This document shows, piece by piece, positions 1-40,242 of a stretch of DNA of 40,242 nucleotides. The notes beneath the pieces are model-generated. The model made no database searches, was not told the DNA's origin, and was given only the letters and a program-made list of their open reading frames with translations. Every line of letters begins with the position of its first letter. Within the stretch, counting starts at the first letter, position 1. The DNA is taken from the NCBI GenBank assembly GCA_004321745.1, contig SGYO01000016.1, forward strand, positions 1 to 40,242, given 5' to 3'. A program made the position numbers and the translations under genes. This DNA is from a bacterium. GTDB taxonomy: Bacteria > Fidelibacterota > Marinisomatia > Marinisomatales > UBA1611.

Positions 1-540
1 ACCACCTAATTCATTTATTAAACTTTTAACATCTAATTTAGTTGGGATTCTCCATCCAATTGGAGCTAATTGGTTCAAGGCCTTTGCACTATAATAAAAC
101 CTTCTATTTTCATAATCCTCTGAATCCATTACAAATTTAGATCCTGATGAATCAAAAACTTCTGAATTGTAATCAGGTATGGTTGAACCATTTCTGAACT
201 GATCTGTCTTAAGGTCTTCTGCTAGCCATACTTGTTGTCCTATTATGACTGTTTTATAGCTATAACTATTTAAGTTTAGATTACTGCATGAATCTTGTGT
301 TATGTTAGTGTTACCCTCCACACAAAGTTCGCATTGATTTAAATAAGCTGTACCACCAAGTTGACCATTACAATCTACTATGCATTCAGTAAGCCCTGTT
401 CTTCCACCCACACATATACCGCAATCATCATAATAAGCACCACCATTTATTATACCGTTACAATCCTGATAATCCCTATCCTCACAGGCTACTAAGAATA
501 TTAAAGAAATAGTGAAAAATAATTTTTTAGCAGATAACAT
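1..540 (-). CDS. FISUMP-domain lipoprotein with DCNG/CGxC repeats (partial, C-terminus beyond window)
   Basis: Read leftward from an ATG at 540, the frame stays open for 180 codons to the window edge, so only the N-terminal part is present. Residues 1-19 form a lipoprotein signal ending in a lipobox (LVAC, Cys19), so the protein should be lipid-anchored. Residues 26-46 (DCNG...GGAYYDDCGICVGG) and 56-76 (DCNGQLGGTAYLNQCELCVEG) are two copies of a Cys/Gly/Asn-rich repeat. From about residue 98, VIIGQQVWLAEDLKT and, at 162-167, GWRIPT match the opening of the FISUMP domain (Fibrobacter succinogenes major paralogous domain), found in surface proteins of Fibrobacterota, Bacteroidota and relatives. 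The function is probably cell-surface but not known; the ligand cannot be told. A divergently placed tRNA gene follows. Confidence 0.82.
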   Translation of the reverse strand, partial: MLSAKKLFFTISLIFLVACEDRDYQDCNGIINGGAYYDDCGICVGGRTGLTECIVDCNGQLGGTAYLNQCELCVEGNTNITQDSCSNLNLNSYSYKTVIIGQQVWLAEDLKTDQFRNGSTIPDYNSEVFDSSGSKFVMDSEDYENRRFYYSAKALNQLAPIGWRIPTKLDVKSLINELGG

Positions 541-655
541 GTTTTATTTTAGTTTGCGATTTTAAACCTACTATGGACTGTGATAATTTTTCAAAAATAG
601 CATTCATATTATATGTAAATTTTAATGACAAAATTTCAAAATTATATTAACATAT

Positions 656-732
656 GCGCCTGTAGCTCAATTGGATAGAGCGTTTGGCTACGGACCAAAA
701 GGTTAGGGGTTCGAGTCCTCTCAGGCGTACCA
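656..732 (+). tRNA. tRNA-Arg (anticodon ACG)
   Basis: A full cloverleaf folds by eye. The acceptor GCGCCTG pairs with CAGGCGT (with a G-U first pair). The D stem is GCTC/GAGC, the anticodon stem TTTGG/CCAAA has loop CTACGGA giving anticodon ACG, and the T arm is AGGGG-TTCGAGT-CCTCT. The discriminator A and CCA are genome-encoded (729-732). Anticodon ACG, normally edited to ICG, reads Arg CGN codons. It is followed at once by a strong terminator, so it is probably a single-gene transcript. Confidence 0.96.
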
Positions 733-735
733 AGC

Positions 736-770
736 AAAGACCCGCCTATTATGGCGGGTCTTTTGTTTTT
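736..770 (+). terminator. Intrinsic terminator of tRNA-Arg
   Basis: GACCCGCC (739-746) pairs perfectly with GGCGGGTC (753-760) around a 6-base loop, and flanking AAA/TTT can extend the stem. It is followed by TTTTGTTTTT. This is the best intrinsic terminator in the window and it lies 3 bases after the tRNA CCA end. Confidence 0.93.
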
Positions 771-835
771 GCTGTGAAAAATTCTTATAAGTATTAAAGA
801 AGTAATGCGAATGACTAAATGTGATTGAAACTTAA

Positions 836-1219
836 TTAGTTATGGCAATTATCACATTGTCCAATGAGAAGGTGCTGAGATGTATTGATCTTATAATCTG
901 GAATTGTTGGAATTGGTATTTCTAGTGGTAGACAAGTTGAGACACCACAATCATCGCATAAAAAATGAGAGTGCAAATCATTTTTATTATCAGGATCTGT
1001 TTTTTGATTGCCTTTCGCATATCTTTTTAATCCATCTTTATCTGAGAATGAATGCAAGATTCCTGATTCTTCTAATCGATTTAAAATTCTGTAAACGGTA
1101 GTTTTATTCATCTTATTTCTGAAGATGGAAACAAGGTCTACTATAGATATAGCATTATTTGTTTCACCAAATAGATCTAATATCATTTTGACTGTTTTTG
1201 TTTTTCTAGATATTGCCAT
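836..1219 (-). CDS. zur: Fur-family metalloregulator, probably Zur
   Basis: 127 residues, slightly short for the Fur family. Residues 1-70 are a winged-helix DNA-binding domain (NKTTVYRILNRLEESGIL at 38-55 is the recognition-helix region typical of Fur/Zur/PerR). The C-terminal half carries HSHF (83-86) and two CxxC pairs, C88/C91 and C122/C125, the structural zinc site; H116 and C96 are further possible ligands. The Fur family represses transcription when metal-bound. The zinc assignment (Zur rather than Fur or PerR) is inferred from the divergent COG0523 GTPase gene and the shared palindrome between them. The ATG at 1219 lies 11 bases from that palindrome, so the gene is probably autoregulated. 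The family is clear; the metal is an inference. Confidence 0.85.
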   Translation of the reverse strand: MAISRKTKTVKMILDLFGETNNAISIVDLVSIFRNKMNKTTVYRILNRLEESGILHSFSDKDGLKRYAKGNQKTDPDNKNDLHSHFLCDDCGVSTCLPLEIPIPTIPDYKINTSQHLLIGQCDNCHN

Positions 1220-1230
1220 TATTATTACTA

Positions 1231-1259
1231 ATCTTAATGCTACTTAGTTGCATTAAGAT
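1231..1259. promoter_or_regulatory. 29-bp palindrome, probable Zur operator
   Basis: ATCTTAATGC (1231-1240) and GCATTAAGAT (1250-1259) are perfect 10-base inverted repeats. The core between them, T-ACT-T-AGT-T, is itself symmetric about T1245, so 13 of 14 pairs match. The site sits in the 102-base gap between the divergent Fur-family and COG0523 genes. Its size resembles Fur-family operators, but it does not match the E. coli or Bacillus Zur consensus I know, so the binding protein is inferred from position. Confidence 0.75.
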
Positions 1260-1276
1260 AAATATATTATTATTAT
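1248..1276 (+). promoter_or_regulatory. Possible sigma70-type promoter of the COG0523 gene
   Basis: TTGCAT (1248-1253) and TATTAT (1271-1276) are separated by 17 bases, giving acceptable -35 and -10 boxes about 45 bases before the ATG at 1322. The -35 box lies inside the palindrome, so a repressor bound there would block it. The region is very AT-rich, so chance matches to the -10 are likely. Confidence 0.4.
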
Positions 1277-1321
1277 TTACACCTTAAAATTACTAAATAA
1301 TTAAAACATGGAGCCAACATA

Positions 1322-2521
1322 ATGCAAAAATTACCGGTAACGGTGTTGTCAGGTTTTCTTGGAGCGGGGAAAACTACTGTTTTAACACACTTATTAAATA
1401 ATCGTGAAGGGAAAAAAGTAGCGGTCATTGTTAATGATATGAGTGAGATAAACATTGATAAATCATTAATTCAAAATGATGTATCACTAAACCACCAAGA
1501 AGAAAAATTAGTCGAAATGAGTAATGGTTGCATTTGTTGCACACTTCGCGAAGATCTATTGATTGAGGTAGCTAATTTGGCTAGACAAGGTAGTTTTGAT
1601 TATTTAGTAATTGAATCAACAGGAATATCAGAACCCTTGCCTGTGGCGGAAACCTTTACTTTTGAGGATGAAAGTGGAGTATCGCTATCACATGTTTCAA
1701 AATTAGATGCAATGGTAACTGTAGTTGACGCAGTTAACTTTTTAAAAGATTATGATGAGGCTAAATATCTAAAGGATGTAGGTGAATCTTTAGGGGAAGA
1801 AGATGAACGCAGTGTAGCTGATCTTCTTGTTGATCAAGTAGAATTTGCTGATGTGATACTTATAAGTAAAACAGATCTTGCAGCACAGTCTGATATTGAT
1901 AAACTCACAGCTGTTCTCAAGACGTTAAACACAGACGCAACTATAGTACCAATATCTAATGGGAATATTGAAACAAATAAAATTTTAGATACTGGGCTTT
2001 TTGATTTTGCACGAGCTCAACAGGCTCCAGGTTGGCTTAAAGAAATGCGCGGAGAACATATACCCGAAACAGAGGAATATGGAATTGGTAGTTTTGTGTA
2101 TGAAGCTCGTAGGCCATTCTATCCGCAGAAGTTTTTTGACTTTTTGCACAGCGATAACCTTTCAGGAAAACTCATTAGATCTAAGGGGTTTTTCTGGCTA
2201 GCAACTCGTCCACAGTTTGCTGGGAGTTGGAGCCAAGCAGGTGGGATCGCTCATCATGGTTTCGCCGGTATGTTCTGGAAAGCCATACCAAAAAATCGAT
2301 GGCCAGAAGATCAAGAATCTTTGGATTTTATTAATGAAAATTGGGTTGAGCCATTTGGCGATATGCGCCAAGAGTTGGTCTTTATTGGCCAAAACCTTGA
2401 TAAGGATGAAGTAATCAAAATATTAGATGATTGTCTTTTAACTGATAAAGACATGATTTTAGGAAAAGATCATTGGTTAAAATTTCCAGATCCTTTTCCA
2501 GTCTGGGGAGAGAGCTCATGA
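1322..2521 (+). CDS. CobW/COG0523-family GTPase, probable zinc metallochaperone
   Basis: 399 residues. The N-terminal G3E P-loop GTPase domain has Walker [10 protein letters not shown] (11-19), the COG0523 hallmark CxCC motif (C70-I-C72-C73), ESTG (98-101) and an SKTDL guanine-specificity motif. A CobW C-terminal domain covers roughly residues 245-390. The family delivers metal, commonly Zn(II), to target proteins, and many members are induced by zinc starvation under Zur. The start is an ATG preceded by GGAG (1310-1313). The gene is divergent from the Fur-family regulator and overlaps the following DUF1826 gene by 4 bases (ATGA), so the three form one regulatory unit. Zinc as the cargo is inferred from context; cobalamin synthesis is unlikely because no cob genes are nearby. 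Confidence 0.9.
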
Positions 2522-3231
2522 GCATAATTGTAGATAATCATATTCAAAATGATTTATCAGTTAACGGACCGGTAAGTTTTACTTCTAAAGATTCACACAA
2601 ACTTTCTGAAATTCATAAAAAAGATGTCAACATTTCAATATGGGAAAGAAGCTTAGATAATAAAATAATTAATGGAGCTAAACAGATATTAAATGAAGAT
2701 CCTGAACTTAATTTATCAGAAGTTGTAAAGTTTGAAAATGTGCTAGGCATGCTTAAAGAACGGCTAGGTCACTCTAGCTCAATATCCTATCTTTTAGAGG
2801 ATATATCAAATTTAGTAAAAATGTTTTGTGAGTTTTTTAACGAGGAAAAAGCTTGGGTTCGGATTGATGCTATTGATAAACCAATGTGTCCTAGGTTTCA
2901 TACTGATTTTGTTAAGTGTAGGATGGTTACAACTTATATTGGGCCAGGAACACAGTGGCTTCCCCATAAATTGGTTAATCGATCTAAACTTGGCCATGGT
3001 AATCAAGGGCAACCAGATGATAAATCAGGACTATTCCAGAAAAACGTTACAATTGAAAAACTTGAAATTGGTCATGTGGCTCTTTTAAAAGGGGAATCCT
3101 GGCTAGGTAACGAGGGAGCAGGATTAGTTCATCGTTCACCGCATACTAGTAATAAGTATAATCGACTTTACATGACAATAGACTTCTTCGAAACCTATAT
3201 AAATATTTATAGAAATTTTTCAAAAATTTGA
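2518..3231 (+). CDS. DUF1826-family protein linked to COG0523 GTPase
   Basis: 237 residues from an ATG at 2518 that overlaps the previous stop as ATGA and has GGGGAGAG just upstream; a TTG 45 bases earlier is less likely. The C-terminal half has the features I associate with DUF1826: [23 protein letters not shown], then [25 protein letters not shown], ending RLYMTIDF. The spaced His and Asp residues (RFHTD, VHRSP) look like a metal-site pattern such as a cupin or dioxygenase-type fold, but that is a guess. The biochemical function is unknown. Coupling to a COG0523 gene under a Fur-family operator suggests a role during zinc limitation, either as client or accessory of the GTPase. Confidence 0.78.
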
Positions 3232-3365
3232 GTTTTAACGATAGTTTAATATTTGCTGATAATTTATCTTATCTCTAAAGATTTAAATAAATAGTCCTGG
3301 CAAATGAGCTTACTCTGACCCCAAAGCGAATACTTTTTAATTGTCTTATATTTATGTTCTAAAAT

Positions 3366-4259
3366 ATGAAGGCATTTTACTTTTTAATCATTTTTTCTAT
3401 TTTTGTTACAAGCTCAAATTTAATGGGAGAAGAAAAATTAAATGATGCTTCCCATAAAATTTTCTTAAATGAAATTCAGAATGAACTTAAAATATTTAGA
3501 ATAGAATATGATCAAAAAGGGGCAAGCATTCGACAGTCTTTTAATAACTCCATCTTATTAATAAATATAAGCAGCAGAAGAAATAATTTTGAAGAAGTTA
3601 TCATGCTCAGCATCGGTGTAATTGGAAAGTATTTAGCAAATAGGATTAATGAGGCAGTAATCAGTAAAACTCGTGTATTTATACCGACAGTTGTAGAAGT
3701 AAACTGTAATGCTCCGTTCAGTAGAGAGGACATAAATATATTAACATCTTTAGATAGTAAAATATTGATTCAGTTTGGTAATGGGCACATTTCAGCCCAA
3801 GAGCTATGGAGCGTAGCTAAAAATTCAGTTACATCTTCCATTAATGTCATTAATAATGATAGTTCGCCAAACGAATTTATTGCTGATATAGATTTTGAAA
3901 ATATGATATCGACCAGAATCGCTTTGGAAGGAAAAAGTAATCCAAGGCTTTCATCAATTTTATCTACTGCAATGAAAGCAAGTTGGGTGCCTGGCTTAGA
4001 ATCGAAGCTCGAAAAAATGTTAGTTTCACACTTAAAAGATAATCACTCTGATCTCATGGCTAAGGTTATGAGAGAAAAAATAAGTGATGAGCAAATGCTA
4101 CGTATTGGGAAGAAATTTCTTGAGCACATTCAAAAACCTTATGGTCAAATACAGCTATCCCATACTATTGATTCTTTAAAATATGTTTGGAAAGGAAATA
4201 AGTATCCTGCTGATTTAGACATTTATTATAAAAAGTATAGAGAAGAGCATGGCCTTTAA
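3366..4259 (+). CDS. Unrecognised secreted protein
   Basis: 297 residues, not recognised. Residues 1-21 form a signal peptide (hydrophobic FYFLIIFSIFVTSS, then MGEEK), so the mature protein should be periplasmic or outer-membrane associated. The rest is mixed helix/strand with no internal membrane segment, repeats or catalytic motif that I can name. A segment near 116-165 (CNAPFSREDINILTSLDSK) has a hydrophilic/hydrophobic alternation. The C-terminal third is charged and helical. No convincing ribosome binding site precedes the ATG. It sits alone between the zinc module and the convergent prmA gene, so context gives no clue. Confidence 0.7.
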   Translation: MKAFYFLIIFSIFVTSSNLMGEEKLNDASHKIFLNEIQNELKIFRIEYDQKGASIRQSFNNSILLINISSRRNNFEEVIMLSIGVIGKYLANRINEAVISKTRVFIPTVVEVNCNAPFSREDINILTSLDSKILIQFGNGHISAQELWSVAKNSVTSSINVINNDSSPNEFIADIDFENMISTRIALEGKSNPRLSSILSTAMKASWVPGLESKLEKMLVSHLKDNHSDLMAKVMREKISDEQMLRIGKKFLEHIQKPYGQIQLSHTIDSLKYVWKGNKYPADLDIYYKKYREEHGL

Positions 4260-4296
4260 AAAAAGTTTTATGAAGGTATTAATATGCTAAGATATT

Positions 4297-5199
4297 CTAA
4301 TTAGAATTTATTTTTTTACCTTTCATTAGCAGCCATCCCTCTTGGTGATCAACAATACTTAAAAACATATCAGATTTAAATGCATCTATAATATCAGATG
4401 CCTGTTCTTCAAGAATTCCACTTAAAATCAAAATTCCGTTTTTCTTTAAACTAGAAATCAATGTTTCTCTTAAGCTGATAATATTATTTAGTAGAATGTT
4501 TGCAATTGTAATATCATAAGATTCATTATGATCATAATCATTAGAGTGAAAAAAATCTATATCAGAAGAATTAAGATCTTTATTTCTTTCTGCATTTAGT
4601 AGGGCTTGGTGGTCATTATCTACGCCAACAACTCGGGCATATCCAAATTTGTTTGCAGCAATTGAGAGGATGCCTGATCCACATCCATAATCGATCAAAC
4701 TAGAATTTGGATCATTATTTTTTTCAATCCATTTTAAACATAGCTGCGTGGTCGGATGAGAGCCAGTTCCAAAGCCAGATCCAGGATCAATGATTATTGA
4801 GGTCCCATTTTCATTTTTATCAGCAACCCATGGAGGTAAAATTCGTAAAGTATTTGTTATTTTTATTTCTCTAAATTGATTCTTTGAATGTTGAATCCAA
4901 TCTCGATCCTCGAAGATCTCTTCTTTAAGAATGCTAATGGTTTCATCTTCTAGCTTTTTTCGAATATCATTATTTAAAATATCAGAATTAATTGAAGCCG
5001 ATGTTAAAAGTTTCATTAAATGGGTCTCACCTAGAAGGGGTTGTTGATTTCCATCCTCATCGAACCATTTAGAATTAGGCTCGTCAATTTTATCAGTGAT
5101 GGTGATTGATAATACCCTGTTAATATCGGAAATTTTCTCAGATATACTATTTAAATCTCCCTTTGGTATATCAAGGGTAATGTTTTTCCACGCTGGCAT
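4297..5199 (-). CDS. prmA: Ribosomal protein L11 methyltransferase
   Basis: 300 residues, normal for PrmA. It trimethylates ribosomal protein L11 using S-adenosylmethionine. The N-terminal 130 residues form the substrate-recruitment domain. The catalytic Rossmann domain follows, with the PrmA signature GSGFGTGSHPTTQLCLKW, SAM motif I DYGCGSGILSIAA, acidic motif II VGVDND and the NIL motif in TIANILLNN. The start ATG at 5199 faces the murQ start with only 20 bases between. It converges with the unrecognised gene ending at 4259. Confidence 0.95.
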   Translation of the reverse strand: MPAWKNITLDIPKGDLNSISEKISDINRVLSITITDKIDEPNSKWFDEDGNQQPLLGETHLMKLLTSASINSDILNNDIRKKLEDETISILKEEIFEDRDWIQHSKNQFREIKITNTLRILPPWVADKNENGTSIIIDPGSGFGTGSHPTTQLCLKWIEKNNDPNSSLIDYGCGSGILSIAANKFGYARVVGVDNDHQALLNAERNKDLNSSDIDFFHSNDYDHNESYDITIANILLNNIISLRETLISSLKKNGILILSGILEEQASDIIDAFKSDMFLSIVDHQEGWLLMKGKKINSN

Positions 5200-5219
5200 A
5201 TATTGTAAATTATAAGATT

Positions 5220-6125
5220 ATGAATAAGCGAGAAACATTAAATACAGAACAACAAAATATAAATTCAGAATCAATTGATGAGTTTCCAATATCTAAAATT
5301 TTAGAAACAATTAATTTGGAAGATCAAACTGTTGCTAGTGCGGTAGAAAAAATTTTGCCTGATATTGAAGTTGTGGTTTCTTATGCGAAAGAATCTCTAA
5401 TTAATGGAGGTAGGGTCTTTTACGTTGGAGCAGGGACTAGTGGTAGGTTAGGTGTACTTGATGCATCAGAATGCCCACCAACTTATTCTGTTCCCAATGA
5501 TTGGTTCATTGGCTTGATAGCTGGTGGTGATAAAGCTTTAAGAAAGTCTATAGAAGGAGCAGAAGATGACCCACTTCAAGCTGAAAAAGATCTAGAAATG
5601 TATGATTTAAATAAGAATGATCTTTTAATAGGTATTAGTTGCAGTGGAGCAGCAAAATATGTTATTTCCGCTTTGAATTACGCTAAAAAGAAAAGTGCAA
5701 AAACTGTGTATCTTATTACAAACCCTGCGCCTTACCTATCGACTTCAGTTGATAAGGTCATTGCTGCAGATACAGGGCCAGAAATTGTTGCAGGGTCCAC
5801 AAGAATGAAAGCAGGCACTGCTACAAAGATGATATTGAACATGATATCTACAACAACAATGATATCAATGGGAAAAGTATATGGAAACCTTATGGTTGAT
5901 CTTATGGCAGTAAATGAAAAACTGGTAGATCGCGGTGTACGTATCATCAAAAATATAACTGGAGAAAGTTATGAAAAATCTCTTGAAGCTCTCATGATAG
6001 CAAATAAATCGGTTAAAACCGCCATTGTCATGATCATGCGGTCTTGTGATATAATTGATGCTGAAAACAAATTAAGTAACGCAAATGGAATGCTAAGAGA
6101 AGTCATTGAAGGTAGTGATAATTAG
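5220..6125 (+). CDS. murQ: N-acetylmuramic acid 6-phosphate etherase
   Basis: 301 residues, full length. MurQ cleaves the lactyl ether of MurNAc-6-phosphate to give GlcNAc-6-phosphate and D-lactate in peptidoglycan recycling. The SIS-domain fold shows VFYVGAGTSGRLGVLDASECPPTY, GGDKALRKSIEGAEDD with the catalytic-region Glu, and ISCSGAAKYVI followed by GPEIVAGSTRMKAGTATKM. These are near-invariant MurQ motifs. The C-terminal helical domain is present. No kinase (AnmK) or MurNAc transporter lies next to it, so the recycling partners must be elsewhere. Confidence 0.96.
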   Translation: MNKRETLNTEQQNINSESIDEFPISKILETINLEDQTVASAVEKILPDIEVVVSYAKESLINGGRVFYVGAGTSGRLGVLDASECPPTYSVPNDWFIGLIAGGDKALRKSIEGAEDDPLQAEKDLEMYDLNKNDLLIGISCSGAAKYVISALNYAKKKSAKTVYLITNPAPYLSTSVDKVIAADTGPEIVAGSTRMKAGTATKMILNMISTTTMISMGKVYGNLMVDLMAVNEKLVDRGVRIIKNITGESYEKSLEALMIANKSVKTAIVMIMRSCDIIDAENKLSNANGMLREVIEGSDN

Positions 6126-6170
6126 GATTTCTACTTTTATTATTAATTAAAATTTTTAAAAAAAGGAAGT

Positions 6171-7406
6171 ATGGAAAATTTATATTATACAATTATTGTT
6201 TCTGCGATAATCGTCGAATACCTATTATCAAGTGTTGGCTCTTTTCTAGATTTTCGCAATATTACTCCTGAGATCCCGAAAGACTTTCAAGATGCCTATG
6301 ATGAAGATAAGTATTCAAAATCACAGGAGTACTTAAAGGCGAGAACTAAATTTAGTCTATTTTCAAGCACATTTAGTTTGATACTTATCATGGTAGTGAT
6401 TCATACCGGTATCTTTGGAAATTTAAATGAATTCGTTAATGCTCAAACTGATCATTACATATTACAAGGATTGCTATTCATAGCAATAATTTATTTATTT
6501 CAGGATATTATAAGCCTACCTTTTTCTGTTTATAGTACTTTTGTTATTGAGGATAGGTTTGGTTTTAATAAAACGTCTACCGGTTTGTTCATTTCCGATA
6601 AAATAAAGGGATATGCATTATTCATCGTTTTAGGCTCAATCATAATCAGCCCCATCCTTTATCTTTTTAATGAATATGCAACATTTGGATGGTTAATTGC
6701 CTGGTCCTTACTAACAGTTTTTATGATAGCAATACAGCCAATATTTGTTCATATCATATCACCGATGTTTAACAAATTTACGCCACTTGATGATGGCGAA
6801 CTTCGTACTGCTATTGTGAAGTACACTGATTTAGTTAATTTCCCATTAGCGAGAATTGATGTAATGGATGGTAGTAAGAGAAGTGCACATTCAAATGCAT
6901 ATTTTAGTGGGTTCGGTAAATCTCGCAGGATAGCGATCTTTGATACATTGGTTGAGAAACACTCTACAGATGAAATTGTATCAGTGGTTGCCCATGAGGT
7001 TGGACATTATAAATTAAAACATATCATTCAAGGAACGATAATTGGAATTTTGGAAACAGGAGTAATGCTTTTTGTTTTTAGTACAATTATGAGCGATATT
7101 GATCTTTTTAATGTATTTGGTGTGAGTGATCTATCAGTTCATGCAGGATTGGTTTTCTTCTCGATGCTTTACGCTCCTGTAAGTATGATAACATCAATTA
7201 TTTCTTCAATTATATCCAGGAGAAATGAATTTTCGGCTGATCGTTACTCTTATGAAACTACAAATAATAAGGACGCTTTGATTAGTATGCTTAAAGGATT
7301 AGCAGCTAATAATTTATCCCATTTGACTCCGCATCCTTTCAAGGTGTTTCTATCCTATAGTAATCCTCCTGTTTTAGCAAGAATTAAAGCGATTGAGGAG
7401 CTTTAA
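6171..7406 (+). CDS. Ste24-type M48 zinc metalloprotease (CAAX prenyl protease-like)
   Basis: 411 residues. A multi-pass N-terminal M48 membrane domain (segments near 3-25, 62-85, 100-125, 150-172, 180-205) precedes the protease domain. The zinc site HEVGH is at 275-279, and the third ligand is E353 in RRNEFSADRYSYE, giving the M48 arrangement. Length and the N-terminal domain match Ste24/M48A rather than the shorter HtpX. Bacterial members are thought to act in membrane-protein quality control; the eukaryotic enzyme trims prenylated proteins. A good ribosome binding site (AAGGAAG) precedes the ATG. Substrates are unknown. Confidence 0.93.
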   Translation: MENLYYTIIVSAIIVEYLLSSVGSFLDFRNITPEIPKDFQDAYDEDKYSKSQEYLKARTKFSLFSSTFSLILIMVVIHTGIFGNLNEFVNAQTDHYILQGLLFIAIIYLFQDIISLPFSVYSTFVIEDRFGFNKTSTGLFISDKIKGYALFIVLGSIIISPILYLFNEYATFGWLIAWSLLTVFMIAIQPIFVHIISPMFNKFTPLDDGELRTAIVKYTDLVNFPLARIDVMDGSKRSAHSNAYFSGFGKSRRIAIFDTLVEKHSTDEIVSVVAHEVGHYKLKHIIQGTIIGILETGVMLFVFSTIMSDIDLFNVFGVSDLSVHAGLVFFSMLYAPVSMITSIISSIISRRNEFSADRYSYETTNNKDALISMLKGLAANNLSHLTPHPFKVFLSYSNPPVLARIKAIEEL

Positions 7407-7545
7407 TAGCTAAGGTTTTTCTTCAATGTAATTTCAATATTTTGTAATTTTAAATACACATACTTTAAAATGAACCAGCGCAATCTTTATTAATTCTTCC
7501 AATTTCCTTTTAACTGACTTAAATCCACATATCAGAACTCTAAAT

Positions 7546-9918
7546 ATGGTTTTTTTCAAAAAAATAATTACGATCTTTATTTTCATTTCTGTGATTTTTA
7601 GTGAAAATGTAATAAACCCTGACTCGTTAAGGTATAAAGTAGCTTATGCTACTCGCTGTGAAGTGTCACCAGTAATTGATGGTATCCTAAACGAAACTGC
7701 ATGGGATAATTCAGTTGTGATAAGAGATTTCCTTCAGCTGGTGCCAGTAGAATTTGATAAACCATCTGAAAAGACTGAGGTTAGAATTCTATATGATGAT
7801 AATGCTATTTACATATCTTTTCTAAATTTTGATTCGAACCCAAAAAAAATTAGAGCACCTTTAACACGAAGAGATTCTTACATGGATGGTTTTAATACTG
7901 TAGCTGATTTTATAGGAATTGCTGTTGATTCTAGGAATGACGATTTCAACGGTAAGTGGTTCGGGGTAAATGCTGCTGGAGTTAAAATCGATGTAAATGT
8001 ATCCGGACAAGAAGATTATGATAGAAGCTGGGATGCGGTTTGGGATGCAGCCGTTTCACAAAATGATAGTAGCTGGATAGCTGAAATCCGAATTCCATTT
8101 TCTGTTTTTCAATATGAAAATAAAGATAAAATGGTTTGGGGAATATCTCTTAACAGGCACATACATAGGACACAGGAGGAATTTTTATGGCCTGGCCGTA
8201 GAAGATCCCATGTTGGTATTGTTTCATCATTTGGAATACTTGAAGGATTAAAAAATATTCCTGAGCCCAAGAAATTAGAAATTGCACCTTATTTTTTATC
8301 TAGTTCTAGGCAATCAGAAAATCAGTTTAATCTGGGCGTAGACCTAAGATATGGTGTTAGCTCAAACGCAATTATTAATGCTACAGTCAATCCTGATTTT
8401 GGACAGGTTGAGGCTGACCCTTCAGTACTAAATCTTAGTGCATTTGAAACATTTTATGAAGAAAAGCGGCCATTTTTTTCTGAAGGAGCAAGTTTTTTTA
8501 AAAATAGATTGAATTTATTTAATTCCAGAAGAATTGGAGCTTCGCCTAATTATTTTGACCCTGATAGCGGAGACCTAGAAAACTTATCAGATAATACAAC
8601 TATAATTGGTGCAATTAAATTAATTGGAACTACCAATAGTGGTATTAATTATGGTTTTATTAATGCAATGACTAGAGAAGAATCTGGTGATTTATTTATT
8701 GGTGATAATAAAAATAGATTCGTTGTCGAACCTCAAACAAGTTACTCCGTTGGTAAATTAGAAAAATCTATATTGAATAAATTCTCAAGAGTTGGCTTAA
8801 TGTATACTGACGTCACCCGCAAAAATTCTTCAAGTGCAAACGTTTTAGGTTTAGATTGGAAAATAGGAATTTTAGATAATAGACTTTTTTCAAACGGTCA
8901 AATTGTTAGATCAAATGCAAATGAATCTGGAGATGCATTTAGGTTTAATATTGGCTATAAAAATGCTACTTGGTGGGAGTCAAGGTTCTGGCTTGGTAGC
9001 TATGATGATAAGTTTGATATCAATGATCTAGGATATCTTAGAAGGAATGATATGACTTGGTCTGGTGTGATGTTTAAAATTAGAAGGTTAGAGCCAATTG
9101 GCTTCCTCCTGGGTAGTTCATTTGAAATTAAATTAAATAAAAAATGGGGTATTGATGACATTTTGATAGAGGACGAATTGAGTATCGAAACTTGGACATT
9201 ATTAAAAAATTATTGGAGATTTGGTTTAAATAGTTTTATCAAACAACCAGCATATAATGATGAAGATATTTTTAGGGACGATAATGCCTGGGTATATGAA
9301 ACAGAAAAATTTTGGTATAATGGCTTTTGGATAAAATCAGATAGAAGGAAAAAATTAATATTATCTATTGATGCAGGAATGGGTAATGCAAAATTAAGAG
9401 GTAAAGGATACTACTCTCAATTTGAAATTGACTATAAACCAATTGACCCGCTAAATCTTAGTTTAGAGTTTAAAAGAGATATTTCCCCCAATTATATGCA
9501 ATATGTAGATATCATTGAGGATGGTAGTGAAATTGTTAGAGTGTATGCTAACTCAAAGCAAACTACGGACCAAATACAATTACGTCTTGATTGGACCTTT
9601 TCTCCTTATCTAACATTCCAGGGTTACTTCCAACCTTTCTATGCCGATATTAAATACGATAATTTTTCCAATTTGCTATCTCCAGAAACGATGAATTTAG
9701 GTTCCTATGATTATTTGGGAAGTTATGATAACCCAAATTTTAAGATTGAGAATAATGTTGGTACTTTTGTTCTAAGGTGGGAATATAGGCCAGGTAGCAC
9801 TATTTTTGTAGTATACAATATCAATGAAAACAGATACTTTTCTGCTAGTGATAATGAATGGTCAAAAGAATCAAATAACGCCTTTGTAATCAAATTAAAC
9901 TATTGGTCAAAAATTTAA
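7546..9918 (+). CDS. DUF5916 / CBM9-like outer-membrane beta-barrel protein
   Basis: 790 residues. A signal peptide spans about residues 1-19 (ending VIFS/EN). Residues about 35-215 are a carbohydrate-binding-module-9-like domain (PVIDGILNETAWDN, then DDNAIYISF, WFGVNAAG and SWIAEIRIPFSVFQY). The DUF5916 region follows, with its conserved stretch NPDFGQVEADPSVLNLSAFE and RPFFSEGASFF. The remaining 450 residues alternate aromatic and polar residues with Asp/Asn turns and end KLNYW, as in outer-membrane beta barrels. DUF5916 proteins are widespread in Bacteroidota and related marine phyla. Substrate and role are not known; glycan binding or uptake is inferred from the CBM9 fold only. The 139 bases before it show no obvious element. 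Confidence 0.88.
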   Translation: MVFFKKIITIFIFISVIFSENVINPDSLRYKVAYATRCEVSPVIDGILNETAWDNSVVIRDFLQLVPVEFDKPSEKTEVRILYDDNAIYISFLNFDSNPKKIRAPLTRRDSYMDGFNTVADFIGIAVDSRNDDFNGKWFGVNAAGVKIDVNVSGQEDYDRSWDAVWDAAVSQNDSSWIAEIRIPFSVFQYENKDKMVWGISLNRHIHRTQEEFLWPGRRRSHVGIVSSFGILEGLKNIPEPKKLEIAPYFLSSSRQSENQFNLGVDLRYGVSSNAIINATVNPDFGQVEADPSVLNLSAFETFYEEKRPFFSEGASFFKNRLNLFNSRRIGASPNYFDPDSGDLENLSDNTTIIGAIKLIGTTNSGINYGFINAMTREESGDLFIGDNKNRFVVEPQTSYSVGKLEKSILNKFSRVGLMYTDVTRKNSSSANVLGLDWKIGILDNRLFSNGQIVRSNANESGDAFRFNIGYKNATWWESRFWLGSYDDKFDINDLGYLRRNDMTWSGVMFKIRRLEPIGFLLGSSFEIKLNKKWGIDDILIEDELSIETWTLLKNYWRFGLNSFIKQPAYNDEDIFRDDNAWVYETEKFWYNGFWIKSDRRKKLILSIDAGMGNAKLRGKGYYSQFEIDYKPIDPLNLSLEFKRDISPNYMQYVDIIEDGSEIVRVYANSKQTTDQIQLRLDWTFSPYLTFQGYFQPFYADIKYDNFSNLLSPETMNLGSYDYLGSYDNPNFKIENNVGTFVLRWEYRPGSTIFVVYNINENRYFSASDNEWSKESNNAFVIKLNYWSKI

Positions 9919-9937
9919 ATAAGTTTGAGATAAATAT

Positions 9938-10285
9938 ATGATGGATAAGAAAAACACTATTGATACATTAAAAAATTTTGTAGAAAATTTTGTAAAAGAA
10001 AGAGATTGGTCTCAGTTTCATAGCCCTAAAAATATTTCTATGGCATTGGCAATTGAAGCAAGTGAGCTTATGGACATATTTAAATGGGATACAGAGAAAG
10101 ATTCAAAAGTAAAGATGTCAGAAGGCATATCTCGGCAAGAAGCTATTGATGAGTTAGCTGATATCATAATATATGCAATCGCTTTTGCGAACAGAAATAA
10201 TATAGATATTTCCTCAGCTATAGAGCAAAAGATGAAAAAGAATGAAAAAAAATATCCAGTAGATCGATATAAAGGTCATTTTTAA
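9938..10285 (+). CDS. MazG-like nucleotide pyrophosphohydrolase
   Basis: 115 residues, the size of single-domain all-alpha MazG/RS21-C6-type NTP pyrophosphohydrolases. It shows the metal-binding motif EASELMDIFKW (ExxE) and DELADIIIYAIAF (ExxD) about 35 residues later, then the typical ending KYPVDRYKGHF. Such enzymes hydrolyse (d)NTPs, often non-canonical or dCTP-like, to the monophosphate and pyrophosphate, acting as housecleaning enzymes. Two consecutive ATG codons (9938, 9941) could start it. It lies 19 bases after the DUF5916 gene and may be cotranscribed. Confidence 0.9.
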   Translation: MMDKKNTIDTLKNFVENFVKERDWSQFHSPKNISMALAIEASELMDIFKWDTEKDSKVKMSEGISRQEAIDELADIIIYAIAFANRNNIDISSAIEQKMKKNEKKYPVDRYKGHF

Positions 10286-10324
10286 AAATTTTGATATCTT
10301 AAGTATTATTTTTGGAAAGTCTAT

Positions 10325-11392
10325 ATGAGGCATTGGCTAATTAAATTTTCTATAATTCTTTTATTATTTTCAGTGGCTTTTGGGACTCAAAAATATTGTA
10401 AAACTTGTAAGGGTGAATTAACAGGCCAATATTTAATTCACAAAGGTAATAATTACCATCGGTCTTGTTATGATAAGCATATTCAAATATATTGTGATCA
10501 CTGCAATAGAAAAATTGAAGCATCCTATAACACCTCTAAAGGTAAAAACTATCATAAAAGATGCTTTCAGCAGCATATTCAAAAAAGATGTAATGAATGT
10601 GGAGATTTAATTAATGGCATATATAATGTTCATAAAGGTAAAGAATATCATGAAAGTTGTTATGTAAATCATATTCTTCCGAAGTGCGATATATGTTACC
10701 AGCCCGTTGAAGACAAATATATTAAAGATTTTTGGGGTAATTATTATCATCACTACCATGAAGATAAAATTCCTAGCTGCGATAATTGTAACAGGCTTAT
10801 ATCAAAACAGTTAACTAAAGGTGGCTTTTCTGTAAGTGGAAACAGATTTGTTTGCAACTTATGTAAACCAAATGTGGTGAAGAGTAAATCACAATTAAAT
10901 AAAAACTTAGTTGAAGTTTTAAATGTTTTTAAAAAAATTGGTATTAATGAGTTGCCAGAAAAGATTCCAGTTACATTAGTTGATAGTAAGGATGATTTGA
11001 TAAAAATGTCAGGCCACAGGCATGGAAATATCCAAGGGTATACTAGTTATGAAGAAAGTACATTAGCTGGGAAAATTATCGATCAAGACTACCATATTTA
11101 TATCCTATCCAATTTACATGAAGAAATTTTTAATGCAGTTTTAGCTCATGAACTTCTTCATGTTTATTTATTTCAAAATCAAATTGATTTACAATCAGAT
11201 TTTAGAGAGGGATTTTGTAATTTGGGATCTAGCTTGATATATGAAAATTATACTTCAAAGTTAAGTAAGTATAGATTAAAAAATATGAATGAGAATACTG
11301 ATCCTGATTATGGTATTGGATTTAGAAAAATGAAATCAATGCTAGATAAAATTGGATGGAAAAGATTATTAAAAAAATTGCCTCGATTGTAG
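10325..11392 (+). CDS. Secreted LIM-repeat protein with DA1-like zinc peptidase domain
   Basis: 355 residues. A signal peptide covers residues 1-20. CxxC pairs then start at residues 25, 57, 89 and 121, an exact 32-residue period, the first three units each ending HxxCxxxHI; a divergent fifth unit starts at C152 and closes with CNLC (177-180). These are LIM-type zinc fingers. Residues about 190-355 match the DA1-like domain (PF12315), with HELLH at 275-279 and a probable third ligand E295 in FREGFCNLG. Plant DA1 proteins are ubiquitin-activated peptidases; bacterial homologues with a signal peptide cannot use that system in the same way, so the target is unknown. GGAAAG lies before the ATG. 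The phosphomannomutase operon follows after 27 bases. Confidence 0.88.
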   Translation: MRHWLIKFSIILLLFSVAFGTQKYCKTCKGELTGQYLIHKGNNYHRSCYDKHIQIYCDHCNRKIEASYNTSKGKNYHKRCFQQHIQKRCNECGDLINGIYNVHKGKEYHESCYVNHILPKCDICYQPVEDKYIKDFWGNYYHHYHEDKIPSCDNCNRLISKQLTKGGFSVSGNRFVCNLCKPNVVKSKSQLNKNLVEVLNVFKKIGINELPEKIPVTLVDSKDDLIKMSGHRHGNIQGYTSYEESTLAGKIIDQDYHIYILSNLHEEIFNAVLAHELLHVYLFQNQIDLQSDFREGFCNLGSSLIYENYTSKLSKYRLKNMNENTDPDYGIGFRKMKSMLDKIGWKRLLKKLPRL

Positions 11393-11419
11393 GAAAAGAA
11401 AGAAAAAGAGATATAAAAA

Positions 11420-12787
11420 ATGAATGTGAATCCATATATTTTTAGAGAATATGATATCAGAGGAAAAGTTGCTGAGGATTTTCCGCCAGAAGTTGTTGTT
11501 TTTTTGGGGAAAGCATTTGGTACATTAGTAAAAAGATCTGGTGGTAGAGAAATTGCCATTAGTGGAGATATTAGACTAACAACTCCTGAACTTATTAATT
11601 TTTTCAAAGAGGGCGTTTTGTCAACAGGAGTTGATGTAATAAATATTGGAATAGTACCAACCCCTGTAAATTATTTTAGTCTTTTTGAATTGGATGTTTC
11701 TGCATCTGTTCAGATTACAGGAAGTCACAATCCTCCAGAGTTTAATGGGTTTAAATTATCTTTGCATAAAAAACCAGTATATGGAGACCAAATACAATTA
11801 ATTAAAAAGTTTATTGTAAATTTGGATTATGAAAGCGGTGAAGGTTCCGAAACACGATATAAGCTTCTTCCAAAATATGCTGAAATGATAAAAAGTAAAA
11901 TTTCTATAAACAGAAAAATGAAAGTAGTTATGGATTGTGGTAACGCTGCAGCTGCCATAAACGCTCCTTCAATTTTTAAGGATTTAGGTGTTGATTTAAA
12001 AGAATTATTTTGTGAACCTGATGGAACATTTCCTAATCATCATCCGGACCCAACTGTAGAAGAAAACTTAAAAGACCTCATAGATGAAATAAAAACAGGT
12101 ACATATGATCTAGGTATAGCTTTTGACGGTGATGCTGATAGGTTAGGAGTGGTGGATGAAACTGGTGACATAATTTGGGCAGATCAACTACTCGCTATTT
12201 TGATATCTGATGTTGTTGAAGAAGGAGATGAAGTAATTTTTGATGTAAAGTGTTCTCAGGCCCTAGAAGATATGATAATAAAATATGGCGGTAAACCTGT
12301 GATGTGGAATACTGGGCATTCTTTGATAAAAAATAAAATGGCGGAAAATAATTGTAAAATAGGTGGTGAAATGAGTGGTCATATTTTTTTCGCAGATGAT
12401 TATTATGGATATGATGATGCCATATATGTAGCAGGAAGATTGCTACAATTACTATCAAAAACAGATAAAAAACTTTCAGATTTGAAAGCAGAAATACCGA
12501 AGTATTATTCTACCCCTGAAATAAGATTAGAGGCAGAATCTGATGAATTAAAATTTGATATTGCTAAAAAGGCTGAAAACTATTTTAGTAGTAATTATGA
12601 CTGCATTACTGTTGATGGTGTAAGAGTCAAATTTGATGGAGGGTGGGGTCTAGTTAGAGCGTCAAATACTCAACCTGTAATCGTTTGTAGGTTTGAAGGA
12701 AATACACCTGAGAAGATGAACGAAATTCAAGAATTGATGCTTAGCAAATTAAATGAATTTGGAAAACTAGAGGCTAGCTCACACTAA
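11420..12787 (+). CDS. Phosphomannomutase / phosphoglucomutase
   Basis: 455 residues, full length for the alpha-D-phosphohexomutase family (AlgC/ManB type). It interconverts hexose 1- and 6-phosphates. All four family motifs are present: phosphoserine loop ITGSHNPP with catalytic S102, metal loop DGDADR (236-241), sugar-binding GEMSGH (316-321) and the phosphate-binding loop RASNTQP near the C-terminus. The opening FREYDIRG is typical of dual-specificity PMM/PGM. Its stop directly abuts the ATG of the prenyl synthase gene, and two genes later comes a phosphoglucose/phosphomannose isomerase, so the operon links fructose-6-P, mannose-6-P and the sugar-1-phosphates for sugar-nucleotide supply. 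Mannose versus glucose preference cannot be told. Confidence 0.94.
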   Translation: MNVNPYIFREYDIRGKVAEDFPPEVVVFLGKAFGTLVKRSGGREIAISGDIRLTTPELINFFKEGVLSTGVDVINIGIVPTPVNYFSLFELDVSASVQITGSHNPPEFNGFKLSLHKKPVYGDQIQLIKKFIVNLDYESGEGSETRYKLLPKYAEMIKSKISINRKMKVVMDCGNAAAAINAPSIFKDLGVDLKELFCEPDGTFPNHHPDPTVEENLKDLIDEIKTGTYDLGIAFDGDADRLGVVDETGDIIWADQLLAILISDVVEEGDEVIFDVKCSQALEDMIIKYGGKPVMWNTGHSLIKNKMAENNCKIGGEMSGHIFFADDYYGYDDAIYVAGRLLQLLSKTDKKLSDLKAEIPKYYSTPEIRLEAESDELKFDIAKKAENYFSSNYDCITVDGVRVKFDGGWGLVRASNTQPVIVCRFEGNTPEKMNEIQELMLSKLNEFGKLEASSH

Positions 12788-13744
12788 ATGGAAGATATCT
12801 CAGGGTTAATTGAATTCATTCGTAAAGAATTTAATAAATCGCTAAGTAGTTTTTCTTTTCCAAAAACTCCTACTTATTTATATCGACCAATTGAATATTC
12901 ATTAAAAGGACAAGGTAAAAGATATAGACCGATAATTGTTCATCTTTCTGGAAGGCATTTCAAATCTGATCCAGATGATATTATGAAAATTTCAATGGCT
13001 GTTGAATTATTGCACTGCTTTACGCTTATCCATGATGATATTATGGACTCTGATGATAAAAGAAGAGATATGCCCGCATTACATAAAAAGTACGACGTTC
13101 CTTCTGCAATTTTAGCAGGCGATGGTATTTTTACAATCACACAGCTTATTTTGTTATCAGTAGATCAAAACTCAAAACTATTATTCCAAAAATATAATGA
13201 AATGGTACTTGAAATATGCGAAGGTCAAGCTATGGATAAACAATATGAGATTGAAGATGAGCTAGATGTAGATGATTATATAGAAATGGTGAAAAAGAAA
13301 ACCGGTGCACTGCTGGGCTCTTGTTTAAGTTTACCAGCAATTATTGAAAATGAAAATAAGGGTAACTTAGAACTACTTCAAAATATTGGTAAAACTCTTG
13401 GTGTAGCATTTCAAATACAGGATGATTTATTTGAAATTTTTGGAGATGAAAAGGTAATGGGTAAAAGTTTAGGTAGTGATATAGCCTCCAATAAAAAAAC
13501 ACCTTTAGCAATACTTGCAAAAAATGAAGATAGGATGAGATGGGAAAAATTAGTTGATGATTATGATGGGAAAAACTTAGATAACATTCGTAAATTTTTA
13601 AAAGAAAGTGGGGTGAAAAATAAAGTAGATAAAATAGCTTTTGATTATTTCTCTAATGCGTATGATTCATTATCAAAATTTGGAATCGGTAATAATAGTG
13701 AATTGTACAGTTTTTTTAAATTTATTCAGGAAAGACATTATTAA
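12788..13744 (+). CDS. Polyprenyl diphosphate synthase (trans, short-chain type)
   Basis: 318 residues. It condenses isopentenyl diphosphate with allylic diphosphates. Seen: GKRYRP near 43-48, first Asp-rich motif DDIMD (83-87) followed by DDKRR, then KKTGALLG, and second Asp-rich motif QDDLFEIFGD (211-220). The second motif reads DDxxE where DDxxD is usual. The residue five before the first motif is Phe (F78), a bulky residue that in this family usually limits products to about C15-C20, so a farnesyl or geranylgeranyl product is more likely than a long quinone tail; this is an inference. The ATG follows the previous stop without a gap, and its own stop overlaps the next ATG (TAATG). Confidence 0.9.
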   Translation: MEDISGLIEFIRKEFNKSLSSFSFPKTPTYLYRPIEYSLKGQGKRYRPIIVHLSGRHFKSDPDDIMKISMAVELLHCFTLIHDDIMDSDDKRRDMPALHKKYDVPSAILAGDGIFTITQLILLSVDQNSKLLFQKYNEMVLEICEGQAMDKQYEIEDELDVDDYIEMVKKKTGALLGSCLSLPAIIENENKGNLELLQNIGKTLGVAFQIQDDLFEIFGDEKVMGKSLGSDIASNKKTPLAILAKNEDRMRWEKLVDDYDGKNLDNIRKFLKESGVKNKVDKIAFDYFSNAYDSLSKFGIGNNSELYSFFKFIQERHY

Positions 13745-14778
13745 TGTACGAAATTGATAAAGATGATATGTATCAATCCATTTGGGATTTTCCAGAAAAT
13801 ATAATTGATGCAATAGAATTAAGTGAAAACATAACACTGAAAAATGAATACCGAGATGTGAATAATATAATCATTGCAGGCATGGGAGGGTCAGCAATTG
13901 GTGGTGATGTTGTATACTCTCTAATTAAAAATGAGATTAAAATACCCTTCGTTGTAAACAGAGGATATGATTTACCTGCCTGGGCAAACAGTTCAACACT
14001 CATAATTTGCTCATCTTATTCAGGTAATACAGAGGAAACGATTTCAATTTTAGAAGAGGCTAAATCTTTAGGTGCAAAGGTGATTGGAATCACTACAGGA
14101 GGAGTTTTAGAATCTCTTTGTAAGAACTACAGCTTTGATTTTGTCAATATACCCTCTGGCCTTCAACCAAGAGCTGCTTTAGCTTTTTCGTTTATTCCTT
14201 TGCTGTACATTTTGAAAAAAACTAGTTTGATAAATGTTGTAGTTAAAGATTGGTTAGAATCTTCAGTTGATTTGATAAAATCAAAAAGGGAAGAGTATTC
14301 CCTAGATAAAGAAAATAACCCTGTATATCAATTAGCTAATAAATTGTACAATAAGTTGCCAATTATATATGCTGACTCCGCATCCTTGGAGACAGTTGCT
14401 GTTAGATTAAAAGGACAAATTTGCGAAAACAGTAAAATTTTAGCATATCATAGCATATATCCTGAAATGAATCATAACGAAATCGTTGGATGGGAAAATA
14501 ATGAGGAATTTTTTTCAAATTACTACGTTTTATGGTTAATGGACGAAGAAATGAATAGCAGAAATAAATCTAGAAAGAATGTTATTAGTGAAATTTTATC
14601 AGATTTAAATGTTAGCCAACAAGAAATCAAAGTTGATGGAAATAGTTTCAAAGAAAGATTCTTACTGTTGATACATTATGGAGATTGGTTAAGTTACTGG
14701 TGTGCAATTTTACATAATACTGATCCTAGTCCAGTAAAAAATATCCAGACTTTAAAATATAAATTATCAAAACTATAA
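13744..14778 (+). CDS. Bifunctional phosphoglucose/phosphomannose isomerase
   Basis: 344 residues, matching the bifunctional PGI/PMI family of two SIS domains. It interconverts glucose-6-P or mannose-6-P with fructose-6-P. Signatures are IIAGMGGSAIGGDVVYSLI, the phosphate-binding serine-rich stretch ICSSYSGNTEET, SGLQPRAALAFSF, and EMNHNEIVGWEN with the catalytic-region Glu/His. The gene overlaps its neighbours by one base on each side (TAATG at both ends), which predicts translational coupling with the prenyl synthase and the bifunctional nuclease genes. Together with the mutase upstream it supplies mannose- or glucose-1-phosphate. Confidence 0.93.
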   Translation: MYEIDKDDMYQSIWDFPENIIDAIELSENITLKNEYRDVNNIIIAGMGGSAIGGDVVYSLIKNEIKIPFVVNRGYDLPAWANSSTLIICSSYSGNTEETISILEEAKSLGAKVIGITTGGVLESLCKNYSFDFVNIPSGLQPRAALAFSFIPLLYILKKTSLINVVVKDWLESSVDLIKSKREEYSLDKENNPVYQLANKLYNKLPIIYADSASLETVAVRLKGQICENSKILAYHSIYPEMNHNEIVGWENNEEFFSNYYVLWLMDEEMNSRNKSRKNVISEILSDLNVSQQEIKVDGNSFKERFLLLIHYGDWLSYWCAILHNTDPSPVKNIQTLKYKLSKL

Positions 14779-15323
14779 TGATACCTGTTAAAGTAGAAAA
14801 AATATCATATCACCCTTCCAGTCGCAGCTATGCAGTCATTTTAAAAGATGATTCTAGTAAATTATTTTTACCAATTTTAGTTGGAAGTTTTGAAGCTCAA
14901 TCTATCGCGTTGGCTCTTGAGGTTGTCGATACCCCAAGACCGTTAACTCATGATCTTATTTGTGATATGATTAAAAAAGTTGATGCCACACTCGATGCAG
15001 TAAATATATCGCAATTAAATGATGGAGTTTTTTATGCAAGCTTGAGGCTCAAAAGCAAAAATTTCGGTACTAAAAGTATTGATGCAAGGCCTAGTGATGC
15101 TATTTCAATAGCTTTAAGACTAAGTGCTCAAATATATGTAACGGAAGAGGTTATTAAAGAGGCTGGGGTTGATAAAAACGAAATAGTATCTGATAATAAA
15201 CAAACCATAACACCAAAGTATTCCCTTCAAGATCTTGAGGTTAAATTAAAGCAAGCAGTAGATGAAGAAGAGTATGAAAAAGCTGCAAAAATTAGAGATA
15301 AAATTAAAGAGCTAGAATCGTAA
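14778..15323 (+). CDS. Bifunctional nuclease-family protein with UVR motif
   Basis: 181 residues. Residues 1-135 are the BFN/DUF151 domain (MIPVKVEKISYHPSSRSYAV, LPILVGSFEAQSIALAL, TRPLTHDLI-like RPLTHDLICDM, and IDARPSDAISIALR). Residues about 147-180 are a UVR (UvrB/UvrC-type) helical motif (LEVKLKQAVDEEEYEKAAKIRDKIKEL). Plant and bacterial BFN proteins have reported DNase/RNase activity; the UVR motif mediates protein contacts. It is the last gene of the operon and ends 5 bases from the convergent rnc stop, with no obvious terminator between. Confidence 0.92.
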   Translation: MIPVKVEKISYHPSSRSYAVILKDDSSKLFLPILVGSFEAQSIALALEVVDTPRPLTHDLICDMIKKVDATLDAVNISQLNDGVFYASLRLKSKNFGTKSIDARPSDAISIALRLSAQIYVTEEVIKEAGVDKNEIVSDNKQTITPKYSLQDLEVKLKQAVDEEEYEKAAKIRDKIKELES

Positions 15324-15328
15324 TCTAA

Positions 15329-16042
15329 TTAAAAAGGAGCATTTAGCGTTTCTAAGGCTATTTTTGCCGCTGTTTGCTCTGCTGATTTTTTATCTAATCC
15401 CATCCCTGTTGGAAAACATCTATTATCAATCTTAACTTCAATTTCAAATGTTTTTTGATGGTCAGGACCAGTGATATCTTTTATATTAAATGATGGACTT
15501 CCAATTTCTTTTATATGGCAATATTCAATTAGCTTGCCTTTATAATTAGTAGATTTCCATGCCTCAGTTCTATGGGCCCATATTGTATCTAAAATTAAAT
15601 TTCTACAAGGTTCAATACCACCATCTAAATAGATTGCTCCAATGATAGCTTCGAAAAGATTTGCTTGTTGCTTCTCTGCTATTTTTTCAATATTCATATT
15701 TACGCTAGCTTCAATATTAATATGATTAATTAGGTCCAACATTTTACTGATTTTAGCTAAAAATGATTTTCTTACTAAAGATGCTCTTCTCTGAGTAAGT
15801 AGTCCCTCATCGCCTTCTGGGAATTCTCTCATTAATTCTCTGCTTACAACTAAATCAATTACAGTATCACCAAGAAATTCTAATCTCTCATAATTTCGTC
15901 TTGGAGAAGGGGTGATACTTTTATGGGTAAATGCTTGAACTAAATATTCTCGGTTATGAAATAAATAGTTAATTTTTTTTTCTACAGGGGAGAGGTGATC
16001 ATCTGTTTTGAGTATGTTTTTAAGTTTATATAATAGGCTCAA
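15329..16042 (-). CDS. rnc: Ribonuclease III
   Basis: 237 residues. It cleaves double-stranded RNA in rRNA processing. The signature ERLEFLGDTVIDL holds E55 and D59, and FEAIIGAIYLDGG holds E131. The position usually Asp three residues before that Glu is Asn128; Asn there also occurs in relatives, so activity is not excluded. A C-terminal double-stranded RNA-binding domain covers about 165-235. The start is TTG at 16042, overlapping the fabF stop as TTGA; a stop codon directly precedes it in frame and no ATG exists before the catalytic domain. It ends the fab operon, a common arrangement. Confidence 0.95.
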   Translation of the reverse strand: MSLLYKLKNILKTDDHLSPVEKKINYLFHNREYLVQAFTHKSITPSPRRNYERLEFLGDTVIDLVVSRELMREFPEGDEGLLTQRRASLVRKSFLAKISKMLDLINHINIEASVNMNIEKIAEKQQANLFEAIIGAIYLDGGIEPCRNLILDTIWAHRTEAWKSTNYKGKLIEYCHIKEIGSPSFNIKDITGPDHQKTFEIEVKIDNRCFPTGMGLDKKSAEQTAAKIALETLNAPF

Positions 16043-17277
16043 TTATATTTCCTAAAACATAAAACAGCATTGTGACCTCCAAATCCAAATGTATTAGATA
16101 GTGCAGCATTGATTGCATGAGATACAGCATTATTTGGTGTATAGTCTAAGGTGCATTCGGGGTCTGGATTTTTGTAATTAATCGTCGGTGCTATCTTACT
16201 ATTAACAATAGATTTAACTGTTGCAACTGCCTCCAAACCACCTGCTGCTCCAAGTAAATGACCAGTCATGGACTTTGTAGAACTAACTTTTAGCTTGTGC
16301 AAGGTATCCTTGAAAAGGTTCCCAATTGCTTTTGATTCGTTCTTATCGTTAAAAGGTGTAGAAGTACCATGAGCATTAATATAATCTATGTCATCAGTGG
16401 TGATCGATGCATCCTCTAATGCCCTTTTCATTGCTTTAAATGCTCCAAGACCTTCTGGAGCAGGTTGGGTAATATGAAATGCATCATCAGATGAACCATA
16501 ACCAGCTAATTCTGCTAAAATAGTAGCTCCTCTTTTTAAAGCATGCTCCTCAGATTCAATGACAAGCATTCCTGCTCCTTCACTAAGTACGAATCCATCT
16601 CTATTTGCATCAAAAGGTCTACTGGCTTCAGTAGGATTTTCGCAGTTTTGAGAAAGAGCTCTCATATTAGCAAAGCCTGCAATAGTGAGAGGAGTAATGC
16701 TTGCTTCAGTGCCACCAGTAAGCATGATGTCAGCATCTCCATATCTAATTAACCTTAGAGCTATACCAATTGCATCGTTGGATGAAGCACATGCAGAAAT
16801 AACTGTTTGACTTGGTCCTCGAAACCCAAATCTCATTGATACATGACCGCCAGCTATATTAGGGATCATTTTTGCAACGAACTGCGGAGATACTCTTCTC
16901 GCACCCTTGTTTTTAATGATATCGTGCTCAGACTCTAACGTTTGAATTCCTCCAATTCCACTTCCAATGATCACGCCAGCTCGATCAAGATCAATACTTT
17001 CAAGATCTAAATTAGCTGATTGGACGGCTTCATTTGAGCATACTAGAGCAAATGTAGAAAATGGGTCAAGTTTGCGAATCTCTTTGGGATCTAGAGTATC
17101 CTCGGGGTTAAAGTCCTTCAGTTCTCCTGCTATTGAAACTCTATGATTAGAGGCATCAAAGTATGTAATAGGAGCTATGCCACTAGTACCTGATTCAATT
17201 GCTAACCAAAACTGTTCAGCAGAATTCCCATTAGGAGCTAAAGCACCTACTCCAGTTACTACTACTTTTTTATGCAT
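16039..17277 (-). CDS. fabF: 3-oxoacyl-ACP synthase II
   Basis: 412 residues. It elongates acyl-ACP with malonyl-ACP. The Cys-His-His triad of FabF/FabB enzymes is visible: C163 in ISACASSNDA, H303 in NAHGTSTPFND and H340 in MTGHLLGAAGG. FDANRDGFVLSEGAG and the C-terminal NTFGFGGHNA are typical. It lies 15 bases after acpP and overlaps rnc by 4 bases. FabF rather than FabB is supported by the acpP-fabF order. Confidence 0.97.
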   Translation of the reverse strand: MHKKVVVTGVGALAPNGNSAEQFWLAIESGTSGIAPITYFDASNHRVSIAGELKDFNPEDTLDPKEIRKLDPFSTFALVCSNEAVQSANLDLESIDLDRAGVIIGSGIGGIQTLESEHDIIKNKGARRVSPQFVAKMIPNIAGGHVSMRFGFRGPSQTVISACASSNDAIGIALRLIRYGDADIMLTGGTEASITPLTIAGFANMRALSQNCENPTEASRPFDANRDGFVLSEGAGMLVIESEEHALKRGATILAELAGYGSSDDAFHITQPAPEGLGAFKAMKRALEDASITTDDIDYINAHGTSTPFNDKNESKAIGNLFKDTLHKLKVSSTKSMTGHLLGAAGGLEAVATVKSIVNSKIAPTINYKNPDPECTLDYTPNNAVSHAINAALSNTFGFGGHNAVLCFRKYN

Positions 17278-17292
17278 TTATAAATTTACTAT

Positions 17293-17523
17293 TTATTTAT
17301 GTTCATCAATATATTTGATCGCGCTACTAATTGTAGTAATATTTTCTGCTTCCTCATCAGGAATTTCAATACCAAACTCTTCTTCAAATTCCATAATAAG
17401 TTCAACAGTGTCTAGCGAATCTGCACCTAGATCATTAACAAAATGAGCTTCTTCAGTAATTGCAGCTTCATCAACTCCTAGTTTATCAATTACTACTTCT
17501 TTTACTTTATCGAATGTTGACAT
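17293..17523 (-). CDS. acpP: Acyl carrier protein
   Basis: 76 residues, acidic. The 4'-phosphopantetheine attachment serine is S36 in [12 protein letters not shown]. The ATG at 17523 has a strong Shine-Dalgarno (AGAGGAG, about 8 bases upstream), the best in the operon, fitting the high expression needed for this carrier. It lies between fabG and fabF. Confidence 0.98.
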
Positions 17524-17540
17524 TATGTGTCTCCTCTTAT

Positions 17541-18290
17541 TTAATTAATTATTCTACCACCATCTACTGTGATAGTTTGTCCAGTTATATATTCTGCCTC
17601 ATCTGATGCAAGAAAAATTACTGTATTGGCTATATCCTTTGGGTAACCAATTTTTCCAATAGGAATTTGCGATAAAAATTTATTTTTAACATCATCACTT
17701 AATTCATCGGTCATTGATGTTTTAATCCAACCTGGTGCAATGCAGTTTGCTGTTATGCCTCGCGATGCAACTTCTTTAGCGATAGATTTTGTCATCCCTA
17801 TTAGGCCTGCTTTTGACGCAGCATAGTTTGCTTGGCCTGCATTACCAGTTAAACCGACAATTGATGTAATGTTAATTATTCTACCAAATCTTTTTTTCAT
17901 CATGTGTTTAATGACAGATCTGGTTGATGTGAATGAACCTTTTAAATTAATGTCTAAAACATTATCCCATTGTTCATCAGACATTCTCATTAATAAGGTA
18001 TCATTTGTAATTCCGGCATTGTTTACTAAAATATCAATTTTCCCATGTTCATCTATAACGCTCTTGACAATTTGGTTGAACTGATCATTATTTGATATGT
18101 CACAAGAATATGCAACAGCCTGTTTTCCATTTTTCTCAATAATATTTATGGTAGAGTCAAGTGCATTTTTATTTCTAGCTAGGCATATTACATATGCACC
18201 AGAGTTAGCCATTTCTACAGCAATAGTTTCCCCAATACCTTGAGATGCACCAGTTACAATTGCGACTTTATTATTTAGATCAAATTTCAT
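17541..18290 (-). CDS. fabG: 3-oxoacyl-ACP reductase
   Basis: 249 residues, short-chain dehydrogenase. It reduces 3-oxoacyl-ACP with NADPH. It has the Rossmann motif TGASQGIGE (13-21), NNAG (90-93), catalytic S143, Y156 and K160 in YAASK, and the C-terminal GQTITVDGG. The start ATG lies 11 bases inside the end of fabD, so translation is probably coupled. Confidence 0.97.
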
Positions 18291-19215
18291 AGGAATTAAG
18301 CTCTATTAAAGTTCCAATGTTAGTGGTAGTAATATCTCTATTAATCTTTTTATTTAATCCAGAGAGCACTTTACCAGGACCTACTTCTAGAAAATTCAGG
18401 TTACCATTAGAAACCATATTATTTATCGTGTCGAACCATAGAACTGGGCTTTCTAACTGACTAATTAAGGACTCTTTTATTTTAGAACCTTTCATTGTTG
18501 GCTTTGCATTAACATTTGAGTATAAAGGGATATTTATATCCAAAATTTGGATAGAATTTAGCTTATCAGCAAGCTCTTCTCTAGCTGGTTGCATTAGTGA
18601 AGAATGAAAAGCTCCACTAACGTTTAAAGGAACCGCCATTCTAGCTCCGTTTTCTTTTGCAATACTTACGAATTCATTTACTGCATTTATATTGCCAGAT
18701 ATAACTATCTGATTCTCAGTATTATGATTAGCTGCTACAACAACTTCATTAGTTTTAATACTGTTAGCTAATTTGACTACAGAGTCCATATTTAATCCTA
18801 TTATCGCAGCCATTGTGCCAGGATTATTTATACCTGCTTTATCCATACTATTGGAGCGAATTTTTACTAATTCTAACCCTGTTTCAAAGCTAATGCCGCC
18901 AGCTGCTGTAAGTGCACTATATTCACCTAAGCTATGTCCAGCCACGCAACCAGGCACATGCCCGTTCTCTATAAGCAAATGACTAATTACACTGCTGACA
19001 ATGAAAATAGCAGGCTGAGTATATTTAGTGATTTTAAGTTTTTCTTCAGGACCATTAAATGATATATCCTGTATGTCAACTTCTAAAATATCATTGGCTA
19101 GATTATAATATTTTTTACCCACATCAGTGCTGTCGAAAAGATCCTTACCCATTCCAACGAACTGCGAGGCCTGCCCCGGGAAAATCCAACTCTTTTTCAA
19201 ACCATTGTATCCCAT
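18280..19215 (-). CDS. fabD: Malonyl-CoA:ACP transacylase
   Basis: 311 residues. It loads malonyl groups onto ACP. Nucleophile S95 lies in GHSLGEYSA and the partner H204 in GAFHSSLM; the start region IFPGQASQFVGMG is the oxyanion Gln motif (usually GQGSQ). The ATG at 19215 overlaps the end of fabH by 19 bases and its own end overlaps fabG by 11. Confidence 0.97.
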   Translation of the reverse strand: MGYNGLKKSWIFPGQASQFVGMGKDLFDSTDVGKKYYNLANDILEVDIQDISFNGPEEKLKITKYTQPAIFIVSSVISHLLIENGHVPGCVAGHSLGEYSALTAAGGISFETGLELVKIRSNSMDKAGINNPGTMAAIIGLNMDSVVKLANSIKTNEVVVAANHNTENQIVISGNINAVNEFVSIAKENGARMAVPLNVSGAFHSSLMQPAREELADKLNSIQILDINIPLYSNVNAKPTMKGSKIKESLISQLESPVLWFDTINNMVSNGNLNFLEVGPGKVLSGLNKKINRDITTTNIGTLIELNSYEI

Positions 19216-20186
19216 TTTATAAGAATACTACCCCATGTAAATCCAGAACCAAATGCAGCTAAAAGAATGTAATCTCCATTGGATATTAGATTGCTTTCAA
19301 CAGCTTCATTTAAAGCTATAGGGATTGTTCCAGCAGTGGTATTACCGTATTTATCGATGTTTATCATAACCCTGTCCAAGGGAATGTTACATCGCTCTCC
19401 TGTAGCTTCAATAATTCGCTTATTTGCTTGGTGGGGAATGAAAAGTTTAATATCTTTTCCAGCTAAACCATTATCCTCTAAGAGTTTAGTTGAGACATCA
19501 GACATCCTTTTAATAGCAAATTTAAAAACTTTTTTCCCATCTTGTTTTATGTAATGCTGTCTATTTTTAATCGTAGTTGGTGATGCGGGGTATTTGCTTC
19601 CACCCGCTAACACATTGAGGCTCTCTGCTCCTGATCCATCTGTCTTTAAAACAGATCCTAAAATTCCAGTATTTGACTTTGATGCTTCAAGAATTACTCC
19701 TCCAGCTCCATCGCCAAAAATGATACATGTTTCTCTATCTTCAAAATCTAGTATAGATGTCATTGTATCAACGCCTATTACCATAATAGTCTTGTATTGG
19801 CCTGATTCAATAAATTTTGCTCCAGTCTCTAGTGCGTATAAAAAACCACTGCAAGCAGCACTTAAATCAAATGCCCATGCATTTTCCGCATTAATATTGT
19901 TTTGAACAATAGCTGCGGTAGAGGGGGTAGGGTGGTCAGGAGTAACGGTTCCAATTATGATAACATCGATATTAGCAGCGCTAATTCTTCTTTTTTCTAG
20001 TAGTGAGTGTGCTACCTTTGTTGACATATCAGATGAAGCCTCTCCATCAGAAACGACATGTCTTTGGTTGATACCTACTCTACTTTTAATCCACTCATCC
20101 GAGGTATCGACAAGTTTTTCCAGGTCGGAATTTGTTAAAACCTTTTCTGGAACGTAATGAGCCGTAGATGTTATCGTAGCATTCAA
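19197..20186 (-). CDS. fabH: 3-oxoacyl-ACP synthase III
   Basis: 329 residues. It starts fatty-acid synthesis by condensing acetyl-CoA, or branched acyl-CoA, with malonyl-ACP. The catalytic triad is C112 (SAACSGF), H252 (PHQANKRI) and N282 (GNTTAGT). The start is a TTG at 20186; the nearby ATG is out of frame and the conserved N-terminus (TSTAHYVPEKVLTNSDLE) follows within 10 residues. Only 53 bases separate it from rpmF; plsX, which normally sits here, is absent. Confidence 0.96.
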   Translation of the reverse strand: MNATITSTAHYVPEKVLTNSDLEKLVDTSDEWIKSRVGINQRHVVSDGEASSDMSTKVAHSLLEKRRISAANIDVIIIGTVTPDHPTPSTAAIVQNNINAENAWAFDLSAACSGFLYALETGAKFIESGQYKTIMVIGVDTMTSILDFEDRETCIIFGDGAGGVILEASKSNTGILGSVLKTDGSGAESLNVLAGGSKYPASPTTIKNRQHYIKQDGKKVFKFAIKRMSDVSTKLLEDNGLAGKDIKLFIPHQANKRIIEATGERCNIPLDRVMINIDKYGNTTAGTIPIALNEAVESNLISNGDYILLAAFGSGFTWGSILIKWDTMV

Positions 20187-20239
20187 TTTAATATTTAGGT
20201 ATTAAATAATGATTTTTGAGTTATGGGTATATTTTATAC

Positions 20240-20416
20240 TTAAGATGAAGAAACAACTGGTCTACCCCTGTAATAACCACAACTAGGGCATGCGCGGTGT
20301 GGCATTTTTGTAGCACCACATTGTGCGCATGTAGTAGTAGAAACTAAACCAGATTTGTAATGAGTCCTTCTCTTTTTACTTCTAGACTTTGATTGTCTTC
20401 TTTTTGGCAGAGCCAT
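20240..20416 (-). CDS. rpmF: Ribosomal protein L32
   Basis: 58 residues, starting MALPKRRQSKSRSKKRRTH. A zinc ribbon is formed by CAQC (30-33) and CPSC (43-46). The ATG at 20416 is preceded by a good Shine-Dalgarno (TAGGAG). It follows the DUF177 gene after 21 bases, the usual yceD-rpmF pairing. Confidence 0.97.
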   Translation of the reverse strand: MALPKRRQSKSRSKKRRTHYKSGLVSTTTCAQCGATKMPHRACPSCGYYRGRPVVSSS

Positions 20417-20437
20417 ATGTATTCTCCTAGAATAATT

Positions 20438-20896
20438 TTATTTATTTTTTTCGCATAAGCATGATCCATCATTACGATTTGAACCACATTTAATACAAAT
20501 ACCTTTACAGTCTGTAGAGCACAATTTTTTAAATGGTACTTCAACAAGTAATATCTCTATGAGATAATCGCTAATATCAATACTATCTTTTTTTGATGGC
20601 CAATATAAAATATCGTCTTTTCTATTATCTACAGAACTTGGATTATTATATACGTTAAAGTGTACTTTTAATTTATCTTTGACAATATATGAACATAAAC
20701 ATCTATCACAATTGTTAACAGCATTGTTAATTAAGTGACCTGTTATTCTAAAACCATTTTTAGTTTTGCAGGATGTGAGCTCACAAACTAGCGTATTATT
20801 TTCAAGAACAATATTTCTATCATTTACATGCTCTATTTCTGTTTCAAAAAGCTTATTTTTAAATCCGGCATTTAAATCCGAACGAAAAATATTCAT
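20438..20896 (-). CDS. YceD/DUF177-family protein
   Basis: 152 residues. The DUF177 core is recognisable: a CDRCL motif in the middle and the ending VPFKKLCSTDCKGICIKCGS followed by GSCLC, a Cys cluster typical of non-proteobacterial members. The E. coli homologue YceD is linked to 23S rRNA accumulation, and the gene almost always precedes rpmF, as here. It heads the fatty-acid cluster and starts 61 bases after the stop of the upstream membrane-protein gene. Confidence 0.92.
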   Translation of the reverse strand: MNIFRSDLNAGFKNKLFETEIEHVNDRNIVLENNTLVCELTSCKTKNGFRITGHLINNAVNNCDRCLCSYIVKDKLKVHFNVYNNPSSVDNRKDDILYWPSKKDSIDISDYLIEILLVEVPFKKLCSTDCKGICIKCGSNRNDGSCLCEKNK

Positions 20897-20957
20897 ACAG
20901 CTTTAAAATTACTTATCTTAGGTTAGTTTTACAAGATACAATAGACAACGGGGGTTC

Positions 20958-22202
20958 CTATTCATCTTCAGTAGATAATCCAAGAACTTTTGCACTAGGT
21001 TCATCGATTGAAGAGTTATTAGAATCATCATCGATCGAATTATTTGAGCTATTATGGATTATCAAATCCTCGTTTTCAATTAATTTTTTAAAAATAATAA
21101 AAATTATTGTCTCACCAACTGCTAAAATTGAAAAGCCATAAGAGATAAAAGAAATGTAAATGAAAATGAGAATTATAGAAATTATTAAACCGCTAACTGT
21201 TTCAATAGAGGTTATGTAGCCACCATCAGAATTATAGGTTAAATCAGGAAGTGTAGAAACAAGAAGATTAGTAGTCTCATTAAACAAAAATACGAAGAAT
21301 CCAATTATGTCTAGGCTTATGGTTTTTAATTGGAATGTAAAATTTTGTAATACTGAAATATTATCCAAAATAAAATCAATATTTAAAATTGAAGTAGCAT
21401 AGCTCAATACATTTGAAAAAGTGGACCCAATAAGCTCGGCAAAAATAAAATTAATCATCGCAAAGCCTGTCTCGTAGAACCATGAGAAGATATTTAATGA
21501 TATTACTATTAAAGGGAGTAGTAGTAGGTTATAAAAAATTAATCGCCAAGGTTGATTGTATAAGATTTTATATGATTGAAAGACAGATCCAACCGTATCT
21601 TCATTATGGACTCCAACCAAAGATGGTAGCATTAAAAATGAGCTCAAAAATACTAAAAAAGTAAATAAAAGAAATATTGCTCCAAAAAAGTATAAAGGAT
21701 AAGTAATAGCAAGTAGGATAGAACCAATGTAAGGAATCCTTCCAATCAAGGCGAAGAAAGAACCGATTAAAAAAAGTGATAAAAGTATAAATACGAAAGT
21801 AATTGGAGAGAATAAAATAGTTTTCCACTTTTTCAAAGCATCATCAATTGCTTCATTGATAGAATGAAAGTGCTCTCCCCTTAATTGCCTAATGGTTAAA
21901 GAAGATATCGCTGTACTAGAAATAAGTAAACAATATAGCCAGAATAAAATGCCAAAATAAAATATGATCCAAGAAAAAGTCGAATAGTCATTGCCCGCTA
22001 GATAGGGGTAGAGACCATAATCATAAAGAGCCTCAATTATGTTCACATTTGATACTATCATTGCAAGAAATGATAATACCCAATAGCCAATGTAACCAGT
22101 CAAGTTACTTAGAATAAAGATACAAATCTTTTTTGGGCTTAACCCTATACGAGGTGCAAGAAATATATCTTTGTAGTTAAAATGCAGTTTTTTTTCTAAC
22201 AA
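20958..22202 (-). CDS. Multi-pass membrane protein of unknown function
   Basis: 414 residues, not recognised as a named family. About eight hydrophobic segments can be seen (roughly 25-48, 72-98, 128-150, 155-190 as two, 215-245, 300-320, 335-375), with a hydrophilic Ser/Asn/Asp-rich C-terminal tail (about 390-414). There are no catalytic motifs. The likely start is TTG at 22202, because an in-frame stop lies 21 bases upstream and the first internal ATG is inside a membrane segment. It sits between the SPOR gene and the fab cluster, on the same strand with short gaps, so it may be cotranscribed. The architecture vaguely resembles membrane domains of glycerophosphodiester phosphodiesterase-like proteins, without real support. 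Confidence 0.7.
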   Translation of the reverse strand: MLEKKLHFNYKDIFLAPRIGLSPKKICIFILSNLTGYIGYWVLSFLAMIVSNVNIIEALYDYGLYPYLAGNDYSTFSWIIFYFGILFWLYCLLISSTAISSLTIRQLRGEHFHSINEAIDDALKKWKTILFSPITFVFILLSLFLIGSFFALIGRIPYIGSILLAITYPLYFFGAIFLLFTFLVFLSSFLMLPSLVGVHNEDTVGSVFQSYKILYNQPWRLIFYNLLLLPLIVISLNIFSWFYETGFAMINFIFAELIGSTFSNVLSYATSILNIDFILDNISVLQNFTFQLKTISLDIIGFFVFLFNETTNLLVSTLPDLTYNSDGGYITSIETVSGLIISIILIFIYISFISYGFSILAVGETIIFIIFKKLIENEDLIIHNSSNNSIDDDSNNSSIDEPSAKVLGLSTEDE

Positions 22203-22220
22203 ATTATATGATGAGTTATA

Positions 22221-22562
22221 TTAATTATCCACTCTTACAAAATCAACCCAAACAGCAAGTTTAATGTCTTTGCTTACTACATTAGCTATTGCTTGAGCAG
22301 AATTATAGTTGTCATAACTTCCAATCCTTACTCGATACCAAACTTCCTCAGTTTCTTTAAAATATGCTTTCTGTATATATGCGTCATAACCAGACTTAAT
22401 TAATTTATCTGCAAATTTCTGTGCGTCAACTAAACGTTTTTTGGATATTACTTGTATGGTAAAACGGTCTTTCTTTGCAGGTATATTTGAACCTCTCGCA
22501 GATCTTAATTTGGAAGCTCTTTTTTTATTTGATATTATTGCCTTAGTTGTAGATTTTTTCAC
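22221..22562 (-). CDS. SPOR-domain protein, probably the 3' part of a frameshifted lipoprotein gene
   Basis: 113 codons from a GTG at 22562. Residues about 30-110 are a SPOR domain (FTIQVISKKRLVDAQKFADKL, AYIQKA, EEVWYRVRIGSYDNYNSAQAIA), which binds denuded glycan strands of septal peptidoglycan. The GTG lacks a ribosome binding site and overlaps the upstream TAG by one base. Read upstream in this frame, the codons continue as EEEEDVTPKKSIV straight into the Glu repeat of the upstream gene. Adding one missing base near 22600/22601 joins both frames into a 299-residue lipoprotein-Glu linker-SPOR protein. It is therefore most likely not an independent gene; a translationally coupled second gene is the alternative. 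Confidence 0.75.
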   Translation of the reverse strand: MKKSTTKAIISNKKRASKLRSARGSNIPAKKDRFTIQVISKKRLVDAQKFADKLIKSGYDAYIQKAYFKETEEVWYRVRIGSYDNYNSAQAIANVVSKDIKLAVWVDFVRVDN

Positions 22563-23119
22563 TATACTTTTTTTAGGAGTGACATCTTCCTCTTCTTCCT
22601 TTCTTCCTCTTCTTCCTCTTCTTCCTCTTCTTCCTCTTCTTCCTCTTCCTCTTCTTCCTCTTCAATTTCTTCCTCTTCAATTTCTTCCTCTACTTCCTCT
22701 TCAATTTCTTCCTCTACTTGACCGTAATCATCAAGGCTTTCCTTCAACCATTCTTCTTCTTTTGCTGTTTCATCTTCAATTTCCTCTTCTTCAGCTTCAG
22801 TGAAGTCAGAAATGGTAAAGAAGAAAGATTGACTTGACAGTTCATCGCCAAACTTTGTAACTGATACTTCAAAATTATAATCTCCTGGATAGTCTGGAGT
22901 GAAAATCATTTCTTGACCATTATTTTTATATTTAAGATCTTTAGGACTAAGTAGACTACCATCAGGCTGTCCCATAATTATCCAATTGTAATCAACATTT
23001 GTTTCCTCCAGATTTTCCTCAGCTGCAATTGATATTATTTGACCTACTTGGCCCTCAACGCCTTTACCACCACAGGAAATCAAAAATAATAATATTGGTA
23101 AGTATAATAATTTTCTCAT
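22562..23119 (-). CDS. Lipoprotein with Ig/PKD-like domain and poly-Glu linker (5' part of split gene)
   Basis: 185 residues. The lipoprotein signal ends LISC (Cys16), so the product is lipid-anchored. Residues about 20-105 form a small beta domain resembling PKD/Ig-like folds (YNWIIMGQPDGS, then FTPDYPGDYNFEVSVTKFGD). From about 108 on it is almost all Glu, then it ends abruptly in basic residues (RKKRKMSLLKKV), which looks like an out-of-frame tail of the GAA/GAG repeat. Restoring one base would continue into the SPOR domain. A surface-anchored SPOR protein tethering the outer membrane to septal peptidoglycan would make sense. It lies 13 bases from ndk. Confidence 0.78.
   Translation of the reverse strand: MRKLLYLPILLFLISCGGKGVEGQVGQIISIAAEENLEETNVDYNWIIMGQPDGSLLSPKDLKYKNNGQEMIFTPDYPGDYNFEVSVTKFGDELSSQSFFFTISDFTEAEEEEIEDETAKEEEWLKESLDDYGQVEEEIEEEVEEEIEEEEIEEEEEEEEEEEEEEEEEEEEERKKRKMSLLKKV
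22586..22719. repeat. GAA/GAG (CTT/CTC) microsatellite-like tract
   Basis: On the + strand this is a nearly pure run of CTTCCTCTT-type units, encoding Glu on the minus strand. The regular pattern TTCCTCTTCTTCC is broken once, as TTCCTTTCTTCC at about 22597-22608, where one C is missing. That break shifts the reading frame between the lipoprotein and the SPOR domain. Such tracts are prone to slippage in replication and in sequencing or assembly. Confidence 0.9.
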
Positions 23120-23132
23120 ATGTAAACAGTTT

Positions 23133-23558
23133 TTAGTTATTTGCTATAAGTTCACTATCTGAGAAGAAAAATCCAATCTCTTTTTTTGCATTTTCATCAG
23201 AATCTGATCCATGAACTGCATTTTCTTGAATATTTGTTGCAAAATCTTTCCTTATCGTCCCATTTTCTGCTTCCTCAGGGTTAGTTGCTCCGATGGTTTT
23301 TCTCCATTCCTCTACTGCATTTTCTTTTTGAAGAGCCAGTACCATACAAGGTCCAGATGACATAAATTCGGTAAGTTCACCAAAAAACGGTCTTTCTTTG
23401 TGTACTGCGTAAAAACCTTCAGCCTGAGACTGTGTCATGCGAAGTAGCTTTGCGCTTTTAATTTCAAAGCCTGCTGATATTATACGATCATATATTTTAC
23501 CAGTATTTCTATTTTTCACTGCATCTGGTTTAATAATTGCAAAAGTTATATTATTCAT
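23133..23558 (-). CDS. ndk: Nucleoside diphosphate kinase
   Basis: 141 residues, standard length. It transfers the gamma phosphate between NTPs and NDPs through phosphohistidine H116 in the signature NAVHGSDS. FAIIKPDAVK and KERPFFGELTEFM are conserved. It lies 22 bases after sucD; pairing with succinyl-CoA synthetase is biochemically sensible because Ndk equalises the ATP and GTP the synthetase can make. Confidence 0.97.
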   Translation of the reverse strand: MNNITFAIIKPDAVKNRNTGKIYDRIISAGFEIKSAKLLRMTQSQAEGFYAVHKERPFFGELTEFMSSGPCMVLALQKENAVEEWRKTIGATNPEEAENGTIRKDFATNIQENAVHGSDSDENAKKEIGFFFSDSELIANN

Positions 23559-23580
23559 TTTTAATCCTAATCTTATTGTT

Positions 23581-24456
23581 TTAATTCATCAATGATTTCA
23601 TTATTCTGCCAATATCGGCTACAGATTCTGATACCGAAATTCCGCAGTCAGATAATACCTTCATTTTGGCTTCAGCAGTATCATTTCCACCTGATACTAT
23701 AGCACCCGCGTGTCCCATTCTCTTCCCAGGAGGAGCTGTTTGGCCAGCAATGAAGCCTGCAATAGGTTTCGACATATTATCTTTTGCCCAATTGGCAGCT
23801 TCAATTTCCATCTGTCCACCTATCTCGCCGATAATTACTACACCCTCAGTATCTGGATCTTTTTCAAACAGTTCTAGGCAGTCTCTCATTGTTGTCCCAA
23901 TTATTGGATCACCACCAATTCCTACAGCAGTTGTTTGACCTAATCCAACGTTTACAAGTTGATCTATAGCTTCATAAGTCAAAGTACCTGATTTAGATAC
24001 AACTCCTATGCTACCTTTCTTACAAATGAAACCTGGCATAATCCCAAGTTTACATTCATCAACAGTAATTATTCCTGGGCAGTTGGGGCCAATTAGCCTG
24101 GTTCCATTTTTATTAGTTACTTGCTTTACTTTTATCATATCATGTAAAGGAACGCCTTCTGTTATGCATACAACTATCTCTACGCCAGCATAACTAGCTT
24201 CTATGATTGCGTCTGCCGCAAATGGGGGAGGTACAAAAATGATAGACGTATCTGCATTCGTTTGATCAACAGATTCTTCTACTGAATCAAACACTCTAAT
24301 TTTTTCATCAACAGCATACTGTCCACCTTTTCCTGGTGTAACACCGCCAACAATATTTGTGCCATATTCTAGCATTTGCTTTGAGTGAAAATCACCTTCA
24401 GATCCAGTAATTCCTTGGACAATGACTCTCGAATTTTTATTTACTAATATTGACAT
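23581..24456 (-). CDS. sucD: Succinyl-CoA synthetase alpha subunit
   Basis: 291 residues. The alpha subunit binds CoA (VQGITGSEGDFHSKQML) and carries the phosphorylated histidine in GKRMGHAGAIVSGG. With SucC it converts succinyl-CoA, ADP (or GDP) and phosphate to succinate, ATP (or GTP) and CoA. It starts 11 bases after sucC. Confidence 0.97.
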   Translation of the reverse strand: MSILVNKNSRVIVQGITGSEGDFHSKQMLEYGTNIVGGVTPGKGGQYAVDEKIRVFDSVEESVDQTNADTSIIFVPPPFAADAIIEASYAGVEIVVCITEGVPLHDMIKVKQVTNKNGTRLIGPNCPGIITVDECKLGIMPGFICKKGSIGVVSKSGTLTYEAIDQLVNVGLGQTTAVGIGGDPIIGTTMRDCLELFEKDPDTEGVVIIGEIGGQMEIEAANWAKDNMSKPIAGFIAGQTAPPGKRMGHAGAIVSGGNDTAEAKMKVLSDCGISVSESVADIGRIMKSLMN

Positions 24457-24467
24457 ATTTAAAATCC

Positions 24468-25631
24468 TTAGTTTTTTATTGCTTTAACAGCCTTCTCAGC
24501 AGCATCTTTCATGCCACTTGCTGCGATCACTGAGACATCAGAATTTGATAGTATTTCTTTTGCTTCCTCGGCATTGGTTCCATTCAAACGAACTATTACT
24601 GGAACATTCAAACCCAATTCCTCTACAGATTGTACAACTCCACGAGCAACCCTGTCACAGCGAACAATGCCACCAAAAATATTGATCAAAATAGATTTAA
24701 CATTTTCATCAGCTAAAATGATCCTAAAGCCGTTTTTTACAGTTTCTGCACTTGCTGTTCCTCCAACATCAAGAAAATTAGCTGGCTCTCCGCCTGCAAG
24801 TTTGATAATGTCCATTGTAGCCATTGCAAGTCCTGCACCATTTACCATGCATCCAACGTTGCCATCTAATTTTATGTAGTTTAAATTAAAATTACTTGCT
24901 TCAATTTCCATTTCATCTTCTTCAGTAAAATCACGCATTCCGAGGATTTCTTTTTGTCTAAATAGAGCATTACTATCAAAATTAAACTTTGAATCTAGAG
25001 CGATAATCTTATCATTTCTAGTGATGACTAGAGGGTTAATTTCTAGTATAGAAGCATCAGTTTTTTGATAACATTCATACATTTTAGAAAATGTAAAGCA
25101 CGCTTCTTTAAATGCATTTCCACCAAGGCCTAAACCCTTAGCAAGCTTTCTTAATTGAAAACTTTTCATGCCAACTAACGGGTCAATCCAAATTTTTATA
25201 ATTTTTTCAGGAGTTTCCGAAGCTACTTTTTCAATCTCGACTCCACCTTCCGTAGAAACCATAAAAACATCCATCTCTTTACTTCGGTCAAGAGTAATGG
25301 CAGCATAAAATTCACTTTTAATATCTACACCTCCTTCTAAATAGAGTCTTTCAACTTTTTTCCCTTCTTCTCCAGTTTGGTGAGTTATAAGATTCATCCC
25401 AAAAATGTTTTTAATATGTTTTTCAGCTTCATCTTTGTTTTTGGCAATTTTAACACCTCCACCTTTTCCTCTCCCACCAGCATGAATTTGAGCTTTTACT
25501 GCAACTATATCAGATTTTAATGAGTAGTAAGCTTCCAATGCTTCTTCTACACTAAACGCTGGTATGCCATTTGGCGTAGGGATATTGTGATTTTTAAAAA
25601 TTTCTTTACCTTGGTATTCATGAATTTTCAT
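24468..25631 (-). CDS. sucC: Succinyl-CoA synthetase beta subunit
   Basis: 387 residues. It has an ATP-grasp fold: N-terminal MKIHEYQGKEIF, KAQIHAGGRGKGGGVK nucleotide-binding loop, and a C-terminal ligase domain with GGIVRCDRVARGVV and PVIVRLNGTNAEEAKEIL. It partners with SucD downstream and begins 2 bases after the carbamate-kinase gene. The nucleotide preference (ADP or GDP) is not resolved. Confidence 0.97.
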   Translation of the reverse strand: MKIHEYQGKEIFKNHNIPTPNGIPAFSVEEALEAYYSLKSDIVAVKAQIHAGGRGKGGGVKIAKNKDEAEKHIKNIFGMNLITHQTGEEGKKVERLYLEGGVDIKSEFYAAITLDRSKEMDVFMVSTEGGVEIEKVASETPEKIIKIWIDPLVGMKSFQLRKLAKGLGLGGNAFKEACFTFSKMYECYQKTDASILEINPLVITRNDKIIALDSKFNFDSNALFRQKEILGMRDFTEEDEMEIEASNFNLNYIKLDGNVGCMVNGAGLAMATMDIIKLAGGEPANFLDVGGTASAETVKNGFRIILADENVKSILINIFGGIVRCDRVARGVVQSVEELGLNVPVIVRLNGTNAEEAKEILSNSDVSVIAASGMKDAAEKAVKAIKN

Positions 25632-25633
25632 AA

Positions 25634-26578
25634 TTAATTCCTAATAATTGTGCCTGATTTTTTGTCAATCGCCAACTTTATTTTATCGATTGATGTAATT
25701 ACAACTTTATCTCCATGATGTTTTAAAAAGTGGAGAGCAGCCTTAATTTTTGGTTTTATTGTTCCTTCTTGAAAAATATTCTGGTGGTGTAGAGAATGTA
25801 ATTCTTTGGTACCTATTTCTTTAATTGGTCTAGCATTTTCGGTATTGAAATTACTATAAAGATAATCAATATCACTAATAATCCATAATTCTTGGGCACG
25901 GATTATTCTACCCATTTTTGCAGCTGAAAAATCCTTATCAATAACCGCGTCTAAACCTTCGATTTGACCATTATCATTGTTAAAAACTGGTATACCACCA
26001 CCTCCAAATGCAATTACAATTGATCCCCGGTCTACTAATGCTTTAATCGACTTACCATGCATGATGTACTCAGGCATAGGGGAGGGTACAACTCTTCTCC
26101 AAGAGCCGGGTTCTTGCTCTTTAACAATCCAATTTAATTTTTTTGCAAGTTTATCAATTTCTCTTTTTGTGTATCGAGCACCTACAAATTTTGATGGGTT
26201 TTTTATGCTTTTATCATTTTTATCAACCAGTACTTGTGTTACTAAAGTCACAACTTCTCGATCAACTTCTAGATCTCTTAATTTATTTTGGAGTGTTTGC
26301 TGGACCATATATCCGATCTGTCCTTGAGTATTTGCAACGCATATGCCGAGGGGTAGGGGAGGTACTACATCATTTGTCAAATCCATCCTAAGTAATTCAT
26401 TTCCTACTTGAGGTCCATTACCATGGGTTATACATATGTTATAGTCTTCTAAAATAAACTCAGATAGATGCTCCATGGTTCTTCTTGTGAATGAAAACTG
26501 CTCGCCAACAGTACCTGAAGATCCTTTAGGGGATAAACTATTGCCACCTAGAGCAATCATTATAGTTTTTTTATCCAT
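25634..26578 (-). CDS. arcC: Carbamate kinase
   Basis: 314 residues, typical. It makes ATP from carbamoyl phosphate in arginine, citrulline or other ureido-compound catabolism. Seen: MIALGGNSLSPKG, the phosphate-binding start of the amino-acid-kinase fold; ITHGNGPQVGNELLRMD; VVPSPMPEYI; and IVIAFGGGGIPVF with AVIDKDFSAA. No arginine deiminase or ornithine carbamoyltransferase gene is adjacent. The gene sits directly between P5C dehydrogenase (no gap) and sucC (2-base gap). Confidence 0.93.
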   Translation of the reverse strand: MDKKTIMIALGGNSLSPKGSSGTVGEQFSFTRRTMEHLSEFILEDYNICITHGNGPQVGNELLRMDLTNDVVPPLPLGICVANTQGQIGYMVQQTLQNKLRDLEVDREVVTLVTQVLVDKNDKSIKNPSKFVGARYTKREIDKLAKKLNWIVKEQEPGSWRRVVPSPMPEYIMHGKSIKALVDRGSIVIAFGGGGIPVFNNDNGQIEGLDAVIDKDFSAAKMGRIIRAQELWIISDIDYLYSNFNTENARPIKEIGTKELHSLHHQNIFQEGTIKPKIKAALHFLKHHGDKVVITSIDKIKLAIDKKSGTIIRN

Positions 26579-28198
26579 TCAATCTTCTTCTAAAAATGGA
26601 TATTCAAATTCACTTGGAGGATAAAAATTTTCTTTAATTGTTCTTAAAGATACCCACCTAAGTAGATTGAGCTCTGATCCAGCTTTGTCATTTGTACCGG
26701 ACGCTCTACTACCACCAAAAGGTTGTTGACCTACTACAGCCCCAGTAGGTTTGTCATTAATGTAAAAATTTCCTGCAGCATATCTTAATTTATTTGTGGA
26801 CTCTTTAATTATATTTTTTTCTGAAGCGATTATGCATCCTGTAAGCCCATAACTACTTGTATTATCAACTAGGTTAATTGTTTGTTCCCAGTCTTCATCG
26901 TTATATACAAAAATTGTTAGAACAGGACCGAAGATTTCCTCTACCATTGTTTTAAATTTTGGATCTGTGGTAAGTATTATTGTAGGGTCAATAAAGTACC
27001 CCTTAGAGCCATCAAAATTACCACCATATATTATTTCAGCATCTTCTTGGTTATCTGCATAATCGATGTATTTTGCAATGTTATCGAAAGCATTTTTATC
27101 GATAACTGCATTCATAAAATTTGAAGTGTCTTTTGGTGAGCCCACTTTAATTTTTTTTACTTCATTTATTAATTTTTCCTCAACAGAAGGCCAAATAGAT
27201 TTCGGTATATATGCCCTGGACATTGCTGAACATTTTTGTCCTTGATACTCAAAAGCACCTCTTATCATTGCGGTAACGAGCACATCAGTATTGCATGAAT
27301 TATGCGCTAAACAAAAATCTTTGCCGCCCGTTTCTCCAACTATCCTAGGGTAAGTTTTATACTTATCTATGTTTGATCCAATTGTTTTCCAGATATGGTT
27401 AAATGTGCTGGTTGATCCTGTGAAATGTACACCAGCTAAATTGGAATTATTTAAAATTGGATCGCCTACAGTTTTGCCATCTCCTGGTAAGAAATTAATA
27501 ACCCCATCTGGTAGTCCAGCTTCCTTAAGCATTTCTAGTAAGTAATGACAAGCTAAAATAGCAGAGGATGCTGGTTTCCATATTGATACGTTGCCCATTA
27601 AAGCTGGCGCTCCAGGAAGGTTTCCAGCTATGGATGTAAAATTGAAAGGTGCTATAGCAAATACAAAGCCTTCTAAAGGCCTGTATTCCAGATGATTTCG
27701 CATTCCTTCTGGTGAAATTAAATTTTGTGTACTGTAAATATTCTCCGCAAAAGATGAATTGAAATTAAAGAAGTCAATAAGCTCGCAAGCCGCATCAATT
27801 TCAGCCTGATAAACATTTTTACTCTGGTTAAGCATTGTCGCGGCGTTTATTTTATCTCTCCATTTTCCAGCTAATAATTTTGCAGCTTTTCGAAATATAG
27901 TTGTTCTGTAAGAAAGGGAAGTAGAAGACCAACTTTTCCAGGTCTCAAGGGAATTCTCTATAGCTGAGTTAACAATTTTTTCATCAGCTTTGTAAAATGT
28001 CGCTAAGACTTTTTTATGATTATGAGGTGAAACGCAATGACCGACTTTATCGGAGTATATTTTTTTACCACCAATAATAATGGGGATTTTAATCTTTTCA
28101 TTTGATTGTCTCTTATATTCTTTTAATAGAGTTTTCCTTTCTTCTGAACCTGGTTTATAATCTTTTACTGGTTCATTAATTACATTTGAATATGCCAT
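26579..28198 (-). CDS. L-glutamate gamma-semialdehyde (P5C) dehydrogenase
   Basis: 539 residues, the size of stand-alone 1-pyrroline-5-carboxylate dehydrogenases. It oxidises glutamate semialdehyde, from proline, ornithine or arginine, to glutamate with NAD. Aldehyde-dehydrogenase features are FNFTSIAGNLPGAPALMGN, NVSIWKPAS (NAD binding), HFTGSTSTF, GETGGKDFCLAH and nucleophile C323 in GQKCSAMSRAYI. The N-terminal 40 residues and the ending GTNDKAGSELNLLRWVS resemble the PutA/PruA group. No proline dehydrogenase is adjacent. It heads a tight operon with arcC, sucC, sucD and ndk. Confidence 0.93.
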   Translation of the reverse strand: MAYSNVINEPVKDYKPGSEERKTLLKEYKRQSNEKIKIPIIIGGKKIYSDKVGHCVSPHNHKKVLATFYKADEKIVNSAIENSLETWKSWSSTSLSYRTTIFRKAAKLLAGKWRDKINAATMLNQSKNVYQAEIDAACELIDFFNFNSSFAENIYSTQNLISPEGMRNHLEYRPLEGFVFAIAPFNFTSIAGNLPGAPALMGNVSIWKPASSAILACHYLLEMLKEAGLPDGVINFLPGDGKTVGDPILNNSNLAGVHFTGSTSTFNHIWKTIGSNIDKYKTYPRIVGETGGKDFCLAHNSCNTDVLVTAMIRGAFEYQGQKCSAMSRAYIPKSIWPSVEEKLINEVKKIKVGSPKDTSNFMNAVIDKNAFDNIAKYIDYADNQEDAEIIYGGNFDGSKGYFIDPTIILTTDPKFKTMVEEIFGPVLTIFVYNDEDWEQTINLVDNTSSYGLTGCIIASEKNIIKESTNKLRYAAGNFYINDKPTGAVVGQQPFGGSRASGTNDKAGSELNLLRWVSLRTIKENFYPPSEFEYPFLEED

Positions 28199-28277
28199 AA
28201 TTTGTTCTTTCTGATATAGATGAAATACTGATGTTATTGGATATTAAATTTAAACTGATTAGTAGAGATTAAATCAT

Positions 28278-29267
28278 CTAATTATTTGATACAAATTCAT
28301 CAGCATAGATTTTAAATTTTATTAATTCTGCTCTCATATTTTCTAAAGTCTCAGCTGTTACCAGCTTTTGCCTGTAAATTGATGCTTTTGGAAAACCTTT
28401 TAGGTAATTAGAAAAATGTTTTCGCATTAAGTTCATTCCCGTAGTATTTCCTCTTTCTTTTATCAAGAGATCAAGATGCTCCTCACACATTGTTGATATT
28501 GACTTCAGAGTTATTTTATTTGGTGAATAATTTTTTTTGAATAATGCTTTTGCTTGGTCGAAAATCCAAGGGTTTCCTTGGGCTGCTCTGGCGATCATAA
28601 CCCCATCGCAACTAGTGTAATCAAACATTCTTTTAATATCATCAATATTTTTAATATCTCCATTACCAATTACTGGAATAGATATACTTTGTTTTAGAAT
28701 TTTTATTAAATCCCAATTCGCTTTACCATTGTATTTTTGAGTTGTGGTCCTAGGGTGCAATGTGATTGCCTTTACTCCAAAATTTTCAATTCTTGGGCCA
28801 GCTTCTTCAATTATTATACTATTTAAATCCCATCCAGCGCGCATTTTTACTGTTACAGGCGTTTCATCAGCAGCCTCAACTACAGCCTGGGTTATATCAT
28901 CCATAAGGCATAAATCTTTCAAGGCAGCAGAACCTCCACCTTTTTTCGTTACTTTTGGAACAGGGCACCCATAGTTTATATCAATGATGTCAGGACTAAA
29001 ATTTTTGTTTATATATCTAGTTGCAGTCGCCATTACATCTGGGGCATTGCCAAATATCTGTATCCCTATAGGTCGTTCTTCTTCTTTGAAATGAATCATT
29101 TCAAGCGTTCTGATGTTTTCTCTGATTATTCCATCTGCTGATACAAATTCAGAATAAACAACACCAGCGCCAGATCTTTTACAAAGTACTCGAAAAGGAT
29201 AATCAGTATAGCCAGCCATTGGAGCTAAAAATACAGGGGTGTCAATTTTGATGTTTCCGATTTTCAT
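28278..29267 (-). CDS. dusB: tRNA-dihydrouridine synthase
   Basis: 329 residues. It reduces uridine in the tRNA D loop using FMN and NADPH. Seen: FLAPMAGYTDYPFR FMN-binding start, catalytic Cys101 in INYGCPVPKV, KKGGGSAALKD, TVKMRAGWD, TLHPRTTTQKYNGKANWD and GVMIARAAQGNPWIF. Those last two resemble DusB more than DusA or DusC, so the symbol is likely but not certain. It is divergent from rpmB with 93 bases between, and it starts a leftward series after a gap of 79 bases to the dehydrogenase. Confidence 0.93.
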   Translation of the reverse strand: MKIGNIKIDTPVFLAPMAGYTDYPFRVLCKRSGAGVVYSEFVSADGIIRENIRTLEMIHFKEEERPIGIQIFGNAPDVMATATRYINKNFSPDIIDINYGCPVPKVTKKGGGSAALKDLCLMDDITQAVVEAADETPVTVKMRAGWDLNSIIIEEAGPRIENFGVKAITLHPRTTTQKYNGKANWDLIKILKQSISIPVIGNGDIKNIDDIKRMFDYTSCDGVMIARAAQGNPWIFDQAKALFKKNYSPNKITLKSISTMCEEHLDLLIKERGNTTGMNLMRKHFSNYLKGFPKASIYRQKLVTAETLENMRAELIKFKIYADEFVSNN

Positions 29268-29360
29268 TTGTGAATTAAAAAAGAAAATGTAAGTTTTGCG
29301 GCTAATTTATTAATAATAAAAGTTATCTAACTAAATTAAAATATAATTGAGAGAAATATC

Positions 29361-29597
29361 ATGAGTAGGGTATGTGACGTCACAGGAAAAAAACCAATGT
29401 TCGGAAACAATGTTAGTCATGCTAACAATAAATCTCGCAGAAGATTTAATGTTAACTTACAAAAAAAACGATTTTGGTTACCTGATGAGGAACGTTACAT
29501 TACACTTCGCGTATCGACCAAAGGTATGCGCATCATTGATAAAAAAGGTATCAGAAAAGTTGTAAATGAGTTGAAAGCCAAAGGTAGGTCCATTTAA
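29361..29597 (+). CDS. rpmB: Ribosomal protein L28
   Basis: 78 residues: [21 protein letters not shown] opening, then [19 protein letters not shown] and [15 protein letters not shown], all typical of bL28. It stands alone on the + strand between dusB and the dcw cluster, without the rpmG partner it often has. GAGAG precedes the ATG. It converges with ftsZ, with 55 bases between. Confidence 0.97.
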
Positions 29598-29652
29598 ATA
29601 ACTAATTTTTTCTACTTATTAAATCAATTTATATTTTTTTATGAAATGATTT

Positions 29653-30840
29653 TTATCTATTTTGATTTTTTCTAAGAAACGCTGGCACTTCTAATCTATT
29701 ATCATAAATTGCTGGTGCTTCTTTAGTATCATCAAAAAATAATTTTTCCGATTTTTCCTGCTTATTATCATTGTTTGAATTATCAACTTTTTGTGCATGA
29801 AGTGGCTTATTAACTAGGTTTTGTAAATCACTTGTTGGAACTGTTTTATCAATCTTTTCAACAGGTCTGACATTTTTATTTAAGGTATTAAAACCTGTAG
29901 ATATTACAGTTACCTGAATATCTTCTGTCATATTCTTATCAATTACTGCGCCAACAATAATATTGGCTGATTCGCCTGCTTCCTCAAGTATGATACTAGT
30001 AGCCTCATCAATTTCATGAAGTGTGATATTCTCGCCTCCAGTTATATTTACCAAAACTCCCTGCGCGCCAGCTATGGATGCATTATCCAATAGAGGGCTA
30101 GATATCGCTTGCTGTGCTGCTAGAGTTGCTCTTTCGTCGCCTTGTGCTGTGCCAGTACCCATTATAGCTTCGCCCATATTTTTCATTATTGTTTCAACGT
30201 CTGCAAAATCCAGGTTTATCATACCGTGAACATTAATTAGATCAGATATCCCTTTTGCCGCTTGATGTAAAATGCCGTCAGCCATTTCGAATGCTTCTGG
30301 TAGAGTGGTTGATTTATCAACTACGGATAGAAGTTTTTGATTAGGAATAGCAATAAGAGTATCGCATGATTTTTTCATCTCAGCAATCCCTTCAAGTGCT
30401 CTATTATACCTTTTTGGGCCCTCAAACTTAAAAGGAAGGGTTACTATACCGACTGTCAGTATACCAAGCTCTCTGGATATTTGTGCTATCATTGGTGCAG
30501 CGCCTGTACCAGTTCCTCCACCCATGCCGCTTGTAATGAAAGCCATATCTGAACCTTCCAATAAATTATGAATTACTTCACTGTCTGCCTCTGCTGCATT
30601 TCTTCCTACATTAGAATTTGCTCCTGCTCCTAATCCTTTTGTTAGATTCTTTCCTATCTGAATTTTATGCTCAGCGGGGTTATTTTCTAGATCTTGTGCA
30701 TCTGTATTTATAGCTATGAAGTCGACACCAGCCATACCAGATGTAATCATCCGGTTTACGGCATTTCCTCCAGCACCGCCAACGCCTACTACTTTTAAAT
30801 TAGCTTTTTGTTCTGATAAACTATCGAATTCGAATAACAT
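29653..30840 (-). CDS. ftsZ: Cell-division GTPase FtsZ
   Basis: 395 residues. The tubulin signature GGGTGTG lies at 107-113. [15 protein letters not shown] and the T3/T4-loop region are intact. The variable linker (about 335-380) precedes a conserved C-terminal tail, EVPAFLRK, the docking peptide for FtsA and other partners. The ATG at 30840 has a strong Shine-Dalgarno (AAAGGAG). It is the last gene of the dcw cluster, 24 bases after ftsA. Confidence 0.97.
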
Positions 30841-30864
30841 GATTATTCTCCTTTGGTTTGTGGA

Positions 30865-32124
30865 TTAAAAAAAATTTTTAAACATTCTTTTTATGTTTTC
30901 AAAAAAAGTTAATGTACTATATTGTATATTTTTTTGCTCATTTGAAAAAAGCGGCCATAATAGTAACCCCAAAATTGTTGAATGAACAGGTTCATCTGCA
31001 AAATCCTTATTTCCAAGCAGATGATTAATAGGCCTACCTAGTCTTATTGGCATATCTAATAAATCATTAGCGAGAGCTACGATATTTCTTAACTGAGAAC
31101 CTCCTCCAGTTAGCACAACGCCATAAGTTAAATCATTATCAATCCCTGCTCTTTTTATTTCATTTAATGCTAATTGAAATATTTCCTCCATTCTGGCCTC
31201 TACATATTGTGATAATTCATTTTCTGATATCATTTGATTATCTTCGCTATTGGGAACTTCAAATTCTAATTTTTGAGAGCTAAGAGATGCTTTTGCTGAT
31301 GCATATTTAATTTTTATTTTTTCGGCTTCTTCGATACTAATTCTTAGCATTACAGCTATATCATTTGTAATGCTAGATGACCCAACCGGTATTACTGCTG
31401 AGTGTCTTACAGCTCCTTCGCTAAACACTGCGATGCTTGTTGTAGTAGAACCAATATCTATCAAGGACACACCAAGTTTCATTTCATCCTTAGTAAGAGT
31501 CGGTATTGCAGATGCAAGAGGTTTAAAAACTAGTCCGTTGATATTAATACCTAGCTCCTCAGCAGATTCAATTAAATTCTCCATTCCTGAAGTTGATGCT
31601 GTTACCAAGTGAACATGTCCTTCTAATCTTCTTCCGCTTAGACCAATGGGGTTATCAATTTTTTCTAACGTATCAACAATGAATTCTTGAGGTATCGTAT
31701 GTAAGATATCCCTATCTGGAGGGAGAGCTATTCCCTGAGTGAGCTCGAGAACTTTATTAATATCTCTTTGTGATATGGGGTCATTGCTAATAGTTCCATT
31801 TGCTTTGTTTCTGTTTAATGCAATGGCACCTTGGGTGTTCATGCATCGAATGTGATCACCTGTAATTGTCATATATGCACTATCAACTTTCTTATCTGCC
31901 ATAGTTTCAGCCGCTGTAACTGCAATTTCTAGTTGCTCAATTAAATTATTTCGATTTGTAATAGCTCCTTTTTTAAAGCTATCCAATACAGGAGCAATCC
32001 CCAATCCTAATAATTTGACATTATTATTTTCATTTTCTATTGAGCCAATAGAACAGAAAATATTTTCAGAGCCAATGTCGATACCAACGATGATATCATT
32101 GTCAAAACCGTTTTTCATTTTCAT
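30865..32124 (-). CDS. ftsA: Cell-division protein FtsA
   Basis: 419 residues, actin-like ATPase that anchors FtsZ to the membrane. The phosphate-1 region IVGIDIGSENIF and LIDIGSTTTSIAVF are visible, as is the 1c insertion typical of FtsA (IPQEFIVDTLEKIDNPIGLSGRRLEG, split here only for description). The C-terminal FFENIKRMFKNFF is an amphipathic helix suitable as the membrane-targeting sequence. The start overlaps the ftsQ stop (ATGA). Confidence 0.95.
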   Translation of the reverse strand: MKMKNGFDNDIIVGIDIGSENIFCSIGSIENENNNVKLLGLGIAPVLDSFKKGAITNRNNLIEQLEIAVTAAETMADKKVDSAYMTITGDHIRCMNTQGAIALNRNKANGTISNDPISQRDINKVLELTQGIALPPDRDILHTIPQEFIVDTLEKIDNPIGLSGRRLEGHVHLVTASTSGMENLIESAEELGININGLVFKPLASAIPTLTKDEMKLGVSLIDIGSTTTSIAVFSEGAVRHSAVIPVGSSSITNDIAVMLRISIEEAEKIKIKYASAKASLSSQKLEFEVPNSEDNQMISENELSQYVEARMEEIFQLALNEIKRAGIDNDLTYGVVLTGGGSQLRNIVALANDLLDMPIRLGRPINHLLGNKDFADEPVHSTILGLLLWPLFSNEQKNIQYSTLTFFENIKRMFKNFF

Positions 32125-32888
32125 TTATTTTCTTTGGCTATAATTTGATTATTATATCTAATGTCTAAATATGCATAATCAGTAATTTTTTTTGTTTCTT
32201 TTATTGTTTGTTCAAATTTTTTCAGTATTTCGATTTTTTGCAAAGTATCAGTATCACCCAATAATACTTTTGTGGGGTATTCGTTAAGAATTAAAACGAT
32301 TTCGTTCCCATTTTCCAATAAAACTTCTGAAATACTTGAATAAAAATCAGGGTCCTGGTCATAAAGAGAACTTAGCCAAAGAATTGTTTCTTGAACTTTG
32401 ACAGATAAAGATTTTTCTCCAATTGGGTAAAGATTATTATCTGAATTAAATTTTGAAAGAATTGGAATATCATAGTTGTTAAAATTATTATCAATTGGAA
32501 GGACAAAGCAGTCCCTATCCAATATTACCAAAGGGTCTTTGTTAATTATCGCAAAAGCTTCCCGCTCTTTCAATTCAATTATTATTTTATTTGGGTATCT
32601 GTAGCTCACCCTACTCGCTTGAACAAAGGGGTGCATCATTAATGCCTCTAATATTTTTCTCGAATGTAAATGGTTTGCAATTTCGCCAGTAATTTTTGTT
32701 ACATGAGCAATATAACTTTTTTGATCATACTCAATTGAACCACTTAGAATTATTTCTGGCTCTATAAATGTATTTTTTAATTTGGCCCATGAAAATGAAA
32801 AATTTAAAATGATGGCAATAGAGGCTATGATAAGAGACATGTTAAACATAACTAATATAGACTTTCGATTTCTGCTTTTTTTAATCAT
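32121..32888 (-). CDS. ftsQ: Cell-division protein FtsQ (POTRA domain)
   Basis: 255 residues from the ATG at 32888; a TTG 30 bases upstream is possible but would overlap murB more. A short basic cytoplasmic tail (MIKKSRNRK) and one membrane segment (about 10-35) are followed by a POTRA domain (about 50-110, with VSYRYPNKIIIELKEREAFA) and the FtsQ/DivIB beta domain. It joins FtsB/FtsL in the divisome. Sequence conservation is low, as usual for FtsQ; position between murB and ftsA supports the call. Confidence 0.9.
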   Translation of the reverse strand: MIKKSRNRKSILVMFNMSLIIASIAIILNFSFSWAKLKNTFIEPEIILSGSIEYDQKSYIAHVTKITGEIANHLHSRKILEALMMHPFVQASRVSYRYPNKIIIELKEREAFAIINKDPLVILDRDCFVLPIDNNFNNYDIPILSKFNSDNNLYPIGEKSLSVKVQETILWLSSLYDQDPDFYSSISEVLLENGNEIVLILNEYPTKVLLGDTDTLQKIEILKKFEQTIKETKKITDYAYLDIRYNNQIIAKENK

Positions 32889-33852
32889 AGGGAAATAACT
32901 CTTTATTTTTAAATCCAATAGTTTTTATCTCTAGATCAAGCATAATGCCAAAACGTTCAAAAATTGACATTCTACTTAATTTTATCAAATGAGCTATATC
33001 TTTAGCTTTGGCATTACCATGGTTGATAAAAAAATTAGCATGATGGGTTGATATTTCTGCATCACCGCAAACTGTTCCTTTTAGACCTGACTTATCAATT
33101 AAAAAGCCAGCTGCCAGCATAGAATTGGGATTTTTAAATACACTGCCTGCAGATCTATATTTCAAAGGTTGAGTTTTTATTCTGCCGTCACTTGCGATCT
33201 TTTTTTTATGTTTAATATTTTTTTCAGATGATTTTTCTAATTTAAATCGAGCTGAGATAATAAAATCGTTTGAGCTAAATGAAGAGCTTCTGTATTGAAA
33301 TTTTAAATTATCATGGTTCAGTGTTTTAAGATTACCTTTTGAATCAATAACATCGACTGAAACTAAAAAATTGGAAATCTCTGAACCCCATGCTCCAGCA
33401 TTCATTTTAAGAGCACCCCCTAAGGTTCCAGGGACCCCAGCTAAGCTTTCCAGGCCAGTTAGTTCATTCCTCATTGATTCTTTAACGAGCTTACCAAGCA
33501 TTACGCCGGCATCAGCTTGGATTACATTATCTTGTATCTTTAACGATTTGATTGCTTTTGTAGGTGAAATAACATAGCAATTGATATTTTTGTCATGTAC
33601 AAGAAAGTTAGACCCTGAACCTAAATAATAAACCTTAGATTTACTTTTATGAATTAATTTAATTATTTGAATGAGCTCTGGTTTATTCTTAGGTCTTATA
33701 TATGCATTTACTCTTCCGCCTACACCATATGAAGTATGATTTGACATTTTTTCATCAAATAAAATTTCTCCTGTAAATTTATTTTTTAATACGTTTCTAT
33801 CAATCATTGTAGTGATTCGTTTTTTCATTAAGATGCGCGTTATATTTTTCAT
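32881..33852 (-). CDS. murB: UDP-N-acetylenolpyruvoylglucosamine reductase
   Basis: 323 residues. It reduces UDP-GlcNAc-enolpyruvate to UDP-MurNAc with FAD and NADPH. Seen: NHTSYGVGGRVNAYI, FAD-binding GSGSNFLV, AGVPGTLGGALKMNAGAWG and the catalytic-serine region RSAGSVFKNP. AEISTHHANFFIN near the C-terminus holds the proton-relay Glu. Length and the compact end fit the type II MurB. The ATG at 33852 has GGAGG five bases upstream, but that lies in the conserved end of murC and may be chance; M16 (33807) is an alternative start that would reduce the overlap from 53 to 8 bases. Confidence 0.95.
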   Translation of the reverse strand: MKNITRILMKKRITTMIDRNVLKNKFTGEILFDEKMSNHTSYGVGGRVNAYIRPKNKPELIQIIKLIHKSKSKVYYLGSGSNFLVHDKNINCYVISPTKAIKSLKIQDNVIQADAGVMLGKLVKESMRNELTGLESLAGVPGTLGGALKMNAGAWGSEISNFLVSVDVIDSKGNLKTLNHDNLKFQYRSSSFSSNDFIISARFKLEKSSEKNIKHKKKIASDGRIKTQPLKYRSAGSVFKNPNSMLAAGFLIDKSGLKGTVCGDAEISTHHANFFINHGNAKAKDIAHLIKLSRMSIFERFGIMLDLEIKTIGFKNKELFPYD

Positions 33853-35194
33853 TGTACCTCCAAATATCTCCAGCTCCCATGGTAATTACCATATGGTTAT
33901 CAATATTAAGCTCATCTAGTATTGCGTTTAAATTTGACAAATCATTAATGTATGAAATGTTTTTATGCCCCATGCTTTTTAATTCATTAACAATTAGCAT
34001 AGAACTAATATTTTCTATCGGCTTTTCTCTTGCGGGGTAAATATCAGTAATTATTAAATGATCGGAGTCAAATAATGAATTTGCAAACTCCTTATAAAAA
34101 TCTCTTGTCCTGGTAAATAAATGTGGTTGAAATACCGTCACTATATTTTTATTCCACCCTGATCTAGCAGCATTGATTGTAGCCTTTACCTCTGTCGGGT
34201 GGTGAGCATAATCGTCTACTACCATAATTTGACTATTATTAGATTTGATATCGAAACGTCTTCTCACACCATTGTAATCATTTATACTACTTTTTAAAAT
34301 ATCAATTGATACCCCGAGTTCTATTCCAAGTGAGATTGCTGCTAATGAGTTTAAAACATTATGTTTGCCAGGAACATTTATTTTTATTTTACCTAGTTTT
34401 TTTCCCTGGTGAAGTAAATCATATTCGCTACAATTTTGATCAAAAACTATACTATCAGCTCTGAAATCCGCATCTGAGACAGTACCGTATGTTACTATAG
34501 GCTTTTTAATATTATTTGATAGTTTCATTAAAGGCTCAGAATCTGCACATAATATGATTTCTCCATAAAATGGTATCGAATTACAAAATTGCAAAAAAGC
34601 TGATTCAAGCTCATCAAAATTAGCATAACAGTCAGTATGTTCCATTTCTAGGTTTGTAATAATTGCTATTGTAGGGTTTAAAGCCAAAAAGCTTCGGTCA
34701 TATTCATCTGCTTCCACAACAATAATGTCACCATGACCAAGTTTTACATTACTATTTAGGTTGCTCACTAAACCTCCAACTACTAAAGTTGGGTCAAAGT
34801 TTGATCCATCTAACACAGTACCAACCATTGAGCTTGTAGTGGTTTTTCCATGAGTACCGCCAACAGCAATGCTGGTTTCTTTTAGGTTTATTAGTTGAGC
34901 GAGCATTTCAGCTCTACGTATTACAGGAATATTTCTTTTTTTTGCAGTTAGTATCTCGATATTTTCCTGTTTTACTGCACTAGAATAAACCACAACATCA
35001 ACATTCTCAATATTCTCTGCTCTATGCCCTATAGATATTTTCACTCCTCTAGCTTCTAATCTATTTACATTTTGAGATTTACTTATATCAGAGCCAGTGA
35101 TAATGAAATCCAGGTTTAAAAGAAGCTCAGCTATACCACTCATGCCGATGCCTCCAATACCAATAAAATGAATGTTTTTTGCCTTTTTAAACAA
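33800..35194 (-). CDS. murC: UDP-N-acetylmuramate-L-alanine ligase
   Basis: 464 residues. It adds L-Ala to UDP-MurNAc with ATP. Seen: IGIGGIGMSGIAE, ATP-binding GTHGKTTTSSM, EADEYDRSFL, NVLNSLAAI-like HNVLNSLAAISLGIE, YNGVRRRFD, DDYAHHPTEV. All are typical of MurC. The start is a TTG at 35194, inside the last codons of murG; the first ATG would lie beyond the nucleotide-binding motif. Confidence 0.96.
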   Translation of the reverse strand: MFKKAKNIHFIGIGGIGMSGIAELLLNLDFIITGSDISKSQNVNRLEARGVKISIGHRAENIENVDVVVYSSAVKQENIEILTAKKRNIPVIRRAEMLAQLINLKETSIAVGGTHGKTTTSSMVGTVLDGSNFDPTLVVGGLVSNLNSNVKLGHGDIIVVEADEYDRSFLALNPTIAIITNLEMEHTDCYANFDELESAFLQFCNSIPFYGEIILCADSEPLMKLSNNIKKPIVTYGTVSDADFRADSIVFDQNCSEYDLLHQGKKLGKIKINVPGKHNVLNSLAAISLGIELGVSIDILKSSINDYNGVRRRFDIKSNNSQIMVVDDYAHHPTEVKATINAARSGWNKNIVTVFQPHLFTRTRDFYKEFANSLFDSDHLIITDIYPAREKPIENISSMLIVNELKSMGHKNISYINDLSNLNAILDELNIDNHMVITMGAGDIWRYNEKYNAHLNEKTNHYND

Positions 35195-36293
35195 GATAAT
35201 TGCCCTTTACTATAAGATCTACAATTATCTTTGTAGCATCTTCATTTCCTAATTTTTTGGATGCAATTGACATGCTTGAAAGCTTGGAATCGTCATTTAT
35301 AAGGTTATTTATTTTTGATAGAAGTATTTTGGGGTCAAAATCTTTTTCTTCTATGATTATTGAGGCTCCTTTTTTACTCAATGTTTTTGCATTTTTAAGC
35401 TGATGGTCTCCAGCAGCAGCAGCAAAAGGAATTAATATGCTTGGCTTTGCGCAGGCAGTTAGTTCAGAGATAGTTAAAGCTCCACTCCTACAAACCACAA
35501 GGTCTGATAGAGAATATGCACTAGCCATATCATTAATAAATGGTACTACTTTAATGTATTTGTTTGATAAAGAACTATACTGTTGAAATTCTTTATCGCC
35601 AGTTTGCCAAAGGATTTGAATATTTTTAAAATTGATTTTTTTTATTATTTTTGATAATGATTGATTTAAAAATCTTGATCCTTGGCTTCCTCCAAAAATG
35701 AAGATTGTTTTTCTATCTTTTGAAAAATTAAAATTTTTAATAGCTATTTCATTATCCCCGTTGCATATATTATTTCTTATTGGGTTACCAGTAATGACTA
35801 ATTTTTTCTTATTTAAATCATTAAAGATTTCAAAAGCAGAGCATATTAAACTTGCATGTTCTGCAAACCACCGAGTAGTAAGGCCAGGGAATGAATTTTG
35901 TTCTTGCAAAATTAATGGAATTGTAGGGTTGAGCATTTTGGCTACTAAAAGAGGGATTGCACTGGCATAACCTCCTGTACCAATAATAAGACTTGGCTTA
36001 AAATCACGATATAAAGCGTTAATTTTTATAAAAGATTTAATTATTAAAAAGGGTAGAGATATATTTTTTAATAGGTTACGAAAATTTATGCTCCGTTGAA
36101 GACCTCTGATAGTTAGCAATGTATGTAAAAGGTCCTTTACTGGAAAAACTTTTGATTCTAAACCATATTTAGATCCGACAAAATGAATTTCAGTTTTTGG
36201 AAATCTATCTTTTATTTCCTCACCAATTGCAATTGCAGGAAATAAATGACCTCCAGTACCTCCGCCTGCAATTATTATTTTATTATTACCCAA
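35187..36293 (-). CDS. murG: UDP-GlcNAc:lipid I N-acetylglucosaminyltransferase
   Basis: 368 residues. It converts lipid I to lipid II at the inner membrane face. Seen: GGGTGGHLFPAIAI (acceptor-binding), GGYASAIPLLVA, EQNSFPGLTTR, IFGGSQGSRFLNQS, CRSGALTISELTA and the UDP-GlcNAc-binding end. The TTG at 36293 lies 6 codons before the conserved GGGTGGH loop and overlaps the ftsW end by 8 bases. Confidence 0.96.
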   Translation of the reverse strand: MGNNKIIIAGGGTGGHLFPAIAIGEEIKDRFPKTEIHFVGSKYGLESKVFPVKDLLHTLLTIRGLQRSINFRNLLKNISLPFLIIKSFIKINALYRDFKPSLIIGTGGYASAIPLLVAKMLNPTIPLILQEQNSFPGLTTRWFAEHASLICSAFEIFNDLNKKKLVITGNPIRNNICNGDNEIAIKNFNFSKDRKTIFIFGGSQGSRFLNQSLSKIIKKINFKNIQILWQTGDKEFQQYSSLSNKYIKVVPFINDMASAYSLSDLVVCRSGALTISELTACAKPSILIPFAAAAGDHQLKNAKTLSKKGASIIIEEKDFDPKILLSKINNLINDDSKLSSMSIASKKLGNEDATKIIVDLIVKGNYLV

Positions 36294-37437
36294 AACTAAA
36301 ACTTCTCCAATTTATACCCCCACTAATACTTCGCTTAGCTTGACTTATATTTAGGAGGATGCCAATCATCATCATATTAATCAATAGCCCTGAGCCTCCA
36401 TAACTAATCATCGGCATTGGTAATCCGGTTACAGGGAATAGTCCTGTTGCAACAGATGCATTAACAAAAGCATATAAAACAATATTTACGCTTAATCCTA
36501 TTGCAAGCATAATCCCAAAGGGATCTGTGCATTTTTGGGCAATTTTGATGCCCCGTAAAAATATAAATAAAAATATAACTAAGAGCGGTAACGTACCGAA
36601 AACCAGTCCTAGCTCTTCTCCGATAATTGAAAAAATAAAATCTGTATGTGGGGTAGGGAGGAGGTGGTTTTTTTCCACACTATTTCCTAGACCGACACCA
36701 AATAAACCACCATTGCCTAAACTAAGTAGAGCTTGATGTGCTTGATAACCGTTTTCAGTAATATCTGATTTATCAAAAAAAGATAGTATTCTAGCTAATC
36801 TGTATGGCTTAAAATAAATTATAGGTATGCTCATAATTAAACCTAGTAAACTTGAAACTATTAAATGTTTTATTTTGGCTCCTCCAATAAAAAGAATGAT
36901 TGTACCAATTGAGCCAATTATTAAGGCTGTGCTGAAATCAGGTTGAATAATTATTAAGGACATCATTAGACCGATAATTATGATGCATGGTAAAAAACCA
37001 TTTCTAAAATCTTTAATTCGCATTTTAATTTGATCTAAATAATAAGCTAGAAAAATAATTAGAGATATTCGTGCTATATCTGAAGTTTGAATGGAAACGA
37101 AACCTAAATTTAACCATCTGGCTGGTCTATGGTTTCCGATTATCAAGTAATAACTTTTTGTTACAATGAGAAGTAAAAATGATAGTATAAGAAAATAGGG
37201 TGCTATTATTTTTAAACTTCGATAATCTAAAATTAAAAAAATGAACATAAAAACAAATCCAATTAGCACCCTCATTAAATGAGCTTTTAAATACATTGAT
37301 TCAGTGGAGCCACCTGATCGAATGAAGGATTCATTCCAACTAGCGCTATATAGCATAATGGTTCCAAATGCGCACAAAAAGAGGCAAACCACTAGCAATG
37401 GTTTATCATATTGTTGAATGGAAATATTAAGTCTCAT
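36286..37437 (-). CDS. ftsW: Lipid II polymerase FtsW (SEDS family)
   Basis: 383 residues, about ten membrane helices. SEDS-family motifs: LYSAS in helix 1, HRPARWLNLG, QPDFSTALI, and LPTPHTDFIFSIIGEELGL in the large extracytoplasmic loop, followed by GLPMPMISYGGSGL. It polymerises glycan strands at the septum; FtsW rather than RodA is chosen from its place in the dcw cluster. Confidence 0.95.
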   Translation of the reverse strand: MRLNISIQQYDKPLLVVCLFLCAFGTIMLYSASWNESFIRSGGSTESMYLKAHLMRVLIGFVFMFIFLILDYRSLKIIAPYFLILSFLLLIVTKSYYLIIGNHRPARWLNLGFVSIQTSDIARISLIIFLAYYLDQIKMRIKDFRNGFLPCIIIIGLMMSLIIIQPDFSTALIIGSIGTIILFIGGAKIKHLIVSSLLGLIMSIPIIYFKPYRLARILSFFDKSDITENGYQAHQALLSLGNGGLFGVGLGNSVEKNHLLPTPHTDFIFSIIGEELGLVFGTLPLLVIFLFIFLRGIKIAQKCTDPFGIMLAIGLSVNIVLYAFVNASVATGLFPVTGLPMPMISYGGSGLLINMMMIGILLNISQAKRSISGGINWRSFSFG

Positions 37438-37441
37438 TCTA

Positions 37442-38803
37442 TTATTTTAATGCTTTCACCATTTTTATAAATTTTTCTCCACGGTCTTCAAAATTTTTAA
37501 ACTCATCAAAACTAGCGCAGCCAGGTGACATTAAAATAATATCACCTGGATTGGCTATTTTATGGGCAGATGCCACCGCTTGATTAAGACTGCTTGTTAT
37601 ATTGAGTCTTACCGCATCCCCGAAAGCGGTAGCAATCTCCCCCCCGGCTTCCCCAAATGATACTATGTGCTTTACATGACGTTTGGTATGCGGAAGAAGT
37701 AGCCGGAAATCTGAGTCTTTATTTTGCCCACCTAACAATAATATTATAGGAGAATTAAAGCTGTTAATTGCTGCTATTACTGATGAAATATTTGTAGCCT
37801 TTGAATCATTAAAATAGGATGAACCTTTAATACTCTTTACAAACTGGAGCCTATGCTTAATTCCAGTAAATAGCTCCATTGTTTTTTTTATTTTTTTATT
37901 TTTTACATTTAAGAGTTTTGCTGCAGTAGCTGAGGCGATAAAGTTTGAAAGATTATGTTTTCCATTTAAAAGTATGTCATCAAGTGAAATTAAAGTGTCA
38001 TAATTTTCATCGTACAGTTTTGTACTGTTTAGACTGAAAAATTTATTTTTTTGATTTAAGCTGTAAGGTATTTTATTCGCGATTGATTCGTTAAAAGAAT
38101 TATTTAGAATTTTATCATCTAAATTATAGATGATAAAATCATTTTTGTCTGTATTTTTAATCATTTTTAGCTTCATCTTCAAATACTCATCCATATTTTT
38201 ATGTCTATCTAAATGATCAGGTGAAATATTTAAATATATGCTTATAAAGGGATGAAACTGATCAATGAACTCTAGTTGGAAACTGGATAGTTCTAAAACA
38301 AATATATTGCCTTCTAAATCGCCATTTAATAAATCCAAAACAGATTTTGAAAATGGATTACCAATGTTCCCTGCAAGAATGGGTTTCCATTCATTTGTAC
38401 TTAACATTTCATTTACCATATGAACTGTTGTTGATTTTCCATTAGAGCCAGTTACTGCAATTATTGGATGTTTTGTAAACCTACTAGCAAATTCTATTTC
38501 ACTTATGATAGGTATTCTTAGTTTAATAGCTTTTTTTATAACATTGGCATTTTTAGGAATTCCTGGAGAAACAATCCATAGATTGGAGTCGTAGATTTTA
38601 TCTGTGTGCCCATTGATTTCACATTGCATGCCAGCTTTTTTTAACTTTTCATAATTTTGACATACAATTTCATCTTTTTTACTATCGCTAATAAAAATAG
38701 TTGCTCCAAATTTTGATGCTAATAATGCTGCAGAATAGCCACTTTTTTTCATTCCTAATATGGTTATTTTTTTATATGCTATATTTTCTTTTGAGAGCCT
38801 CAT
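37442..38803 (-). CDS. murD: UDP-N-acetylmuramoylalanine-D-glutamate ligase
   Basis: 453 residues. It adds D-Glu to UDP-MurNAc-L-Ala. Seen: ITILGMKKSGYSAALLAS N-terminal Rossmann region, ATP-binding VTGSNGKSTTV, LELSSFQLEF, NISPDHLDRH, ISLDDILLNGKHN, KHRLQFV, YFNDSKATN and the C-terminal ILMSPGCASFDEFKNFEDRG. Its ATG at 38803 begins 7 bases after the mraY stop. Confidence 0.97.
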   Translation of the reverse strand: MRLSKENIAYKKITILGMKKSGYSAALLASKFGATIFISDSKKDEIVCQNYEKLKKAGMQCEINGHTDKIYDSNLWIVSPGIPKNANVIKKAIKLRIPIISEIEFASRFTKHPIIAVTGSNGKSTTVHMVNEMLSTNEWKPILAGNIGNPFSKSVLDLLNGDLEGNIFVLELSSFQLEFIDQFHPFISIYLNISPDHLDRHKNMDEYLKMKLKMIKNTDKNDFIIYNLDDKILNNSFNESIANKIPYSLNQKNKFFSLNSTKLYDENYDTLISLDDILLNGKHNLSNFIASATAAKLLNVKNKKIKKTMELFTGIKHRLQFVKSIKGSSYFNDSKATNISSVIAAINSFNSPIILLLGGQNKDSDFRLLLPHTKRHVKHIVSFGEAGGEIATAFGDAVRLNITSSLNQAVASAHKIANPGDIILMSPGCASFDEFKNFEDRGEKFIKMVKALK

Positions 38804-38810
38804 TTCTAGC

Positions 38811-39914
38811 CTACCTAATTTTAAAAGTTGCTAGCGAAAGTAATGCAAATAAAATTCCAACGATCCAAAATCTTGTTACAATTTTATTTTCTTTCATTCC
38901 AGACAGTTCAAAATGATGGTGAATTGGTGCCATTTTAAAGAAACGTTTACCTTCACCATATTTGTATTTTGTGTACCTAAAGAAAGAAACCTGAATGATA
39001 ACTGATAATGTTTCCATTACGAAAACACCGCCAATGATAAATAAAAGAAGTTCCTTTTTTAGAAGAATAGACATGGTCCCTAAAGCTGCTCCAAGTGAAA
39101 GTGAGCCTGTGTCTCCCATAAAAATTTCAGCTGGGGAGGAGTTAAACCATAAAAACCCTAGACATGCTCCAACGGCTGCGCTTGCAAAAATACTTAGCTC
39201 TGAGGCTTTAGGTAGATATAAAATATTTAAATAATCCGAAAAATCTACTCTCCCTGAGATATAAGATATTGCTGTAAACACTGTAAAACAAATTGCTAAT
39301 AGGCCTATTGCTAAACCATCTAGCCCATCAGTTAAGTTGACTGCATTTGAGGTTGCTGTTATGACAACTATCACAAGCAGAGGATAAAATATTCCAAAAT
39401 CAAATTCAAAATTCTTAAAAAAGGGAATAGTAGTTTTTGTATTAAAGCCATTGAAATCATTACTATTAATAATAGCGTAACTGATTATGACACCCAGTAG
39501 TATTTGTCCAATCATTTTATACCTAGCTATCATACCATCTTTAGCTTTGATTATAATTTTTAAATAATCATCAATGAAGCCAATTACACCCATCCAAAGA
39601 GTTGACAGAGCAATAATTAAAACCATTATGTTGCTAAGGTCAGAAAAAAGAAGGGTAGGGAGGAGTGTAGATAAAATTATTATCACTCCTCCCATAGTTG
39701 GCGTGCCCCTTTTTGCTAAATGTGATTCTGGACCATTACTTCGTATTTCTTCACCTATTTGATACTGTTGGAGTTTTCTTATTGTTAATGGGCCAATTAT
39801 AAAGGACATAATAAGTGCTGTTATTGCAGATATTGCAGTTTTGAAAGTGAGATATTCAAATAAATTGAAAAAACTTATGTCATTTTTGAATTGGAGTAGA
39901 AATTCTGCAAGCAT
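38811..39914 (-). CDS. mraY: Phospho-MurNAc-pentapeptide translocase
   Basis: 367 residues, about ten membrane helices. It transfers phospho-MurNAc-pentapeptide to undecaprenyl phosphate to form lipid I. Seen: KRGTPTMGGVIII, GFIDDYLK (DD of the active site), NAVNLTDGLDGLAIG, WFNSSPAEIFMGDTGSLSLG and MAPIHHHFE. Its ATG overlaps the murF stop by one base (TAATG). Confidence 0.97.
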   Translation of the reverse strand: MLAEFLLQFKNDISFFNLFEYLTFKTAISAITALIMSFIIGPLTIRKLQQYQIGEEIRSNGPESHLAKRGTPTMGGVIIILSTLLPTLLFSDLSNIMVLIIALSTLWMGVIGFIDDYLKIIIKAKDGMIARYKMIGQILLGVIISYAIINSNDFNGFNTKTTIPFFKNFEFDFGIFYPLLVIVVITATSNAVNLTDGLDGLAIGLLAICFTVFTAISYISGRVDFSDYLNILYLPKASELSIFASAAVGACLGFLWFNSSPAEIFMGDTGSLSLGAALGTMSILLKKELLLFIIGGVFVMETLSVIIQVSFFRYTKYKYGEGKRFFKMAPIHHHFELSGMKENKIVTRFWIVGILFALLSLATFKIR

Positions 39915-40242
39915 TAGTTTCCAAAAACTCCAGAAATAATTTTTTCCATTTGCATTCCTCTTGATCCTTTAAAAAGAACTTTATCATCGTCTATGAGAAA
40001 TGATTTCAAAGTACTGATTAAATGATTGTGATCTTTAAAGTGATCATTTGTTTTTTTATCTTTAATAGTATTTTTTGTATTCAATGTTTCAACTCCTAAA
40101 GTGAAAATTGCATCTAGATTAGATGAATTGCATTTTTTACCTAATTTTTCATGTTGCTTCTTAGACGCAGAACCCAATTCCAACATATCTCCAATCACAG
40201 CTATATTTCGACCAGCGCCAGAAAATGCACATAAATAATCTA
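39914..40242 (-). CDS. murF: UDP-MurNAc-tripeptide-D-Ala-D-Ala ligase (partial, 5' end beyond window)
   Basis: Only the C-terminal 108 or so residues are in the window; the gene continues past 40242. The visible start reads DYLCAFSGAGRNIAVIGDM, then LELG; the IAVIGDMLELG stretch is typical of the C-terminal domain of MurF. The end KVLFKGSRGMQMEKIISGVFG is also typical. A GTG at 40198 is internal. The call rests on these motifs and on position directly before mraY. Confidence 0.92.
   Translation of the reverse strand, partial: DYLCAFSGAGRNIAVIGDMLELGSASKKQHEKLGKKCNSSNLDAIFTLGVETLNTKNTIKDKKTNDHFKDHNHLISTLKSFLIDDDKVLFKGSRGMQMEKIISGVFGN

Follow-up and report, generated by a model that had tools for sequence, protein, structure and literature searches.

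The window, a stretch of 40,242 bases, is one entire contig (C8) of a marine bacterial genome of 1.75 Mb that is assembled in 40 contigs and 92% complete, and whose named relatives are Candidatus Neomarinimicrobiota / Marinimicrobia (SAR406). The features at the locus are as follows.

23133..23558, minus strand: ndk, nucleoside diphosphate kinase, the upstream neighbour (Pfam NDK, E 4.6e-55), intact
22562..23119, minus strand: ORF A, the 5' piece, 185 aa from an ATG; signal peptide, Ig/PKD-like beta-sandwich, acidic linker and basic tail
22585..22663, minus strand: purine-only GAA/GAG tract of 79 bases with a 9-base unit, GAAGAGGAA (TRF; purine run)
22599..22602 (about), minus strand: register break between the two frames, one base short of a multiple of three, within the purine-only tract
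22568..22574, minus strand: A7 run, A_AAA_AAA in the zero frame, seen in the sequence ahead of the TAG stop of ORF A and relevant only to a rival reading
22221..22562, minus strand: ORF B, the 3' piece, 113 aa from a GTG; end of the linker and SPOR domain
20958..22202, minus strand: putative membrane protein, the downstream neighbour, with no Pfam family, intact

ORF A begins with a signal peptide whose lipobox is LISC, the lipobox Cys lying in MRKLLYLPILLFLISC-GG; the lipoprotein signal was called by eye and by motif, and an equivalent Cys is present in relatives. The frame ends in ...EEEERKKRKMSLLKKV*, and its basic tail, RKKRKMSLLKKV, is out of frame and directly follows the register break. 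ORF B matches the Pfam family SPOR (PF05036) with an E value of 3.9e-10 and a score of 40.4 bits, above the curated cut-off of 21. The GTG of ORF B overlaps the stop of ORF A by one base (TAGTG) and is probably not a true start. When frame B is extended upstream of this GTG, it reads ...RKEEEEDVTPKKSIVKKS, with EEEEDVTPKK lying inside the same GAA/GAG tract, so that frame B supplies the Glu codons of the final stretch, whereas the long stretch has its Glu codons in frame A. The total span is 899 bases, that is, 300 codons minus one base, and besides this one-base offset neither half carries a lesion. A sequence-only reading of the locus had described the Glu-rich frame, the basic tail after the break in the repeat, the upstream EEEEDVTPKK and the 300 codons obtained by adding one base, and was accurate on each of these points.

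The relatives carry both pieces in a single frame

Of the 61 genomes examined from the same genus, family and order, 51 contain the SPOR piece, a few weak matches among them being other SPOR proteins, and most of the 51 matches sit at the C-terminus of open reading frames that are about 260-355 codons long. In a second collection of 50 loci, every locus without a contig end, an N-gap or a chimera is one continuous ORF, about 270-355 codons in length, except for the locus designated L049. Across the ~40 Neomarinimicrobiota relatives with an uninterrupted locus, one ORF was seen in all but one, and the order within it is a signal peptide with its Cys, a conserved domain (..QPDGSL..F.PDYPGDY..V...GDE..), an acidic linker and the SPOR domain. 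With both pieces lying in one ORF in the relatives, the frame break in the window is more than a coincidence. These results strongly support the earlier claim of one gene, for a Glu-rich SPOR lipoprotein, that a one-base offset has split into the two ORFs; two clearly separate genes, the arrangement that would have contradicted it, were looked for in the relatives and were not found.

In addition, the pN/pS values against G005, a genome of the same genus, were 0.08 for the N-terminal domain, which is 89% identical between the two, and 0.07 for the SPOR domain, figures that are rough since synonymous sites are near saturation. The values for the neighbouring genes were higher (ndk, 0.11; sucC, 0.12; sucD, 0.13). 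Judged from these ratios, both halves are under strong purifying selection. Long-standing decay of the gene, one of the causes suggested from the sequence, is therefore disfavoured, as both halves are constrained and no further lesion is present. The window's own genes served as the frameshift control: those that have orthologues in either G005 or G002 aligned in a single frame over about 32 kb, and none was broken.

The acidic linker varies in steps of three bases

The purine-only tract lies in a larger repeat array (22585-22702, TRF), to which units of 9 bases, and also of 15 and 24 bases, can be fitted. Nowhere else in the genome do eight GAR codons follow one another without interruption, and no long homopolymer is present at the register break within the tract. 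The tract varies widely among relatives. Clear linker arrays in these have units of 3, 6, 9, 12, 15, 18, 21, 24 or 42 bases that code for EEE, EDD, EED, DEYED, EEDQD and similar stretches, and the sole odd unit, 13 bases in L050, belongs to a weak, lysine-rich array with a score of 42. Since the high-scoring repeat units are multiples of three, the gain or loss of units preserves the frame. These results indicate that the linker is a hypervariable GAR/GAY tandem repeat, changing length in frame in multiples of three bases, and that it is a naturally occurring case of a disordered linker that can be tuned.

Domains of the encoded lipoprotein

In the AlphaFold2 model of an intact homologue (G027), two confident domains are separated by a linker, residues 109-181, with pLDDT below 50. 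Foldseek matched the first domain to Ig-like/PKD structures, and the last domain to the SPOR structures of CwlC, RlpA, DedD and DamX (E about 0.002-0.02, TMt 0.33-0.73); a phmmer search of the SPOR piece against the PDB gave no match. The best Pfam PKD (PF00801) hit in the homologues, with an E value of 0.016, is under the curated cut-off, so that, taken together with the Ig-like/PKD fold matches, the N-terminal domain is labelled only as PKD-like. The product is thus most likely an envelope lipoprotein in which an Ig/PKD-like domain, anchored to lipid, is followed by a long, acidic and disordered linker and, at the C-terminus, by a SPOR domain.

SPOR domains bind septal glycan strands stripped of peptides (denuded; PMC6895207). 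By analogy with its family, the SPOR domain of this protein would bind denuded septal peptidoglycan, and the flexible acidic tether would link the lipid-anchored Ig-like domain to it across the periplasm. The protein resembles known SPOR proteins (PF05036; RlpA, DedD, DamX, FtsN and CwlC) in being an envelope protein with a C-terminal SPOR domain and a long low-complexity linker, whereas it differs from them in carrying a lipid-anchored Ig/PKD-like sandwich instead of a transmembrane helix or a lytic transglycosylase, in the hypervariable acidic repeat of its linker, and in that no enzyme domain was seen. A search of the literature on SPOR lipoprotein frameshifts and Marinimicrobia SPOR proteins returned nothing on this gene, and a scan of viral contigs found no SPOR part there.

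Assemblies frequently break within this gene

In the same family, a contig end or an N-gap lies inside the gene in 8 of the 21 genomes (G002, G005, G012, G013, G018, G022, G023 and G025), compared with about 2.8 expected (P about 0.003). The expected ends were derived from the contig numbers and are rough, the numbers being rounded and an N-gap being counted as an end. For the other families of the order, in which the linkers are less repetitive, the count was 1 of 22 genomes, with 3.0 expected.

In G005, a contig stops within (GAAGATGAT)n of the linker and another contig starts just past the linker, while in G002 a contig begins in the repeat and contains ambiguous bases. Four further genomes of the same genus (G001, G003, G004 and G006) have neither this gene nor ndk; loss of the gene was considered for these, and absence of the region from the assemblies reads better, because ndk is missing too.

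Two loci of the second collection are also informative. At a contig end in a MAG labelled Myxococcales (SP234; L080, PBLQ01000036.1), a response-regulator-like protein is fused to a near-identical copy of the SPOR gene in the window (152/164 bases, about 93%), and the junction lies exactly in a Glu tract. This locus is a Myxococcales/Neomarinimicrobiota chimera joined inside that tract, which shows that such GAR/GAY tracts can fuse contigs even across phyla. The exception L049 (NZXC01000025.1, about position 2280; isolate NAT422) carries, in the linker of this gene, a one-base deletion that is absent from the near-identical L052. Judging from their names, SP234 and NAT422 look like Tara Oceans MAGs of the PMC5769542 series, in whose assembly Minimus2 served to merge primary contigs at 95% identity. 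In practical terms, MAGs often have this conserved SPOR lipoprotein of Neomarinimicrobiota in broken form, or lack it, owing to its GAR/GAY repeat linker.

Origin of the one-base offset

Given that the gene is uninterrupted in the relatives and is a frequent breakpoint of their assemblies, the offset is probably an artefact. We infer that the gene is intact in nature and was split here by a sequencing, consensus, assembly or contig-joining error in the repeat. The repeat linker of the intact gene would expand and contract in threes, and the one-base offset would arise within it as a consensus or joining error. Among the three causes that the sequence-only reading had offered, assembly error thus fits best, whereas decay of long standing is disfavoured and an on/off switch driven by slippage is unsupported. 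Three observations nevertheless weigh against an artefact. When a de Bruijn path goes wrong in a repeat with 9-base units, the length would usually shift by a multiple of three and not by one; the base accuracy of the window appears good, with no N bases and with its other genes clean; and the deletion in L049 is a second one-base loss in the linker, for which real biology is also possible.

The main rival to an artefact is a real and recent frameshift allele, which we regard as unlikely. On this view an indel in the mutation-prone repeat would have cut the lipoprotein short in this strain, or in its population, with the lipid-anchored domain kept and SPOR lost. Simple repeats suffer true indels as well as assembly errors, and both the clean remainder of the window and the separate one-base linker deletion of the MAG L049 are consistent with such an event. 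Conversely, the two halves rank among the most constrained sequences nearby, no further lesion has accumulated, and the SPOR part is retained in the great majority of the related genomes (51/61, a few being other SPOR proteins).

Another reading is a true frameshift that the cell decodes: ribosomes slipping by -1, or RNA polymerase slipping, on the A7 run would yield some full-length protein. The run places the slippery heptamer A_AAA_AAA in the zero frame, as a programmed -1 frameshift would have it, and a -1 slip there would enter the SPOR frame before the TAG, which is the correct direction; an SD-like GAGGAAG lies slightly upstream. The chance of an A_AAA_AAR within 13 codons is about 2% in this genome, with codon statistics drawn from stretches of 17 other contigs. 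Compensatory frameshifting of interrupted genes (PMC5009743) and their rescue by slippage, for example in Citrobacter rodentium tssM (PMC4256274), are documented, and the window gene resembles tssM in that its frame break has an A-rich run close by, at which slipping could re-establish the frame. In contrast to tssM, the run here is just an A7, is not conserved as a signal, and has intact relatives without it. Furthermore, no stimulatory RNA structure was found downstream of the A7 run, where folding was weaker than in shuffled sequences (z +1.7), the A-rich codons just encode Pro/Ser-Lys-Lys, as they also do in L080 and G002 (A6), and the site was noticed post hoc. A conserved frame break was not seen in the relatives, which read in one frame. 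Decoding of this kind is therefore very unlikely, and there is only a slender chance that the break is real and that the A-rich Lys-Lys codons act as a slippery safety site yielding both truncated and full-length septal lipoprotein.

Phase variation, in which slipped-strand mispairing in the GAA/GAG tract would toggle the lipoprotein on and off, is highly improbable. As in known repeat-mediated phase variation, the coding sequence contains a tandem repeat, here in an envelope lipoprotein gene, and the tract differs widely among relatives. The unit here, however, is a multiple of three (9 bases, with 15 and 24 also fitting), as are all the clear units of the relatives, so that the frame is kept, and the offset of one base, in a purine tract with no homopolymer at the break, is not expected from slippage of such units. 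A switch would have represented a new mode of septal lipoprotein regulation; the evidence points to an artefact instead.

There is virtually no prospect that a Glu-rich lipoprotein and a SPOR protein are encoded at this locus by genes of their own, coupled in translation through the base shared by the ORF A stop and the ORF B GTG, since the single ORF of the relatives contradicts it, the 3' ORF would be without a signal peptide, and its frame runs on into Glu codons upstream of the GTG.

Antisense and downstream reading frames

An ORF on the opposite strand (22441-22803, plus strand, 120 aa), antisense and Leu/Pro-rich, has no Pfam family and was set aside as a shadow of the GAA/GAG repeat. 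The downstream gene for the putative membrane protein (20958-22202, minus strand) has a listed TTG start ~19 bases beyond the SPOR stop. Its product is 58% identical to that of G005 and evolves faster, and its adjacency to the SPOR gene is conserved.
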